Source: Rhodopirellula baltica SH 1
GTDB lineage: Bacteria; Planctomycetota; Planctomycetia; Pirellulales; Pirellulaceae
NCBI RefSeq assembly: GCF_000196115.1
Contig: NC_005027.1
Location: forward strand, 3,596,001 to 3,660,000
Length of the DNA: 64,000 nucleotides
Direction of reading: 5' to 3'
Below, piece by piece: positions 1 to 64,000 of this stretch (its first letter is position 1; every line of letters begins with the position of its first letter). A program made the position numbers and the translations under genes. Below the pieces are notes generated by a model. That model did not search any database. It was not told the origin of the DNA and worked only from the letters and a program-made list of their open reading frames with translations.

Positions 1-2
1 TT

Positions 3-1370
3 GGCTACATGGACATTGGTGCGAAAAACCCGGATACGTTTTATGAGACTCCCAACATCGACCGATTGTCGAAATCGGGCATGCGATTCACAGACGGCTA
101 TGCCGCCAACCCGGTCTGCAGCCCCACCCGATACAGCATCCTCACGGGCAAGTATCCGACACGCGTCGACGCGACTAATTTCTTCACCGGCACCCGCCCA
201 GGCAAATTCCGCCCCGCACCGCTGAACAACCGGATGCCACTGGAAGAAACAACGCTGGCTGAATCGCTCAAGTCATCCGGCTACGCCACCTTCTTCGCCG
301 GCAAATGGCACCTCGGACCATCAGAAGAGTATTGGCCCGAACATCAAGGCTTTGACGTTAACCAAGGTGGTCACAACGCGGGCGGACCCTACAGCGGCAA
401 AAGGTACTTCTCACCATTTGAGAACCCACGACTCGAAGACAACACGGTGGGCGAACACCTTCCCGATCGATTGGCCAAAGAAGCATCGAAGTTCATCGAA
501 CGACACAAAGACGAACCATTCCTCACCTACCTTTCGTTCTACAGCGTTCACACGCCACTGATGGCACCGCCTGAATTGGTAAAAAAATACAAAGCCAAAG
601 CAGAGCGACTCGGTCTCACCGACAAAGAGGCATTCGGCAAAGAGGAAAAACTCTGGGGAAAAGCAGAGTGGGAAGGACGTCCGGTGCGTCACCTGCAAAG
701 CCATGCAACCTATGCGGCGATGGTCGAAGCCATGGACCAGGCGGTGGGGCGTGTTCTCAAGCAAATCGATGACCTTGGACTCGCCGAAGAAACCATCGTG
801 ATCCTGACCTCAGACAACGGTGGGCTGAGCACATCTGAAGGCTGGCCAACATCAAACTTACCGCTGCGAGGTGGCAAGGGTTGGGTCTACGAAGGTGGAA
901 TCCGCGAGGCGTTCATGATCCGCGCTCCGGGTGTCACTCAACCTGGCACAACGTGCAAAGAACCAGTTTGCAGCATCGATTTCTATCCGACCATTTTGGA
1001 TCTTTGTGGCCAATCGCCACCAGCGGAAAAGATCGTTGACGGCGCATCGCTGAAACCATTGCTCCGCGGCGAACAAGCAATCGATCGCGAATCACTTTAC
1101 TGGCACTATCCTCACTACAGCAACCAAGGCGGCTTTCCCGGCGGTGCCATTCGCGAAGGCGACTGGAAGCTGATTGAACGCTACGAAGACGGCCGAGTGC
1201 ATCTTTACAACTTGCAAGAAGACATTGGCGAACTCAACGATGTCGCCGATCAAAATGCCGAGCGAGTGGCGGCGATGAGAGACCGACTGCATCGTTGGTA
1301 CAAAGACGTCGACGCGAAATTCCTGCAACCCAAAGACGGCGAAGAACCTTGGCATCCCTTCCGTGATTGA
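3..1370 (+). CDS. Sulfatase (arylsulfatase family), 5'-truncated by window edge
   Basis: Formylglycine-dependent sulfatase, probably exported, hydrolysing sulfate esters on polysaccharides or glycans. The frame is open from base 3, reading GYMDIGAKNPDTFYETPNIDRL, which is the region just after the usual DDLG metal-binding start, so the signal peptide and first metal ligands lie upstream of the window. The signature C-S-P-T-R (bases 117-131) contains the Cys that would become formylglycine, followed by TGKYPTR. GKWHLG and the metal-site motif TSDNGG are also present. The C-terminus (WKLIERYEDGRVHLYNLQED) is typical of the family. The substrate cannot be read from the sequence. It converges on the helicase gene across about 200 bases. 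Family assignment is secure. Confidence 0.93.
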   Translation, partial: GYMDIGAKNPDTFYETPNIDRLSKSGMRFTDGYAANPVCSPTRYSILTGKYPTRVDATNFFTGTRPGKFRPAPLNNRMPLEETTLAESLKSSGYATFFAGKWHLGPSEEYWPEHQGFDVNQGGHNAGGPYSGKRYFSPFENPRLEDNTVGEHLPDRLAKEASKFIERHKDEPFLTYLSFYSVHTPLMAPPELVKKYKAKAERLGLTDKEAFGKEEKLWGKAEWEGRPVRHLQSHATYAAMVEAMDQAVGRVLKQIDDLGLAEETIVILTSDNGGLSTSEGWPTSNLPLRGGKGWVYEGGIREAFMIRAPGVTQPGTTCKEPVCSIDFYPTILDLCGQSPPAEKIVDGASLKPLLRGEQAIDRESLYWHYPHYSNQGGFPGGAIREGDWKLIERYEDGRVHLYNLQEDIGELNDVADQNAERVAAMRDRLHRWYKDVDAKFLQPKDGEEPWHPFRD

Positions 1371-1575
1371 TCGCCTTCGCCAAAGAGATCACGCGTTTAT
1401 TGATATCGCTTGCTAGCGTTTCCTCGCATCTCGCACCTCTCCCGAATCGAAATTTGGGGAGAGCAACAGCGATATACGAGGTCGAGCGACGCCGGTTAGG
1501 CGTACGCGAGGGTAAGGGCCGAACGAACTTCTGAAGAACAAGCGATCGCTGACGAAACGTCCTGTACGCCACGCC

Positions 1576-3591
1576 TTAAGAACGTGATGCGCCCTGCTTC
1601 CGCTTGCGATACTTGTTCGGATTATCGGCCTGTCCGGTGATCTCGTACAGGAACATGCTCGGCTTGGTTGGGCGAGGCTTGCCCCATTTGCGACGCGTCA
1701 ACGCCAGCGACATCGTCAATTGGTCCTGAGCACGGGTGATGCCGACGTAACACAAACGCCGCTCTTCGGCGATGTCTTCGTCCATCCCACCTTTCAACGT
1801 TCGACTGTGCGGCAAGATGCCATCTTCCATCCCGACCATGTAAACGACCGGGAACTCCAATCCTTTGGCTGCGTGCATGGTCAACAACCACACCGCGTTC
1901 TTCATCGCCAACTTATCTTTTTCGCTGCCCATTTCTCGACCGGCCAGCGCAATGTCGGACAAGAACCCCGACAGATCCGGCTCTTCATTCTTATCCTCGT
2001 ATGCGGCGACCGCGTTGGCAACTTCGCCAATCGATGCCATTCGCGATTCGCGCTCATCAGGCTGGTCATACAGCCGAGCGATCTCATCCGCGTAGGCGGT
2101 CCGCTGCAACAGCGTTTCCAAACCTTCTCGCATCGTTTCGTTTGCCAACCGTTGCTGCACATCGCCCAGCAATTGCTTCAGCTGATCAATTCCCCGAAGA
2201 GCGGCAGGGGTCAGGTCCGCGACGGATTCGGGATCGTTCATGACCTGCCAAACGGGGATCCCCTTCGACACGGCGCGATCAACAAGCATCCGCACGGACT
2301 TGTTACTCAGTCCTCGAGCGGGCGTGTTGATCACACGAAGCAACGAGATCTCATCGTCGGGCTGATTGATCCACTTCAAATACGCGACAATGTCACGGAC
2401 TTCACGCCGGTCAAAAAATGACTGGCTACCCAACATCACATACGGCACATCATGCTTTCGCAATTCCGTCTCGAACAAACGAGGCTGTTCGTTGGTGCGA
2501 AATAGGATGGCGATATCCTTGGGCTGGATGTGTTCGTTTTCTATCAGGTGTTTGATTTCACGAACGACCGTTTCGGCCTCAGCTTGTTCATCTTTGTGCT
2601 GCACAATCCGAGGACGCTTGCCTGATGGGCGAAACGGCTTGAGCACTTTGTCGTGACGGACTGTGTTGAAATCAATCAACGTATTGGCCATCTCCAAGAT
2701 CGCACCGGTGCTGCGATAGTTGTCTTCCAACCAAACCACTTCCGCATCCGGCCAATCCTTGCTGAAGCTGAGAATGTGCGACACGTCCGCACCACGCCAT
2801 GCATAGATCGACTGGTCATCGTCGCCGACGACACAAAGGTTCCGATGCACCTCCGTCAGGTGTTTGGTGATCCGGTACTGGCTGCCGTTGGTGTCTTGAT
2901 ATTCGTCAACCAACACATGGTCGTACTTGCCCGCTTCGCGGTCGCGAATGTCCGTGTGCTCAGCGAACAACGTCTCGGTGTGCAGCAGCAAGTCATCAAA
3001 ATCCATCGCCCCGCGAGCACGCAATCCATTTTGATATCGGCGGTAACCCGACGCGGCAAAATGCTCTTTGTCGGTGCTGGCGATGCTCATCGCTTGTTCT
3101 GGAAACACCGAAGCGCTCTTCCAACCGCTGATGATTGAAAGCATGTCACCGGGTTTCAATGCCGTGTTCGGCAAACGAAGCTCACGCAGAATCGCACGCG
3201 CCAGCGACTCTTGGTCACTGCGGTCGTAAATTGCGAAGGTCGCGGGAAAACCAATCGCGGGCGCATGCTCGCGGAGGATCCTCACGCACTGAGCGTGAAA
3301 CGTGCTGATCGTGGGCTTTGGCGGGGCCTTTTGGCCACGTTTCCGCTTTTGATTTTTGTAGCCCAGCAGTTCGCCGACGCGATCCTGCATTTCACCAGCC
3401 GCTTTGTTGGTGAACGTCACCGCCAAAATACGATCAGGCTTCACGCCGTGCTTGATCAGGTTCGCAATGCGAAACGTCACGACGCGGGTTTTTCCCGTGC
3501 CAGCACCGGCGAGCACCAGAAGCGGGCCAGACAATGTCTGCACCGCTTTGGCTTGTGGCGGATTCAGACCCGCAACATCAAACGTGCTCAA
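1576..3591 (-). CDS. pcrA: UvrD/PcrA/Rep-type ATP-dependent DNA helicase
   Basis: Superfamily 1A 3'-5' DNA helicase acting in repair and replication restart. The motifs appear in order: Q-motif GLNPPQ near residue 8, Walker A GAGTGKT (about 29-35), TFTNKAA, Walker B DEYQDTN, motif III GDDDQSIYAWRGAD, NYRST, TMHAAKGLEF and VGITRA. At 671 aa it is the size of E. coli Rep and somewhat shorter than most UvrD/PcrA, so the exact orthologue is uncertain. TTG is the only plausible start: the frame has a stop 8 codons upstream and no ATG or GTG between, and the Q-motif must be retained. It lies 25 bases downstream of rpmA in the same direction. Confidence 0.93.
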   Translation of the reverse strand: MSTFDVAGLNPPQAKAVQTLSGPLLVLAGAGTGKTRVVTFRIANLIKHGVKPDRILAVTFTNKAAGEMQDRVGELLGYKNQKRKRGQKAPPKPTISTFHAQCVRILREHAPAIGFPATFAIYDRSDQESLARAILRELRLPNTALKPGDMLSIISGWKSASVFPEQAMSIASTDKEHFAASGYRRYQNGLRARGAMDFDDLLLHTETLFAEHTDIRDREAGKYDHVLVDEYQDTNGSQYRITKHLTEVHRNLCVVGDDDQSIYAWRGADVSHILSFSKDWPDAEVVWLEDNYRSTGAILEMANTLIDFNTVRHDKVLKPFRPSGKRPRIVQHKDEQAEAETVVREIKHLIENEHIQPKDIAILFRTNEQPRLFETELRKHDVPYVMLGSQSFFDRREVRDIVAYLKWINQPDDEISLLRVINTPARGLSNKSVRMLVDRAVSKGIPVWQVMNDPESVADLTPAALRGIDQLKQLLGDVQQRLANETMREGLETLLQRTAYADEIARLYDQPDERESRMASIGEVANAVAAYEDKNEEPDLSGFLSDIALAGREMGSEKDKLAMKNAVWLLTMHAAKGLEFPVVYMVGMEDGILPHSRTLKGGMDEDIAEERRLCYVGITRAQDQLTMSLALTRRKWGKPRPTKPSMFLYEITGQADNPNKYRKRKQGASRS

Positions 3592-3616
3592 GGAAGAAGA
3601 ATCAGCCGGTTTTTAT

Positions 3617-3862
3617 TCAGGCAACGTCAATGTTGACGCGACGACCTTCGCGGTCAAAACGGACTTTGCCGTCGACCAATGCGAACAAGGTGTAGTCGTT
3701 GCCCATTCCAACACCAGCACCGGGATGGAACTTCGTTCCAACCTGACGGACCAAGATGTTGCCGGCGATTACAGCTTCACCGCCGAATTTCTTGACACCA
3801 CGACGTTGCGCGTTGCTGTCACGACCGTTGCGGCTGCTGCCCTGACCCTTTTTGTGTGCCAT
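3617..3862 (-). CDS. rpmA: 50S ribosomal protein L27 (bL27)
   Basis: Large-subunit ribosomal protein near the peptidyl-transferase centre. The 81-aa product begins [16 protein letters not shown] and carries the family signature region [21 protein letters not shown]. The length is normal, and the N-terminus starts directly with AHKKG, with no cleavable extension of the kind seen in Firmicutes. In most bacteria rpmA follows rplU (L21), but here the upstream neighbour (58 bases away) is an exported protein of unknown function, so the pair is broken. The helicase gene follows after 25 bases. Confidence 0.97.
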
Positions 3863-3920
3863 CGAAGTTCTGCGTTTTGATCAGTGAAAAATGGTTGTAG
3901 ATTTTTGAGAGGTCGAGAGA

Positions 3921-4991
3921 TTAGCGGAACGTCCACGTGTAATCAAGTCGTTGTTCCAGCCCATATTGATCCAGCATGTACTTTTGCTCTTCCGGATCCG
4001 AATACGCGGGTACGCCAAAGCGAACACGGTCTTCCGTTTGGTTCATTCTGTCGCCGGGGCGGTAGAAGTTCAACGTCAATGCTTTGCGGCGATAGGGTGC
4101 GTCTTCGCCTTCCCCGTCCTGTTCGAATGCATTCGTCAAACCGAACACGTCGATTGAGAAGAAATCCAAACCAGGTTCCACATCCACCCAAGTCGCCACC
4201 CCCCAAACGCCAGGTGCGCTCTCATCAGAGGTCCGTGGAATCTTGACCGTGCTGATGTCGACCGAATTGTGCAACGGAGCGGTGATTTGCTCGCGAATTG
4301 CGATTCGATCACGGGCGACCGGCAAAATTTGATCGACATAACTGCGATCGCTTTCGTGATCCCTCAGCACCAACATCGGGAAGAATCGGCGAGAGCTGTA
4401 GCTGACCGATTCGATTCGTTGGTAGATCGGATTGTCCGGGTCATCGACGGCGGGACGCAAATCGCCGCCACGGTAACGAACGCGATAGACCATGTAATGC
4501 ACCAGTTTGCGTTGCATTCGGCCGTCTGGACGAGGCACATCGAGGTACATTTGGCGGAGTGGTTTGAACGAAAATTCGAAACAAAAGATTTCGCGACGCA
4601 AAATCACTTGTTTCGCCATTTCTTCCAGCGTTCGAGAACGCGGCTCGAAATGAGGCTCGCCATTGGGATGATTGTCGCTCTGCCAAGCGATCTCCGGATG
4701 GCTGTTGATGATCGATTTCAGGGTCAACGGACCGTCGAAGGTTTCCTTCGGATCCGGAGCCGGCGGAATCGCCGTCACCACTCCCGGCGCGAACTCCGTT
4801 TGCACCTTGGTCGACGGAGCAGCCTCTTGTGCGTGTGCGAAACCACAAATGGTGCTCGCCGAGATGCATATCGCGACAGCAACGACCGATTTTTGGCTCC
4901 ATCGCGCCATCACGCCGGTCCAGCCCCACCTCGGCGGCAAGCCGGCCGAAGAGGCGTCCAAAGATCGAGTTCGTGTGGCGATGATTGACAT
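3921..4991 (-). CDS. Exported protein of unknown function (356 aa)
   Basis: Not recognised as a named family. The N-terminal part contains a hydrophobic segment (VVAVAICISASTICGFAHA) ending in an AHA-QE signal-peptidase-like site, so the mature protein is probably exported. If translation starts at the internal ATG (base 4910, MARWSQKS) the signal peptide has ordinary length; the first ATG would leave an unusually long leader. The mature part is soluble and rich in Arg, Pro and aromatic residues, with no visible catalytic motif. It lies 12 bases downstream of the next leftward gene, so the two are very likely co-transcribed and may share an envelope role. Confidence 0.8.
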   Translation of the reverse strand: MSIIATRTRSLDASSAGLPPRWGWTGVMARWSQKSVVAVAICISASTICGFAHAQEAAPSTKVQTEFAPGVVTAIPPAPDPKETFDGPLTLKSIINSHPEIAWQSDNHPNGEPHFEPRSRTLEEMAKQVILRREIFCFEFSFKPLRQMYLDVPRPDGRMQRKLVHYMVYRVRYRGGDLRPAVDDPDNPIYQRIESVSYSSRRFFPMLVLRDHESDRSYVDQILPVARDRIAIREQITAPLHNSVDISTVKIPRTSDESAPGVWGVATWVDVEPGLDFFSIDVFGLTNAFEQDGEGEDAPYRRKALTLNFYRPGDRMNQTEDRVRFGVPAYSDPEEQKYMLDQYGLEQRLDYTWTFR

Positions 4992-5003
4992 GAAAAGCCG
5001 TCG

Positions 5004-6617
5004 TTAACGCTTGGTCGTGGGAAGGTCACTGGCTGAGATTACGTGCTCCGGGCGATTTTTGCTCGGATCCACCAAGTCAGCTGCGTCCAATCTTAATTGC
5101 TGGCCGGCCGAGGAAGCTGTTTCCGTGCCGTCCAAGCCGGATTTTTCTGCTGGATCGAGGTCGTTTTCCTCGCCTGCGGTGACCGCTGGCCCAGCCCACT
5201 GCAATGATGCCGCCAACTGGACGTCCGAACCGTTCAAATCATTCACGCTCTCGCCTTCCATCGTCAGGGTGGCTTGGACGCGGCGTCCCGAATCGTCGCT
5301 GAAGTGCATCATGATCCACTGGATCGGAATCCCCTCCACTTCGCCCGTCGCAGTGATGTGCAAAACTCGCAGCCCGGAATCGGACAGCTGCTCTTCGGAT
5401 CGCACCAATTGGTCGAGCTGCTTGTCCAAAGTTCGCTGAACGTCTGCTTCAAATGCTTCCAGTGTCAGCTGGTTGCCTTCCGGTAGACGCGGCAAAGCTC
5501 GCAAATTGCACTGTGCAATGCTTTGCTCGTTCTCGATCATTCGCAAAATCGCCTGTCCAGCACCATCCTGCATGATTCGCCAACGACGATCCAAGAGCGC
5601 TGATACGCCGATCTTTTCACAATCCACAGTCATCAGCATTCGGTCCGACGGTGGCGGCGAATCAAAATCAATCGCGACTGCCGAACTCGGCAAGACCTGG
5701 GGTTTTTCAAGCGGTTTACGAATCATTCGAATCGTCGCGGTGACGTCAAAACCAGGTTCAGCCATTCCGATTTCGCGAGTTTCGTGGATGGCAACCGCCG
5801 CCCAAGTGACCGTGCGAGAGGAATGCTGGAACGTCAATTTCCCCAGCACTCGCAATTGCGTCGGAACGCCGCTGACCGAACCATCCATCTTTCCCTGAAA
5901 CTGCAACTTCGCATTGCTGGCATCGTTGGAAACCAAGCTGATTTCGACATCGCTTTTGACCACGCCACTCAGGTTGAACACTGACGCCAAATCATTCGAA
6001 TCCAAGGCGACCTTTTCACCAATCGACAGCGTTTGAGTTGGCAGAAGTCGGTCGAGAGCAACGCTGGCGATGGGAGTCCGCAGCAGATCCAGCTCGTCGT
6101 GATTCAAATAGTCGTCAGAGGCATAAATCGCCTCTGGCAGTGTGTCACGACGAGCCACCACCAGTCCCAAGTTGTCACGCAATTCGGTGGTCTGATCCAT
6201 CCGGCTCAATCGGCTCACTCCCTGAGCCGAGTGGTAATGCCGTTCGGCCGCGATGATGGGCGATTCCATATCGGCGTTCTTTGGCCGCAGATAACGCTCC
6301 TCGTAGTCCAATGCCACTTTGGCCGTGATTGGCAATTGTTGCTTGGTGCTCGGTTTCGCAGTCAGGGCGAGCAATGGATCCTTAGTCAGATTGACATTGC
6401 CTTTAACGTCCATTTCCATTCGAACGCGGTAGAGCCCAAGATCCAAACGCGGGCGGAGAATCACATCGTTCGTCGTCGATGAACCTGCCGCAGCGGCTAT
6501 CTTGCTCGTTCCCAATGTCCCAGCCATGCCGCCGATTGCGACCAACCGTCCCAGGAACGCACGGCGTGATGCGGGCGAAGAATTCGGAGTGACATGTTTA
6601 GAAGTCGAATTCGTCAT
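5004..6617 (-). CDS. Tat-exported protein of unknown function (537 aa)
   Basis: The N-terminus has a twin-arginine signal (SRRAFLGRLVAIGGMAGTLG, residues 18-37) followed by an Ala-rich cleavage region, so the protein should be exported folded. The rest is a soluble beta-rich-looking sequence with no recognised domain or catalytic motif. It heads a leftward run with the 356-aa exported protein 12 bases downstream. The long upstream region separates it from the divergent sigma factor gene. Function unknown. Confidence 0.82.
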   Translation of the reverse strand: MTNSTSKHVTPNSSPASRRAFLGRLVAIGGMAGTLGTSKIAAAAGSSTTNDVILRPRLDLGLYRVRMEMDVKGNVNLTKDPLLALTAKPSTKQQLPITAKVALDYEERYLRPKNADMESPIIAAERHYHSAQGVSRLSRMDQTTELRDNLGLVVARRDTLPEAIYASDDYLNHDELDLLRTPIASVALDRLLPTQTLSIGEKVALDSNDLASVFNLSGVVKSDVEISLVSNDASNAKLQFQGKMDGSVSGVPTQLRVLGKLTFQHSSRTVTWAAVAIHETREIGMAEPGFDVTATIRMIRKPLEKPQVLPSSAVAIDFDSPPPSDRMLMTVDCEKIGVSALLDRRWRIMQDGAGQAILRMIENEQSIAQCNLRALPRLPEGNQLTLEAFEADVQRTLDKQLDQLVRSEEQLSDSGLRVLHITATGEVEGIPIQWIMMHFSDDSGRRVQATLTMEGESVNDLNGSDVQLAASLQWAGPAVTAGEENDLDPAEKSGLDGTETASSAGQQLRLDAADLVDPSKNRPEHVISASDLPTTKR

Positions 6618-6760
6618 GATCTATTCAGCGGATTGGCGGCAGAGTCGAAAATCGCGCGACCGCATCGCAGCAGCGGTCTCAATCTGTTCAATCGGCTCGA
6701 CCGGTTCTCGCGGTTGATCCGATCTCGCTCTTCTTGCCGGCTTTCTCATTGTGAGACCGC

Positions 6761-6788
6761 CAAAGTTTCAAACTGATTGTAAACTTTG
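6761..6788. promoter_or_regulatory. Inverted repeat CAAAGTTT / AAACTTTG
   Basis: Perfect 8-bp inverted repeat with a 12-base spacer in the divergent intergenic region, 143 bases upstream of the leftward Tat-protein gene. It could be a dimeric regulator's operator or a weak stem. No U-tract follows on either side, so a terminator is unlikely. Confidence 0.3.
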
Positions 6789-7321
6789 CACTTTTTTGGC
6801 AGCGACAAGGACACTTGCCGCACGCCCAAAAATTTTGTGCGACCGAAAACCAAGCGTTTTGCGGGACACTTGCAAAGTCAAATGCGATTTTCGACTTTGG
6901 GAGCGTCGTTTGGCCTGAAACTTTCACTAGTGACCCTCCGTCCTGATTTGGGCAAGGTAGCCGCGCATTTCGACAGGTTCACTTTCGGTTTGACACTGGG
7001 TCAACGAGGGAAACTTGGCGACGTGTCGGAGACGAAAAAACTCGTCTTTTTCGCTATCAACGGTGGTCTCAGCGAACTCTCGATGAGATCACACGCTCTA
7101 ATCAGTACAGCCCACGAAGTCTGCCGAAATTCAGTGCTCTGTTGCTCGGTTTTCTTCAACTGGCGCGGCACGGAGTCGCGCCGGAAGAGACGGTGGTGAG
7201 AAATTGGATGGTTTTTGAGAACCCCCTTTTTGGTGGTTTCAAAGACAAAGTCTCTCCGCTCGATCTAACCGATCGTCTTATGGATAAGGCGACCTCCGGG
7301 CAAATTGGATTGACGTGCTGA

Positions 7322-7337
7322 CGACCCGCCGGGGTCG
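7322..7337 (+). promoter_or_regulatory. Leader hairpin before sigma factor gene
   Basis: Six-bp GC-rich stem CGACCC/GGGTCG closing a GCCG loop, 43 bases before the ATG of the sigma-70 gene. It would fold in the 5' leader of the mRNA. No U-run follows. Any regulatory role is inference. Confidence 0.3.
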
Positions 7338-7380
7338 CAAGGACAACGGCACGGGCAATCTGGCATGGGAAACCTAGATT

Positions 7381-9054
7381 ATGCATACGTCTTACCGAAA
7401 CATTGCTGTCAAAGAACTTCGCGATCAACTGTCTCGCTTTAGCCCTCGAGCCAAGAAGATCGAACAGTCGTTGTTGGCCGAGAAATTGCTGTCGGAAATT
7501 CAGCCCGATCGCGATTACTCGATGGACTACGTCACGTTCCGTATCACCAATTACCGCCCCGAATCATCGTTGCGACAAACAATCGCGTCGGCTGATTTGG
7601 TTCACGACCTGCGTTTGCTAATCGAAGACCTCTCCGACTCGGCCGACATCGGCGCCAACGAGGCCGGCGAACACGTTCATACCGTGGCCGATCTCAGCCG
7701 CAATTTTCACGTTTCAACCAAGACAATCAGCCGCTGGCGCGATGCAGGTTTGGTCAGCCGCAAATTCCTCTTTGGCAAACGCAAACGCGTTGGATTCCTC
7801 AACAGCAGCGTCGATCGATTCATCGCAAACAACCGCGACAAAGTCCGCCGTGGCGAACGCTTCAGCCAACTGACCGACAATGAAAAGACCGAGATGGTCG
7901 AACGTGCTAGGCAATTGGTCGAAGGCGGCGCCACCTTCGCCGAAGTGATCCAGCAAATCGCGACGATCATGCATCGTTCACCTGAAACGGTTCGCTACAC
8001 GCTGAAGAATTTCGACGCTAAAAATCGCCAACTGGCAATCTTCCCTCATCACCGGGAAACGCTCAGCGACGAAGACAAGCGAGTCATTCACCAATTGCAA
8101 TTGCACGGTGCGACCATCCCGCAACTGTGCAAACGATTCAAACGAACTCGAACCAGCATCCAGCGGATTTTGAACGAAGTTCGAATGCAGCATTTGCTCG
8201 AGATGCCTCTCGAGTACATCTACAACGAAGACTTCGAAGACGCCTCTCGCGAAAACGAGTACTTGGCTGAGATGCCCGTTTCCGAGACGGCTCGCAAAGT
8301 ACGCGCACCTTCGGAATTGCCAAGCTACTTGGCTGCGTTGTACGACGTGCCTTTGCTAACGCGGGAACAAGAGGGTCACCTCTTCCGCAAAATGAACTAC
8401 TTGAAACACCGTGCAAACAAACTGCGTCAGTCGTTGACAGACGCCGACCGCATGGACACCGCAGTGATGGACCAAATCCAATCACTGTACGAAGAAGCGG
8501 TCAAAGTGAAGAACAAGATCGTACAGGCAAACTTGCGTTTGGTTGTTTCCATCGCGAAACGCCACGTTGCATCGGCGGAGGATTTCTTCTCGCTGATCAG
8601 CGACGGCAACATGTCCTTGATCCGTGCGGTCGAGAAATTTGATTACTCGCGTGGCAATAAGTTCAGTACCTATGCCTCTTGGGCGATCATGAAAAACTTC
8701 GCTCGGACCATTCCGAACGAGTTCAAACATCGCGATCGTTTCCGAGCGACGCCGGACGAGATGTTCGTCGCACATCAAGACGAACGTTTGGACCCGTATT
8801 TGGAAGAGACGGTTCAATTGCAACGTCAACGTGAGTTGGCTCGCATCTTGGATCGACTGGATGAACGCGAACAAAAGATCATCACAGCTCGCTTTGGTCT
8901 ACAACGCGGCGTGGAACCGTTGACCTTGAAAGAGGTCGGCGAAGAAATGGGCGTGACCAAGGAACGCGTTCGTCAGTTGGAAGCTCGTGCACTGAGCAAA
9001 CTTCGCGATGCAGCACGAGATGCCAAGATCGATGTCGAACTGGGTGCCAGCTGA
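7381..9054 (+). CDS. Sigma-70 family RNA polymerase sigma factor with N-terminal HTH segments
   Basis: Transcription initiation factor of 557 aa. The C-terminal half is sigma-70: region 1.2-like (about 314-348), region 2 (about 372-445, with [14 protein letters not shown] and FSTYASWAIMKNFAR) and region 4 with its HTH (about 483-545, GVTKERVRQLEARALSKLR). Between regions 2 and 4 only about 37 residues remain, so a full region 3 is absent. The first 270 residues are unlike ordinary sigma factors and look like three successive helix-turn-helix segments: a MerR/excisionase-like one at about 100-150 (TVADLSRNFHVSTKTISRWR), one at about 166-210 and one at about 228-265. It is distinct from the principal factor at 28680-30269. 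Its regulon is unknown. The start codon lacks a strong Shine-Dalgarno sequence. Confidence 0.88.
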   Translation: MHTSYRNIAVKELRDQLSRFSPRAKKIEQSLLAEKLLSEIQPDRDYSMDYVTFRITNYRPESSLRQTIASADLVHDLRLLIEDLSDSADIGANEAGEHVHTVADLSRNFHVSTKTISRWRDAGLVSRKFLFGKRKRVGFLNSSVDRFIANNRDKVRRGERFSQLTDNEKTEMVERARQLVEGGATFAEVIQQIATIMHRSPETVRYTLKNFDAKNRQLAIFPHHRETLSDEDKRVIHQLQLHGATIPQLCKRFKRTRTSIQRILNEVRMQHLLEMPLEYIYNEDFEDASRENEYLAEMPVSETARKVRAPSELPSYLAALYDVPLLTREQEGHLFRKMNYLKHRANKLRQSLTDADRMDTAVMDQIQSLYEEAVKVKNKIVQANLRLVVSIAKRHVASAEDFFSLISDGNMSLIRAVEKFDYSRGNKFSTYASWAIMKNFARTIPNEFKHRDRFRATPDEMFVAHQDERLDPYLEETVQLQRQRELARILDRLDEREQKIITARFGLQRGVEPLTLKEVGEEMGVTKERVRQLEARALSKLRDAARDAKIDVELGAS

Positions 9055-9137
9055 ACTCGATTGACTTCACCCAAAGCAGTTCATTGAGCTAGACTGGGAG
9101 GCTTCTTTCCCCCACCTCCCACCTAGCTTTTTCGCTC

Positions 9138-10571
9138 ATGCATCGCTTTACGATTGCGGTGTGCCTTGCCCTAGGCACATTCTTCCTGAACCTCTCCGCA
9201 TCCCAATCCTTCGCGGACGAACGCCCCAATATCATCTTCATCTTCGCAGATGATCTTTGCTTTGATTCCATCGCGGAACTTGGCAACAAGGAGGTTGAAA
9301 CCCCCAACCTCGATCGGCTCGCTCGCGAAGGCACGTCGTTCAATCACGCCTACAACATGGGCTCGTGGAGCGGTGCCGTTTGTCTGGCCAGCCGGACGAT
9401 GCTGAACTCGGGACGCTTTGTTTGGCAGGCGCAGGAAATTTACAACCAATCAGAAAGGGAACGCCAGGAAGGCCGCTGGTGGGGCGAGATAATGAAGGCC
9501 GCCGGCTACCGCACCTACATGACCGGCAAGTGGCATTGCCGGGCCAGCGCTGAAAATTCATTCGACGTGGTTCGAGACACCCGCCCCGGTATGCCCAAAG
9601 ATTTCCCTGAGGGCTACAACCGGCCCATCGAGGGACAACCTGATCCGTGGTCGCCTTCCGATCCCAAATGGGGCGGTTTTTGGGAAGGCGGCACGCACTG
9701 GAGCGAGGTCATCGCCAATCACTCCGATGACTTCTTCGCCGACGCGGCCAAGCACGATCAACCCACGTTCATGTACTTGGCCTTCAACGCCACCCACGAT
9801 CCTCGCCAAGCCCCACAGGAATACCTCGACAAGTACCCTACGGAAAACATCCTGGTACCTGCGAACTACCAACCTCTGCATCCTTGTGCGGAAGAGATTG
9901 GATGTGGACGCAACCTTCGTGATGAGCGTCTAGCACCGTTTCCACGAACCGAGTACGCCGTTCGGGTTCACCGTCGCGAATACTACGCGTTGCTAACTCA
10001 CATGGACGCAATGATCGGCCGCATTCTTGATTCGGTTGAGGCGTCCGGCAAAGCCGACAACACGTGGATCTTCTTCACCGCCGACCACGGCCTCGCCGTT
10101 GGCCAACATGGTCTTCTTGGAAAGCAAAACCCCTATGACCACAGTGTCCGAGTGCCGTTCCTTGTCAAAGGCCCCGGAGTCAAAGCGGGCGGTCGAGTTG
10201 AAGAACCGATCTACCTGCAAGACGTGATGCCAACGACGTTAGAACTGGCAAAGGTTGAGAAACCCGAACATGTCGATTTCCACAGCGTGCTTCCCTTGAT
10301 GGACGGAGGCGTCACTCCATACCCAGCAATCTACGGCGCCTACCTCAACCTACAACGCAGCATTCGCACCCCCGAGCACAAACTCATCGTGTTCCCCAAA
10401 GCCAAAACGGTGGAACTGTTTGACATGCGGAACGATCCCGGCGAGCAAACCAACCTGGCCACGAACCCCGCCATGCAACCGATCGTCAAACACCTCTTCG
10501 AGCAACTTCAAGGCTTGCAAGAAGACCTAGGCGACACTCTCGAACTCACCGATGACCTGATCGGATCGTAA
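9138..10571 (+). CDS. Exported sulfatase
   Basis: Formylglycine-dependent sulfatase of 477 aa. A signal peptide (residues 1-26, ending SFA-DE) is followed by the metal-binding start RPNIIFIFADDL (D38, D39). The signature is C82-L-A-S-R86, which fits C-x-P/A-S-R, so the Cys is available for conversion to formylglycine. TGKWH and the second metal motif FFTADHG are intact. The C-terminus has the usual ELFDMRNDPGEQ block. Choline-sulfatase or heparan-type relatives share such features, but the substrate cannot be assigned. The stop codon overlaps the first base pairs of a REP-like palindrome. Confidence 0.93.
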   Translation: MHRFTIAVCLALGTFFLNLSASQSFADERPNIIFIFADDLCFDSIAELGNKEVETPNLDRLAREGTSFNHAYNMGSWSGAVCLASRTMLNSGRFVWQAQEIYNQSERERQEGRWWGEIMKAAGYRTYMTGKWHCRASAENSFDVVRDTRPGMPKDFPEGYNRPIEGQPDPWSPSDPKWGGFWEGGTHWSEVIANHSDDFFADAAKHDQPTFMYLAFNATHDPRQAPQEYLDKYPTENILVPANYQPLHPCAEEIGCGRNLRDERLAPFPRTEYAVRVHRREYYALLTHMDAMIGRILDSVEASGKADNTWIFFTADHGLAVGQHGLLGKQNPYDHSVRVPFLVKGPGVKAGGRVEEPIYLQDVMPTTLELAKVEKPEHVDFHSVLPLMDGGVTPYPAIYGAYLNLQRSIRTPEHKLIVFPKAKTVELFDMRNDPGEQTNLATNPAMQPIVKHLFEQLQGLQEDLGDTLELTDDLIGS

Positions 10572-10592
10572 AAAGGTGTCAGGTACCTTTTT
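10570..10592. repeat. REP-like palindrome after sulfatase stop
   Basis: AAAAAGGT and ACCTTTTT form an 8-bp inverted repeat around a 7-base centre, and the inner GGTACC is itself palindromic. It sits on the stop codon of the sulfatase and could act as a rho-independent terminator in both directions. The compact A/GGT..ACC/T design resembles short dispersed palindromic units more than an ordinary GC-rich terminator. Confidence 0.5.
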
Positions 10593-10927
10593 GGAAAACT
10601 AGGCAAAATGCCACGTCGAAATCCCGTCCAACCATTGGCTGAGACCGACATAAATTGTCGTCGGTACCCAACGTATACATGTCGAAGTATTCGGCCAGGG
10701 TTGCCACGCCTGGAATGGCGTCGTCTATCTCAATTTGCGTTGCAGAGCCGAGGGCCTCGTTGCATGCCCCTGGTTGGGCATCGAAAATCCAGTTGAATCA
10801 CTGAATCGGTGGGGCATCTGAGTTTTCTTTTTGCCAGTTTCGCTATACGTGATAGGCGTCGCGTCCTTCGTCGCTGCCAATTGATGCTGCTTCGTCAACA
10901 CAGTCCTAGAACAACGGCTTGAGCATT

Positions 10928-11174
10928 AGCAGGCTGTAGATTTAGTCGCATACCGAATGACAATCATTAGCCGTTGGGCGTTAGCCCCGGTTGGCGTCGA
11001 ATCAACCGCCGCTAACGCAGGTCGGCAGGAATGATCGGGTAGAACCTCACGTAGGCGAGTCTCTCTGAGACTCGCAAATGACAGCGTCTCGGAGAGACGC
11101 CGCTACGTGATCAGGCCCAATGACTCTCGCTCACGTGCTTAACGCGGTGCGGCTCAATAAATCAACAGCCTGTT
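10928..11174. mobile_element. MITE-like non-coding element with terminal inverted repeats
   Basis: A 247-base segment bounded by imperfect 17-bp inverted repeats: 10928-10944 (AGCAGGCTGTAGATTTA) and 11158-11174 (TAAATCAACAGCCTGTT), which pair except at two positions. Inside lies a nested palindrome (11047-11110) with two hairpins. There is no ORF for a transposase. I could not see a clear target-site duplication. The design suits a non-autonomous mobile element moved in trans. Multi-copy status in the genome is expected but not testable here. Confidence 0.5.
11047..11110. repeat. Nested double-hairpin palindrome
   Basis: Outer stem TCACGTAG (11047-11054) pairs with CTACGTGA (11103-11110). 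Inside are two perfect hairpins: GCGAGTCT/AGACTCGC (11055-11062 / 11068-11075, 5-base loop) and GCGTCTC/GAGACGC (11084-11090 / 11094-11100, 3-base loop). As RNA or single-stranded DNA it would form a three-way junction. Confidence 0.7.
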
Positions 11175-11368
11175 AGTTCACGCGTACGGGCGTGAGCAAT
11201 TTCCAGTTCATTGAAAGGATCAGGTCAGTCATAGCGGTCGGCCTAATGGCACGGCTGTGCAGATCACCAGAGACCGCCCACAACCTGCAAGCTTACCATG
11301 TCGCCTACCACCAGTTCTTCATTGTCTCGATTGCAAGCATTGGTCCGCCGCTACACGGAGTAGAATCA

Positions 11369-11878
11369 TCACCGAATCTCGATTTTGGCGGAAGGGTTTT
11401 CGGCTTTATTCAAGGCAAAGAATTCAACTGCATACTCTTCTGACGCGAACTCATAATCAGTGGATGCGCTTCCGGATGTCACATCGAACGATCTCGGGAC
11501 AAAGAGCTCAAAAGCGATGTAGGGCACCAAAGCAATCAACGCCAATCCTCCAACGGCAAACTTGCGTGTCAGCCGATTCCATTCGTCGAAATGCGGCATT
11601 GCGGCGAAAACCGCAACCCCAACAACGAGCCAACACACAACAGTCCGCCCCCAACGTTGAAAATAGAATCGGGGTTTGCAGGCACTGCACAATGGGAACT
11701 CAACTCGCGACCATCCAAAGAGATAAAGAATTGGCATCAAAAATACCGCGAGCGGGTTTTGTGCATTCGTGTTGATCTTTGCTGTCGATGTAGGCAGGCA
11801 ATGACAAACCACACAGCGATCTGGAAAGACCGGCATAATTCGCTTCGGAAGTCTTACGTCAGTTGATAAAGCCATCAT
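11369..11878 (-). CDS. Small membrane protein with paired CxxC motifs
   Basis: Not a recognised family. The 169-170-aa product has two Cys pairs, CVVCHC (about residue 23) and CSAC (about 65), spaced like a split zinc ribbon, and three hydrophobic stretches (about 41-57, 80-96, 107-125) long enough to span the membrane. The start is at one of two adjacent ATG codons (11878 or 11875), with a TTG just before them. It follows the lipoprotein gene by about 65 bases in the same direction. A role is unknown. Confidence 0.65.
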   Translation of the reverse strand: MMALSTDVRLPKRIMPVFPDRCVVCHCLPTSTAKINTNAQNPLAVFLMPILYLFGWSRVEFPLCSACKPRFYFQRWGRTVVCWLVVGVAVFAAMPHFDEWNRLTRKFAVGGLALIALVPYIAFELFVPRSFDVTSGSASTDYEFASEEYAVEFFALNKAENPSAKIEIR

Positions 11879-11944
11879 CAATCCAATTTTGCGGACGGTA
11901 CCGTTCTGCAGGCTGCCGGGAACGCCCCAGCCATTGCCAAACGA

Positions 11945-12487
11945 TCACCACTGCCGCCCCGTTGCAACCAATGCCTCACCATGCTTCTCGACGCCAATAA
12001 CCGCACGTGTAAAGGCAACCAATTCAGATGCATCGGAAAAATCGAGTGCGGTCTGGATGTGAACAACGCGACCGTTCGCTATCCAAACGAGTTCACCCCA
12101 ACCTCCGAGTTGGCCAACATACCGACCCTCGTCGCGTATTGGCCAGCCAGGAAGGCTACTTAAAGGGCGATAGTCGTCGCAAACTTCACCAAAGTTGATG
12201 AAATGAAATCCAATCGATGAGTTTTCATGGTCAGACTGCCAAGCCAAAGTAAATTCTGCGAAACGATCAATCTGCGGACGCATGGGTGCCCATGGGACAT
12301 AAACAAAGACGACGGCGTTCGGTGATTGTGCAGCGTTCTGAACAGCCATTTCAACTTCGCTTTCAGACATCCTATGAGTCGCTTCGAAGAATTGCCGTAA
12401 CACTTCGACACTCGTGCGATCATTTCTTGGCATGCAGCCGCAAGCCATCAAGCAGCAAAGAACGGTGAGAAGTGATAACGGCTTCAT
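11945..12487 (-). CDS. Putative lipoprotein, possibly thioredoxin-like
   Basis: 180-aa product with a lipoprotein signal peptide: hydrophobic LSLLTVLCCLMAC followed by GCMPRN, giving lipobox LMAC with lipidated Cys at about residue 16. After a helical segment comes VVFVYVPWAPMRPQI, which resembles the beta-strand plus active-site turn of thioredoxins (normally a WCGPC motif), but both redox cysteines are missing. This is a weak similarity judged by eye. It lies just upstream of the small membrane protein gene in the same direction. Confidence 0.6.
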   Translation of the reverse strand: MKPLSLLTVLCCLMACGCMPRNDRTSVEVLRQFFEATHRMSESEVEMAVQNAAQSPNAVVFVYVPWAPMRPQIDRFAEFTLAWQSDHENSSIGFHFINFGEVCDDYRPLSSLPGWPIRDEGRYVGQLGGWGELVWIANGRVVHIQTALDFSDASELVAFTRAVIGVEKHGEALVATGRQW

Positions 12488-12910
12488 TCTTCATTCGATG
12501 AAATGCGGATGGCGGCAACAGTCTGAATGATTGCAAAAACCGCGACCATTGCCGCACCGAATCATCACGTTGATACTCGTCGTGGTCCTGGATGATCAGC
12601 ACGTGTCGAATACGAACTGGAAGCAGTGGATAGGCGACCCAATATAGCATCGAAAGTACTGCAGGTATTAGCGACAACCAACACGGGCTTTCAAGCGGGT
12701 TTGGAGTTGAGAACCCTCAATTGCATAAACCACGACTGGCGACCACCTTGTTTGTCTCAGGTTCCATCGAGCCCCCCCAGCCAAGTAATCGTCATGTCCA
12801 GGCACGATTGAGACTTGGTGACGAATCCGAGTTGCATATTCGGCCAGAAACGCTTCGGGCGATCGGTGTTTGCACGTGGAGTTGCCAGATTTTCGGTGGC
12901 GGACGGGCAC
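12420..12910 (-). pseudogene. Possible frameshifted gene remnant
   Basis: Two minus-strand open frames (12668-12910 and 12420-12677) overlap in different frames. The upstream one ends soon after RWSPVVVYAIEG. The downstream frame, read from about 12713, continues with GFSTPNPLESPCW and then a hydrophobic segment (LSLIPAVLSMLYWVAYPLL). Joining them with a single-base shift near 12710 gives one plausible membrane-associated protein. The 3' end overlaps the lipoprotein gene by 68 bases, which also argues against an intact gene. I do not recognise the family, and this may be chance. Confidence 0.25.
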
Positions 12911-12961
12911 ACGCTCATTGACGGTTTCTCGACCGTCCTGTTTACGAAACGGATTGCGTAT
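12488..12961. other. Weakly coding intergenic stretch
   Basis: 474 bases between the lipoprotein gene and the transporter gene. Apart from the possible frameshifted remnant on the minus strand I see no credible gene, RNA or terminator here. Confidence 0.4.
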
Positions 12962-14014
12962 TCATTCCGCCTTCTTTGCTGGCCAAAGCGCCAGCAAGTT
13001 GGCGAAGATCAGGATGGTTCCGCCGAGTATGAGTTCAAAGGTCAACGTTTCACTTGCGTACTGCACGGAACACCAAACACTGAGCAATCCAGGAATGAAC
13101 ATGGCCCAGGTGGACGCCATCAGTGGTTCCAGGGTGTAGAGCACCGATGCTTGCGTTGGTGACACGCTGGGTTGAAACCGATTCATCAGCGAGAACGCAA
13201 CCAAAGACGGGAAGATCGAAAGCAACACGATTAGCACATAAAACCTGGGTTGGATCGTCAATGCGTACCAACCAGAGCTTGCTGCATCACTTGCCGTAAT
13301 CTCTGGGATGCTGGGCTGAATCAGCGCAAAGAACAGCAGCGCTGACACGGCGGTTGTTCCAAACATGGAAGGTGTGAACGCAAGCGAATCCAACCGCTTG
13401 CCAAACCAGTCGACAGCAACGATCTGGCCGCTGAAGAACAGCACAGCCAGCAGGGTGAGCGTGTCACCGGTTTTCCATTGCCCGAGTCCATCGCGTGCAA
13501 AACTCAAGCCGCCGTCGTTCCACTGCAGCAATCCAGTCAGGATCGCCACACCAACCAGGGAAACTCCTGCGGCGATCAGAACAATTGGTCGTGGTCGTTG
13601 TTTTTCAAAGAGCGTCGCAAGAATGGGTGTCCAAACCACAGCGAGGCTGGTCAGGAACCCACTGCGAGACGCGGGAATGGTCGACAGTCCGGAAACCTGC
13701 AACACCATGCCGACGACGAACAAACACCCGATTGCGATTCCGGCCAGGAAGTGTGACCAGCGGACTCGCCTCATCACGCCCTGGCAACAGATCGCAAACA
13801 TTGCGAATGCCAACGTGAATCGCAAGCCGATCATCCACGCGGATGCCGCGGCCCGGAAAGCTCCGGAGGCCGTGTGCTCATCCACGCCGAAGTGTTCGTC
13901 AGCGAGAAGGTTCAACGCTTTCATGAATGGGAACGAAGATCCCCACAAAACGTTGACGACGACCAACGCCAGAACAGCACGACGATGCGAGACCAACTGG
14001 GCTGATTCTGACAA
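12962..14014 (-). CDS. EamA/DMT-superfamily transporter
   Basis: Inner-membrane permease of the drug/metabolite transporter superfamily. The 350-aa sequence has about ten hydrophobic segments in two repeated halves; the N-terminal VVNVLWGSSFPFMKAL and the second-half LYTLEPLMASTWAMF are EamA hallmarks. The start is a TTG at 14012-14014; the N-terminal helix must be included and no ATG is available. It begins 12 bases after the DUF1501 gene, so it is probably the last gene of that operon. The substrate is unknown. Confidence 0.9.
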   Translation of the reverse strand: MSESAQLVSHRRAVLALVVVNVLWGSSFPFMKALNLLADEHFGVDEHTASGAFRAAASAWMIGLRFTLAFAMFAICCQGVMRRVRWSHFLAGIAIGCLFVVGMVLQVSGLSTIPASRSGFLTSLAVVWTPILATLFEKQRPRPIVLIAAGVSLVGVAILTGLLQWNDGGLSFARDGLGQWKTGDTLTLLAVLFFSGQIVAVDWFGKRLDSLAFTPSMFGTTAVSALLFFALIQPSIPEITASDAASSGWYALTIQPRFYVLIVLLSIFPSLVAFSLMNRFQPSVSPTQASVLYTLEPLMASTWAMFIPGLLSVWCSVQYASETLTFELILGGTILIFANLLALWPAKKAE

Positions 14015-14026
14015 TGGTAGCTAACA

Positions 14027-15334
14027 TCAGGCAAGAAGTTCGGGGATGGGATCGTCGTCGCCCCCGATCTTAAAGGGACGTCCGTTAGGCGCGAAGAACT
14101 CCTCATCCAAGGGCAATCCAGCTGCCGCAGCGATCGTCTTGTTGAACGACGAAACGCTGACCGGGTACTCGTCGACATAACCGCCATGCTTGTCCGATGC
14201 TCCAAGGACTTGCCCACCCTTGATCCCGGCACCCGCCAACAAGCTGCAGAACACTCCTGGGTGGTGATCACGACCCGCGTTTGCATTCAGCTTCGGCTTG
14301 CGGCCGAATTCGGTCGTCAAAACCACAAGCGTTTCATCCAGCAATCCCTTCGAGTGAAGGTCGCGAAGCAAAAAGCCCATGCCGTCATCGACCTGAGTCG
14401 CCTTCTCGTCCAGACGCGAATAGAGGTCTTGGTGCATGTCCCATCCGCCGAAATTAACTTCGACAAACCGAGCTCCTGATTCCACCAAACGACGCGCGAG
14501 CAAACAGCCTTGGCCAAATGAATTGCGTCCGTAGGCGTCGCGAATCTTTGCGTCTTCTTCGTTCAGATCAAAAACCTTCAAATGCTCGCTACCCATGAGC
14601 TTGCGAGTCTCCAGGTAGAGCTGATTGTAGGCTTCGACGTCGTTGTTATCCCGCTGTGATTGGAATGATTTATCGAACCGATTCGCCAAAGCCAAACGTC
14701 GATAGAACAGTTTCTCATCCAGATACTTCGGCAACTTGATGTTTTGCAAACCGGAGTTCGCATTCGCAATCGGAACGGGCGAGAGTGCCGGCGGTAAAAA
14801 GCCCGCACCTGGATGCCGGTTGCCGCTGCCGATCAGGAAGTTGCCTGGCAATTCCTTGTTTGCGCGACCTTGTCGATCCACCATCCATGCCCCCATGCCA
14901 GGATGCTGAATGGAATTGATCTGTTTGTAAGCTGTCCGCATCAGATAGCGGCCCTGTTCGTGAGCCCCGGTTTCTGTCGACAAGGATCGAACGGTCGCAA
15001 TTGCGCCCGCCAGATACGACAGCTTTGGAAATCGGTCGCCAAACTGAATGCCAGGGACTCGCGTTGAGATCGGCTTGGTTTCCCCCGCCTCTTCCACGCC
15101 TTCTTTCGGGTCAAAGGTATCCAAGTGCGACATCGCACCATCCATGAACAGATAGATGATGTGTTTTGCCTTTTTAGCGGATGCCGTCGCCGCGTGCGCT
15201 CGGCTCTGAGGTGACAACTCATCCCACCAAGGTCCACCTAGCATGCCACCGGCGAACGACACGCCGAGCGTTTGCTTTGCCAATCGCTTAATGAATCGTC
15301 GTCGATCTTCCAGGGTGAATTCAATTCCGGCCAT
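14027..15334 (-). CDS. DUF1501 protein, Tat-exported
   Basis: Exported protein of the DUF1501 family, distantly related to alkaline phosphatases and sulfatases. The 435-aa product has an N-terminal twin-arginine-type signal (RRRFIKRLAKQTLGVSFAGG), then KHIIYLFMDGAMSHLDTFDPK, GGWDMHQDLY and TTEFGRKPKLN, all typical. DUF1501 genes in planctomycetes are regularly paired with DUF1549/DUF1553 genes, as here (86 bases upstream). The biochemical role is not established; a secreted hydrolase is inferred. Confidence 0.92.
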   Translation of the reverse strand: MAGIEFTLEDRRRFIKRLAKQTLGVSFAGGMLGGPWWDELSPQSRAHAATASAKKAKHIIYLFMDGAMSHLDTFDPKEGVEEAGETKPISTRVPGIQFGDRFPKLSYLAGAIATVRSLSTETGAHEQGRYLMRTAYKQINSIQHPGMGAWMVDRQGRANKELPGNFLIGSGNRHPGAGFLPPALSPVPIANANSGLQNIKLPKYLDEKLFYRRLALANRFDKSFQSQRDNNDVEAYNQLYLETRKLMGSEHLKVFDLNEEDAKIRDAYGRNSFGQGCLLARRLVESGARFVEVNFGGWDMHQDLYSRLDEKATQVDDGMGFLLRDLHSKGLLDETLVVLTTEFGRKPKLNANAGRDHHPGVFCSLLAGAGIKGGQVLGASDKHGGYVDEYPVSVSSFNKTIAAAAGLPLDEEFFAPNGRPFKIGGDDDPIPELLA

Positions 15335-15420
15335 GATTCGATCTCGTGGGGGCTGAACCGCAACGCAGGCGATGAGTGGGATGAGGGGTGAAAAGAAGCA
15401 TCAATTGGTGCCAGGTCGTG

Positions 15421-17376
15421 TCACTGGACGAACAGGAATTCTCGAGTATTGAGCAATGCCCAAATGATGTTTCCGTAGCCGACACCGGTCTGGTTCTGAC
15501 TTGACAATTCGCGAGAAGCGAGAATGCGATCTTCCGTCGATGGCTTGCGAGTTAGAACGCTTAAGAAGATGGCGTCGATCCGATTCTTGACGTTGTTCAC
15601 TTCCAACACATTGTCAACCAACGCCGATCCGGGCTCCAGCATCACGTGAGTGATTGGTCCGTTGAACATGGCCAAGATCTGCGGCACGGTGGCTTCGTCT
15701 TGAGAACCATTGATGACCTCCCGGTCGCCCTGTCCGAACTGACGCAGAAAGTGATCCGCAGGCAATGGTGCTGGCAATTCGCTCGCACGGCACAACACGT
15801 TGCGTTGATAGGCGTGTTGATTGAGATTCCGTTTGTAGGTGGATGCAAAATAGGTTTCCTTGAATTTTGCAGATCGTCGCTGGACCTCCTCAAAATCGAC
15901 TTTGGAGAAATCCAGGTCCATCACGGGTTTCATCTCCTTGGCCGTTGGACGTTGGAACGGCCACGGGTTGTCGACCGCTAGTGTCAAGATTGAGTCCCAA
16001 ACCTGTTCGGCCGTCATCCGCCGAACGGTGGGTCCGGGGAAGTAGTACAGGTCCCCATCGGTGATGTCATAATCGACTGCTTTGCGTTGATAGGTTTGGC
16101 TATACAGCACAATGCGTGTCAGTTCTTTCAGATCAAAACCGCGGCGAACCAACTCTTTACACAAGTAATCCATCGCGGCTTCGTTGACGCATGGGTTCTC
16201 ATCCCGGAAGTCATCCACGGGATCGACGAAGCCAACTCCCATCAGACGCTTCCAAAGGCGGTTCACAACGGTTTGGCTGAACCGAGGATTTTCGGGGCTG
16301 GTTACCCAGGCGGCAAATTGCTCGCGCGGGGTGGATTTGGCAGCGGACGATGGGATCTCTCCCCAAAGCACCTTTGGCTCGACGAAATCCTTTGGCTTGG
16401 CGTCGCGATAGGCGTAGTCGTGAGGCAAACGCAAACGTCGAGGTCGCTCACTGACGATGTAAGTGTTCGCTCGCGCGATGCGTTGAAACTCACCGGGCAC
16501 TCGCCCCTTTTCGTATCGCTTCTTTCCTTCGTTGATGAGATCGTTCGCAGGGTTCGTCTTTTCATAGCCGGGATCGCCTTTCCGCATCCGCGTGCTGGTC
16601 CCGGCGGTGAAAGCAGCCAATTGATAGAACTGGTACTGCGACCACTCATCGAATGGGTGATCGTGACACTGTGCGCATCCGATTTGAGTCCCCAGAAAAA
16701 CTCGTACCGTGTTATCGATGTATGGCAGCGGCATTCCATCGTCACGGAGCTGGAAACCGACGGCTGGGTTGTCCCAGACTTTGCCGTCAGCCGTCAGCAT
16801 CTCGTACACCCATTTGTCGTACGGTTTGTTCTCGGCGATCGATTCCTTGATATATCCATTGTAAGGATCCGCTACCAAGTTGGGCTGAGGACGATCCACC
16901 AAACGCAGCGTGTCTGCCCACCAGTTGTACGTGTGACTGACGTAGTCCGGGCTGGAAAGCAATTGATCGATCAGTTCCTCCCGACGATCACTGGATTTCG
17001 AGGAGAGGAACTGTTCCGCTTCTTGCAAAGTTGGAATGCGACCAGCGACGTCCAAATAGATCCGACGCAGAAAGACTTCGTCGCTGGCCAATTCTTCGGC
17101 AGCGATTCCTTCGGCCAGCAATTCTCGCTCGATGAAGGTGTCCAGTTCGTTTGCCGCGTAGCGAATCTCATCGCGGCTGGATTGCCGGACGGGAGCGACG
17201 TCCATGTCCACCGGCTTCTTCGTGCGAACGCTTTCTGGTAGCCGAATCTTCGTTTGTGTGTTTGGCTTTTTGACGTTTCTCTGGTTCGCTCGTTGGGCGT
17301 CCGCATTGGGTCCGCCAACGCAAACGAGGAAAAACACTACCCAGATCAGACACTTCGAACCGCCTCGGTGACACAT
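15421..17376 (-). CDS. DUF1549/DUF1553 secreted protein
   Basis: Large secreted protein of the planctomycete DUF1549-DUF1553 family. I chose the ATG at 17376 because it is preceded by GGAG with 8-base spacing and opens a normal signal peptide (CLIWVVFFLVCVGG, ending near ADAQ). An open frame extends 24 codons further upstream without such support. Domain order: DUF1549 (about residues 70-280), including the single CxxCH-like motif CAQCHDHPF that could bind haem, then DUF1553 in the C-terminal part with RMTAEQVWDSIL and LNTREFLFVQ. It is first in a leftward operon with DUF1501 and the EamA transporter. The function of the family is unproven. Confidence 0.9.
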   Translation of the reverse strand: MCHRGGSKCLIWVVFFLVCVGGPNADAQRANQRNVKKPNTQTKIRLPESVRTKKPVDMDVAPVRQSSRDEIRYAANELDTFIERELLAEGIAAEELASDEVFLRRIYLDVAGRIPTLQEAEQFLSSKSSDRREELIDQLLSSPDYVSHTYNWWADTLRLVDRPQPNLVADPYNGYIKESIAENKPYDKWVYEMLTADGKVWDNPAVGFQLRDDGMPLPYIDNTVRVFLGTQIGCAQCHDHPFDEWSQYQFYQLAAFTAGTSTRMRKGDPGYEKTNPANDLINEGKKRYEKGRVPGEFQRIARANTYIVSERPRRLRLPHDYAYRDAKPKDFVEPKVLWGEIPSSAAKSTPREQFAAWVTSPENPRFSQTVVNRLWKRLMGVGFVDPVDDFRDENPCVNEAAMDYLCKELVRRGFDLKELTRIVLYSQTYQRKAVDYDITDGDLYYFPGPTVRRMTAEQVWDSILTLAVDNPWPFQRPTAKEMKPVMDLDFSKVDFEEVQRRSAKFKETYFASTYKRNLNQHAYQRNVLCRASELPAPLPADHFLRQFGQGDREVINGSQDEATVPQILAMFNGPITHVMLEPGSALVDNVLEVNNVKNRIDAIFLSVLTRKPSTEDRILASRELSSQNQTGVGYGNIIWALLNTREFLFVQ

Positions 17377-17632
17377 CGTGTCCACTCCGAAAAAAACAGA
17401 AATCAGAAAAGATGGCATCGTGCTTCGTCCCCCTCTATCATAATCCACCGACCTGCGAGCAACCGGCCAATCAGACGCTCAGTTTGCTCGCTGATTTTCG
17501 CTCCCCCCCTCCCAATCCCACCTTTGCAACGACCGGTTGCACAGCGATCTCGAAAAGCCTCCGGTGCTATTGGCGTCGCCGGCACTTCGGACAAAGATTG
17601 CCGCCACTCATTCAAACGCATTCCCACTGACT

Positions 17633-18721
17633 ATGAACCCAAACGGACCCACCTTGATGAATCCTCTGCGTTTTCGCCGGTTCCTTCGGCCACTGACTCA
17701 ACATGCCTGCGTCGCCGTCGCAGCGTTGTCGATCGCTCAGGCCGTTTCTGCCGCGCCCCCTTCGGCAGCAACCGCCGATGCCACTGGCACGTGGACAACC
17801 AAAACCGTCGCGTCTGATGGTAAGGATTCGAAACAACAGGATGTTGAAATTTATCGGGGTGGAAAATTGATCGCCCGTCACCACTCCAGCCTCCTGGGCA
17901 CGCCCGGCCTCTATCCGTTGCATTCGCCTTCGGGACAACCGCTGACCCGCGACTACCCAATGCAGGAAAAGGGGAAGTACGAAAAGGACGATCACCATCA
18001 CCACCGTTCGCTGTGGTTCACACACGGAATCGTCAACGAGTTCGACTTCTGGTTGGACAAACCGACTCCGCACACCGGTTACGTCGTACAAACTTCACTC
18101 TCGAAAGAACAAAACAAAAACAGCGTGACGTTGACCACGAAAAACGATTGGAATGACCCCGACGGCAATCGCGTCTTGAGTGACCAACGACGTTGGACGT
18201 TTTCCGAATCGCATGGCGATACCGTCATCGACTTGGACATGCGTTTGATGGCAACCGATGGCGACGTCGTCTTTGGAGATACCAAGGAAGGCACGCTGGG
18301 AGTCCGAGTGGCGGGCACAATGAAAGTCGATGCGAAACTTGGCGGCACCGGACAGAACGCGGAAGGCTTGAAAGACGGCGCCGCATGGGGAAAGAAGTCT
18401 TCCTGGGTTGATTACAGTGGCCCAATTCAACAAGCCGATTCGGACGAGCCATCCGATTGGCCAACCGCGGGCATCACGATGTTCTATCATCCAGACAATT
18501 CGCGTCCCGAGTGCTACTGGCACGTTCGCACCTACGGTTTGTTCGCGGCCAACCCATTTGGACGCCATCACTTTGGCCAACCAGAATACGAAGGGGTCAA
18601 AATCGCCGAGGGAGAACACTTAGATCTTCACTTCCGCATCGTCTTGCACGACGGCGGCTTTGATCGCGAAAAAACGGAACAGCACTTCGCTGATTACTCA
18701 GAAACCAAACCGTCACTTTGA
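17633..18721 (+). CDS. PmoA-family (DUF6807) exported protein
   Basis: Secreted protein of the family labelled 'methane oxygenase PmoA' (DUF6807), found in many sugar-utilisation loci and not a true methane monooxygenase subunit. The hallmark DDHHHHRSLWFTHGIVNEFDFW lies around residue 120. A signal peptide (ACVAVAALSIAQAVSA) follows the start. Two in-frame ATGs (17633 and 17657) are reasonable; a longer frame from 17537 lacks support. Its TGA overlaps the TTG start of the next gene, indicating translational coupling. Confidence 0.85.
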   Translation: MNPNGPTLMNPLRFRRFLRPLTQHACVAVAALSIAQAVSAAPPSAATADATGTWTTKTVASDGKDSKQQDVEIYRGGKLIARHHSSLLGTPGLYPLHSPSGQPLTRDYPMQEKGKYEKDDHHHHRSLWFTHGIVNEFDFWLDKPTPHTGYVVQTSLSKEQNKNSVTLTTKNDWNDPDGNRVLSDQRRWTFSESHGDTVIDLDMRLMATDGDVVFGDTKEGTLGVRVAGTMKVDAKLGGTGQNAEGLKDGAAWGKKSSWVDYSGPIQQADSDEPSDWPTAGITMFYHPDNSRPECYWHVRTYGLFAANPFGRHHFGQPEYEGVKIAEGEHLDLHFRIVLHDGGFDREKTEQHFADYSETKPSL

Positions 18722-19578
18722 ACTCGCCAGATGCATTCCCCGGTGACTCTTCGCCGGAATCTGCCGCAGCGGCGTTTCATCCAAATGGATTTCGTTTGGA
18801 TGGACGCCGCGTCGTTGTCACGGGCGGCACGCAAGGTGTCGGCGGTGCGATCGCTCGTGGACTAACCAGCGTTGGCGCCGATGTGGTCTTGATTGGTTTG
18901 GAACGCGACCCCGCGACCGAAGCGACACTGGTCAGTTGCCGAGAAAACGGCCGAACCGCCGAGTTGATACTCTGCGATTTGTCAAAGCCAGCCGAAACAT
19001 GGATCGATGATCTGCTAGCCCAGATCGATCGGGTGATGCCGGGTGTCGATACGTTGGTCAACAACGCGGGAACGTTCATCGACGTCCCGTTTTTGGAAAT
19101 GACTCCCGACCGGTATCAAACCACGATGAACTTGAACGTCGGGGCGGGGTACTTTCTGACGCAAGCCTTTGCGAAACGTTGGGTACAAAATCAAGTCGCT
19201 GGTCGCGTTCTGTTCACCGGTTCGATCAATGGCTTCTTGGCCGAACCCGACCACACTGCCTACGACACCTCAAAAGGTGCCGTGGCTTCGATGGTTCGTT
19301 CGCTTTGCGTCTCGTTGGCTCCGCATGGCATTCGTGTCAACTCGATGGCCCCAGGTCTGGTTCGCACTCGACTGACCGATGTCGTCAACCACGACGCATC
19401 CATTGAATCATGGATGCAACTGCACACCCCCAATGGCCTGATCCCTTCACCAGACGCCTGTGTTGGAGCAGCGATCTTTTTGCTCAGTGACGTTGCCCAG
19501 CACGTTCACGGACAAACGCTGCTGGTTGACGGCGGCATGAGTACGTGGCAACAACCCGATCTCCCCGCAGAACGTTGA
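18718..19578 (+). CDS. Short-chain dehydrogenase/reductase (SDR)
   Basis: Classical SDR NAD(P)-dependent oxidoreductase of 286 aa. The cofactor motif TGGTQGVG lies at residues 35-42 and NNAG at 115-118. The catalytic residues S169, Y182 and K186 have the standard YxxxK spacing, and the C-terminal LVDGGMS closes the fold. The start is TTG, overlapping the previous stop (TTGA); no in-frame ATG precedes the Rossmann motif. It sits between a PmoA-family protein and a sialate-esterase-like enzyme, so a sugar or sugar-acid substrate is likely but inferred. Confidence 0.92.
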   Translation: MNSPDAFPGDSSPESAAAAFHPNGFRLDGRRVVVTGGTQGVGGAIARGLTSVGADVVLIGLERDPATEATLVSCRENGRTAELILCDLSKPAETWIDDLLAQIDRVMPGVDTLVNNAGTFIDVPFLEMTPDRYQTTMNLNVGAGYFLTQAFAKRWVQNQVAGRVLFTGSINGFLAEPDHTAYDTSKGAVASMVRSLCVSLAPHGIRVNSMAPGLVRTRLTDVVNHDASIESWMQLHTPNGLIPSPDACVGAAIFLLSDVAQHVHGQTLLVDGGMSTWQQPDLPAER

Positions 19579-19616
19579 TCTGCTTTCCCTCCCCCTTCCC
19601 ACCAAAGTTTCTCACC

Positions 19617-21815
19617 ATGGCACAACTCGGTTCGCGTTCCAGAAGTTCGCTGTTTGCGGCCATCGCGTTTTCCTTTTTCGCGAGCGTTTTGCACCCACTT
19701 CTTGCTCAGGGTGATGTGAAGTTGCCCGGCTTCTTCACCGATCACATGGTCCTTCAACAAGAAAAGCCGATCCGAGTTTGGGGGTGGGCAGAACCATCGG
19801 AGAACATCGAGGTATCCATCGAAGACGATCGAGCCACCGCGACAGCGGACGACCAGGGACACTGGATGGTTGAGCTTCCCGCCCGCTCCGCCAGTGCCGA
19901 TCCGGTTGCGATGAAAGTAAAGGGCAAAAACGAAGTTCAGCTGACTGACATTTTGGTCGGCGAAGTTTGGTTGTGTTCGGGTCAATCCAACATGGAGTGG
20001 CGAGTCCAGTCCAGCGTCAACGCGGCAGAGGAAATCGCCTCCGCCAACTTCCCTCAGATCCGACACATGAAGGTTCCGCGAGTTCCTTCGCCGGTTGCCA
20101 TGGATGACGTTCCCGCACCTTGGCAAGTCTGCTCACCTGAGACCGTGGGGCAATTCACCGCCGCTGGATACTTCATGGCTCGGCGGCTGCATCAAGAATT
20201 GAATGTGCCGATCGGATTGGTCAATTCATCGTGGGGCGGGACTCGTATCGAACCATGGACGCCACCGGTTGGGTTCGAAGGAGTCGAAGAATTGAAAGAC
20301 ATCTCCGAATCGGTCACGCAACGAACTCCCGGGTCAGAACCCTTTAAGTCCGCACTTCGAGGTCACTTGCAATCGACCAAAGCCTGGGTCGCAAAAGCCG
20401 AAGCAGCATTGGCTAATAACACGTTCATCGAACCAGCTCCGGCATACCCAAGTTCGCTGACTCCATTCACATCACATGGACAGCCAACCACGCTTTACAA
20501 CGGCATGATTCATCCGTTGATCCACATGCCTATCCGAGGTGCGATTTGGTACCAAGGCGAAGCCAACCACCGTGAAGGCATGCTCTACACCGCCAAGATG
20601 CGAGCATTGATCGAAGGTTGGCGAGCGAAATGGAACCAAGGGCCATTCCCTTTCTACTTCGTACAGATCGCACCTTATCACTACGGCGATGAATCCGGCT
20701 CAGTCTTGGCCAAATTCTGGGAAGCACAAACGGCAGCTCTGGCGATTCCAAATACAGGCATGGTCGTCACCAATGACATCGCGACCGTCAATGACATCCA
20801 CCCGCCGAACAAACAAGACGTGGGCAAGCGTTTGGCCGATTTGGCGCTACATCACGATTACGGAAAAATCGACTTGATCGCTCACAGCCCCGTATTGGAC
20901 TCCATGCAAACGGAGGGCGGCCAATTGCGGCTTCGGTTCAAACACACCGGAGGCAACCTAAAAACCAGCGATGGTGAGTCGCCCGATTGGTTCGAGATCA
21001 TTGGTCCTGACTCAGGCGGATTCCAAACAGCGAACGCCAAGATCGAAGGCAATGAAATCGTTTTGTCTTCCCCCAAAGTCCAGCAACCGACCGCGATGCG
21101 ATTTGGATGGGACAAACTTGCCGAACCCAACCTTCGCGGAGCAACCGGGCTGCCGCTCTCTACATTTCGAGCCGGCGAGGTGCCTGAGTTTGCTCAAACG
21201 ATCCCCGACGCGGCAGAGTACGAACTGGTCTACGAGTTGGATCTGAGCAAACTGGGATCAGAGATCCAGTACGACGTCGACCGACATGAAGCCATCTCCG
21301 ATTTCGACCGAGTTGCCTATTTGGTGTCTCTCGAAGACGCCAGCGGCAACGTCAAGTCAGTCTTTGTCAGCATGAAAGCATTCACTGACGACATCGCGAA
21401 AATTGGCATTCCGACCGTTGATGCAAATGCAAAGTTTCAACAATCCGTCGAATCAATGAACGTCTACGCCAGCGACAACAGCGTGTCGTCGGGGAATGAA
21501 ATCAAAAACGGCAGAATCGAGTTTTGGCCAAACAACTACAGCCCTAACAACGCCGCCAAAGTGCCGGGCGCATCCGGGACCGCTTTCGACTTTGGCGATG
21601 ATCCCGGAATGCCAGTGGACGGTTATGGGTGCATGCAAGTTCACAATGTGGATGCACGCCAAACCGTCTTTGCCATCAACCATTGGAAACAAGGCCCGGG
21701 CGCGGACCTAGGAATTGGCAACCACTCTGGCGAGCACAAAGACTGGACCTTTACCAGCAACGCGGCTCAATACGCGAGCAAGAAACTGCAAGTCCTGGTT
21801 CGTCCAGTGAAGTGA
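19617..21815 (+). CDS. Sialate O-acetylesterase-like protein (SASA family)
   Basis: Exported carbohydrate esterase of 732 aa. The ATG at 19617 begins a good signal peptide (SSLFAAIAFSFFASVLHPLLAQ); the longer frame from 19545 would overlap the SDR gene. The catalytic Ser lies in GQSNM (S124), with the family blocks IWYQGEANHREG and NDIHPPNKQDVGKRLA, which carries the catalytic His. It would remove O-acetyl groups from sialic acids or acetylated polysaccharides outside the cytoplasm. The C-terminal about 250 residues form an extra beta-rich region. It is last in the 17.6-21.8 kb operon. Confidence 0.9.
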   Translation: MAQLGSRSRSSLFAAIAFSFFASVLHPLLAQGDVKLPGFFTDHMVLQQEKPIRVWGWAEPSENIEVSIEDDRATATADDQGHWMVELPARSASADPVAMKVKGKNEVQLTDILVGEVWLCSGQSNMEWRVQSSVNAAEEIASANFPQIRHMKVPRVPSPVAMDDVPAPWQVCSPETVGQFTAAGYFMARRLHQELNVPIGLVNSSWGGTRIEPWTPPVGFEGVEELKDISESVTQRTPGSEPFKSALRGHLQSTKAWVAKAEAALANNTFIEPAPAYPSSLTPFTSHGQPTTLYNGMIHPLIHMPIRGAIWYQGEANHREGMLYTAKMRALIEGWRAKWNQGPFPFYFVQIAPYHYGDESGSVLAKFWEAQTAALAIPNTGMVVTNDIATVNDIHPPNKQDVGKRLADLALHHDYGKIDLIAHSPVLDSMQTEGGQLRLRFKHTGGNLKTSDGESPDWFEIIGPDSGGFQTANAKIEGNEIVLSSPKVQQPTAMRFGWDKLAEPNLRGATGLPLSTFRAGEVPEFAQTIPDAAEYELVYELDLSKLGSEIQYDVDRHEAISDFDRVAYLVSLEDASGNVKSVFVSMKAFTDDIAKIGIPTVDANAKFQQSVESMNVYASDNSVSSGNEIKNGRIEFWPNNYSPNNAAKVPGASGTAFDFGDDPGMPVDGYGCMQVHNVDARQTVFAINHWKQGPGADLGIGNHSGEHKDWTFTSNAAQYASKKLQVLVRPVK

Positions 21816-21931
21816 CCGCGGACATCGTCAACGTGAACGTCGCCTTATGATTCCGTTCGCTCGAAGGCAATGACCATCGCATGGAGTTGATGGGGAACTT
21901 CAAACTGGCTTGAAGCAGGCGTGTTTCTTAA

Positions 21932-21951
21932 CTCGGTGGGAGACCACCGAG
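21932..21951. terminator. Hairpin between converging genes
   Basis: Perfect 8-bp stem CTCGGTGG / CCACCGAG with a GAGA loop, between the converging esterase and H-protein genes. There is no long T-run, so termination is inferred from position. The sequence may instead be a dispersed repeat. Confidence 0.45.
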
Positions 21952-21967
21952 CTACGGGGCTGGAGGC

Positions 21968-22480
21968 TCAGTGGTTGGCTTGGCCTTTGATGGTTCGCTG
22001 AGCAACCTCCCATGCCTCGTTGAGATGCTCGGCGTATGCGTCCGACGATAACAAATTTTCTTCAGACGTATTGCCGCGAATTTCGATCAGCCAACCGTCG
22101 ACGTAGGGCGACGCGTTGATCACGGAAGGCTCATCCAATGCATCCGCATTGATCACGATCAGTTCTCCGGCGATAGGAGAAAACAGATCACTCTCGGCCT
22201 TTTTGCTCTCGATTGATCCAATCGTCTTGCGAGCAGTCAGTGGCGTCCCGGCTTCGACAATCCAATCCAGAAAATAGACGTCCTGCAGCAAACGCACGGC
22301 GTACGCTGACAAACCAAACCGCCACACGCAATGAGCATCGCCCGTGGCGGCTGATTGGTCCGGCGATGGCGTCGCCCACATGTGATTTTTCGCGTAGCGA
22401 TAACCCTTGGGAAACGACGCATCAAACTCGCCCATTGCGAACGTGAATTGCTCCCCAAGGTCCGAATTGGAATCATTCAT
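21968..22480 (-). CDS. Glycine cleavage H-protein-like lipoyl protein
   Basis: Lipoyl-domain protein of the H-protein family. From the ATG at 22480 the product is 170 aa. GLSAYAVRLLQDVYFLDW and ESKKAESDLFSPIAGELI match the H-protein fold, and K94 is at the lipoylation site (usually in ESVKA). PYVDGWLIEI is the standard ending block. The frame could extend to 22615, but that would overlap thiL by over 100 bases, so the 22480 start (19 bases after thiL) is preferred. No gcvT, gcvP or lipoate ligase gene is nearby, so it may act as a lipoyl carrier rather than in the full glycine cleavage complex. Confidence 0.85.
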   Translation of the reverse strand: MNDSNSDLGEQFTFAMGEFDASFPKGYRYAKNHMWATPSPDQSAATGDAHCVWRFGLSAYAVRLLQDVYFLDWIVEAGTPLTARKTIGSIESKKAESDLFSPIAGELIVINADALDEPSVINASPYVDGWLIEIRGNTSEENLLSSDAYAEHLNEAWEVAQRTIKGQANH

Positions 22481-22499
22481 TTGAATTGCGCTCGTTGAA

Positions 22500-23450
22500 T
22501 CAATTGGCCGCGGCGACATCGGTTTCGCCATGCACAAAACCTTGCGGGAACACTCTTTCAAACTTGCTGGTCGCAACTCGTTTCCATAATCCTGTTCGCC
22601 CGACGACTTTGCCAACTCGCGTCACCGGTACACCCCAGTCGGTCGATTCGATGATTGCCGCTTCTTCGGGTGCGACACAGAAGATCAGTTCAAAGTCCTC
22701 CCCATCGCTCCAAGCATGCTCAAGCGGAGTCCGACCGCTTTTCTCCGCAAACTGATGTGCGGCTTCTGAGATCGGCAGCGTCTCGAGTTCCAACTCCGCT
22801 CCCATGCGACTGGCGGCGAGCATCCGATCGAGATCCAAACTGAATCCGTCGCTGACATCGATCGCAGCATGCACGTTGACCGTTTGTTTCAACTTGGCAG
22901 CCAACTCGACGCGTGGTTCAGGTCGAAGATGTCGCCCCAACAAACTACCGCCCAAAGCTCCCGTGACGAACAAAGCGTCCCCTTCTTCGGCACCCGTTCG
23001 CAACCATGGTTGTTCTGTCCAACCGAGAATGGTGATGCTGATTGAAAGCGGACCGTCATAAGTCGATAAGTCGCCGCCAGCGATCGCAACTTGATACTTT
23101 TGTGCCGCTTCGAGGATGCCCTCGTAGACTTCGCCGGCAATCTCGGTTGCGTTCTCAGCGGGCAACGCCAGGGTCACCAGGGCGGAGGAAGGTGTCGCCC
23201 CCATTGCCGCGATGTCGCTGAGGTTGATCGCCATGGCTTTGAAACCGATGTCGGACAGCGACTGTTCTTCCGATCGAAAATCGACGCCGTCGAGAATCTG
23301 ATCCGTGCAAGCAACCTGGCGAAGCTGAGGTTGGTCGGACGAGACGGATCCCGGCCAATCGATCACAGCCGCATCGTCGCCAATGCCGACTGCGACCTGA
23401 GGCAATTGGCGAGTTCGACCGCGAAGGTAAGCGAGGAAGGACTGTTCCAT
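22500..23450 (-). CDS. thiL: Thiamine-monophosphate kinase
   Basis: Phosphorylates thiamine monophosphate to the active diphosphate in the cytoplasm. The 316-aa length fits the family. GIGDDAAVI near the N-terminus binds Mg-ATP, TDQILDGVDF is the usual TD..VEGVHF block in a slightly varied form, and AIDVSDGFSLDLDRML is the second metal/nucleotide motif. It is followed after 19 bases by the H-protein-like gene, a likely operon. Confidence 0.94.
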   Translation of the reverse strand: MEQSFLAYLRGRTRQLPQVAVGIGDDAAVIDWPGSVSSDQPQLRQVACTDQILDGVDFRSEEQSLSDIGFKAMAINLSDIAAMGATPSSALVTLALPAENATEIAGEVYEGILEAAQKYQVAIAGGDLSTYDGPLSISITILGWTEQPWLRTGAEEGDALFVTGALGGSLLGRHLRPEPRVELAAKLKQTVNVHAAIDVSDGFSLDLDRMLAASRMGAELELETLPISEAAHQFAEKSGRTPLEHAWSDGEDFELIFCVAPEEAAIIESTDWGVPVTRVGKVVGRTGLWKRVATSKFERVFPQGFVHGETDVAAAN

Positions 23451-23748
23451 TCTGAGTTTCAGCTTCTATTTCAGGGGAAAATTGATCACACATCTTTGAA
23501 TGAGATTCACCGTCATGCGTTGCAGTTCAGATGTGTGGCAGTTCAATCATATCAACCGATCGGCGTTGGCCTACGGTTACCGGACGCCAATACGCTCTGA
23601 CCGACTGATTCCACAGTCCGCAGACATTCAGATGGCAGATTCAAAGCGGCGTTGTCAGGCTGGCCTTCGTTGAAAGTGAGATAACCAGCGATTGTCTTCG
23701 CCACAATGGCCCGTCATTACAATCCCCCACAGCGTCATTCCTGGCAGC
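23451..23748. other. Intergenic region
   Basis: About 300 bases between the thiL start and the end of the redoxin gene. It should hold the promoter of the thiL operon. I see no ORF, RNA gene or clear terminator. Confidence 0.4.
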
Positions 23749-24849
23749 TTACTCGGCAAGCAATTGCTCGATGCTCTCTCGCATTTGCTGCTCGCCCGGC
23801 GTGCCTTGCCAGTTCATTTCACCCTGCCACCATCTGCGAATGAACCCATCCTTGTCAATCAAGTAGGTCGTTGGCCACATGGTGTTCCCCCAGGCGTTCC
23901 AGTTGCCCGATTCTTCATCGAATAGCACGGGGTATTCGAAACCGTCTTTTTTGACGGCTTCCAACACGCGTTCCCGACTACGCTCAGCGGACGTTTCGGG
24001 GCGTTGAATTCCGATCACCACCAATCCCTTGTCGGCCATATCGTCATGCCAAGCTTGGTAGTGAGGGAAGTTCCGTTGGCAGTTGATGCACTGAAACGCA
24101 TAGAAGTACACCGCGACGACCTTGCCCCGCAGATCTTCCATCGTCACGGGTTCTCCTTGAAGCCACTCGGCACCGTCGAGCACAAACTCCGGAGCTCTCG
24201 GGTAGGTTCGCTTCACTTTGGAGAAATCAAACGTCTTGCCTAACAACGTTCCAATCTTGGCCTGCTGATCCCGAGTCAATTCGCCGACCAAACTTTGGCG
24301 TTCACGTGCCTGGATTGCAGCAACGTCTGCGGCCGCTTCGCCGGCTTCCAGTTCTTTGTCCGCAACCTGCTTCTGCAGTTTCGCGACTTCTTTGTCTGTT
24401 GTGGCGAAGGTCGCCTTCAACTTTTCGACTTGGCTATCGTTCAACCCCAGTGCCGTGACCGCATCCGGATGAACCACGAACCGAGTGCCCGCGGCCTGTT
24501 TCTCGAGTTGCTTCAAACGATTCATCTGATCGTCAGACAAGATGCCAGAGAGCCGGGCTTTCAGCATCGCCGTCAGCTCACGGATCTCGTTGGCTTGTTT
24601 ATCCAAAGGAGCGATCCGATTGACCCACCATCGAGGATCAACTTCGCCAATGGCGTTGTACACCTGATCAATTTGTTCCGTCGACAGTTGCAACTCCGCG
24701 TGAACGGAATCGTCACGAACCATTTGCAACACGTACGGCGAAGCGGGCGTACCAGAAGGCTCTGCGGCGCCCGCTGGTTGCGACACCAATGATACTGACA
24801 ACGCCCCCAATACCCCGGCGAACAAGATCAGGCCAACTCGAATCGACAT
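23749..24849 (-). CDS. Exported LTxxQ-repeat / thioredoxin-fold protein
   Basis: Periplasmic protein of 366 aa from the ATG at 24849 (a longer frame reaches 24915). A signal peptide ends near GAAEP. Residues about 55-220 are helical and charged with LTxxQ-like motifs (LSTEQ, LSDDQ, LNDSQ, LTRDQ), reminiscent of Spy/CpxP-type proteins. The C-terminal 140 residues form a peroxiredoxin/TlpA-like thioredoxin domain with redox motif C-I-N-C (FQCINCQRNFP) and cis-Pro region MWPTTYLID. It probably performs thiol-disulfide exchange outside the cytoplasm. It stands alone between thiL and the kinase gene. Confidence 0.85.
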   Translation of the reverse strand: MSIRVGLILFAGVLGALSVSLVSQPAGAAEPSGTPASPYVLQMVRDDSVHAELQLSTEQIDQVYNAIGEVDPRWWVNRIAPLDKQANEIRELTAMLKARLSGILSDDQMNRLKQLEKQAAGTRFVVHPDAVTALGLNDSQVEKLKATFATTDKEVAKLQKQVADKELEAGEAAADVAAIQARERQSLVGELTRDQQAKIGTLLGKTFDFSKVKRTYPRAPEFVLDGAEWLQGEPVTMEDLRGKVVAVYFYAFQCINCQRNFPHYQAWHDDMADKGLVVIGIQRPETSAERSRERVLEAVKKDGFEYPVLFDEESGNWNAWGNTMWPTTYLIDKDGFIRRWWQGEMNWQGTPGEQQMRESIEQLLAE

Positions 24850-25015
24850 AGGGAATCTCTTTGAAAAAGGCGGAATCGCTGGTGAACAGGCGGTATTGGT
24901 GAGTTTTTCTCGCACGTCGTTTCGCGAAATCGAGCCGTGCGATCACCAACAAGTGATCCGGTGCGAGATGGTCGTTTTCGCTCATTCTCCGCCATCGATC
25001 AGTCCCTGTGGTGAA

Positions 25016-25861
25016 TCATCCTAAACGGGCGGGCACCGGAAATTGCAAACTGAACTTCGTCCCGCGACCAGTTTCGCTCTGCACGGAAATGCGTGCCCCG
25101 TGAGCTTCAATGATCTTCCGCGCGGTTGGCAGACCCAGCCCAGAGCCGCCGTCTTTTGTGCTGTAGAAAGGCTCGAACATGTGCAGCACCGTGTTGTCGT
25201 CGACGCCGGTTCCGGTATCGATCAAATCCAAATTCACGCCACCGCGGGTGCTGTAGGTCCGTGCCCAAAGTTGTCCGCCATCGGGCATCGCTTCCAAAGC
25301 GTTCTTCACCAGATTCATCAGTGCCGATTGCAATGCGTCACTGTGCAAGCGTATCGATGGCAGGTCGGGATCCAGATAGCGTTGTAGTTCCACGTCTTGA
25401 GAATCAGCCTGAGCCTGATAGGCATCGAGGACTTGCTGAATCTGATCGTTCAGACTGCCGGGAACCAGGTCGATGTGGCGTAAACGGGCAAATCGCAGAA
25501 AGTCTCGCAGCAACCCTTCCATGCGTTCGCATTGATTTCGAACCATGTCGACTCGATTTTGACAGCGACGACTCGACGGAGAATCGATCTCCATCAGATC
25601 TTCGCTTAACAAATCGATGTTCATGTGAATGATCGAGAGCGGATTCTTGATCTCGTGAGCCAGCGAACCGGCGAGTTCAGCCAATTCTTCGTACTGCCCG
25701 CGAGCCTCACGCATCTCCGCCTCATGACGTGCTTCGTCGCGAGAACGCTTGCTACGAGAGGCCGCCGACCGTCCAACATTCACCTCGTCACCCGATTCGT
25801 TCGGGGGATACGCGTTGTCCTGGCTGGGATTGTCTTGATTAGAAAAAATGGGCTCGGACAT
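25016..25861 (-). CDS. Sensor histidine kinase, soluble
   Basis: Two-component histidine kinase of about 281 aa (ATG at 25861; a longer frame reaches 25930). H-box SLAHEIKNPLSIIHMN carries the phospho-accepting His. The ATPase domain has N-box LVKNALEAMPDG, G1 DTGTGVDD and G2 GGSGLGLPTARKI. There is no transmembrane or signal segment, and the roughly 75 residues before the H-box are low-complexity, so it is a cytoplasmic NtrB-like kinase. No response regulator lies nearby, so its partner is elsewhere. Confidence 0.9.
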   Translation of the reverse strand: MSEPIFSNQDNPSQDNAYPPNESGDEVNVGRSAASRSKRSRDEARHEAEMREARGQYEELAELAGSLAHEIKNPLSIIHMNIDLLSEDLMEIDSPSSRRCQNRVDMVRNQCERMEGLLRDFLRFARLRHIDLVPGSLNDQIQQVLDAYQAQADSQDVELQRYLDPDLPSIRLHSDALQSALMNLVKNALEAMPDGGQLWARTYSTRGGVNLDLIDTGTGVDDNTVLHMFEPFYSTKDGGSGLGLPTARKIIEAHGARISVQSETGRGTKFSLQFPVPARLG

Positions 25862-26147
25862 GGATGAACGCGGGACAAAGGGCGGGCGACGGTTCGGCCC
25901 CATCTCTCCGGAGGGCTCAGCAACCGTCAATTGTATCGCTGAAACGGGTCGCTGCCGATTGCCGACGGGGCGATTTCATGGGCGATCCTCCCGATTCACT
26001 CATCCGCGGCGTGGGCAGGCAGATGGCACATGCGGAGCGATTGAAAGGTCCAAGGTGAGGATCTCGCGACCTCGACGAAAGCGTCATTCGCGGCTAAAAC
26101 ATTTGGCTCGCTCATTTCATTTCCCGAACGATCTCGATGGGTCGCAA

Positions 26148-27422
26148 ATGTCCTCCGCTGCCGCAGCTTCCGAAACCACTCAGAACTCCGACCCGTACAT
26201 TCAATCGCTGTTTGCCGAACGAATTGGCGGGGCGAACTACGGCAAAAGCACCGAGATTTACAAGTTCGAAAAGATCAAGCGAGCCAAACGCAAAGCCCTC
26301 GCGGATCATCCTGAACGACAATTGCTCGATTTCGGAATCGGTGAAAACGACTCGATGGCAGACGCCTCGATTCGCGAAGTGATGGGCCGGGAAATCAACC
26401 AAGTCGAAAATCGCGGATATGCCGACAACGGTGTCGCTGAGTACAAGGAAGCCGCCGCACGCTTCATGCAGCGTCAATTCGGCGTGAAGTTGGATCCTGA
26501 AACACAAATCAACCACTGCATCGGCAGCAAACCCGCCTACGCGATGTTGCCCGCCTGTTTCATCAATCCAGGCGACATCACCATGATGACCGTGCCCGGT
26601 TATCCAGTCGCGGGCACACACACTCGTTATTACGGTGGCGACGTGTACCGATTGCCATTGCTGGCCGAAAACAAGTTCTTGCCGGACTTGGACGCGATTC
26701 CTGACGACGTGTTTCGTCGCACGAAGTTGATGATTCTCAACTACCCGAACTCGCCCACCGGTGGTACCGCCCCGAAGTCTTTCTTCGAAGACGTGATCAC
26801 GTTGGCGAAAGAAAAGGAGTTTGTGGTCGTCAACGATGCCGCCCACATCATGCTGACCTTCGACGGCAAACCCACCAGTTTCCTGGAAGTTCCCGGGGCA
26901 CTCGATGTCGGTGTCGAAGTTCACTCGATGAGCAAGGGTTACGACATGATCGGATGGCGAATGGGATTCGTCGCCGGTCACCCATTGGTTGTCAAAGCGT
27001 TCTCGGATGTCAAAGACAACAGCGACAGCGGTCAGTTCATTGCCACCCAAAAGGCCGCTGCGGCGGCGCTTGATGACGACTCGATTCCAGAGCGTATTCG
27101 CACCAAATACCGCCGACGAATGGAAAAGTTGGTCAAGGTACTGCGTGACTGCGGTTTCGAAGCCGAAATGCCAGGCGGAACCTACTTCCTCTACACCAAA
27201 TCGCCCACGGGAACGGCCAGTGGCGAAACCTTCGCCGCTGCTGAAGATGCGACCCGTTTCTTGATTGAAGAAAACGGAATCGTCACGGTGCCATGGGACG
27301 ATGCCGGTTCGTTCCTTCGTTTCAGCGTCACTTACATCGCCGAAGATGAAGCCGCCGAAGACGCTTTGATGGCCGAAACGGCTGCCCGGTTGAGCGGAGC
27401 CGGTTTCCAATGGAAATCCTAG
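26148..27422 (+). CDS. dapL: LL-diaminopimelate aminotransferase
   Basis: PLP-dependent class I/II aminotransferase making LL-diaminopimelate in one step from tetrahydrodipicolinate, for lysine and peptidoglycan. The ATG at 26148 gives 424 aa, matching DapL. The frame is open to 25848, but that region overlaps the divergent kinase gene. NYPNSPTGG binds PLP and the Schiff-base Lys is in HSMSKGYDMIGWRMGF. The N-terminal YGKSTEIYKFEKIKRAKR is DapL-like. It overlaps aroC by 13 bases. Confidence 0.92.
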   Translation: MSSAAAASETTQNSDPYIQSLFAERIGGANYGKSTEIYKFEKIKRAKRKALADHPERQLLDFGIGENDSMADASIREVMGREINQVENRGYADNGVAEYKEAAARFMQRQFGVKLDPETQINHCIGSKPAYAMLPACFINPGDITMMTVPGYPVAGTHTRYYGGDVYRLPLLAENKFLPDLDAIPDDVFRRTKLMILNYPNSPTGGTAPKSFFEDVITLAKEKEFVVVNDAAHIMLTFDGKPTSFLEVPGALDVGVEVHSMSKGYDMIGWRMGFVAGHPLVVKAFSDVKDNSDSGQFIATQKAAAAALDDDSIPERIRTKYRRRMEKLVKVLRDCGFEAEMPGGTYFLYTKSPTGTASGETFAAAEDATRFLIEENGIVTVPWDDAGSFLRFSVTYIAEDEAAEDALMAETAARLSGAGFQWKS

Positions 27423-28624
27423 GCGGTCCCCATTTCGCAGTCGCGGGCGCCGGCGAAAGTCACGGTCCCGCGGTCACGACGATCATTCATGGATCCCCTC
27501 CGGGATTCCGGATTCGTCGCTGCGATGTGCAACCGTTCCTGGATCGACGCCGCCCCGGCGGCAACAAACATGGCACGCCGCGAAACGAGAAGGACAAAGT
27601 TGTCTTTCTAGCCGGCCTGTACCGAGACGATACGGATGCGTTGCTGACCGGATCGAAACTGACGGTCGATGTCGATGATCAGTCCTTCGAAACGGAAGGA
27701 TACGAAGATGGATTCACAACCGGTGAACCTATCGCCGCGATCGTTTTATCGACTAGCAAAAAGTCGGGTGACTACACCCAGTTCAGCGGCCCGACCGGCG
27801 AAGTCCGGCCCGGGCACACTGACCTGGTGAAATTCCATCAGTCCAAAGGCTTCGTCGACGTTCGCGGCGGCGGACGGTCGAGCTATCGCTCCACAATCAC
27901 CGATGTGATTGGTGGCAGCGTTGCTCGAATCATTCTGCGAGAGTGTTTTGGAACTCGGTTTGTCTCTTCCATTTGCCAAGTCGGATCGTTGAAGTCCAAA
28001 CAGAGCTTGGCCGACACGCTGACGATCGACAACATTGACGAAATCGAAACCTCGCTTGGTGAAGCCGAGATCGCATCAATCGATCACGAATTTGCAAATG
28101 AAGCGGGCGAACTGATCAAAGAAACTCGCAAACGCGGCAATTCTCTTGGTGCGGCTGTCGAAGTGGTTGCCGTTGGAGTTCCGCCACTGCTCGGCCAACC
28201 GCTCTACCAAAGCCTGAAGGTTCGGCTGATGGGAGCTCTCGGTGGGCTCAACGCGGTTCAATCGTGCGAGATCGGATCGGGCGTTGATGTCATCCCAAGA
28301 ACCGGAAGTGAAAACAACGACCCGATTCGCAGCAGCGGCTACCAGTCCAACACGCACGGCGGGTTGCTCGGCGGCATCACAACGGGCAGCCCGTTGGTTG
28401 CGAGAGTTGGTTTCAAACCCACCTCGACCATCAACTTGCCGCAAGATTCCGTCAACAAACGCTTGGACGAAATCGAATTTGAGTTGGCAAAAGGCCGGCA
28501 TGATCCATGCGTCGGCGTGCGAGCCGGTGTGACGTTGGAATCACGCATGGCAATCGAGCTGCTCAACTCGGTGTTGGCGTATCAAGCCACCGCACATTGC
28601 GGTGACTCGATCAAGCTGTTTTGA
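27410..28624 (+). CDS. aroC: Chorismate synthase
   Basis: Converts EPSP to chorismate with reduced FMN, the last step of the shikimate pathway. Recognisable blocks are GESHGPAV at the N-terminus, RPGHTDLVKF, GGGRSSYRSTI, SSGYQSNTHGG and the C-terminal GVRAGVTLESRMAIELLNSVL. At 404 aa it is within the family range. It is translationally coupled to dapL (13-base overlap) and converges on rpoD with a 55-base gap. Confidence 0.96.
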   Translation: MEILGGPHFAVAGAGESHGPAVTTIIHGSPPGFRIRRCDVQPFLDRRRPGGNKHGTPRNEKDKVVFLAGLYRDDTDALLTGSKLTVDVDDQSFETEGYEDGFTTGEPIAAIVLSTSKKSGDYTQFSGPTGEVRPGHTDLVKFHQSKGFVDVRGGGRSSYRSTITDVIGGSVARIILRECFGTRFVSSICQVGSLKSKQSLADTLTIDNIDEIETSLGEAEIASIDHEFANEAGELIKETRKRGNSLGAAVEVVAVGVPPLLGQPLYQSLKVRLMGALGGLNAVQSCEIGSGVDVIPRTGSENNDPIRSSGYQSNTHGGLLGGITTGSPLVARVGFKPTSTINLPQDSVNKRLDEIEFELAKGRHDPCVGVRAGVTLESRMAIELLNSVLAYQATAHCGDSIKLF

Positions 28625-28679
28625 ATTTGCGAACGTTGCTCGCTTGGTCGAAACCGAGCGAATCATGCAACGACGATCC

Positions 28680-30269
28680 TTAGATCGCTTCGCTGCCTTC
28701 GAACAACGATACTTCGGCTCCATCGAGGAAGCTCACCAACGACTTGGCCCGGTAAGGCTGCTGAAGTTTTCGAACAGCTTTGCTTTCGATCTGGCGAACA
28801 CGTTCGCGAGTGACCTGGAAGATCCGGCCAACCTCTTCCAACGTGTACGTGTATCCGTCAGCCAAACCGTATCGCAAGCGAAGGATTTCCCGCTCGCGAT
28901 AATTCAGCGTTTCCATCGCCAAGTCGATCTGATGCTTGAGAGCCTCTCGGTTGGTTTCGACCAATGGATCGTCGTCCCGGTGATCTTGTAGGAATTCGCC
29001 AAAGACACTGTCGTCGTGATCGCCCACCGGCTGATCCAGCGACAATGGCTGACGGCTCATCTTCAGGATCACACGAGTGTCATCCAAAGACAAACCACTT
29101 CGCTTGGAAACTTCTTCGGCGGTTGGTTCGCGGCCGTGTTCTTGCACCAAATCACGAGTGATCTGGCGGATTTTGTTCATCGTGTCGATCATGTGAACGG
29201 GAACACGGATCGTACGACTTTGATCCGCAATCGCTCGTGTGATCGCCTGACGAATCCACCATGTTGCGTAGGTGCTGAATTTGTAGCCACGAGCGTGTTC
29301 GAATTTATCGACCGCTCGCATCAAACCGGTGTTGCCTTCCTGAATCAAATCCAAGAATGACAATCCGCGGTTGCGATATTTCTTGGCGATCGAAACGACC
29401 AATCGCAGGTTCCCGGCGGACAGAACACGTTTGGCCGCGTCGTAGTCATCGCGATAGGTATCGCAACGGTCGACTCGGCGAGACAACGTGCGAGGTGTTT
29501 CGTAGGTCAATCGCATCAGACTGCGAAGCTCGGAACGCAGCTCATCACCTGATGGCATACCAGGCATGGTCGAACGGTGAGCGTCAGCCAGGATGGCTTT
29601 GATTTCTTGCATGCGTTCGCAACTGCGACGCAGCTTTTCGAAGATGGGCTGCAGCTTGTTCGTTCGCAGGTTCATTTCTTCCACCAAACGAACCGCTTTG
29701 TTCCGGCGGATCACCAGGTTTCGCCAAGCAGCACGTCGACGACGCATCGGCAACGACGAGTTGATCGCAACCATGTAGTCGCCACGATTTTGACGCAGCA
29801 GGTAATCAAGTGTCCGAGTGTTGGGAACGATCCGTTTCATGATCGCCTTTTTCTCAGCCGCGTTGGTCACGCTGACTTCGATCGTGCGGTCCAATCGCAA
29901 TTGTTTGTCGCGGACTTGTTGCAGCAACTTCAAAGCCGCCTGCAACATGAAGTCCGTCGCCATCATGCAATGACGATAGCGTTCGCGAGTGGCTTCGATC
30001 TGCTGGGCAGCAGCCACTTCTTGATCCCGTGTCAGCAAAGGGATTTGTCCCATTTGCATCAAATACATACGCACGGGATCTTCGGTCGGGTCGGTTGGAA
30101 ACTCATCGCGACGCGAAACAACGTCTTCATCCCCCGCCGCACCTGATTCAATTTCCTCGGAGATAGAATCCGAGAACTCTTGACCCATTGTGCGTGATCG
30201 GCGATTCACCGAATCCTCGGCATCAAAGGCGTCGTCCTGCAAGCTACGGCGGCTGAGCTTCTTTCCCAT
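28680..30269 (-). CDS. rpoD: Principal sigma factor (RpoD/SigA)
   Basis: Housekeeping sigma-70. The ATG at 30269 is preceded by GAGGAG with suitable spacing, giving about 529 aa; a longer frame reaches 30386 but has no such site. Regions: 1.2 (about 60-100, [21 protein letters not shown]), a non-conserved helical region, 2 (about 280-350, [33 protein letters not shown]), 3 (about 360-435) and 4 (about 460-525, [17 protein letters not shown]). All residues for the -10 and -35 contacts look standard. It is a single gene between aroC and glnE. Confidence 0.95.
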
Positions 30270-30854
30270 CAAGGTCTCCTCGACACCCGAAACAACATCA
30301 ACACGGTTGGGTGAATGAGACCAAGCACCGGCGGTGCCATTCGCCTGTTGAGGCAACGCATAAATCATAGCAAACCGTTGTCGCATAGAGGTTTAGGCGG
30401 ATTAACCGCCCGCGGGGTGGATAAGCTTGCGACGTGACGTGTGGGTTCAAGACATCACCAATGTTGCGTTCCCGCAACGTTCGATGAAAAACCACCACAC
30501 GCCTCAACTTCGTGATTATTTGATGCACGACGTTCCCCCGCCTCGCATATAAAAACGTAGGTCACGTCTGAGTGATGTCGCACAAGATTCGCAATTCGTT
30601 GTCATCATTTTGGCCCAACGGTGGATCAACCCAGCTGGTCCGTGGGGACAACGCTCCACCCAACCAGCAACAGCAAACCCTCCTTGAGCTGCATCAGTGA
30701 ATCAGGGTGCCCCACCGTCCGCTACAACGATCCCCACCCACCGTTTAAACTCGCTCGTCGCGTCAAAGCAAAAGTGCTCAATCGCGAATGCGGTCCATAC
30801 AATGGGACGCAACTCGACGACGTGAAGTTCCGTGGAGCCCTCGAATGCGACTGG
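30270..30854. other. Divergent rpoD-glnE intergenic region
   Basis: Roughly 585 bases if both chosen starts are right. It should contain the promoters of rpoD (left) and glnE (right). An open frame runs from 30621 into glnE, but its translation up to 30854 is low-quality and probably not coding. No RNA gene or repeat stands out. Confidence 0.4.
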
Positions 30855-33800
30855 ATGGATTGGATGAGTGACTGGGCCGACTACTCGCCGTTAAGCCCCG
30901 AACATGTCGCCGATCCGTCTCGTGTTGCCAAATCATTGGCCGCGATCGCCGACAGCGGGGTCTCCGAAGACCTGCTGCAATTGTTGTGGTCCGGTTTGGT
31001 CGAGCACCTGCACCTGACCGACGATCCTGACGAATCGATCGATCGATTGAGTCAATTCATCGGCGTCTCTCGCAGTCCAATGGCGTTGCTTGCGTTGTTC
31101 GAACGCGACCCAATGATGCTGCCGGCGTTGCTGCAAGTTTTGAGCACCAGCCCCGCCATCGCGAAACTTTTGATCAATGACCCCGAAAGCTTCGACCTGA
31201 TCCGAGCCAGCGATGGATCGCCCGCCCAGCGTTCCGTTTTGGTCGATGAACTATCGGGCGAAATGGAGACGATCCAGACCAACCGCCGAGCCGCCTTTGC
31301 GATCCGCCGTTTCGCCAGCCGCGAAATTCTGCGGATCGCCTACGGAGAATTCGTGCGTGGATTGCCACCGGACAAAGTTCAATCGCAGATCAGCTTCGTC
31401 ACTGATGCGATCATGGAGGCCGCGTTGGCATTCGCGACAGCATCCGTTTCATCCAAAAAGCCGACTCCACAACGCATCGACGGCAGTCAGCCTCAATTTT
31501 CGGTCATCGCCCTCGGCAATTACGGCGGACAAGAAATCGGTTACGAGTCGCAATTGGACCTTCTGCTGCTGTGCGACCAAATTGACCGCAAAAATTCCAG
31601 CCACGTCGAATTTCACAAGCGAGTCGCGCAAAGCCTCGTGGAACTGCTCCAGTCCAACGGCAGTCAAGTAATCCCGTTCACCTTGAGATTTGACCATCAA
31701 CCCACCCAAAACGAGTTGGCGCTGTCGGACACTCAGCGACTGGGCGTTCAATCGACTCGCCCCCAATCCTCACTGGGAAGACAAACCAGCGTCAACTCAG
31801 GGGCGGATATCGACTTCTTCGGCATCAGCGAAGCGGCGACGCACTACGAGAGAAACGGTCGGACCTGGCAACGACTCGCGTTCGTTAAAGCGAGGCATGC
31901 GGCGGGCAACGAAGCGTTGTCCAAAGCGTTTCTCAATCGCATGGAACCTTGGGTCTACCATCACCTGCTGACCCGTAGCGAAATCGCCGACATCCGCGTG
32001 CTGCGTCGCAAACTAGAGAAGCGAGCCCTCGCGACGACGTCGACTGAAAGTACACCGATTTCCGATGTTCCGGGTGGCCGCCGCGACATTGAATTGACGA
32101 TCCAGTTTTTGCAACTGCTTCACGGAGGAGATCTTCCCGATGTTCGAGTCACGGGGACGCTCCACGCGATCACTGAACTTTCGCGTCATGGGTGTTTGAC
32201 TTCGCAAGAAGCCACGATTCTGTCGACCAACCACGCAAAACTCTGTCGTTTGGAACACTTGCTGGCGGTCCTGTTTGACCATCGCATCTCGCACTTGCCT
32301 GACGATCCCGACGTGCGAGCGCGTCTGGCTTGGCGTCTCGGTGTTCGAACGGAATCCGAGAGCGGCAAGGCCATCCATGTTAAAGGCGACGCCGAACGAT
32401 TCGCGAAAATGTTGCAGGAAACATTCGATGTGAATCGGAAAATCATCAACCACTTGATGGTCGATGAAGTGCCTCCAAGCGAGTTGCCTGAATCGAGCGA
32501 AGGGCAGGGCGACGGATCGGAAAATGACGCTGGTACTCAGCGTGATCTAGCCGTGATCACGGAATTGATTCTGGACCCCGATCCCGACATCGATGCGTTC
32601 GAGCAAACAATTGCACAATATCGATTCAGCAATGTTCCTCAAGCGATTTCGAACGTGATCGCGCTCAGCCAAGAGACAGTTTCGTTCTTGTCCCCGCGTC
32701 GTTGCCGTCACTTCTTTGCCGCGGTCGCTCCACGTGTGCTGCAAGAAATCTCGGCCTCACCCGATCCCGATTCGACACTTGCTCGTTTGGTCGCGATGAC
32801 AGATTCGATTGGTGCCAAGGCGACTTTGTGGGAACTTCTGCGAACCAACGACGCAACCTTGCAACTCACGATCTCAATGTGTTCGCTGGCACCCTATTTG
32901 ACGAACATCTTGATCGACCATCCCGGAATGATCGATGAGTTGATCGACTCGTTGGTAATGGATCGTTTGCCCACCACGGAACGTTTGGACGCTCAAACGA
33001 TTCGATTGTGCGATGGAGTCGATGAGATCGTCGACGTCCTACGTCACGTCAAAGCGAGTGCCCATCTGATGATCGGTGTTCGCGATTTGCTGGGCAAAGA
33101 ATCGATCGACGCAATCAGCCGGTCGTTGACCGACATCGCGGAAGCTTGCTTGCGGCGAGTGGTCGATCAAGAACACGAACTCCTCGCACAACGATATGGC
33201 GATCCACTTGATTCAAACGGCGAACCATCGGAACTGGTTGCGGTGGCGCTGGGCCGTTTCGCTGGCGGCGAGATGAATTACCACAGCGACCTGGATGTCA
33301 CGTTCGTGTACACGGCAGAAGGCGAGACCCAACGCCGTGTTGGTGGTCCTCGTTCCACGCTTTCCAACCGGCAATTCTTCAATCAACTCGCCGGCAACAT
33401 CCTTCGTCGAATGGATCAATCCAGTGAAGGACGTTTGTATGAAATGGACTTGCCCTTTGCCGGAGGAGCAGACGAATCTGTTTTGGCGATGTCACGAGAC
33501 CAATTTCTCAAACCATTCCGCCAAAAAACTTCGTCGCTTTGGCAATCGGTCGCTTTGTGCAAAGCGCGTCCGATCTCGGGTTCTCGCGAGGCCCGCGAAT
33601 CCATTGAACGAATGCTTCGCCGCGTGACCCGCAGCGTTAGTTGGCGAGACAGCATGAACGGCAAACTTCGTGAATGGCGTGAGAACAGTGAGTCGACCGC
33701 CGGACCAAACAATCTGAAACGCGGTGCCGGTGGATTGGTCGACATCGAACTCATCGCCGCCGTTGGTGTGCTTCGAACCGCCGACTCCGAAGATTTTCCT

Positions 33801-34106
33801 CTGCACGCCAACACAGTTCAGTGTCTCGAAGAACTCTCGCGTGCCCAGTGTTACTCGCCCGAGGACATTCAGACATTAGCTCGCAATTATCGTTATTTGC
33901 GAAGCATCGAGGGCAAACTTCGTTTGCTCAACACCGTCGCGAGACACGAATTGCCACTCGGTTTTGATGACGAAGAAGCGCCGCTGGAACTCAAGCAATT
34001 AGCAAGTTTGACTTCGGCGGACTCGCCCCAAGCTCTATTGCGCGAGTGCGAGGCGGTCCGCAAAGAAAACCGCGAGCTGTTGAATCGCCTGGTTCCAAAG
34101 TCTTAA
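30855..34106 (+). CDS. glnE: Bifunctional glutamine synthetase adenylyltransferase/removase
   Basis: Controls glutamine synthetase by adenylylation and deadenylylation. The start is uncertain: ATG at 30855 or 30864, with an open frame back to a GTG at 30621. Numbered from that GTG, the N-terminal nucleotidyltransferase (removase) motif at 297-316 reads ALGNYGGQEIGYESQLDLLL, and the C-terminal (transferase) motif reads ALGRFAGGEMNYHSDLDVTF with D890 and D892. The N-terminal motif has Gln (Q311, bases 31551-31553) where an Asp is expected, although D313 remains. Total length (about 1083-1161 aa) is a little above the E. coli enzyme. Its stop overlaps that of the convergent kinase gene. Confidence 0.92.
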   Translation: MDWMSDWADYSPLSPEHVADPSRVAKSLAAIADSGVSEDLLQLLWSGLVEHLHLTDDPDESIDRLSQFIGVSRSPMALLALFERDPMMLPALLQVLSTSPAIAKLLINDPESFDLIRASDGSPAQRSVLVDELSGEMETIQTNRRAAFAIRRFASREILRIAYGEFVRGLPPDKVQSQISFVTDAIMEAALAFATASVSSKKPTPQRIDGSQPQFSVIALGNYGGQEIGYESQLDLLLLCDQIDRKNSSHVEFHKRVAQSLVELLQSNGSQVIPFTLRFDHQPTQNELALSDTQRLGVQSTRPQSSLGRQTSVNSGADIDFFGISEAATHYERNGRTWQRLAFVKARHAAGNEALSKAFLNRMEPWVYHHLLTRSEIADIRVLRRKLEKRALATTSTESTPISDVPGGRRDIELTIQFLQLLHGGDLPDVRVTGTLHAITELSRHGCLTSQEATILSTNHAKLCRLEHLLAVLFDHRISHLPDDPDVRARLAWRLGVRTESESGKAIHVKGDAERFAKMLQETFDVNRKIINHLMVDEVPPSELPESSEGQGDGSENDAGTQRDLAVITELILDPDPDIDAFEQTIAQYRFSNVPQAISNVIALSQETVSFLSPRRCRHFFAAVAPRVLQEISASPDPDSTLARLVAMTDSIGAKATLWELLRTNDATLQLTISMCSLAPYLTNILIDHPGMIDELIDSLVMDRLPTTERLDAQTIRLCDGVDEIVDVLRHVKASAHLMIGVRDLLGKESIDAISRSLTDIAEACLRRVVDQEHELLAQRYGDPLDSNGEPSELVAVALGRFAGGEMNYHSDLDVTFVYTAEGETQRRVGGPRSTLSNRQFFNQLAGNILRRMDQSSEGRLYEMDLPFAGGADESVLAMSRDQFLKPFRQKTSSLWQSVALCKARPISGSREARESIERMLRRVTRSVSWRDSMNGKLREWRENSESTAGPNNLKRGAGGLVDIELIAAVGVLRTADSEDFPLHANTVQCLEELSRAQCYSPEDIQTLARNYRYLRSIEGKLRLLNTVARHELPLGFDDEEAPLELKQLASLTSADSPQALLRECEAVRKENRELLNRLVPKS

Positions 34107-36874
34107 AGAGTCGCTTCGATCCACTCTCGCCAATCTTGCCACTGCATTTCGTCCATGCTGGACGTTGGCAACGAAGGCAGCATCACGGTGCGTCCCAAAT
34201 CGGGACGTTCCAAGTGCACCGAAAGCAACCCGTTGATATCGAGCTCGAAGCCAAGTCGTCGCATTGGATTCACTTCGTCCGGTGCGACCTCGATCGTATG
34301 ACGTCCCAGCGTTTGCCAGTTCTCACCGTTCTTGCCGGAAGATTCCACCAACGACAACGTCATGCGGTTGTCGCGCGCGGTTCCGTTGAGTTGCCGGTTT
34401 GTCCGGGCGGGTGTGGGCGTTCCTCGAGGAATGATAGGCAGAATCCTTCGCTTCCCATCACGATCTGCGACGACGAATCCAATCGAGTGTCCAGCAACGC
34501 CCTTGGCGGGAGGCTCTGAACACAGTTGACCTGGCAATTCAGAAGCCACGCAAGCGGCAGCACCATGGGCCGCGTCGACTTGATCGTAAAACGCAATCGC
34601 CGCGTTGGGTGCTCCTTTCCTCAACACTCGATCGCGAATCGCAGGCAGTCGCAGCAACGGCCCCATCGCCAAACAGTGCTTCAAGTCCGAAGGCAAAACA
34701 CCGGCTCGCTGACAAACCAAACGAATACTTTCTTCGATAGAAAGCAGGAGATCTTCGCACTCGGTCAACCATTCGTCTCGGGTCAGTTCCACCGAATCGA
34801 TGTGCCCCTGGTGTGCGATTTCGACGCGAGTTTCAGGCATCAGCAACAATTGATTCATCGCTCGTTCGCCCGCCATTTGAATGCGGGTGACGTGAATCAG
34901 TTCTTGACGATTTGCGGGTAAACCTTGGATACGTTTGGGTGCACAAGGCAATCGCGAGGAGATCATTTCGACCAATCGTCGCGACCAAGCCATCGTGCTG
35001 TGGCACCAATGTCCCGCCGTCGCAATTTGCCGAATTTGTCCACCGTAGACTTGCAATACGGAGACATCCAATGATTGCCCCGTCAGACCCACGTACAAAA
35101 TCGGCGCGGAGGATTGCGAATCGATTGGCGGCAGGGGCGTCTCTTCAAAACTGCTGCGATGTGGACTTGTCATTGCAAATCGCGTCACCGCGATGCTTCG
35201 TTCAATCAATCGAACTGCCGGCAGACCGGCCAATTGTGCCGACTGATAGATCGCTCGACGATGCAGTTGGTCGTAACTTGACGGGACAGTGATCGCGACC
35301 GCATCGGGCCACCGTTCATGTCGCTTCCAACTCGTTCCCAGCGCCATCGGCGACGATGAATCCCCATCGGGTGACCCCGGAGAATTCACTTGGGTCAATG
35401 TGTTGCCCAGCAAATGCCGCATGCACAATCCCATCGTGACCTCGGGCGGGCACATTCGCCCACCGATCCGACGCATCATGTCGTCCCGGCCGAAGTACAT
35501 CATTTGACAATGTGCCACCCGCTGCGGGTGACGCTCACGACGTTCATAGGCACTGTCGCCAAACAGGATGGTCGATTGCCCGGTATCTCGATCGGTCTTT
35601 TCGGCAACAGCAATTCGGCACAATGGGCGAGGCCCTTGAGCCGACATTCCCGGCCAACCCGCGAGCATGTTGCCATCGGACTGAGTGATTGCGGTCGCGG
35701 CGTGGGTCATGCCAAGTTCAATGCCAATGACACTGAGTAATCCGCGTCGCGTGGACTCCCCGCCCACCGTTGTGTGGTCTTCGCCGGTTTCGCGGCGAGC
35801 AAAGTCGAGCACCCAGGCGGGAGTCGAACGGTCGTTGTCGTATGGAGCCATCGCGCGGGCGACCTCGTCCATCGACCCATATCGCTCGGCGGGATCTTTC
35901 GCCAGCATTCGTCGTACGATGTCGGCCAGTTTTAAGTCGACGTCGTTTCGAAGCGTCATCAGGTCAGGTACTTCGCCATGCCGGTGACCATACAGCTGTT
36001 CGACCAAGTCACCGGTAAACGGAGGGTGCCCCATCAGCAGGTAAAACAGCGTCGCGCCCAGCGAGTATTGATCGCTTCGCGAATCGGCCGAGTTGGCGTC
36101 TTCGAGCTGTTCGGGTGAGATGAACGACAACGTCCCAAGTAGCGGCCGGTTTTTAGCTTCGGTTGATGCCGAGTTGAGCGAATCTTCTTCGTCTGGCAAA
36201 TCCATCTCCCGAGGCTTCAAACCACGAGGTGACGGATACCATTCGGCGGAGAAACGGGCCAACCCGAGATCTAACAACTTGATCGTTCCGTCGTGGGCTC
36301 GCATCAAGTTACCGGGTTTGACATCGCGGTGGACGATGCCCGCCGCGTGCGCGTGGTGCAATGCAAATGCTGCTTGGCGGATTGCCGAGGCTGCATCACC
36401 AATCGACATCGGGCCTTGATCATTGACCCATTGCGACAGAGTTCGCCCGTCAACGTATTCCATCGCCATGTAGTGGATGCCGTCCGCTTCGCCGGCATCA
36501 AAGGCTGTGACGATGTTCGGATGCATCAAACTCGAGGCCGCACGAACCTCTTCGTAGAATCGATTGACCGACTCCACTCGATCGAGCCAACGTGTTGGCA
36601 GGATTTTCAGCGCAACCTTTCGTCCCATCGATCGGTGCTCCGCGAGGAACACTTCGCCCATGCCTCCTCGACCGATCGGGCGTCCAACTTTGTAGACACC
36701 CACAATCTCGGGGATAGACCGATGGAAGCTTTCGACTTCAAATCCAACCTCAGAATGAGTTTGGTCACGCGTTAATTCGCCCATTGAATCCGCATGCGAC
36801 GCATCCAATCGATCAGCCCACGAACTCGCATCGTCACTACCGGGCTCTTTCGAGTTATCGGAGAGACGTCGCAT
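34103..36874 (-). CDS. Ser/Thr protein kinase fused to Hsp70-like domain
   Basis: Numbered from the far end of the open frame (TTG at 37003), a Hanks-type kinase occupies about 100-385: IGRGGMGEVF loop, VALKIL Lys, HRDVKPGN catalytic loop, DLG metal motif and SPEQ in place of APE, all intact. From about 424 to the end is an Hsp70-like module: VIGIELGMTHAATAI (phosphate-1-like), GDSAYERRERHPQRV, AVAITVPSSYDQLHRRA, ILYVGLTGQSLDVSVL (phosphate-2-like), QVDAAHGAAACVA, then PIIPRGTPTPARTNRQL and NGLLSVH like the DnaK substrate-binding domain. The nucleotide motifs are degraded (GLTGQSLD for DLGGGTFD, MGPLLRLP for VGGSTRIP). No transmembrane helix. I prefer the ATG at 36874. The stop overlaps glnE's stop at TTAA. 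Confidence 0.88.
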   Translation of the reverse strand: MRRLSDNSKEPGSDDASSWADRLDASHADSMGELTRDQTHSEVGFEVESFHRSIPEIVGVYKVGRPIGRGGMGEVFLAEHRSMGRKVALKILPTRWLDRVESVNRFYEEVRAASSLMHPNIVTAFDAGEADGIHYMAMEYVDGRTLSQWVNDQGPMSIGDAASAIRQAAFALHHAHAAGIVHRDVKPGNLMRAHDGTIKLLDLGLARFSAEWYPSPRGLKPREMDLPDEEDSLNSASTEAKNRPLLGTLSFISPEQLEDANSADSRSDQYSLGATLFYLLMGHPPFTGDLVEQLYGHRHGEVPDLMTLRNDVDLKLADIVRRMLAKDPAERYGSMDEVARAMAPYDNDRSTPAWVLDFARRETGEDHTTVGGESTRRGLLSVIGIELGMTHAATAITQSDGNMLAGWPGMSAQGPRPLCRIAVAEKTDRDTGQSTILFGDSAYERRERHPQRVAHCQMMYFGRDDMMRRIGGRMCPPEVTMGLCMRHLLGNTLTQVNSPGSPDGDSSSPMALGTSWKRHERWPDAVAITVPSSYDQLHRRAIYQSAQLAGLPAVRLIERSIAVTRFAMTSPHRSSFEETPLPPIDSQSSAPILYVGLTGQSLDVSVLQVYGGQIRQIATAGHWCHSTMAWSRRLVEMISSRLPCAPKRIQGLPANRQELIHVTRIQMAGERAMNQLLLMPETRVEIAHQGHIDSVELTRDEWLTECEDLLLSIEESIRLVCQRAGVLPSDLKHCLAMGPLLRLPAIRDRVLRKGAPNAAIAFYDQVDAAHGAAACVASELPGQLCSEPPAKGVAGHSIGFVVADRDGKRRILPIIPRGTPTPARTNRQLNGTARDNRMTLSLVESSGKNGENWQTLGRHTIEVAPDEVNPMRRLGFELDINGLLSVHLERPDLGRTVMLPSLPTSSMDEMQWQDWREWIEATL

Positions 36875-37139
36875 GGCCTGGCCGGCGGGATCGCCGATCA
36901 GTTCCGGTTCGTCGGGAGAATTGGACAATGGCAGACGAAGAATGAGGGATAGCGAGTGCACAATGAGTGCACCCGGGACACAACCAAGACTCGTCCGGAC
37001 CAAGTCGCACTCGGTTCCGGATTTGGCACCCTCGGCCTACACTCTTCCTACTAGCGTAACGACGCAGCGGAAGATTTTCCGCCATGATTTTCGCAATTTC
37101 GGCCGTTCAGTCCACCCTTCCACCGAATAAACCGCAACC

Positions 37140-38153
37140 GTGGCCCCGACTCCCCCCTCCGACACCACCCGCCTGCGAATCGCCACCCGAGAAAGCCCCC
37201 TGGCCATGTGGCAGGCCGAACATGTCGCCAAATTGTTGAAAAAGCACGGTTTCCAGACCGAAATCGTGCCCTTGGTCAGCAAAGGCGACACCGACATGCG
37301 GCCGATCGATGGGACTCGCCAAGTCGGTTTGTTCACCAAACGGATCCAACAAGCCTTGGTTGACGATGAAGCCGACGTCGCGGTTCACTCCTTGAAAGAC
37401 TTGCCCACCGAGCCGGACAGTCGTTTCGTTTTGGCCGCCGTCCCGCCGCGAGAATCGGTGCTCGACGCTCTGGTGTTTGCCGACAACAGCCCACATTTGG
37501 AGTCCCAAACCGGCGCCGAGTCACCGCTGGACTATTTGCCGCAGGGAGCTCGAGTTGGAACGGGTAGCACTCGCCGGTTAGCTCAATTGAAGCAACTTCG
37601 TCCCGACCTGGAAGTCCTTCCTATTCGCGGAAACGTTCAAACTCGATTGGCCAAACTCAACGCCGGCGAGTTCGACGCGATTGTTTTGGCCCACGCTGGG
37701 ATCTTGCGTTTGGAAATGACCGATCTGCCGCATCGTTTATTTCCTCTCGATGAGATGATTCCCGCCCCCGGCCAAGGTGCCTTGGGAATCGAAGTTCGAA
37801 GCGACGACGCCGGAGCCATGGATGCGATCGCAAACCTAAACGATGCGGCAGCTCGATTGGCTGCGACGGCGGAGCGAAAGGTGCTATCGGAACTTCACGG
37901 CGGATGCTTGGCTCCGATCGCTTGCCATGCCAAATTGGAAACATCTAACCACGGCACCGAGCTATGTCTGCGGGCAATCGTGATGTCAGCCGATGGCGAA
38001 CAACGGTTGCAGGAAGACGCTCGCATCACTGTCCAGCCGAACGACGCTGACTTGCACGTTGCCGAAGCTCACGAGTTGGGAACACTCGTTGCCAAACGTT
38101 TGCGAGACAAAGGTGCAGACAAACTGATCAGCACCGTTCGTGAAAATCACTGA
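37140..38153 (+). CDS. hemC: Hydroxymethylbilane synthase (porphobilinogen deaminase)
   Basis: Polymerises four porphobilinogens into hydroxymethylbilane for haem synthesis. The start is a GTG at 37140, giving 337 aa. N-terminal [48 protein letters not shown] and [15 protein letters not shown] are diagnostic. The dipyrromethane cofactor Cys is in [12 protein letters not shown]. It is followed after 57 bases by hemL, a probable operon. Confidence 0.96.
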
Positions 38154-38210
38154 CGTCCAGCGACAAACTCTGCACGACATCATCACTTCGTTTCACCACC
38201 ACCTACGACC

Positions 38211-39530
38211 ATGAACTCACCCGCGAATTCCTCCGCTGCTCGTCCCGCCGCTGGTCCCAAAAGCGTCGCCGCATTCCAACGTGCCTCCGCGTTGATGCCC
38301 GGTGGCGTCAACTCGCCTGCCCGAGCATTCGGTGCCGTGGGTGGCACCCCCTTGTTCATCGAGCGGGCGGAAGGCCCTTACTTGTACGACATCGATGGCA
38401 ACCGATACATCGATTACATCGGATCATGGGGACCGATGATATTGGGGCATGCCCACCCCGAGGTCATCAATGCAATCACGCAAGCCGCGGCAAAGGGAAC
38501 GAGCTACGGCGCACCAACCGAAGCGGAATCGCGACTCGCCGAACAGATCATCGAAGCCGTTCCCAGCATCGAAAAGGTTCGCTTGGTCAACAGCGGAACG
38601 GAAGCAACTATGAGTGCGTTGCGAGTCGCTCGTGGAGCAACCGGGCGAAAGAAGGTCATTAAATTCGCGGGCAACTATCACGGGCACGTGGACTCATTGC
38701 TCGTCGCCGCCGGAAGTGCCGCGGCAACATTGGGTGCACCTGATTCTCCCGGCGTCACTCCTGGTGCGGCCGAAGACACATTGGTTCTTTCGTACAACGA
38801 TGTGTCGGGATTGCAGAACGCATTCGCTCAACATGGCGACGACATCGCGGCGTTGATCCTCGAACCCGTTGTGGGAAACATGGGGTGCGTTCTGCCAACG
38901 ATGGAGTTTCTCAACGCAGCTCGCGATTTGACGACGAAGCATGGATCGATCCTGATCTTTGATGAGGTCATGACAGGTTTTCGCGTGGCATACGGTGGTG
39001 CCCAAGAACGATTTGGAGTCACGCCCGATATGACCACGCTCGGCAAAATCGTTGGCGGCGGAATGCCACTGGGTGCTTACGGCGGTCGAGCCGACATCAT
39101 GAACCAAGTACTTCCAGCGGGAAAAGTTTTCCAGGCGGGTACGCTGAGCGGAAACCCCGTTGCCGTCGCGGCTGGTTCGGCGACGCTTCGTTTGTTGAAA
39201 GAGAACCCTCCTTACGAACAACTCGAACGATTGGCGGATCGCTTGGCCGATGGCCTGGATCGCGCGGCGACCTCAGCGGGAATGGCTCACACCGTTGCCA
39301 AGGCGGGTGCGATGCTGACGCTGTTCTTCAACCCCGAACCAGTCGATTGCTGGGCCGTGGCTGATCGTTGTGATCGAGAAGCCTTCGGACGCTACTTCTG
39401 GGGATTGATTGACGAAGGCATCTACATGCCATGCAGTCAATTCGAAGCATTGTTTTTCAGCCAACAGCACACCGAGGCCATGATCGACGAAACCATCGCC
39501 GCGGCGGAAAAGGTTCTGAAGTCGCTGTAG
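38211..39530 (+). CDS. hemL: Glutamate-1-semialdehyde 2,1-aminomutase
   Basis: PLP enzyme forming 5-aminolevulinate in the C5 pathway. At 439 aa it has the normal length. Blocks include PGGVNSPARAF, the catalytic Lys in TTLGKIVGGGMPLGAYGG, and DEVMTGFRVA for the PLP-ring Asp. Together with hemC it indicates C5 tetrapyrrole synthesis. The gene ends 50 bases before a short tandem repeat. Confidence 0.96.
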   Translation: MNSPANSSAARPAAGPKSVAAFQRASALMPGGVNSPARAFGAVGGTPLFIERAEGPYLYDIDGNRYIDYIGSWGPMILGHAHPEVINAITQAAAKGTSYGAPTEAESRLAEQIIEAVPSIEKVRLVNSGTEATMSALRVARGATGRKKVIKFAGNYHGHVDSLLVAAGSAAATLGAPDSPGVTPGAAEDTLVLSYNDVSGLQNAFAQHGDDIAALILEPVVGNMGCVLPTMEFLNAARDLTTKHGSILIFDEVMTGFRVAYGGAQERFGVTPDMTTLGKIVGGGMPLGAYGGRADIMNQVLPAGKVFQAGTLSGNPVAVAAGSATLRLLKENPPYEQLERLADRLADGLDRAATSAGMAHTVAKAGAMLTLFFNPEPVDCWAVADRCDREAFGRYFWGLIDEGIYMPCSQFEALFFSQQHTEAMIDETIAAAEKVLKSL

Positions 39531-39581
39531 GTTTGGCGTCTCATGTTCGGTGATGATCCAACCAGAATCGCCGACGTGGCG

Positions 39582-39621
39582 GACAGTGCATGGCAGACAG
39601 TGCATGACAGACAGTGCACGC
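39582..39621. repeat. Three tandem 14-bp repeats
   Basis: GACAGTGCATGGCA, GACAGTGCATGACA and the partial GACAGTGCACGC follow each other directly in the short gap between hemL and the convergent FlgN-like gene. Likely a slippage-prone minisatellite with no obvious hairpin. Confidence 0.75.
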
Positions 39622-39660
39622 TTGAGAATCGATTGCGAATTTGATCTCGCATCAGATCGA

Positions 39661-40149
39661 TCAGCCGGGATTCTGCCCGTCTTGATAAGCACGCAAACGA
39701 TCGATCAAAGAAAGCAATCGATTCGCGGCGGTTGGCAGGGCAACTTCACCGAGTTCTGTGAGTGCGGCGGACGGGCCCCGAGTCTTCTCGCAAACTTGCT
39801 GCATTTCGATTGCGATGCGACGAGCCAATCGTTCTTTTTCTTGGCACAATCGCAAGCGAGTCTTCCAACGAGCCACGTTCTTGGCTTCTTCGGTGGCTGG
39901 AACACGATCGCCTGGACGCACCGTCGAACGTTTTCGGCTCAGCTGATCTTGCGCGGAGGTCAGCTCGAGCTCGGCGACTCGGGTTTGATCTCGCCAGTAG
40001 GTCACTTGATTGACCGAGAAGTGTTCATCCACACGATTCAATGTCGCGTGGATCGATTGGCTGGACAGACACATGCGGTCTGCCAAACGCTCGACGGCCT
40101 GGCGAAGGGCATCGAGCGAATCGAGATCTCGAACGTCGCTTTGGGTCAC
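39661..40149 (-). CDS. FlgN-like flagellar chaperone candidate
   Basis: 162-aa, strongly helical and charged protein, coiled-coil-like through most of its length (for example TRVAELELTSAQDQLSRKR). The GTG start overlaps the flgM stop (GTGA), so the two are translationally coupled. FlgN, an export chaperone for hook-associated proteins, commonly follows flgM and has the same size and helical nature. That context is the main support; the sequence alone does not identify it. Confidence 0.6.
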   Translation of the reverse strand: MTQSDVRDLDSLDALRQAVERLADRMCLSSQSIHATLNRVDEHFSVNQVTYWRDQTRVAELELTSAQDQLSRKRSTVRPGDRVPATEEAKNVARWKTRLRLCQEKERLARRIAIEMQQVCEKTRGPSAALTELGEVALPTAANRLLSLIDRLRAYQDGQNPG

Positions 40150-40466
40150 GCCAGTTTATCGAGGAAGCGGTCAAGTGCCGCGTCCATCTTCTCCGGAGTA
40201 TCGTAACTTCCATCGGCAATTTGACGACGGATATCAGCAACGCGATCGATTCGGATTTCACCACCACCGGCGATGGGTGATGCGGAATCCAAACGATTCG
40301 CAGAAGTCGCGGCGCTGGACAAATCGAGTTGGTCCTCGGGCGCGGCAGAGGTTCTTGTTGTGGCAGCGTCCGGCTTCAGACGGTTCGCGCCGGCATTGGC
40401 AGCTGGCTTGGAAACCGACGAGGCGGCTTGGCTCGTGGAAAGTCGAAATGGACCGTAAATTTGCAT
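40146..40466 (-). CDS. flgM: Anti-sigma-28 factor FlgM
   Basis: Small inhibitor of the flagellar sigma factor. From the ATG at 40466 the product is about 106 aa; the frame extends to 40535. The N-terminal half is disordered-looking and Ala/Ser-rich. The C-terminal IRIDRVADIRRQIADGSYDT followed by PEKMDAALDRFLDKLA matches the FlgM sigma-binding helices. No other flagellar genes are in the window apart from the coupled FlgN-like gene. Confidence 0.8.
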   Translation of the reverse strand: MQIYGPFRLSTSQAASSVSKPAANAGANRLKPDAATTRTSAAPEDQLDLSSAATSANRLDSASPIAGGGEIRIDRVADIRRQIADGSYDTPEKMDAALDRFLDKLA

Positions 40467-41140
40467 CTTGACGCGTGCTCCCGGGCGGAAAGCGGAATTG
40501 ACAACCGGATGACATACCGGACCTTCGTGGCCCATTTGGCATGTCGATCGATCGACAAAAGTTTGAAAAGGATTGTGGGTGCGACAACCGATCCGTCATG
40601 GGAGTGCGCTCGGGGCGCATCCAATCAGGGAACTCTCGACTCGGTTATCAGCGTTGCAATCCTTGTCCCAGGAATCAATCCGTCAGAATCGGTGGAGACT
40701 TCGCAAGCGCAGTTTCGAGAACACGTCTGATATCGGCCTGAATCGCCGATGGCCTGCAGTCTCATTTGAATTCTGAGCAAAAGTTCTGGGCAAAATTCTG
40801 TTCCGTCACACTATCAATCGCGTGAAACCGCCGGCAAGGTCAACGCAGCCAAAAAAATTGGCTTTTGCAAACGAATTGATTCAAGCCTCACGAGTTGCCA
40901 TCCGTGACCGGTTTCTCGACTCCCAAAACACCTGACCGGATCTTTACCGTCCCGTGACAGTTGGGTGTGAAACGATCGGGTTTCACATCCCGCCGCCGGA
41001 GTTTTCCACTCACGCTCCGGGGGATGGGCAGTTTGGTCCAGCTACCGGCTTGCCCGAAAGGTACTGGCAAGGGACGATGTTGATCCTCCTCGTTTTCCAT
41101 TCGCAATCCTCATCGCCGCAACGGTAATCTCGGATCCCCG
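40467..41140. other. Divergent intergenic region upstream of flgM and the glmU-like gene
   Basis: About 670 bases without a convincing ORF (a 72-aa frame on the minus strand at 40888-41106 looks spurious). It contains an 8-bp inverted repeat at 40966-40987. It should hold the divergent promoters for the flagellar pair and the glmU-like/prs pair. Confidence 0.45.
40966..40987. promoter_or_regulatory. Inverted repeat TGTGAAAC / GTTTCACA
   Basis: Perfect 8-bp arms with a 6-base GATCGG centre, about 155 bases before the glmU-like start. It could be an operator for a dimeric repressor or a leader hairpin. No U-tract follows, so it is not an obvious terminator. Confidence 0.35.
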
Positions 41141-41938
41141 ATGACTACGAATTCAGAGTCCTCCGCTCCCCCGACGGCGAACTCCACCGCCAATGTATGC
41201 CTGGTCGTCCTCGCCGCCGGCAAGGGAACTCGCATGAACAGCGAACTTCCCAAGGTCCTGTGCCCTGTAGTCGATCGGCCCATGATTCACTTTGTCCTGG
41301 ACGCCGCCGACAAAGCTGGCATTCAGAAAAAAATCGCGGTGGTGGGCTACGAAGCGGATCTGGTGCGAAAAGAGCTCCAAACCCGCGGCGATGATTCGCT
41401 GACCTTTGCCGAGCAAACCGAGCAGCTAGGAACGGGGCATGCCGTTCAAAGGTGTCGCGACCAGCTGGCCGGCCACGAAGGCCTCACTCTCGTCATCGCT
41501 GGTGACTCCCCGCTGATTCAACCATCCAGCCTGATCAAGCTGATCGAGCATTTCCAAGCCACCCGTCCGGCGTTGCTGCTTGGTACTTTGACCAAAGACG
41601 ATCCGACGGGCCTGGGCCGAATCGTGCGAAACGAAAGCGGCCAATTCACCGGCATCGTGGAACACAAAGATGCCACCGACGAACAACGCGAAATTCGCGA
41701 AGTGAACATGAGCACGTATCTGTTCAACAACGAGGACTTGCTCGAATCGCTTTCGAAACTGAGCAACGACAACGCCCAAGGCGAATACTACCTGACGGAT
41801 TGTGCACGTCTGCTTCACGAAGCCGGACGCCCCGTCGAAGCCTTGCCCGTTTTGCAGGATTGCGAATCGCTTTCCATCAACAACCCCGAGGAACTCCAAG
41901 TGGTCGACCAAACAATGCGAGCGATGGGTTATGCGTGA
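41141..41938 (+). CDS. NDP-sugar nucleotidyltransferase (GlmU N-terminal type)
   Basis: Nucleotidyltransferase resembling the uridylyltransferase half of GlmU. VVLAAGKGTRMNSELPKVL is the nucleotide loop with the catalytic Arg and Lys; EQLGTGHAVQ, GDSPLI and NMSTYLFN follow as in GlmU. At 265 aa it has no left-handed beta-helix acetyltransferase domain (GlmU is about 450 aa), so it would make UDP-GlcNAc from GlcNAc-1-P only if the acetyl step is done elsewhere. Its last 8 bases overlap prs. Confidence 0.88.
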   Translation: MTTNSESSAPPTANSTANVCLVVLAAGKGTRMNSELPKVLCPVVDRPMIHFVLDAADKAGIQKKIAVVGYEADLVRKELQTRGDDSLTFAEQTEQLGTGHAVQRCRDQLAGHEGLTLVIAGDSPLIQPSSLIKLIEHFQATRPALLLGTLTKDDPTGLGRIVRNESGQFTGIVEHKDATDEQREIREVNMSTYLFNNEDLLESLSKLSNDNAQGEYYLTDCARLLHEAGRPVEALPVLQDCESLSINNPEELQVVDQTMRAMGYA

Positions 41939-42881
41939 ACTGAAAATCTTCAGTGGCCGAGCAAACCACGATCTCGCTGAAAAACTGTGTCGCCACCTGC
42001 ACCTGAAACCCGCTCGCATCACGCTGGGCCAATTTCCGGACGGCGAAAACTACTGCAAACTGGATGAAGATGTTCGCGGTCGCGATGTTTTCCTCGTGCA
42101 GCCCACTTGTCCACCCGTCAACGACAACTTGATTGAGTTGTTGACGATGATCGATTGCTGCAAACGTGCCAGTGCCGAGCGGATCACCGCCGTGATTCCT
42201 TACTTTGGCTACGCCAGACAAGATCGCAAAGATGAAGGTCGCGTGCCGATCACTGCGAAGTTGGTTGCGAACCTCATCACACGAGCCGGTGCCGATCGCG
42301 TCCTCACAATGGATCTGCACGCCGCACAGATTCAAGGTTTCTTTGACGTTCCCGTCGATCACCTGTACGCCGCTCCGGTTATCAACGATCACTTTGTCAG
42401 TCGCCGATTCGCTGGCGATGAGGTTGTCGTTGTCAGTCCCGACGAAGGCAGTATCAAGCGAGCGCTCGGTCACACCAAACGACTCGGTGGCAATTTGGCC
42501 ATCGTCGACAAACGTCGCACCAACGCCTTGGAAGTCCGCCAAAACACGATCATCGGCGGCCCTGTCGAAGGCAAAGTGGCTCTCATGTTTGACGACATGA
42601 TCAGCACGGCCGGATCGATCTGCGGTGCGGCTCGTTTGGTTCACGAAGCGGGTGCGAAAGAGATTCACATCGCTTGCACCCACGGGGTTCTTTGCGGTCC
42701 AGCCATCGAAAGACTGCGTGAAGCCCCAATTGATTCGATCACCGTCACGGATACGATTCCTGTGACGGGTGAGAAATTGTTGCCAAACCTAGTCCAGCTT
42801 TCTGTGGCACCGTTGTTGGCCGAAGCCATCAAACGAATTCACCACGACCAATCCATCAGCGAACTATTTCGAGAACGCTGA
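41931..42881 (+). CDS. prs: Ribose-phosphate pyrophosphokinase
   Basis: Makes PRPP from ribose-5-phosphate and ATP. The ATG at 41931 gives 316 aa, the standard size; the frame is open further upstream only because it runs inside the preceding gene. LKIFSGRANHDLAEKL is the N-terminal block; the PRPP-binding loop is LMFDDMISTAGSI; VLTMDLHAAQIQGFFDVP is conserved. It is coupled to the glmU-like gene by an 8-base overlap, an arrangement known in other bacteria for glmU-prs. Confidence 0.96.
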   Translation: MRELKIFSGRANHDLAEKLCRHLHLKPARITLGQFPDGENYCKLDEDVRGRDVFLVQPTCPPVNDNLIELLTMIDCCKRASAERITAVIPYFGYARQDRKDEGRVPITAKLVANLITRAGADRVLTMDLHAAQIQGFFDVPVDHLYAAPVINDHFVSRRFAGDEVVVVSPDEGSIKRALGHTKRLGGNLAIVDKRRTNALEVRQNTIIGGPVEGKVALMFDDMISTAGSICGAARLVHEAGAKEIHIACTHGVLCGPAIERLREAPIDSITVTDTIPVTGEKLLPNLVQLSVAPLLAEAIKRIHHDQSISELFRER

Positions 42882-42903
42882 CACTCAACTTCGCGTACCT
42901 GAC

Positions 42904-44397
42904 TTATTCGGAGTCTTGGCAAAAGTTTTCGACGATGCCAATTCCGGTCAGTCCGTTTCGACGAAGCTCATTGACGAGTGTTTCGATTTCCGAAACATCC
43001 GTCCGACTTGCGTCACGTACGACCAACGCCGAATCACACAGACTCGCGGTCGCCAACGCGGACGTGCCGCAGTCGATGATCACCAGATCGAATGACTGTT
43101 TGAGTCGCTCGACGACCTGTTCTAACTCGCTCGAAGCGGGCGACAATTCGTCCGCTCCCGGCAGCAGAGGGATCAAAGTCAACGCGTCAGACTCGGACGC
43201 CACGGCAATTTCTTCAACGGGAATGCCGTCGCGAATGGCATCGATCCAGTCGTGATCCAACTCCAGTGCGAAGTCGTCGACCAGAGTAGGACCGTTGCTG
43301 TCGGCATCGACCAAAGCAACCTTCATTCCCGTGTAGGCGACACTCAATGCGATGCCCATCGCAACGGTCGAGCGACCTTCACCGGGCAGAACACTGGTCA
43401 CTGCGATCGACCCTAGTCCATCGAGCTGTGCGTCGACGATGTGCTGCCCGAGTTGATCGGCCAGCGACCCACACAAAAACAATTCGGAAACCGTATCCGG
43501 AACATCCAATTCGTTCACTTGCCAGGCAGCGACAAACGGTCGCTTGGCAACTTGCACCGGTTCTTTGATTGGTGCGGAAATTGTTTCAATTGCGGCCAAC
43601 GGTTCTGGCTGGATCAACGGTGTGGGCTCTGCCACGGTCGCAGTCTGCTGCCGCATTGATTCGGCAAGATAGCGTTCCGCTTCGCTCATCGTCTGAGCCG
43701 CGCGAGCCGCAACGTCGGGTGTCGATTGTGGCTTGGGCACTTCTGCCGGAACATGGCTCGGGGCCGCCTTGTGGGCAACTGGCTGCGATGCAACCGATTC
43801 GATTGTGTTGGTGTCCGACACCGGTGCAACTGGAATCTTTGCAACGCCAGAGACAATCAATGGTTCGCCAATTCGTCGAGCCGTTTCTTCGGCGTTCACC
43901 GGTCGATCGATCCGCAATCGAGTCGACTGATCAGCGGTCTCCATCCAGATCGATGATGATTCGGCCACGGATGCATCCAACTGCATTCCGGTCACATCAT
44001 CGCGACGATCACCCACCATTGGTTTCAACCGGTCAGATGGCTGGCTGATTGGCGAAGGTGATTTTTGGAGCGAGTGAGCCTTTGGTGCAGGAACAACTGG
44101 GTCGCTTACCGGAGCAGGTTGATCCGATGGCGTTCCGGCGACGGCGCCTTCCGTTTCTCGTTGGCGACGCATCGAAGCGGCACGATCAAGTCGCAACACG
44201 GCTTCGTCCAAGCGGCGAGTGACACGTTCGGATCGCTCCAGACCAGTCAACGAATCTTGATTGGCGGTGTCATTCGTTCGCGGCAACTCGGAGACGGATT
44301 CAATGGAATCGACCGCCTGCATCTGAGCCACCGTCTTGGAAACGTAGCGACGATTCCGAGCATGCGATTGAATGAAGTTATTGGGTTGAGTCATCAC
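42904..44397 (-). CDS. P-loop ATPase related to polysaccharide BY-kinase/MinD family
   Basis: 497-aa protein with a long disordered Pro/Ser/Ala-rich N-terminal half and a C-terminal ATPase. The Walker A is SVLPGEGRSTVAM (residues 335-347), with Arg where bacterial tyrosine kinases of the CpsD/CapB type have Lys; Walker A' VALVDADS (359-366) and Walker B DLVIIDCG (437-444) follow. It lacks the C-terminal tyrosine cluster of autophosphorylating BY-kinases, so it is more likely an ATPase or regulator of exopolysaccharide export. The membrane protein gene lies 13 bases upstream, probably co-transcribed. Confidence 0.8.
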   Translation of the reverse strand: MMTQPNNFIQSHARNRRYVSKTVAQMQAVDSIESVSELPRTNDTANQDSLTGLERSERVTRRLDEAVLRLDRAASMRRQRETEGAVAGTPSDQPAPVSDPVVPAPKAHSLQKSPSPISQPSDRLKPMVGDRRDDVTGMQLDASVAESSSIWMETADQSTRLRIDRPVNAEETARRIGEPLIVSGVAKIPVAPVSDTNTIESVASQPVAHKAAPSHVPAEVPKPQSTPDVAARAAQTMSEAERYLAESMRQQTATVAEPTPLIQPEPLAAIETISAPIKEPVQVAKRPFVAAWQVNELDVPDTVSELFLCGSLADQLGQHIVDAQLDGLGSIAVTSVLPGEGRSTVAMGIALSVAYTGMKVALVDADSNGPTLVDDFALELDHDWIDAIRDGIPVEEIAVASESDALTLIPLLPGADELSPASSELEQVVERLKQSFDLVIIDCGTSALATASLCDSALVVRDASRTDVSEIETLVNELRRNGLTGIGIVENFCQDSE

Positions 44398-44410
44398 GTT
44401 TCCCTGTCAC

Positions 44411-45946
44411 TCAGCGGCGCAGATTAAAATCGGGATAGAAAGGCGGTGCGGCAACTCGGGCCTCGGGTTGGTCACTCGTCGCCGGGGCTTGGGTTCCGAC
44501 CGAACCCTCCGGTCCATCGCCTGGCAATGCAAACCGGAAGTCGGGAGTGCTTGGTGATTGAGTTGCAGGAAATTCGTTTGCTCCCGCTACCTGTTCGGCG
44601 ACGGTCGCTGCCGGCGAACCAGTGGCAGTCGGTCCGGCAGACGCGGCGTTTGACGCTTGCTCACCCATTTCCGATGGCATTGGTGGCAAGTAGTCCATCC
44701 AGTTTGAAATGGGGCCTGGCGTTCCGGACTGCAGTGGAACGGGAACCGCATCTGGCGTCTCTTCAACCGACGTCGTGTCCGTTGGTGGCACATCATTCAT
44801 CAATGCGTCACTACCGAACGAGGTGTCTTGATCGGCGGTTGTGTCGAATTCTTCCTCGGTGATTTCTGATGGCGAACCGGCAGCGTAGTTCGCCGCCAAG
44901 GCATCAAGTGTCATGCCTGCATTGGTGGGCGACGACACGGCTACCGCTGACGATTCCTGATGGAATGGCACCGAATCAAATGGAGCATCTGCACCGACGC
45001 CGTGTTGCATCGTCGATGATGCCAATTGCGACTGAACCAAGCTGGTTCCACCCGGAACCACTCCCATGGCCTTGGTCGCCGATGGTTGGCCCAAAGTTGT
45101 TTTGTTAACAGAGTGCTTCGGAGTGCTAGACGAGGCGGCGGCCACAGACGGACCGGGCGTGACTTGACCGACGTTCGGTTTTGGATTGCCGATCTTGCCA
45201 ACTGCGACGCTGTCTGTCGCTTTGCGATCGCCTAAGTGCTTCTTTGGTCGCGTGTTCGCTTTGTCGCTGGCGATTGAACTGATTGGAGATAGATCGTCCT
45301 TCTTCGCTGCCGAACGATCGGCCTCGGGCTCCTTCGCTATCAACGCTTCTGAATTTTGTTGTGCGTTCGGATTTCGTCGCGGCGCGAACACCGCCCAGCA
45401 CGCCAGAACAGCAAGCAAAACCAGCAATGTGTTCCGTGAACCAACAACCGCCAACGCTCGGTTGCTAAACGTCTCCGAGCTTTCTTTCCACGACGGCTTG
45501 GATGCCACTTCGGTTGACTTTGAATCGACCAATACCGTTGCGGTGGTGGCGGGCGACGACACAACAGGCTGCACCGACGGCGCATTCTGAGTCGTTGCAT
45601 TCCGAGTTGTGTTTTCACGAAGCGCTGGAGCAGCAACTGCCGCTGACGCGTCCGGTGAACTCACCAAGTTCTGAGGCGGCACCAAATTGGGCAAACGCGT
45701 GACGCTGGCAGGAGCGTCCAAGTTGGTGGGGACTTCCGTTGCGGCATCGAGCATGTCTTGCATTGACAGCCCCGCATCGCTTCCTGGTTCTTCCGGAGGC
45801 ACTGTTTCTTCGACATAGGCCTCTTCCGGACCTGTCGGCGGACAAAGGTCGGGCAGTCGAAGCAACGTTGGCGCCATTTCATCCATCTCCGTGCGAGACG
45901 GATTGGAGCGACGGCTTGGATTGGTATTTTTGGACGCGGTTGTCAT
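44411..45946 (-). CDS. Single-pass membrane protein, low complexity
   Basis: About 511 aa from the ATG at 45946 (frame open to 46033). One transmembrane segment at about 171-188 (NTLLVLLAVLACWAVFA); the rest is Pro/Ser/Thr/Ala-rich and probably disordered on both sides, with no known domain. The C-terminal half would lie in the periplasm. It is immediately upstream of the P-loop ATPase gene and may be its membrane partner. Unrecognised family. Confidence 0.75.
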   Translation of the reverse strand: MTTASKNTNPSRRSNPSRTEMDEMAPTLLRLPDLCPPTGPEEAYVEETVPPEEPGSDAGLSMQDMLDAATEVPTNLDAPASVTRLPNLVPPQNLVSSPDASAAVAAPALRENTTRNATTQNAPSVQPVVSSPATTATVLVDSKSTEVASKPSWKESSETFSNRALAVVGSRNTLLVLLAVLACWAVFAPRRNPNAQQNSEALIAKEPEADRSAAKKDDLSPISSIASDKANTRPKKHLGDRKATDSVAVGKIGNPKPNVGQVTPGPSVAAASSSTPKHSVNKTTLGQPSATKAMGVVPGGTSLVQSQLASSTMQHGVGADAPFDSVPFHQESSAVAVSSPTNAGMTLDALAANYAAGSPSEITEEEFDTTADQDTSFGSDALMNDVPPTDTTSVEETPDAVPVPLQSGTPGPISNWMDYLPPMPSEMGEQASNAASAGPTATGSPAATVAEQVAGANEFPATQSPSTPDFRFALPGDGPEGSVGTQAPATSDQPEARVAAPPFYPDFNLRR

Positions 45947-46251
45947 GCGTACTTCTCTCGTTTTGGAACGTGAGTGGTCTACGGAAACATCCTCCACGTA
46001 CAGGACTCTCCAGGCGCAACATCTCCCCTCCACGGATCGACATCACACAGAAACGATCTTGAGGGAAATCCGGAATAGCGAAACTTTGCGGGCGACTACA
46101 AGACGGATCAAGCAAACAACAACCGCCGAACCAGTTTCACGCGATTCGTTTCATTAGTGCCACTCCAACGAGTCGGGACAATTCTCAGTTTGCTTGGACT
46201 CTGTTAAACTAGAAGTTGTCGAACTTCCCACTCACCTTTCGGTACAAATCG
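45947..46251. other. Divergent intergenic region
   Basis: About 305 bases between the membrane protein gene (left) and the small lipoprotein gene (right). I see no ORF, repeat or RNA; it should contain both promoters. Confidence 0.4.
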
Positions 46252-46443
46252 ATGAAACAAGTTTTCCAAGGCGTTTGCTTCGCCTCTTTGTTCGCCTTCG
46301 GCTCCTGTGCATTGCCAGGTTGCGGATCCGATGAACCAGCATCCGTCGTGGACTCAACGGACCTTGATGCGATCGCAGATTACGAACGAATGATCGCCGA
46401 AGAAGAGAAAGCAGCTCAAGAAGGAATGGAAGCCGCAGAGTAG
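46252..46443 (+). CDS. Small lipoprotein (63 aa)
   Basis: Begins MKQVFQGVCFASLFAFGSCA followed by LPGC, a lipobox with Cys as the mature N-terminus. The tail is acidic and helical (DYERMIAEEEKAAQEGMEAAE). The frame could start at 46216, but the ATG at 46252 gives a normal signal peptide. It is followed by a strong bidirectional terminator and converges on a DUF1559 gene. Function unknown; such short acidic-tailed lipoproteins recur in planctomycetes. Confidence 0.7.
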   Translation: MKQVFQGVCFASLFAFGSCALPGCGSDEPASVVDSTDLDAIADYERMIAEEEKAAQEGMEAAE

Positions 46444-46470
46444 TTCGCAGATCAGATAAGCCGAAATAAA

Positions 46471-46508
46471 AAAGAACGCCACGTTGGAAACAACGTGGCG
46501 TTCTTTTT
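46471..46508. terminator. Bidirectional intrinsic terminator
   Basis: Perfect 16-bp stem, arms 46471-46486 and 46491-46506, with a GAAA tetraloop and A/T runs on both outer sides. It serves the small lipoprotein gene (+) and the DUF1559 gene (-). Confidence 0.9.
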
Positions 46509-46554
46509 GAAAAAGCGATCGCTGCCAGGATAAGCATCCTGCAGGCATGTCGAA

Positions 46555-47784
46555 TCAGAACTCGCCGTCAATCACTTCACGAGCTCCTCGCGATCCCAGT
46601 GCCCCCCACAAGCCATAAGGGCTTTGTGCTCCGGGCTGGTTCATATTGGCATCGTTCCCGTTTCGCCAGACCACCGGGTTGTTCTGATTGCCAGCTTCGA
46701 TCGATGAAGTGATGAATTTCACAGCACCATCGCCCATCAATACGTGCGCTCCGCCTTGGTGACGACTAGAAACCGTCATGATGGACGGCCCATTCGAATC
46801 GTGTGGAATACAGGTGGGGCTGTTGGGAGGCAGAATCGTGTGAATTTGCGATTGCGCGTTTTGGCAATCAGCCCAGCGGAAACCGCGTCCTTTGCTGACG
46901 CCCTCGAGACCTCCAGCTGTCCAAAATTGTGGCCGTTGAGAGTCGATCATCGTACCGTTTTCGATACATAGCCGAGGATTTTGGCGGATCTCGGTCTGTG
47001 CCGGCTGTCCATTGGGGTGACGTTTGGCACGAGTTCGATTGTCAAAATCACCGAGGTCAGTTGCAATTTCTCCCATCGCGATGGTGTTGGACAATCCATC
47101 CAAAACGTCGCGGAATTTCACCTGCTTGTGTTTTACGAAGAAACCTCGGTTGGCCGCGCGAGAATGCTGTGCGTAATTGTTTGCCTGACCAGCATTGGCT
47201 GGCCTTAGGTCGCCGTGCATCGTCCACCAGAAAGAGTCCCCCATCGACATCGCATAGTTAGTCCGGCCCAAGCTTGGTAGCCCTTTGCCCGGGTCGCTGG
47301 GACAACGCAGTGTAGGAAGCTCCGTCGTCCATGGCTTGTATTGGATGTTCTGGGGAGTTGGGCCCATCGCTGGCCATGGATTTGTTGGTGTACCAATCCC
47401 AGCCCCGGTGTTGCCATCAGTCCGCTCCGAGTTCGGATTGGTGATTTGCTCCCAAAGCCCTTGCTGCTCCATAAACGGAGTCATCCCTACGAGGGCACTC
47501 AGTCGCCAGTAGTTGTGGTTGTTGTAACTAGTCCACCAATTGTGGCCACCATTTCCCACGTCGGTCCCCACACCCTGCATCGGTGCCCCGTTGTAGGCAC
47601 TGTGGTAGTTGTGAATGGCAAGACCAAGCTGCTTGAAATTGTTGCTGCAGCTCATTCGGCGAGCTGCCTCACGAGCTGCCTGCACGGCGGGCAAAAGCAG
47701 TCCGACTAACACGCCAATGATTGCGATGACAACCAAAAGCTCGACCAAAGTAAAACCACGCTGAGAGCGTCCCCTTGTGACCAT
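46555..47784 (-). CDS. DUF1559 protein with type IV pilin-like N-terminus (copy 1)
   Basis: Planctomycete DUF1559 protein, 409 aa. The ATG at 47784 is preceded by AAGGA; the frame extends to 47991 without support. The prepilin-type start RGFTLVELLVVIAIIGVLVG would be cut by prepilin peptidase after G10. The C-terminal block HVLMGDGAVKFITSSIEAGN is the family's H-x-G-DG marker. It is a close paralogue of the gene upstream at 48168-49400; both are probably extracellular fibre or surface proteins. The exact function is unknown. Confidence 0.9.
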   Translation of the reverse strand: MVTRGRSQRGFTLVELLVVIAIIGVLVGLLLPAVQAAREAARRMSCSNNFKQLGLAIHNYHSAYNGAPMQGVGTDVGNGGHNWWTSYNNHNYWRLSALVGMTPFMEQQGLWEQITNPNSERTDGNTGAGIGTPTNPWPAMGPTPQNIQYKPWTTELPTLRCPSDPGKGLPSLGRTNYAMSMGDSFWWTMHGDLRPANAGQANNYAQHSRAANRGFFVKHKQVKFRDVLDGLSNTIAMGEIATDLGDFDNRTRAKRHPNGQPAQTEIRQNPRLCIENGTMIDSQRPQFWTAGGLEGVSKGRGFRWADCQNAQSQIHTILPPNSPTCIPHDSNGPSIMTVSSRHQGGAHVLMGDGAVKFITSSIEAGNQNNPVVWRNGNDANMNQPGAQSPYGLWGALGSRGAREVIDGEF

Positions 47785-48167
47785 CTGTTCATTCCTTGGA
47801 AAGAAGTGCGGATAACGATCTGGCAAAGCAGAATCCCACATAGACATTCCAAAACCCGAACTTCTACCACGCTCAAATAACGCATTCGCCACCCGTGCAC
47901 CAACGCAACGGACGCCGAGACGCCTTAAACACCGCAAATCACCTTGCAAAACGAGAACGCAGGCCTGCTCCAACGCCGCAAAAAAACTCAAACCCTTAGA
48001 GATTTTTCATCTTAAAACTTGGGATTGGCCGAACCGTTCTCGGAAAACATTCGGTTGGTCATCGTTTAGCGACGCAGATATCTCATTCGCCCCCGCACAA
48101 ATGAAGAACGCCACGTTGATCGACAACGTGGCGTTCGCGGTGTTTCAGCAGCGGAAAACGATCGTTC
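47785..48167. other. Region between the two DUF1559 genes
   Basis: About 380 bases. It holds the 3' terminator of copy 2 (48106-48136) and the likely promoter of copy 1. Otherwise I see nothing. Confidence 0.45.
48106..48136 (-). terminator. Terminator hairpin downstream of DUF1559 copy 2
   Basis: 13-bp perfect stem GAACGCCACGTTG / CAACGTGGCGTTC with an ATCGA loop. The stem sequence is identical to the core of the terminator after copy 1, but the loop differs and no long T-run follows. Confidence 0.75.
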
Positions 48168-49400
48168 TTAGAATTCCCCGTCGATCACTTCACGTGACGC
48201 ACGAGATCCCAAAGAGCCCCACAATCCGTAGGGGCTCTTCGAGCCCGCTTGATTGAGGTTGACCGCGTTGCCACCCAAGTGGACGACCGGATTGTTCTGG
48301 TTGCCAGCTTCAATCGACGAGGTGATGAATTTCACAGCACCATCGCCCATCAAAACGTGCACCCCGCCTTGGTGACGGCTAGCACTGCTCATGATCGCAT
48401 TGCCGTTCGAATCGTGCGCGACGCACATCGGTGCGTTTGGTGGCAAAATAGTGTGAACATTCGATTGGGCGTTTTGGGAATCGGCCCAGCGAAAACCGCG
48501 GCCCTTGGTCACACCTTCCAAACCACTGTTGACCCAAAATTGCGGACGAGTTGGATCGATCATCGGCGAGCTGTCTTCGATGCAAAGCTTTGGATTGTCT
48601 CGCATCAATGCTTGAGCACCTTGACCGCCGGAATGCGTTTTCCCGCGCGTCCGATTGTCACCGTCACCCAAGTCCGTCGCAATTTCAGCCATCGCGATTG
48701 TGTTGGACAAACCATCCAAGACGTCGCGAAATTTTGTTTGCGAGTGCATCACGAAGAAACCACGATTGGCGGCACGTGAATTCTGTGCGTAGTTGCTCGC
48801 CTCACCTGGATTCGCCGGACGCAACTTTCCGTTCATCGTCCACCAGAACGAATCGCCCATCGACATGGCATAGTTCGTACGACCAAGGCTTGGCAAACCT
48901 TCACCTGGATCGCTCGGGCAACGCAACATCGGGAGTTCCGTCGCCCAAGGTTTGTATTGAATGTTGTCGGGGGCAGGTCCCATCGGCGGCCAAGGATTGG
49001 TTGGAACGCCAATGCCCGCACCGGTATTTCCATCGGTGCGTTCTGAATTGGGGTTCGAGATCTGTTCCCACAACGCTTGTTGCTCCATGAAAGGAGTCAT
49101 CCCAACCAAAGCGTTCAGTCGCCAGTAGTTGTGGGTCGTGTAGCTGGTCCACCAGTTGTGAGAGCCGTCGCCGACATCCGTTCCAACTCCGTGGATTGGG
49201 GCACCGTTGTATGCACTGTGGTAGTTGTGCATCGCCAGTCCGAGCTGCTTGAAGTTGTTGCTGCAACTCATTCGTCGCGCAGCCTCGCGAGCGGCTTGCA
49301 CGGCGGGCAGAAGCAGCCCAACCAGCACGCCAATGATCGCAATCACGACGAGCAGCTCCACCAAAGTGAACGCTCGACGAGATACGTTTTTACTTAACAT
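48168..49400 (-). CDS. DUF1559 protein with type IV pilin-like N-terminus (copy 2)
   Basis: Paralogue of copy 1 with 410 aa and mostly the same sequence. The N-terminus MLSKNVSRRAFTLVELL has Ala instead of Gly just before the prepilin cleavage point, which some prepilin peptidases tolerate. AGGAAAG lies upstream of the ATG at 49400. C-terminal HVLMGDGAVKFITSSIEAGN is conserved with copy 1. Tandem duplication is the obvious origin. Confidence 0.9.
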   Translation of the reverse strand: MLSKNVSRRAFTLVELLVVIAIIGVLVGLLLPAVQAAREAARRMSCSNNFKQLGLAMHNYHSAYNGAPIHGVGTDVGDGSHNWWTSYTTHNYWRLNALVGMTPFMEQQALWEQISNPNSERTDGNTGAGIGVPTNPWPPMGPAPDNIQYKPWATELPMLRCPSDPGEGLPSLGRTNYAMSMGDSFWWTMNGKLRPANPGEASNYAQNSRAANRGFFVMHSQTKFRDVLDGLSNTIAMAEIATDLGDGDNRTRGKTHSGGQGAQALMRDNPKLCIEDSSPMIDPTRPQFWVNSGLEGVTKGRGFRWADSQNAQSNVHTILPPNAPMCVAHDSNGNAIMSSASRHQGGVHVLMGDGAVKFITSSIEAGNQNNPVVHLGGNAVNLNQAGSKSPYGLWGSLGSRASREVIDGEF

Positions 49401-49781
49401 GAGAACTTTCCTGGGTTTGAATATTTAGCACTTGAAATACTTTTGATCTGGCGTGCCAATCGACGCCGACATCGCATGCGATTTTTTCGCATACTGTATG
49501 TTCAAGAGAACACCACTATTGAACGCTGGCGTTCCAGAATTGGCCAAAAACCCCCGAAAGACGGAAGCACACCCGTCTGCAGAGACAGGCGTAGCAACGG
49601 TTCCGCCTTGCAAACCCAGTAAAAAACCACGAACTTTTATTCGCGAAAAACGGCCCCCAACCGATGGGACACGGTGACCCCGCTTCGAACTGATGACCGC
49701 CTCGGCTTCGAACTAAGAATAACAGTCACCATTGCAGTGCCCAGCTAAGATTCATCTTCTCGTATTACGATGAACCTCATC
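49401..49781. other. Intergenic region
   Basis: About 380 bases between DUF1559 copy 2 and the downstream end of an oxidoreductase gene. The only open frames (for example 49453-49677) look spurious. It should hold the promoter of copy 2. No repeats were noticed. Confidence 0.4.
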
Positions 49782-50807
49782 TCACTTCAAAAGCGAGGCG
49801 TTCAGCTCGTTCGCTTGCGTTTCAGCCTTCTTCATGACGGCTGCAATTTCCACCGGAACTCCGCCTTGCTGCTTGCTTTCGTAAGCCGCTTGCATGAACG
49901 CGTACAACTCGATTGTTTCAGCGGAATCGACCGGTGACTTTCCTGTACGAAAGAATTGCGCGATCTCAACGAGCAACGGACGGTAGCCGTCGTATTTGCC
50001 AATTTCCGAAATCGTTTTCTCTCCATAAACCATTCCGCCGTAGCCTGAACTGCCGGCCCGGATTCCTCGGAACGTTCCAATCCGGCCGTCGTCCCAACGA
50101 CCAACGGCTAACTCGAAATCATCGGTTGAGGTGTGAGAAACCGTTTTGCAACCAACGCCCATGCACGTGTAAAGCGTTTCGACGCCGTGGATCCCGTACC
50201 AATACAAATCCACGTGTGACGGTTCGATCTTGCAAGGACTATGAGCGCTGCAACCAAGGACTCGCCCCACCGAACCAGACCGAATGGCCTGCGCACCGTT
50301 GCTGTACCGCAAGGATGAGCTCGAAAAAACCGGCACGTTGTAGTGCTTCGCCGCATCGAAGATGGCGATCGTTTCAGCCAAGTTCGATCCAACAGGCTTG
50401 TCGATGAAAACGGTTTTCCCAGCCGCGAAAACTTTCAGTGCCTGTTCGTGATGAATTGTTCCATCGTTGGTTTCCAACAAGACACAGTCGACTTTGGACA
50501 GCAACTCGCTGATGGAATCAACGATCTCGATTCCCATTGATTTCAGTTGTTCGGTGTAACCTGGAATTCGACTGCTACTGGATTCAATCGTTTTGCTTCC
50601 GTACGGGTAAGCCGCAACGACACGGAACCCAGCCAAGGCATCATCGTCCGAATGCTCGGCATTGAACTCTTTCGCAAACGCCGGCGTGTGAGACGTATCC
50701 AAACCGATGATGCCGATCCGAACGGGCTCGTCGCCACGAGCGTTGTTGACCGACGACAGCACGCTAGCGCACAAAAACATCACCACACCCACCAAACCAA
50801 ATCGCAT
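49782..50807 (-). CDS. Exported Gfo/Idh/MocA family oxidoreductase
   Basis: NAD(P)-dependent oxidoreductase of the Gfo/Idh/MocA family, 341 aa, with a signal peptide (VGVVMFLCASVLSSVNNARG) ahead of the Rossmann start VRIGIIGLDTSHT. The catalytic-lysine block is FIDKPVGSN (the family's EKP with Asp). It likely acts on a sugar or inositol derivative outside the cytoplasm. It lies 66 bases downstream of the second family member and may be co-transcribed. Confidence 0.88.
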   Translation of the reverse strand: MRFGLVGVVMFLCASVLSSVNNARGDEPVRIGIIGLDTSHTPAFAKEFNAEHSDDDALAGFRVVAAYPYGSKTIESSSSRIPGYTEQLKSMGIEIVDSISELLSKVDCVLLETNDGTIHHEQALKVFAAGKTVFIDKPVGSNLAETIAIFDAAKHYNVPVFSSSSLRYSNGAQAIRSGSVGRVLGCSAHSPCKIEPSHVDLYWYGIHGVETLYTCMGVGCKTVSHTSTDDFELAVGRWDDGRIGTFRGIRAGSSGYGGMVYGEKTISEIGKYDGYRPLLVEIAQFFRTGKSPVDSAETIELYAFMQAAYESKQQGGVPVEIAAVMKKAETQANELNASLLK

Positions 50808-50873
50808 GGAACCACTTTCAAAACAAAGACGAAGAACAAGATGAACGAACCAAGCTGGACCTACAGAGAAGGC

Positions 50874-52175
50874 TCAGACCACCGGCTTCCAACCCGATTG
50901 ATACTCGCGACCCCAATACGCAAGCGCTTCGGGGTTCCCGACGGGTTTGCCAGTGATGGAATCAATTTCCAGTTCCGATGAGCTGCGATAGGCCATGTTT
51001 CCCAAGTGACACAGCAGCGTGCTCAGATGCGCTTCCTGAATGTCCGCGTTGGGTCGGCGACCGGTGCGGATGGCGTCCAAGAAATCAGCCAAATGACTGG
51101 TGTCGCCGCCCTCATCGTTGACGGTCTCGATTTCCTTGTTGCGATCATCAAAACGAGTGAAGCCATTTCCTCGGACGATGATCGAACCTTCGCTACCGTG
51201 GAAGCTGACACCTACCGCCGCATCGTGTGGCCCCAAAGGAGACCAACTCAAACCTTCCCAGGTCGCGGTTTTTCCCTCGGGGAAATCGTACGTCACCATC
51301 ATCGTGTCGGGCGTTTCTTGATCGTCGTCATGACGGTACTTGCCGCCACCGGAACGAACTCGACTGGGCGTTGTGACCTGCAATCCCCACCGAGCCAAAT
51401 CCAGCACGTGAATACCGTTGTTCCCCAATTCGCCGTTGCCCCAATGCCAACGCCAATGCCAGTTGTAATGAACCACGTTGTCCACGTACTCGCGTCGCGG
51501 TGCGGGACCTTGCCATAGATCCCAGTTCAACCAATCCGGTACGGATGCTGTTTTGCCATGGCCGATCGATGGACGCCGGTTGTTGTACCAACTGCGTGAA
51601 TAAGAAACGTCACCGATGCCGCCCGAATGCACCAATTCGATCGCGCGGATGACTGCCGGCCAACTACGACGTTGCGACCCCATTTGCACGACTCGGTTGT
51701 GCTTCCGTGCTGCTTCGACCGCCAAGACACCTTCCTCTGCGGTCTGACTGCATGGTTTTTCAACGTACACATGCTTCCCGGCGGCACATCCCAAAATCGT
51801 CGCCGGTGCGTGCCAATGGTTTGGAGCTGCCACAACAAGAGCGTCCACGTTCTCTTCTTCCAACAACTTTCGAACATCAACAAACGTTTTGGGTCGATGG
51901 CCTTGAGTATCGGCTACGGAGTTTGCCACTTTGTCCGACGCTCGCGAATCCACATCGCAAATCGCGACCACGTCCGAACCGGGATCTTTGATGAATCCTT
52001 TCGCCAAAGCCGCTCCGCGATTGTTGACTCCCATGATCCCGACTCGAATGACTTCGTTGGGGGACTTTTTCGGAGCCGTTTCTGCGAACACGGTTCGAGC
52101 GGTAACAGTCGCACCCAATGCTGCCCCCGCTTTCAAAAATAACCGACGATCTCGCGTCCGATTCTTCGGATGCAT
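50874..52175 (-). CDS. Tat-exported Gfo/Idh/MocA family oxidoreductase
   Basis: About 433 aa from the ATG at 52175 (open frame to 52253). The twin-arginine signal (RDRRLFLKAGAALGATVTA) directs folded export with bound cofactor, as in glucose-fructose oxidoreductase. The Rossmann motif is VIRVGIMGVNNRGAALA and the catalytic block HVYVEKPCSQ is intact. AAPNHWHAPATI matches secreted planctomycete family members. Substrate unknown. Confidence 0.9.
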   Translation of the reverse strand: MHPKNRTRDRRLFLKAGAALGATVTARTVFAETAPKKSPNEVIRVGIMGVNNRGAALAKGFIKDPGSDVVAICDVDSRASDKVANSVADTQGHRPKTFVDVRKLLEEENVDALVVAAPNHWHAPATILGCAAGKHVYVEKPCSQTAEEGVLAVEAARKHNRVVQMGSQRRSWPAVIRAIELVHSGGIGDVSYSRSWYNNRRPSIGHGKTASVPDWLNWDLWQGPAPRREYVDNVVHYNWHWRWHWGNGELGNNGIHVLDLARWGLQVTTPSRVRSGGGKYRHDDDQETPDTMMVTYDFPEGKTATWEGLSWSPLGPHDAAVGVSFHGSEGSIIVRGNGFTRFDDRNKEIETVNDEGGDTSHLADFLDAIRTGRRPNADIQEAHLSTLLCHLGNMAYRSSSELEIDSITGKPVGNPEALAYWGREYQSGWKPVV

Positions 52176-52703
52176 GGACGCGGAAGACTGCACACCAGAA
52201 TGCTGAGGACGCATGGTCACGGCGAAATCCTTTGGCTGGATCGAACGCGTCAACCAACATTCGTCACATTGTTTTTGCCTCCACGCTATGAAGCGTGCAG
52301 GACCAAGCGTGCGACGACTGCGATTGGCAAATGGTCTTCGAAGCTTCGACTGAGATCATCTCCATTCTTGCAGCCGCCACCGCAGTAGACGGTGAACCAA
52401 CAGCCTGCATCATTGGCGGAGATGTCTAGAGCGTCGAAGACCAATCGATCGATGGGAGGGAATGGAGGTGGGACAACTGAGCTTGCTTCTCGGCCAACTC
52501 GACTAGCAACGGCCAGAGATCGACTCAGGGCGAGATGCTTCGCTGATGCTCATTGTAAGCAGATTCGCCGGTGGATTGGGCTTCCCACTTTGTCTCCCGC
52601 CCATTGTGGATCCGGCTGGACCCTGGACACGAACCGAAGATGGAAAGAGATTGACACATACTTTCACCACCTGTCGACCGCCGCAACGGTGCAAGAGACC
52701 CTG
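52176..52703. other. Intergenic region, possibly untranslated leader
   Basis: About 530 bases between divergent genes. An open frame runs from 52392 into the membrane protein gene, but its translation up to 52703 looks non-coding, so I place the start at 52704. No repeat or RNA was recognised. Confidence 0.35.
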
Positions 52704-53453
52704 ATGAGCCTTTCTGATTCGACATCACCTCCAAACGATTCGTCCGCCACGATGATGGATCGGCTGGTGTTGTCGTACCTGGATATTCGACGAGCAATTG
52801 GGCTCAGCGGTTTGGTGCTGCCACTCGTTTTGGGCCCCGGTGGCATGCTGCTCGGGATCGAAATCCAAGAAAACATGAGCAGCTACTATCACACTCCGTT
52901 GCGGGACGTGTTTGTAGGAACGCTTTGCGCAATTGGTATCTTCTTATTCTGCTATCGCGGATACGACCGGATCGAGAACTGGACGGCGAATATTGGTGCG
53001 GTCGCGGCGATCGGCATCGCTCTGTTTCCGTTGGACTATGGCAGCGATCCATTGATTCAAAAGTCTTTTGTGGGCTACGTCCATACGTTCAGTGGCGGCG
53101 TGTTTTTCACGACGCTCGCGTTTTACTCGCTGTACCACTTTCCTCGCGATTCCAAGCGTGAAGCCGAGTCCCATTTGTTCGAACGCTCGATGGCGTTTCG
53201 TGCCAGCGGATTGACGATTCTGTTGATCACCTTCGCCATGGGTGGCTACATGTTGCTTGTCCCTCAGGACTGGAAGGACTGGCTCAATGGCTACAACTTT
53301 TTATTCTGGGCCGAATGGATCGCCGTGTGGTCCTTCGCAAGCTCATGGCTCGCCAAAGGTCGAATCATCGTGACCGAAATCGGTGTCGAAGTGCTCGCTT
53401 ATTCGCGAAAGATGGTGCTACAACACGGCTTGGGAATCAAAAACGATCCGTGA
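52704..53453 (+). CDS. Integral membrane protein, DUF998-like
   Basis: 249 aa from ATG 52704, with about six hydrophobic segments. The first includes GLVLPLVLGPGGMLLG, then SSYYHTPLRDVFVGTL and IGAVAAIGIALFPLDYG, resembling DUF998-like multi-pass proteins. No catalytic motif is evident. It converges on the SHD1 gene with a 16-base gap. Function unknown. Confidence 0.75.
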   Translation: MSLSDSTSPPNDSSATMMDRLVLSYLDIRRAIGLSGLVLPLVLGPGGMLLGIEIQENMSSYYHTPLRDVFVGTLCAIGIFLFCYRGYDRIENWTANIGAVAAIGIALFPLDYGSDPLIQKSFVGYVHTFSGGVFFTTLAFYSLYHFPRDSKREAESHLFERSMAFRASGLTILLITFAMGGYMLLVPQDWKDWLNGYNFLFWAEWIAVWSFASSWLAKGRIIVTEIGVEVLAYSRKMVLQHGLGIKNDP

Positions 53454-53469
53454 TCCACACGATCATTCG

Positions 53470-54924
53470 TCATTGTGCCTGAACGCCAAACGTCCGAGCG
53501 AATTCAACGTCTTCTTCGCTGAGTTTTTCGAGCGGCACCGAGATGGTTTGTCGATTGTCCAGCCTCAACAGCGAAACGTCCGACTTCCCCACCGATTGCA
53601 ACATCGCTTTGATGGTAAACGTACCGCTGGGGTCCGACCACTCACGCGGGAACTTCGTCGCGGCTTTCCGAATGGAATCCCAACGGCTCAAGATTTGTTC
53701 GAATTGAACGTCGTTTTTCCAATCAGAGTCGTCATCGAGTTCCTGCTTTAGCAACCGCTGCAACTTTGAATTCGCCGGCGGAGGTGCGCTGCTGGTTGCG
53801 ATTCGCGTGAACTGAATTCCTAGAGACCGATCGGGACGGAACACACTGTTCTTGGACCGCGGCTCCCAATACTTTGCCATTTCGGACTGTTGCTTCGAAG
53901 TCAGTCGCGGCAAATTGGTGGCGTCAAAAGCCTCCATCGTGGGAAGCAGATCGTGGTCGAACAACATCGCTCGAACCGGATCGAGGCAATGAAACCCAAC
54001 TCGCAAATCAAACTGGGTTGCTTTGCCGATGTAACTCGCTCCTTCGATCTTGTAGTCGACGCTACCGGCATACGGCATGCCCATTTCAGGCGAGAACTCC
54101 CACATCCCAGAACCTGAAAGTGTGAGTTGCTTTCCAGCGGAAACACCACCAGCGATTTCGACTTCTCGATCAAACGCCAATTGGCCTTCTTTCATCGGAT
54201 CCCGTGGAGTCATCAGCGAGAAGATTGAGATTCTCGACGTCGCAACTTGATCATTGTCCGATGAAACAAAATTCAACTCGCTCTCACTACGAGAACTGAA
54301 TCCAGACGTCGTTTTGCCATCTTCGGGCAACTGCAGAAAGATCAATCCCGCGATGGCACCGGTGGCAAAGGGGAGTTCGCCTTTGGCCCCCTTGCCTCGA
54401 ATCTTTCCGGACGTGGTGCACCAGATTTCGCCCCCACAAAATTGAAAGAGCCCTGGATACCGTTCCAACTCGTAAAGCGTTCGACGCTGTTGCTCCATTC
54501 GCACCGCTTCTGCCCGCTGGCTGGCGGCCTGATGAAAATGAGCCATCCCTGGATCACCAGGCGGCGACCCAAATGAATGGTTTGGTCCCGCCTCATAAGA
54601 CTCCCGCGTGCGTCGATGGTAATTCGCCAACGCACCTTTGTTCGCAAGCTTGTTTCCCATGAAGGGAATCGTTTGGTAGGTCCCGGACCATTCCTCGGAA
54701 TCGGAGCTCTTCACCACGTATCGCAATCGGCATCTTTGCCGCACCATGATTGGATTGCGTTCGCCTTCGGTTCGTTCAACGATTCGGTATTCGATTCCAT
54801 AGTCAAACGTTTGACCGACGGCGGGCGTGTAAACGACGTCTTGACCGGAAGCCACGTTCAGCATTCCAAGCGTTCCCGCGATCATCCCGATCACGCAGCA
54901 ATGCCAATTGCCAATCCTCGACAT
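53470..54924 (-). CDS. Exported protein with C-terminal SHD1 domain
   Basis: About 484 aa from the ATG at 54924, supported by AGAGGA upstream; an open frame reaches 55020. After a signal peptide (CVIGMIAGTLGMLNVASG) comes a long beta-rich region of unknown function. The C-terminal 60 residues (REWSDPSGTFTIKAMLQSV onward, to VPLEKLSEEDVEFA) match the SHD1 domain (SLA1 homology domain 1) abundant in planctomycetes. It follows the DUF1570 gene by 2 bases, so the two form an operon. Confidence 0.85.
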   Translation of the reverse strand: MSRIGNWHCCVIGMIAGTLGMLNVASGQDVVYTPAVGQTFDYGIEYRIVERTEGERNPIMVRQRCRLRYVVKSSDSEEWSGTYQTIPFMGNKLANKGALANYHRRTRESYEAGPNHSFGSPPGDPGMAHFHQAASQRAEAVRMEQQRRTLYELERYPGLFQFCGGEIWCTTSGKIRGKGAKGELPFATGAIAGLIFLQLPEDGKTTSGFSSRSESELNFVSSDNDQVATSRISIFSLMTPRDPMKEGQLAFDREVEIAGGVSAGKQLTLSGSGMWEFSPEMGMPYAGSVDYKIEGASYIGKATQFDLRVGFHCLDPVRAMLFDHDLLPTMEAFDATNLPRLTSKQQSEMAKYWEPRSKNSVFRPDRSLGIQFTRIATSSAPPPANSKLQRLLKQELDDDSDWKNDVQFEQILSRWDSIRKAATKFPREWSDPSGTFTIKAMLQSVGKSDVSLLRLDNRQTISVPLEKLSEEDVEFARTFGVQAQ

Positions 54925-54926
54925 CC

Positions 54927-56474
54927 TCACAATTCCTCTGCCAATTGTTCCATGTCTGTCCTCAACGTTCGCATGTAACGACGCCACTCCAATTCGAGTG
55001 TGACACGGTCGCCAAAGCATTCATTGAACAACTCGACGAGTTCCATTCCCTTCTCCTTCGGGGGCGTGTCCACCGGAATCTTTCGTGACTTGCCATAAAA
55101 CCGAATCAGTTCATCGAATCGCTCCGTGAACAAGTAGTGCGTCAGGGCCCATGCTTGTCCGTATGCGGGAAGCTGGTCGCCAAGAGCGGTTTCGACGATG
55201 AACCCAAGATCCGAAACGATGAACTCCACACTGCCGCGGACGGGATCGCCTTCCAACGCGCGGTAGTAGCTGATCCGATTTTGATCCACCACCCCCACAC
55301 CACTCCAAACCGCCAACTTCGATGACTCAAAGTACGACGCCAATCCCTCGTGAACCCATCGAATGAAAACGCCATCCCTCGGAAACAAACCCGTGTTGGC
55401 GGCAAGTTGGTGAACCGCTTCATGCGAAACCGTAGCAACGTCTTCGCTCTCGTGTTCAATGTCGATCAACAACGAAACCGTGTTAGCGAACCGAATGATG
55501 TGAGCAGCGTTCGGACTCCGAGTCCGTTTGGCCTGCTCCTTCATTTCATCCAGTTTGTCCGTCAACTGTTTCAGATACAAAAAGACCTCGGTGGTGCCGG
55601 AGTCGTAAAAGAACGAAACGTTTTCCTCGGGAAGGTAAAAGCCCGCAATTTGTTTCAGGCCCATCTCGAGACGTCGTTCCATCAAGAGAAAATCTTTGTG
55701 CTCTGAAAACAGAACGGCGTTGAGCGGTTCGTTTGGCGGCCGTAGGTAAAACCCACGAAGTGCGAACGTTAAGAAGTAAGACTCGTAGACCTTCTCCAAC
55801 AACTCCAGACGCATTTCCGCGCGAGTCATCTTGGTCACCGCGTCTTTTTCACTTTGCGGGTCGTGGAACAATGCGAAATGCTTGCTCCGCGACATCTCCA
55901 TTCGACTTCCACCGATCAGATCTCGAACATGAGCCTCGCTGGCAGAATTGTTTGGAACCGGACGATTGATGTGGACCATCAACGACGCCAACTTTTTAAT
56001 TTTTTCGTCCGTCGGATCCAACTTCCATGCGTCGCTGAGCAAAGACTTGCACTCCTTCAACATTCCGTGCTGAAGTGCCCACTGAGCCAATTTGATGTAG
56101 TTCTCAACCGTCTTCTCGCTGAGGATTTTCCCCGACTTGCGTTTGAAGATCGTTTGACGCGTCGGCGTTTGGATCACTTGCAGATCCCGAGCGTTGAAAT
56201 ACAGCGACCCTCGCGGATGGCGAAAGGTGACCGTCCCGCCAGGGTTGTAGTTCGTCTCGCCTTCCAGCAACAAACCCGCATCCGTTCCCGGAATCTGATA
56301 AATCGCGTAGTCCGCTTGGGCATTTCGAGACAAGCCAAGGCTCGTGGTGAGCCCGCTCACCATTAACCAAGCAAGCAAACTCATCAGCGGTTGCGACCAT
56401 CGTTTTCGCCCCGATGATCCACCCGGCATTTGATATTCAATCGGATTGCCCGCCATTCCTGTCCCCATCGCCAC
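54927..56474 (-). CDS. DUF1570 protein with HExxH-like metallopeptidase motif
   Basis: 515 aa. N-terminal signal (MSLLAWLMVSGLTTSLGL), then DYAIYQIPGTDAG and a DUF1570 region. SHEAVHQLAAN gives the gluzincin-type H-E-x-x-H motif and HEGLASYFE, about 20 residues later, supplies the likely third zinc ligand. It is therefore a candidate secreted zinc peptidase; activity is inferred. It is coupled to the SHD1 protein gene. Confidence 0.85.
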   Translation of the reverse strand: MAMGTGMAGNPIEYQMPGGSSGRKRWSQPLMSLLAWLMVSGLTTSLGLSRNAQADYAIYQIPGTDAGLLLEGETNYNPGGTVTFRHPRGSLYFNARDLQVIQTPTRQTIFKRKSGKILSEKTVENYIKLAQWALQHGMLKECKSLLSDAWKLDPTDEKIKKLASLMVHINRPVPNNSASEAHVRDLIGGSRMEMSRSKHFALFHDPQSEKDAVTKMTRAEMRLELLEKVYESYFLTFALRGFYLRPPNEPLNAVLFSEHKDFLLMERRLEMGLKQIAGFYLPEENVSFFYDSGTTEVFLYLKQLTDKLDEMKEQAKRTRSPNAAHIIRFANTVSLLIDIEHESEDVATVSHEAVHQLAANTGLFPRDGVFIRWVHEGLASYFESSKLAVWSGVGVVDQNRISYYRALEGDPVRGSVEFIVSDLGFIVETALGDQLPAYGQAWALTHYLFTERFDELIRFYGKSRKIPVDTPPKEKGMELVELFNECFGDRVTLELEWRRYMRTLRTDMEQLAEEL

Positions 56475-56781
56475 GAATCATTCGTTGACCACCCGGCACC
56501 AATCGCCCCGCTCAGGCAGAGCGGTCCGCGAGGTGTGGTCGCCATCCCCTATTGAAGGAGCAATTGTAACTCGTCGTCGCACAGATTGTGCTGACAGCCG
56601 CAAAGGGAATCCACGCAATTGGCGGTTTGTCCTCGCCAAAGACCGTATAACTTCACACGCGATGCTTTACGGATGAACAGTGGAGCACGCCGCAAACATC
56701 AGAATGCCGACACAACCGATACGATGCCGCATCGGTTGATCGCTAATTCAAGCAAACAAGTTGCAGTGGCCAGCGAAGAGT
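56475..56781. other. Intergenic region
   Basis: About 305 bases between the DUF1570 gene start and the end of the third sulfatase. It should contain the DUF1570 operon promoter. No gene or repeat is seen. Confidence 0.35.
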
Positions 56782-58194
56782 TCATTGAACATCTCGCGGT
56801 ATCTTCACAGGACGTATCCGGTCTGTTTCGACGCTTGCCGACCATCGGTCCAGCTCGCGACTCATCCTCTCAGCAATGTCGGGATATTGCTTCGACACAT
56901 CCCGTGATTCCGTCGGATCGTTTTGTAAATCAAACAAAACACTCGGCTCGGTGGAGTCTTTCAATTTGGCACCTCGCGTCACGTAGGGTCGAACAAGCTT
57001 GTATCGCCCATGCCGGACCGCCGCGTTGTGTGTGTAGTTTGGCGATGCTCGATTCCATTGCCAAAACCGCATCGTCGAATGTGCGATCGATGCGTCTTCC
57101 AAAACCGGCACGAAACTTTCGCCATCCAGTCGATTCAGCATGGAAACATCAACTCGACAAAGATCCAGGATCGTCGGCATCAGATCAACAAACGTGACCA
57201 TCTGATCACGCTGTCCGGGAGCAAGCCGTTTTGACCAGCGAACGAACAAAGGCACTCGGATGCCGCCCTCGTTGACCTGATACTTGGTGCCTCGCAATTC
57301 GCGATTGAAGCGTTCGCCGGTCAACGGATCGGGGCCGTTGTCACTCGCGAAGAGGACGATGGTATCTTCGGACAATCCCAAATCATCGATCTCCGCCAAC
57401 AACTCTCCAATCCCGCGATCCATCACTTCAATCATGGCATAGATAGTCGCAGTGGATTCGTCGAAACCTTGTTCGCGGTACCGAGCGATGACTTCGGGCG
57501 GTGCTTCAAGTGGACGATGAGGAGCGTAGTGTGCGAGGTGCAGAAAAAACGGATGCTCGTGGTGCCGACGAACAAACTCGATCGCTCGGCGGTTCAAATC
57601 ATCGGTCAAATAGCTTTCATCGACGTCGCTGATTTGCCGCTGCTCCGAGAAGGGATACCGAAAGTAGCCAACATCATCCGAACCGAAGAAGCCTTCAAAT
57701 TCGTCGAAACCGCGATCCAGTGGATGAAAGCCATCGCCTCGACCGGTATGCCACTTTCCAACCAGTCCAGTCGCATAGCCAGCATCTTTCAAGACATCAG
57801 CGATCGTTGTTTCGTCACGTCGCAGGCGAGTCATCTCCGGATACCTGTTCATGTTCAGGGTCACCACGCCGGTGCGGTGCGGATACCGTCCAGTCAACAA
57901 TGCCGCCCGCGCGGGTGCACACACGCATGATCCACTGTAAGCCTGCGAGAACTGAATTGACTCGCTGGCGAACCGATCCAGATTCGGTGTTCTGGTGGGA
58001 GAACCATCGCCACCAGCGAGATCGCCCACTGCTAGGTCGTCAGCGAGAATCACGATGACATTGGGACGTCGACTCGTCGCGTCGCTTTCTGACTTTGCGT
58101 TCGCATCTCCATCCTGAACTGCTGGCGCTTGGCCATGGCATTCGTTCAGCGATAGCAGGATCAAAATGGCGGCGACAAATGGCGAAAACTTCAT
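56782..58194 (-). CDS. Exported sulfatase
   Basis: Formylglycine-dependent sulfatase of 470 aa from the ATG at 58194 (frame open to 58230). Signal peptide KFSPFVAAILILLSLNECHG. RPNVIVILADDLAVGDL binds metal; the signature is C-A-P-A-R in SGSCVCAPARAALLTGRYPHR; GKWHTG, HYAPHRPLEAP and FASDNGPDP complete the site. It lies alone between the DUF1570 pair and a divergent SGNH hydrolase. Confidence 0.93.
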   Translation of the reverse strand: MKFSPFVAAILILLSLNECHGQAPAVQDGDANAKSESDATSRRPNVIVILADDLAVGDLAGGDGSPTRTPNLDRFASESIQFSQAYSGSCVCAPARAALLTGRYPHRTGVVTLNMNRYPEMTRLRRDETTIADVLKDAGYATGLVGKWHTGRGDGFHPLDRGFDEFEGFFGSDDVGYFRYPFSEQRQISDVDESYLTDDLNRRAIEFVRRHHEHPFFLHLAHYAPHRPLEAPPEVIARYREQGFDESTATIYAMIEVMDRGIGELLAEIDDLGLSEDTIVLFASDNGPDPLTGERFNRELRGTKYQVNEGGIRVPLFVRWSKRLAPGQRDQMVTFVDLMPTILDLCRVDVSMLNRLDGESFVPVLEDASIAHSTMRFWQWNRASPNYTHNAAVRHGRYKLVRPYVTRGAKLKDSTEPSVLFDLQNDPTESRDVSKQYPDIAERMSRELDRWSASVETDRIRPVKIPRDVQ

Positions 58195-58470
58195 TGATGG
58201 TTTCTTGATCGTGGTGGGATAAGAGTCCAATCAATGATACAGATTCATTCGAGAAACTGGCGTGGCTCGCTATAACGGACGCATTCGCGGTGCTCCGGCT
58301 GCTTCGATGATCCAGAAATGTCAGCCACGCTCCAGAGGCGATGCTGCTCGCGACGTTTACCGAGCAGGGTTCCTACGTTCACGTTTCGCTCAAGCCGGAG
58401 TAGCATCATCGTATGGCACCCCGGCACGGAAAGCCTACCAAACCGTTTCCGCAGCATTGCAAAGTGAGTC

Positions 58471-59649
58471 ATGTCCTCGCCAAGCCCTCGTTCAGCCTCC
58501 TCACCGTCCAAACCACAACTGTCGGTTCGGAAGAAGATCCTGTTTTCCTTCGTATTTGTTGTGGGAGTGCTTGGAACGATTGAACTCGTGTTGCGTGCGG
58601 CGAGGATTGGCGAGCCACCCGCCATCGGTGTGCTTCGATTTGGTTACGACACTGGCATTCCGATTTTCGATGCAGACGGAATTGAACGGGAGGGTGAGTT
58701 TTATCAAGACGTTCCTCTGTTCGAAGCGGATCCCAATTTGTTTTGGAAACCAATCGCCGACACACCGTTCACGGGGGCGGACGGTCTACGTCTGCCGGCT
58801 CCGTCTCAGAAGTCAAAAGAGGATGGTGCCTACCGAATCGGAGTGATCGGTGACTCATGCAGCTTTCTTGGCGAGAAAGTCTATCCGGCTCGATTCGCAG
58901 ATCTCTTGCGGCAATCGACCAACCGTGAAATCGAAGTCGCCAACGCCAGCTGCCCTGGCTACACATCTTTTCAGGGCGAACGACGGTTGCAAACGTTGTG
59001 GCCGTGGGAACCAGACGTGGTCCTCGTTTATTTCGGATGGAACGATCACTGGAAGTCGCTCAACGGCCAGACCGATCAGGACACGATGCAGCGTCAAATT
59101 TTGAGCGATCGCGCACGCACCTGGTTGGGCAAGTCTCGAATCTTCTGGTGCATGTACGCGTTGCGGACAAAGCTTGCACCACTGAAATCAATTCGCGACG
59201 CGCCTGTCCGCGTTCCGCTGGACCACTATCGAGAAAATCTTCAAGCGATCCTCGCGAACGTCAAAGAGCGAGATTTGCCGGTGATTTTCATCACCGCACC
59301 TTCCGCCTATCGGGAAGGAAAGGTGCCACCCTGGTCGTACGAATTTTTTGGCCAGTTCTATGGGATGAGCTCCGAAGAAGTTGCCAACATCCCGCAAACA
59401 CATCGTCAGTACAACGACGTCGTACGGCAGATCGCGGAGACCAACTCATCCGCATATTTGGTGGACGTCGCTGCTGCCTGGGGAAAGGCGGAGGACGAGC
59501 CCAAAGATCCAGAACGATTCCGGAGTGATCGGATTCACTTGACCGAACAGGGCCACCAAGAAATTGCCGAGCAACTGCTTCAACGATGGAACACTGAAGA
59601 TCGGGGGAATGCAGAACTTGGGCTGACAGCGGAACTCGAGACGAAATGA
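58471..59649 (+). CDS. SGNH/GDSL hydrolase, membrane-anchored
   Basis: 392-aa protein with an N-terminal transmembrane segment (ILFSFVFVVGVLGTIELVL, about 23-41) and a C-terminal SGNH domain. Block I is RIGVIGDSCSFLG (Ser nucleophile), block III FGWNDHW (Asn), and block V DRIHLTEQGH (Asp-His pair). It is a candidate esterase or O-acetyl/acyl hydrolase facing the periplasm. Substrate unknown. Confidence 0.85.
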   Translation: MSSPSPRSASSPSKPQLSVRKKILFSFVFVVGVLGTIELVLRAARIGEPPAIGVLRFGYDTGIPIFDADGIEREGEFYQDVPLFEADPNLFWKPIADTPFTGADGLRLPAPSQKSKEDGAYRIGVIGDSCSFLGEKVYPARFADLLRQSTNREIEVANASCPGYTSFQGERRLQTLWPWEPDVVLVYFGWNDHWKSLNGQTDQDTMQRQILSDRARTWLGKSRIFWCMYALRTKLAPLKSIRDAPVRVPLDHYRENLQAILANVKERDLPVIFITAPSAYREGKVPPWSYEFFGQFYGMSSEEVANIPQTHRQYNDVVRQIAETNSSAYLVDVAAAWGKAEDEPKDPERFRSDRIHLTEQGHQEIAEQLLQRWNTEDRGNAELGLTAELETK

Positions 59650-59764
59650 TGCCACGGATGACTCTCGCTGGTCCTCCTCCGCGAACACCGTTCTCGCGAC
59701 AGCCAAAAAGAGCGAAGCCAAACCCGAAGCTAGAACGGCAAAACGACCGGAAAAACAGACGCAC

Positions 59765-59802
59765 GAAAAAAGCCAAACCCCAGTTTTCGCAGGGTTTGGC
59801 TT
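59765..59802 (-). terminator. Intrinsic terminator after the tRNA gene
   Basis: 11-bp stem AAGCCAAACCC / GGGTTTGGCTT (59770-59780 and 59792-59802) followed on the minus strand by a T-run, about 30 bases downstream of the tRNA. Confidence 0.85.
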
Positions 59803-59831
59803 GAATCATCTCGGGCTGTCAGGCCCGTTGA

Positions 59832-59905
59832 TAGCGGCAGAGGGACTCGAACCCCCGACACGCGGATTATGATTCCGCTGCTCTAACCAGCTGAGCTATG
59901 CCGCC
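59832..59905 (-). tRNA. tRNA with CAU anticodon (Met or Ile2)
   Basis: A 74-nt cloverleaf reads cleanly on the minus strand: 7-bp acceptor arm, TA linker, GCTC D-arm with GGTT loop, 5-bp anticodon stem GCGGA/TCCGC with loop ATCATAA (anticodon CAT) and a GGTTCGAGTCC-type T-arm. The acceptor arm starts with G and pairs with U at position 72 (G-U wobble), with discriminator A; CCA is not encoded. It lacks the initiator C1-A72 mismatch. Elongator Met or Ile(CAU) cannot be separated by eye. Confidence 0.92.
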
Positions 59906-60193
59906 GATCGAAATGTGAATTTCGAGAGGGCGAGAATGTAGGCGAATCCGCCAGGCTTGAAAAGATGGCTTCGGCTCTTCCCAGACGGATTTGACGGCAA
60001 TTTCAATTTCCGGCGAGGGTATTTGTCCGGCGGTACCCGTGTCGGCATTTCAAACCCTGGACTTGAGTCAACTTCGACAGATTGACGTTGTCGCGGTTTC
60101 CCCCAGACCGCTACAAACACCCCTTGGGACGAAGGACCGTACCGATCGCGCGAACCGATCATCCTTTTGATCGCCCCTTGAGAAGGAACTCGG

Positions 60194-61792
60194 ATGTACC
60201 GACTGCTGCTCTGTTTTCGCTATTTGCGAACCCGCTACATCGCACTGGCCTCCATCATCAGCGTCACGCTGGGTGTCGCTACGCTGATCGTCGTCAACAG
60301 CGTCATGGCTGGGTTCTCCGCGGAAATGCACGAACGCCTCCACGGATTGGCCTCGGACATCGTGATCGAATGCCACGCCTCCGGCGGAATGCCTGATCCT
60401 GACGCTCACCTCGACGAGATCAATCGAATCGTTGGCGATCAAATTGCCGGGTCTTCAGTAAGCGTCCATGTCCCCAGCATGCTCGGCATCGATTTCAACG
60501 GACAACTGATCACGCATCACGTCAATCTCGTCGGCATTGATGCCGAAACCTATGACAACGTCAGCCATTTCGGCCGCTACCTGTTGCATCCCGAAAACAA
60601 AACCGCGGTCAGCTTCGATTTGCGAGAAGACGGCTACGAGGAATCTCGTGAAGGATTCCCTCACTCCGGTTGGGGACACCGTCAAAAACGGGCTCGCGAA
60701 CAAAAGTACCTCGAGGCCGAACGCAAACGCATCGCTGAACTAAGCCGAGAAGCCGCACGTCTGGCCAGTGGCAAACCCCAAAAAGACTCAACCGAAATGG
60801 TCGAGTCCGACGGACCGTCAATCAGCTTTGGTGGCCCCACGATCGGAACGGCACTCCCCGAAGGGCTTCGTGAAGATGGCGCCGGCGATTCGCCCGTGTA
60901 CTTCGATGCCGAAACCGAGCAATACCCGGGCATCATCTTGGGAATCGCAACCTGCAGCAATAAGTCACGAGACGCTGAAGGCAACGTTCGCGATCATTAT
61001 TATTGCCGCCCCGGCGACGATGTCCGTTTGATGTTCCCGAATGCCTCTGACAAACCCAAAGTTGTCAACCAAAAGTTCACCGTGGTGGATTTGTACGAGT
61101 CGGGCATGAGCGAATATGACAGCACGTTCGCTTTCGTGCGTTTGGATCAACTGCAAGATTTCCGCGGCATGATCGATCCAATCTCTAACACTACCAGCAT
61201 CACAACCATCCAGTTGAAATTGATCGAAGGAGCGGACTTGAATGCCGTTCGCGATGCACTGCGTCAACGTTTCCCACCGGACACCTACGCCTACAGCATT
61301 CAAACTTGGCGGGACATGCAGGGCCCCTTGCTGGCTGCCGTTCGTTTGGAAACAACCATTCTGAACATCCTGTTGTTCCTGATCATCGCGGTTGCAGGCT
61401 TCGGTATCTTGGCCACGTTCTTCATGATCGTTGTGGAAAAGACTCGCGACATCGGAACCCTGAAAGCACTCGGTGCCAGTGGCAGCGGCGTGATGAGTAT
61501 CTTCCTCAGCTACGGTTTGCTGCTGGGAATCGTCGGCAGTGGAGTGGGTTTGATTGGCGGAATCGCCTTTGTCCACAACATCAATGACATCGCCTCGGTG
61601 ATTGAAAAGATCACCGGCCAAGAGGTCTTTGACCCGACCGTTTACTACTTCACCGAGATCCCCACGATTCTCAATCCATTCACGTTGGCATGGGTGATGG
61701 CTGGCGCGATCGCGATCGCAACCACTGCCAGCGTGCTGCCCGCTATACGCGCCGCCCGCATGCATCCAGTCGCCGCCCTCCGCTTCGAGTGA
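60194..61792 (+). CDS. LolC/LolE-like ABC transporter permease
   Basis: Inner-membrane permease of the FtsX/LolC/LolE type, 532 aa. AAGGA precedes the ATG. An N-terminal transmembrane helix (ALASIISVTLGVATLIVVNS) leads to a large periplasmic domain, then three C-terminal helices (ILNILLFLIIAVAGFGILATF and others) with VEKTRDIGTLKALGAS, the FtsX coupling region. An unusual charged insert (about 155-240, GHRQKRAREQKYLEAERKR onward) is absent from typical LolC (about 400 aa). It forms an operon with the ATPase gene 62 bases downstream. Probably exports lipoproteins or lipids to the outer membrane; substrate inferred. Confidence 0.88.
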   Translation: MYRLLLCFRYLRTRYIALASIISVTLGVATLIVVNSVMAGFSAEMHERLHGLASDIVIECHASGGMPDPDAHLDEINRIVGDQIAGSSVSVHVPSMLGIDFNGQLITHHVNLVGIDAETYDNVSHFGRYLLHPENKTAVSFDLREDGYEESREGFPHSGWGHRQKRAREQKYLEAERKRIAELSREAARLASGKPQKDSTEMVESDGPSISFGGPTIGTALPEGLREDGAGDSPVYFDAETEQYPGIILGIATCSNKSRDAEGNVRDHYYCRPGDDVRLMFPNASDKPKVVNQKFTVVDLYESGMSEYDSTFAFVRLDQLQDFRGMIDPISNTTSITTIQLKLIEGADLNAVRDALRQRFPPDTYAYSIQTWRDMQGPLLAAVRLETTILNILLFLIIAVAGFGILATFFMIVVEKTRDIGTLKALGASGSGVMSIFLSYGLLLGIVGSGVGLIGGIAFVHNINDIASVIEKITGQEVFDPTVYYFTEIPTILNPFTLAWVMAGAIAIATTASVLPAIRAARMHPVAALRFE

Positions 61793-61854
61793 TCAACGAT
61801 CGATCATTCAAACACTCTCCCCAATCTCCCTCCCTTCGACCAACGAATTGATCC

Positions 61855-62622
61855 ATGCATTCCTCGCCTGAACTGCTGTTGGAAGCCCGTGGAATTCGCA
61901 AGAGTTACCACAAGGACAAGATCGAATTGCCGATTCTTCGCGGCATTGATGTTGGATTTGTGACGGGCGAAATGTCAGCACTCGTCGGACGAAGCGGAAG
62001 CGGCAAGAGCACGTTGATGCACCTGCTGGCGACGCTCGACCAACCCGACTCGGGCGAAGTGTGGTTCGATGGAACTCGCATTGACAACCAAAGTCGTGCA
62101 CGTCGGGACCAATATCGCAACTCACAGATCGGAATCATCTTTCAGTTCTATCATTTGCTGCCGGAACTGTCCGCGATCGAAAACGTTTTGGCACCCGCCA
62201 TGATTCGCCGCAGCGTTCTGGGTTACCTTCGCGATCGCAAGTCTTTGCGACTTCGCGCCGAAGCAATGCTGGACCGAGTCGGATTGCTCACTCGAAGCCA
62301 TCACCAACCATCCGAAATGTCGGGCGGCGAAATGCAACGTGTGGCCATTGCAAGATCGTTGATGTCCAACCCCAAGCTGTTGCTCGCAGATGAACCGACC
62401 GGAAACTTAGACACAGAAACCGGAGCGACGATCCTGAGTCTGCTTCGCGAGTTGAACCGCGAAGACGAATTGACGATCGTGATGATCACCCACGACGATT
62501 CAATCGCTGAAACGGCAGATCGCTGCTACCGAATGTGCGACGGATTGTTGGAAGACAACGCATCAAACTTAGCCGGTGGCGACCGCTCGGATTCAGCCAA
62601 ACTAGAAACCGTCGCCGCCTAA
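61855..62622 (+). CDS. LolD-like ABC transporter ATPase
   Basis: ATP-binding subunit of 255 aa. Walker A GRSGSGKST, signature SGGEMQRVAIARSL, Walker B LLLADEPTGNLD and H-loop ITHDDS are all intact. It belongs to the LolD/MacB/FtsE subclass and pairs with the preceding permease. Confidence 0.93.
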   Translation: MHSSPELLLEARGIRKSYHKDKIELPILRGIDVGFVTGEMSALVGRSGSGKSTLMHLLATLDQPDSGEVWFDGTRIDNQSRARRDQYRNSQIGIIFQFYHLLPELSAIENVLAPAMIRRSVLGYLRDRKSLRLRAEAMLDRVGLLTRSHHQPSEMSGGEMQRVAIARSLMSNPKLLLADEPTGNLDTETGATILSLLRELNREDELTIVMITHDDSIAETADRCYRMCDGLLEDNASNLAGGDRSDSAKLETVAA

Positions 62623-62650
62623 ACAACCAATCGTATCACGATCGCCATCC

Positions 62651-62748
62651 GCGTAGGCCAGGTCTCACCTGGCGACCAGCCAATGCTTTGTAACAAAGGC
62701 GTAGGCCAGGTTATCACCTGGCAACCCAGCCGATGCTTTGGCACAAAG
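62651..62748. repeat. Two tandem ~50-bp repeats with hairpins
   Basis: Units 62651-62698 and 62699-62748 begin GCGTAGGCCAGGT and each contains CCAGGT/ACCTGG and CTTTG/CAAAG inverted repeats, with small differences between copies. They sit downstream of the LolD-like gene and could act as a terminator; similarity between copies points to a repeat family. Confidence 0.7.
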
Positions 62749-62844
62749 CGAGGCGTGCTCCAAGCATCCACTGCTTTGAAGCCAACAAAGCGAAGCTTAC
62801 CTACAACTGCAAATTTGCAATCCAGCGGCTTTCCCGCCTAGCGG

Positions 62845-64000
62845 TCAATCAAGACCGTAGTGCTCGATCTCTGCCCAGTAATCATCGAACGCACCATCGG
62901 CGTGGAAGTCAGGACTGTTGTCCAAATCGTGGCACTTCATGCAGGCTTCGCGGGCCTCATCCAGCGGTAACTTCATCGCTTCCCGCAAACGAGCCTTCTC
63001 TTCGTCGCTGACACCACTGTCGGCTTCTTCGGCTTTCGTATGAGCCGCACCGGGACCGTGGCAGTTTTCACAACCATTGCCATGCAAATGCGAACTGACT
63101 TCCAACCCCAGGTACCCGGAAACGTACGGGTAATACCCTTGCGGGTTCCAACCGGTCACGTGGCAAGAGATGCATTCGGGGTCGAAGTGACGAGAAACGT
63201 CGCCACGTTCACCAGGATTGACTAGATGCTCGGTCGCCTCGAAGTGAGCGGATCCTTCCCAGATATCGTACGCGGTTGTGTGACACTTGCCGCAGGCTTC
63301 CGCACCAACAAACTGTTCGCCGGAAGGATGCTGGATAGGCTTGAGCCCCAAGTTGTCGAAGCCCAAATCCCGCAGTTGGAACTGGTAATCCTTCATCAAC
63401 GCTCGCATCTCAGGAGCGTCTTCAAACTCATGAGTTAGCGGAACACGGGCGTAGCGAATTGGCCCATCGGGATACAACCCAACCAGCCCAGCGTACATGC
63501 CTTTGTCGCCGGTCAAAATCGCCTTCGTTTCTGAACCTTCAATTGACTGCGGTTGATAGGTTGGCTCGCCGTATCCGCCCGCGATCACGATCAGGTCAAA
63601 ACCAGGAACGGTTCGAACCAGCTCATACGCCGTCTTCTCGTCACCGTAAAACGTCAGAACGGTGTAATCGGGGTTCTCTTTCTGAATCGATGCCAAAGCT
63701 TCTTTGGCCGAGTCGACCGGAGCGACCAACTGGATATCGTCGCTGAGTTTCGTTTCCAACGAGTCCGGATCCAAAATCGTTGTGACACCCAACGTCATGC
63801 CGCCTTTTCGAACAACGCGATGCGATGGCATCAAGGAACGATCAAACGGGATCACATTGGCCGAGACATAAATTGCTTCCTCGGGATCTCCAGGCGATGC
63901 TTCCTGAATCAAATCGTTCACGCTCAATCGAACGTCGTCGGGGCCCAGACCCACGGAGACGTAATCCATTTTGCGAAGAGCTTCGAGCGAACGGTGGAAT
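62845..64000 (-). CDS. Metallophosphatase-type / multihaem cytochrome c protein, partial
   Basis: C-terminal part of a gene that continues past the window end. The last 31 bases keep the same frame open (FHRSLEALRK before the first in-window ATG). The first part resembles the C-terminal half of a 5'-nucleotidase/calcineurin-type phosphoesterase. After about residue 220 (counting from the ATG at 63969) come four c-type haem motifs: CGKCH (226), CISCH (266), CENCH (300) and CMKCH (343). It should be a periplasmic or surface electron carrier fused to a hydrolase-like domain. Confidence 0.85.
   Translation of the reverse strand, partial: FHRSLEALRKMDYVSVGLGPDDVRLSVNDLIQEASPGDPEEAIYVSANVIPFDRSLMPSHRVVRKGGMTLGVTTILDPDSLETKLSDDIQLVAPVDSAKEALASIQKENPDYTVLTFYGDEKTAYELVRTVPGFDLIVIAGGYGEPTYQPQSIEGSETKAILTGDKGMYAGLVGLYPDGPIRYARVPLTHEFEDAPEMRALMKDYQFQLRDLGFDNLGLKPIQHPSGEQFVGAEACGKCHTTAYDIWEGSAHFEATEHLVNPGERGDVSRHFDPECISCHVTGWNPQGYYPYVSGYLGLEVSSHLHGNGCENCHGPGAAHTKAEEADSGVSDEEKARLREAMKLPLDEAREACMKCHDLDNSPDFHADGAFDDYWAEIEHYGLD

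Follow-up and report, generated by a model that had tools for sequence, protein, structure and literature searches.

What does a bacterial Ser/Thr kinase gain from a chaperone part that appears to have lost its ATPase? The question is raised by one gene in a 64,000-nt stretch of Rhodopirellula baltica SH 1 (NC_005027.1, positions 3,596,001–3,660,000; hereafter the window, whose numbering is used for all coordinates). The initial annotation placed a Ser/Thr kinase and an Hsp70-like part in a single frame here; Pfam models for both were matched, on the minus strand, which that annotation had left unstated, and the gene and its neighbours are laid out as follows.

34103..37003, minus strand: kinase–pseudo-Hsp70 fusion, whole gene; 966-residue frame from the first TTG
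35870..36694, minus strand: Hanks Ser/Thr kinase domain, residues 104–378 (PF00069, E = 4e-44); catalytic residues present
35735..35869, minus strand: linker between kinase and nucleotide-binding domain (NBD), residues 379–423; constraint similar to that of SBD-beta across nine genus pairs
35750..35755, minus strand: Ser417-Thr418 dyad directly N-terminal to the NBD; candidate autophosphorylation site
34529..35734, minus strand: degenerate Hsp70 NBD, about residues 424–825; Pfam and profile matches
35501..35503, minus strand: Met501, equivalent of the catalytic Lys70 of DnaK by alignment
35198..35200, minus strand: Arg602, equivalent of the catalytic Glu171 of DnaK by alignment
35066..35089, minus strand: GLTGQSLD, eroded phosphate-2 motif, aligned with DLGGGTFD of intact relatives
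34169..34492, minus strand: SBD-beta, about residues 838–945; profile match and dN/dS
37140..38153, plus strand: hemC, hydroxymethylbilane synthase (TIGR00212, 296 bits, cut-off 164); divergent neighbour
30621..34106, plus strand: glnE-like gene (best model 390.9 bits, under the cut-off of 487); convergent, with a 4-base overlap with the fusion gene

The start codon at 37003 is uncertain, with further in-frame starts downstream, and residues 44–103 showed the weakest constraint of the five stretches compared (dN/dS 0.079–0.336, nine genus pairs). Pfam Pkinase covered residues 104–378 at 151.4 bits (cut-off 31.7). Pfam HSP70 matched residues 569–931 at 59 bits (cut-off 20.6; E = 3.6e-16), and positions 15–509 of a profile built from 32 relatives matched residues 2–483 of the DnaK structure 2v7y (E = 2.3e-57), so that both NBD and SBD-beta are present, at about residues 424–966; the proposed Hsp70 identity of the C-terminal region is thereby upheld. 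In the alignment with the host's own DnaK (645 residues), the C terminus falls at position 527; the helical lid is therefore absent, as had been suggested. Homology rests on these profiles, as an AlphaFold2 model of the Hsp70 part from a two-row input (the window and one relative, L066) reached a mean pLDDT of 31.8.

The kinase part is well preserved. The VAIK Lys and alpha-C Glu were found in 50 of 51 aligned rows (the remaining row is incomplete), and the HRD Asp, the Asn and the DFG Asp in all 51, the window included in both counts. A further 44 copies all carried the HRD and DFG motifs, and 39 of them the VAIK-type Lys, the other five being cut by contig ends. By its residues, this Hanks kinase is predicted to be catalytically active. 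The initial description of the gene as an active-looking kinase with a pseudo-chaperone is well supported, and this pairing is a trait of the whole clade, in which catalytic residues are kept and ATPase residues lost. The fusion resembles PknB/Stk1 kinases in that NF033483 is its top NCBIfam match; identity as such a PASTA kinase was rejected, because the score (251.8 bits) lies under the cut-off of 450, PASTA is not among the seven Pfam families matched in the protein, and the Hsp70-like part replaces the PASTA domains. PADLOC anti-phage kinase models (PD-T4-6 and others; best 25 of 35) had their best stretches within residues 95–401, that is, the kinase and the start of the linker.

For the Hsp70 part, we used the ATPase residues K70, E171, D194 and T199 of DnaK as reference positions. 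The eroded GLTGQSLD and MGPLLRLP (against DLGGGTFD and VGGSTRIP) reported initially were both found in the translation, and the window has M, R, G and S at the four reference places. Across 90 pseudo copies, the K70, E171 and D194 equivalents were lost in every one, whereas they were kept in 16/16 intact kinase–Hsp70 fusions and in 15/15 stand-alone lidless Hsp70s (a subset of those examined); T199 was kept in 3/90 pseudo copies against 16/16 intact fusions. Replacement is regular: the E171 place holds Arg in 61 and Lys in 29 copies, and the F146 and R151 places hold Tyr and Arg, respectively, in 90/90. The pseudo form thus departs from a functional Hsp70 in its ATPase residues, its helical lid and its VLLLD-type hydrophobic interdomain linker, in which Pro stands at the L390 place in 57/90 copies and at the L391 place in 41/90. 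Intact fusions and stand-alone forms also alter the VLLLD linker, so an altered linker does not distinguish the dead form. Many Hsp70s in the class lack a lid yet keep their ATPase motifs, and DLGGGTFD was kept in all 22 kinase-free Hsp70 frames among the loci examined; the absence of the lid and the loss of the ATPase are thus separate matters.

The pseudo form, set apart by score, occurs as 91 copies in 89 of 199 host-family genomes, and inspection found the kinase in all 91. This conservation excludes a sequencing error that joined two genes. One copy, L219, is broken into two frames in the assembly it comes from; leaving it out gives the 90 copies compared above. Among 297 class genomes, the pseudo form was found in 15 of 36 host-family members and in 0 of 261 others, so the wording 'across Planctomycetes' for the proposed search was too wide: the fusion is widely kept, but within the family. 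(The best 4, 5 and 7 candidates per genome were scored in the 297-genome class search, the lidless-Hsp70 search and the 199-genome family search, respectively, so low-ranking copies may have escaped these counts.) Intact fusions in the family number at least 16 copies in 15 genomes (L106, L111, L112, L157 and L221–L232), sampled from 20 loci with frames of 566–1375 aa (1 fused), 12 loci chosen for frames of 823–1091 aa (12 fused) and three others. With kinship ignored and the intact set a minimum, the two forms share no genome (15 and 89 of 199; hypergeometric 8.7e-5) and no genus (12 and 15 of 68; hypergeometric 0.037). Some genomes carry a pseudo fusion and a lidless Hsp70 together, for example G204 (L097; L175).

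Intact and pseudo fusions have identical domain order and a lidless Hsp70. They differ in the ATPase residues, in the linker between kinase and NBD (median 80 residues in the intact form against 57 in the pseudo form, where measured) and in their upstream neighbour. Kinase trees grouped the two forms, with support of 94/80 with 4 intact rows and a modest 91/58 with 16. The Hsp70 tree set the pseudo-Hsp70s on one side of a branch (100/100), and constraining that tree (4 intact fusions) to the grouping of intact with pseudo fusions fitted worse (p-AU 0.024), although long branches are involved. The two kinase trees and the constrained Hsp70 tree omit near-copies, and the host kinases in the kinase trees are 28 of 35 matches (30 loci fetched, the window's own included; L133 lacks the required motif). 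A single fusion event followed by ATPase loss, favoured by the kinase trees and contradicted by the Hsp70 tree, has modest support as a possible history. Three tandem-kinase proteins carry an extra N-terminal kinase.

Across nine genus pairs, dN/dS was 0.019–0.071 for the kinase, 0.022–0.114 for the NBD (residues 424–805), 0.000–0.053 for the SBD (residues 838–940) and 0.000–0.060 for the linker, ratios that are rough because dS approached or exceeded 1 for most of the pairs. By this measure, purifying selection within genus is shown for all four stretches, and SBD-beta lay below both kinase and NBD in 9/9 pairs. The initial suggestion that the module may bind clients or sense misfolded protein would fit such strong constraint. 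Its peptide-pocket places are only partly kept in the 90 copies (V436: M in 37, P in 26; I472: R in 44, L in 34; alignment-dependent), so it cannot be taken for granted that the domain binds peptides as DnaK does. Immediately ahead of the NBD, the aligned stretch contains Ser in 79/90 and Thr in 77/90 copies.

That many relatives keep the kinase together with a dead chaperone points to a working kinase that binds something through it. Our best explanation, held with roughly even confidence, is that a pseudo-Hsp70 module, binding independently of ATP, gates or targets the kinase. The protein would be a Ser/Thr kinase of Hanks type, probably located in the cytosol, with a C-terminal pseudo-Hsp70 that has no ATPase cycle and the SBD-beta of which would bind a peptide or a fixed partner free of ATP control. 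Binding, or its loss, might act through the short linker, with its Ser and Thr, to shift the pseudo-NBD relative to the kinase and thereby switch the kinase; alternatively, binding might carry the kinase to its substrate. A bolder version, which we offer tentatively, is a bacterial equivalent, in one chain, of a chaperone-gated stress kinase: a single fusion to a working lidless Hsp70, later loss of the ATPase with the substrate-binding part kept, and a pseudo-chaperone sensor that switches the Ser/Thr kinase, linked through hemC to tetrapyrrole synthesis in one lineage.

A plain docking arm, in which the pseudo-Hsp70 holds one specific substrate or scaffold and senses nothing, is possible but not the reading we would expect to prevail. 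The slow evolution of SBD-beta suits it, and a lidless, ATPase-dead module would bind constitutively; docking alone does not account for a constrained NBD or for the Ser-Thr dyad in the linker. The NBD could instead bind nucleotide or another small ligand without hydrolysis and thereby gate the kinase. Several nucleotide-contact positions do persist (D8 place D/E in 90/90, G197 in 88/90, G341 in 85/90 and R345 in 52/90 pseudo copies), but the basic residue at the E171 place, the loss of D194, the near-complete loss of T199 and the eroded adenosine motif make this unlikely.

Less probable still is action on a genuine Hsp70, whether DnaK or one of the stand-alone lidless forms, in the manner of Hsp110 or Ssz1, with the kinase phosphorylating chaperone clients or partners. 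Ssz1, a non-canonical fungal Hsp70 of the ribosome-associated complex, is described in PMC7083937 as lidless, with an SBD-beta and no ATP hydrolysis. It offers a precedent, and both bacterial forms co-occur in some genomes, as noted. The likeness is one of anatomy and need not reflect kinship; Ssz1 has no kinase, partners the J-protein Zuo1 at the ribosome and still binds ATP. R. baltica, moreover, shows no lidless relative as close as those in many other genomes: of five candidates scored, the one most similar to an intact lidless Hsp70 had E = 1.9e-76, against 1e-120 to 1e-233 for the top-listed lidless copies. A decaying Hsp70 or a functionless assembly fusion, which the eroded motifs and the split L219 might suggest, can be set aside as highly improbable given 91 copies in 89 genomes, purifying selection and regular replacements.

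Pseudokinases are well known; here the roles are reversed, with a kinase that looks alive fused to a pseudo-Hsp70. The gated or targeted kinase that we favour bears on whether bacteria use a kinase to sense protein state, and because the host family has built-in controls, in its intact fusions and stand-alone lidless Hsp70s, the use of an Hsp70 in signalling without an ATPase cycle can be asked about directly. The clade-wide pairing of an intact kinase with a dead Hsp70 ATPase appears to be new here. Titles and abstract openings listed in searches of open-licence literature name no kinase–Hsp70 fusion in planctomycetes, and passages of PMC7159879, PMC8195603 and PMC11032199 name none either; 'Hsp70' is absent from the main text of PMC11032199, whose supplementary accessory-domain tables may list the architecture. 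Bacterial Hsp70s in regulatory roles, some linked to GTPases and GrpE, appear in GTPase-centred conflict systems (eLife 2020 e52696, PMC7159879); HSP70 there is a separate gene, unlike the fusion described here.

The hemC gene lies divergently upstream of 46 pseudo copies (the window and 45 others) and was not found upstream of the 16 intact fusions, three of which (L225, L227 and L231) have less than 1 kb of upstream sequence. Among 58 relative loci, a match to the glnE-like gene lay near the fusion in 4, each from a close relative.

The genome forms one contig of 7,145,576 bases. The fusion gene lies within its positions 3,596,001–3,660,000 (the window), flanked by a convergent glnE-like gene on one side and a divergent hemC on the other. 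Its layout is as follows:

37003..34103, minus strand: kinase–pseudo-Hsp70 fusion gene
Residues 104–378 of the fusion protein: Pkinase (Pfam)
Residues 569–931 of the fusion protein: HSP70 (Pfam)

The nearest named relative that we found was Rhodopirellula europaea 6C, with 97% identity across 547 residues. The initial annotation had proposed a lidless Hsp70 region. This region is real: in addition to the Pfam match, positions 15–509 of 521 in A2, a profile built from 32 relatives, matched residues 2–483 of the solved DnaK 2v7y in a profile comparison (E 2.3e-57), a match that spans both the nucleotide-binding domain (NBD) and SBD-beta. The helical lid is indeed absent. The NBD begins near residue 424, as marked by GIELGMTHAA, the counterpart of the phosphate-1 motif GIDLGTTNS. 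The same genome carries two further Hsp70-like genes close together (G000:C1:3004902-3007617; L004 and L006), with frames of 657 and 990 aa and partial PF00012 matches.

We compared the Hsp70 residues of 90 pseudo copies with those of 16 fusions that keep the ATPase residues (intact fusions), as well as with 15 stand-alone lidless Hsp70s, using the residue roles and numbering of E. coli DnaK. Lys at K70, Glu at E171 and Asp at D194 were present in none of the pseudo copies but in every intact fusion and stand-alone form; Thr at T199 was likewise universal in the latter two groups and found in 3 of 90 pseudo copies. All 90 pseudo copies had Arg or Lys at E171. P143 and R151, linked in DnaK to domain coupling, were kept in 88 and 90 of the 90, respectively. 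The hydrophobic linker of DnaK was changed in the pseudo form, often to prolines, and in intact relatives too. Catalytic positions were kept across 51 aligned kinases (47 pseudo, three intact family fusions and L120, a fusion from outside the family), except in one truncated row. Judged from these residues, the pseudo form would combine an intact kinase with a dead Hsp70 ATPase.

In three proteins of 1159–1251 aa (L107, L108 and L125, from G333, G343 and G380), a second kinase precedes the kinase–pseudo-Hsp70 pair at the N-terminus; HRD and DFG motifs are present in each of the two kinases. The 51-row count took the N-terminal kinase; the Hsp70-adjacent one likewise has VAIK, HRD and DFG. The extra kinases of L107 and L108 fall elsewhere in the kinase tree, from which that of L125, a near-copy, was omitted.

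In nine within-genus pairs, for which dS was often saturated, dN/dS was 0.019–0.071 for the kinase, 0.022–0.114 for the NBD, 0.000–0.053 for SBD residues 838–940, 0.000–0.060 for the kinase–NBD linker and 0.079–0.336 for residues 44–103. The SBD value was below those of the kinase and NBD in all nine pairs, with the linker about as low. These ratios indicate that the gene is not decaying. The linker contains a Ser-Thr dyad (Ser in 79 and Thr in 77 of 90 aligned pseudo copies), and the pattern T...[ST]T occurs in 69 of 90 pseudo copies versus 1 of 16 intact fusions; the dyad is a possible autophosphorylation site. As the most likely mechanism, to which we give even chances, the kinase would bear a module that binds independently of ATP and either gates the kinase or targets it. 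By analogy only, the pseudo-Hsp70 resembles Ssz1, described in PMC7083937 as a lidless, non-hydrolysing Hsp70 able to bind chains.

Across 199 genomes of the family, Pirellulaceae, A2 gave 91 matches in 89 genomes at 430 bits or more: 90 of at least 518 bits and one partial match at 430, with the next score, among the matches listed, at 325. Each locus was opened (47, window included, plus 44) and all 91 carry the kinase, although the L219 copy is divided into two frames. Among 297 class genomes, 15 matches scored at least 541, all within the 36 family members; none of the other 261 genomes had a high match (next score 310). Lidless Hsp70s that stand alone and keep their ATPase motifs intact are widespread across the class (L158–L176); some are extended at the N- or C-terminus, with lengths reaching 1375 aa. 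Using the Hsp70 part of the window's protein as query, we also searched 199 genomes of the phylum and opened eight hits outside the family, in L118–L124; one of them, from another planctomycete class, has a kinase:

6387–8906 of L120: kinase–Hsp70 fusion, HGD replacing HRD, Hsp70 motifs intact

The L120 kinase forms a long branch separate from the others in the kinase tree, and L120 is perhaps an independent fusion. No description of a planctomycete kinase–Hsp70 fusion appeared among the titles and abstract openings listed by searches of open-licence texts.

The pseudo-Hsp70s form one side of a branch with 100/100 support in trees drawn with midpoint roots. The kinases of the 16 intact fusions group together (100/98) and adjoin the pseudo-fusion group (100/97), both lying away from 28 further host-genome kinases; support for their pairing is modest (91/58 in one tree, 94/80 in another). 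No genome with both forms was found among the 199 family genomes. The simplest story suggested by these sequences is a single fusion to a lidless, ATPase-competent Hsp70, followed by ATPase loss in one branch. Independent origins of the intact and pseudo forms are possible: against a single fusion, the Hsp70 tree sets four intact fusions among stand-alone forms, and forcing these four together with the pseudo forms gave a p-AU of 0.024.

The pseudo clade splits into branches of 61 and 30 copies, membership of the larger being assigned by tree for 35 and by best match for 26. In the smaller branch, hemC was found upstream in none of the 30 copies, 5 of which have less than 1 kb of upstream sequence. 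In the larger, hemC was not found in 12 copies, from three genera, with at least 1 kb upstream, and 3 have no upstream sequence; it lies divergently upstream in the remaining 46 (45 relatives and the window). Neighbour clustering of 58 loci placed the hemC family in 28 and the next family in 9. The pairing of hemC with the fusion gene may reflect a control region common to both, or else a tie to tetrapyrrole synthesis. In the window, a short divergent stretch (37003–37140) separates the fusion gene from hemC, an arrangement seen in the 45 other copies.
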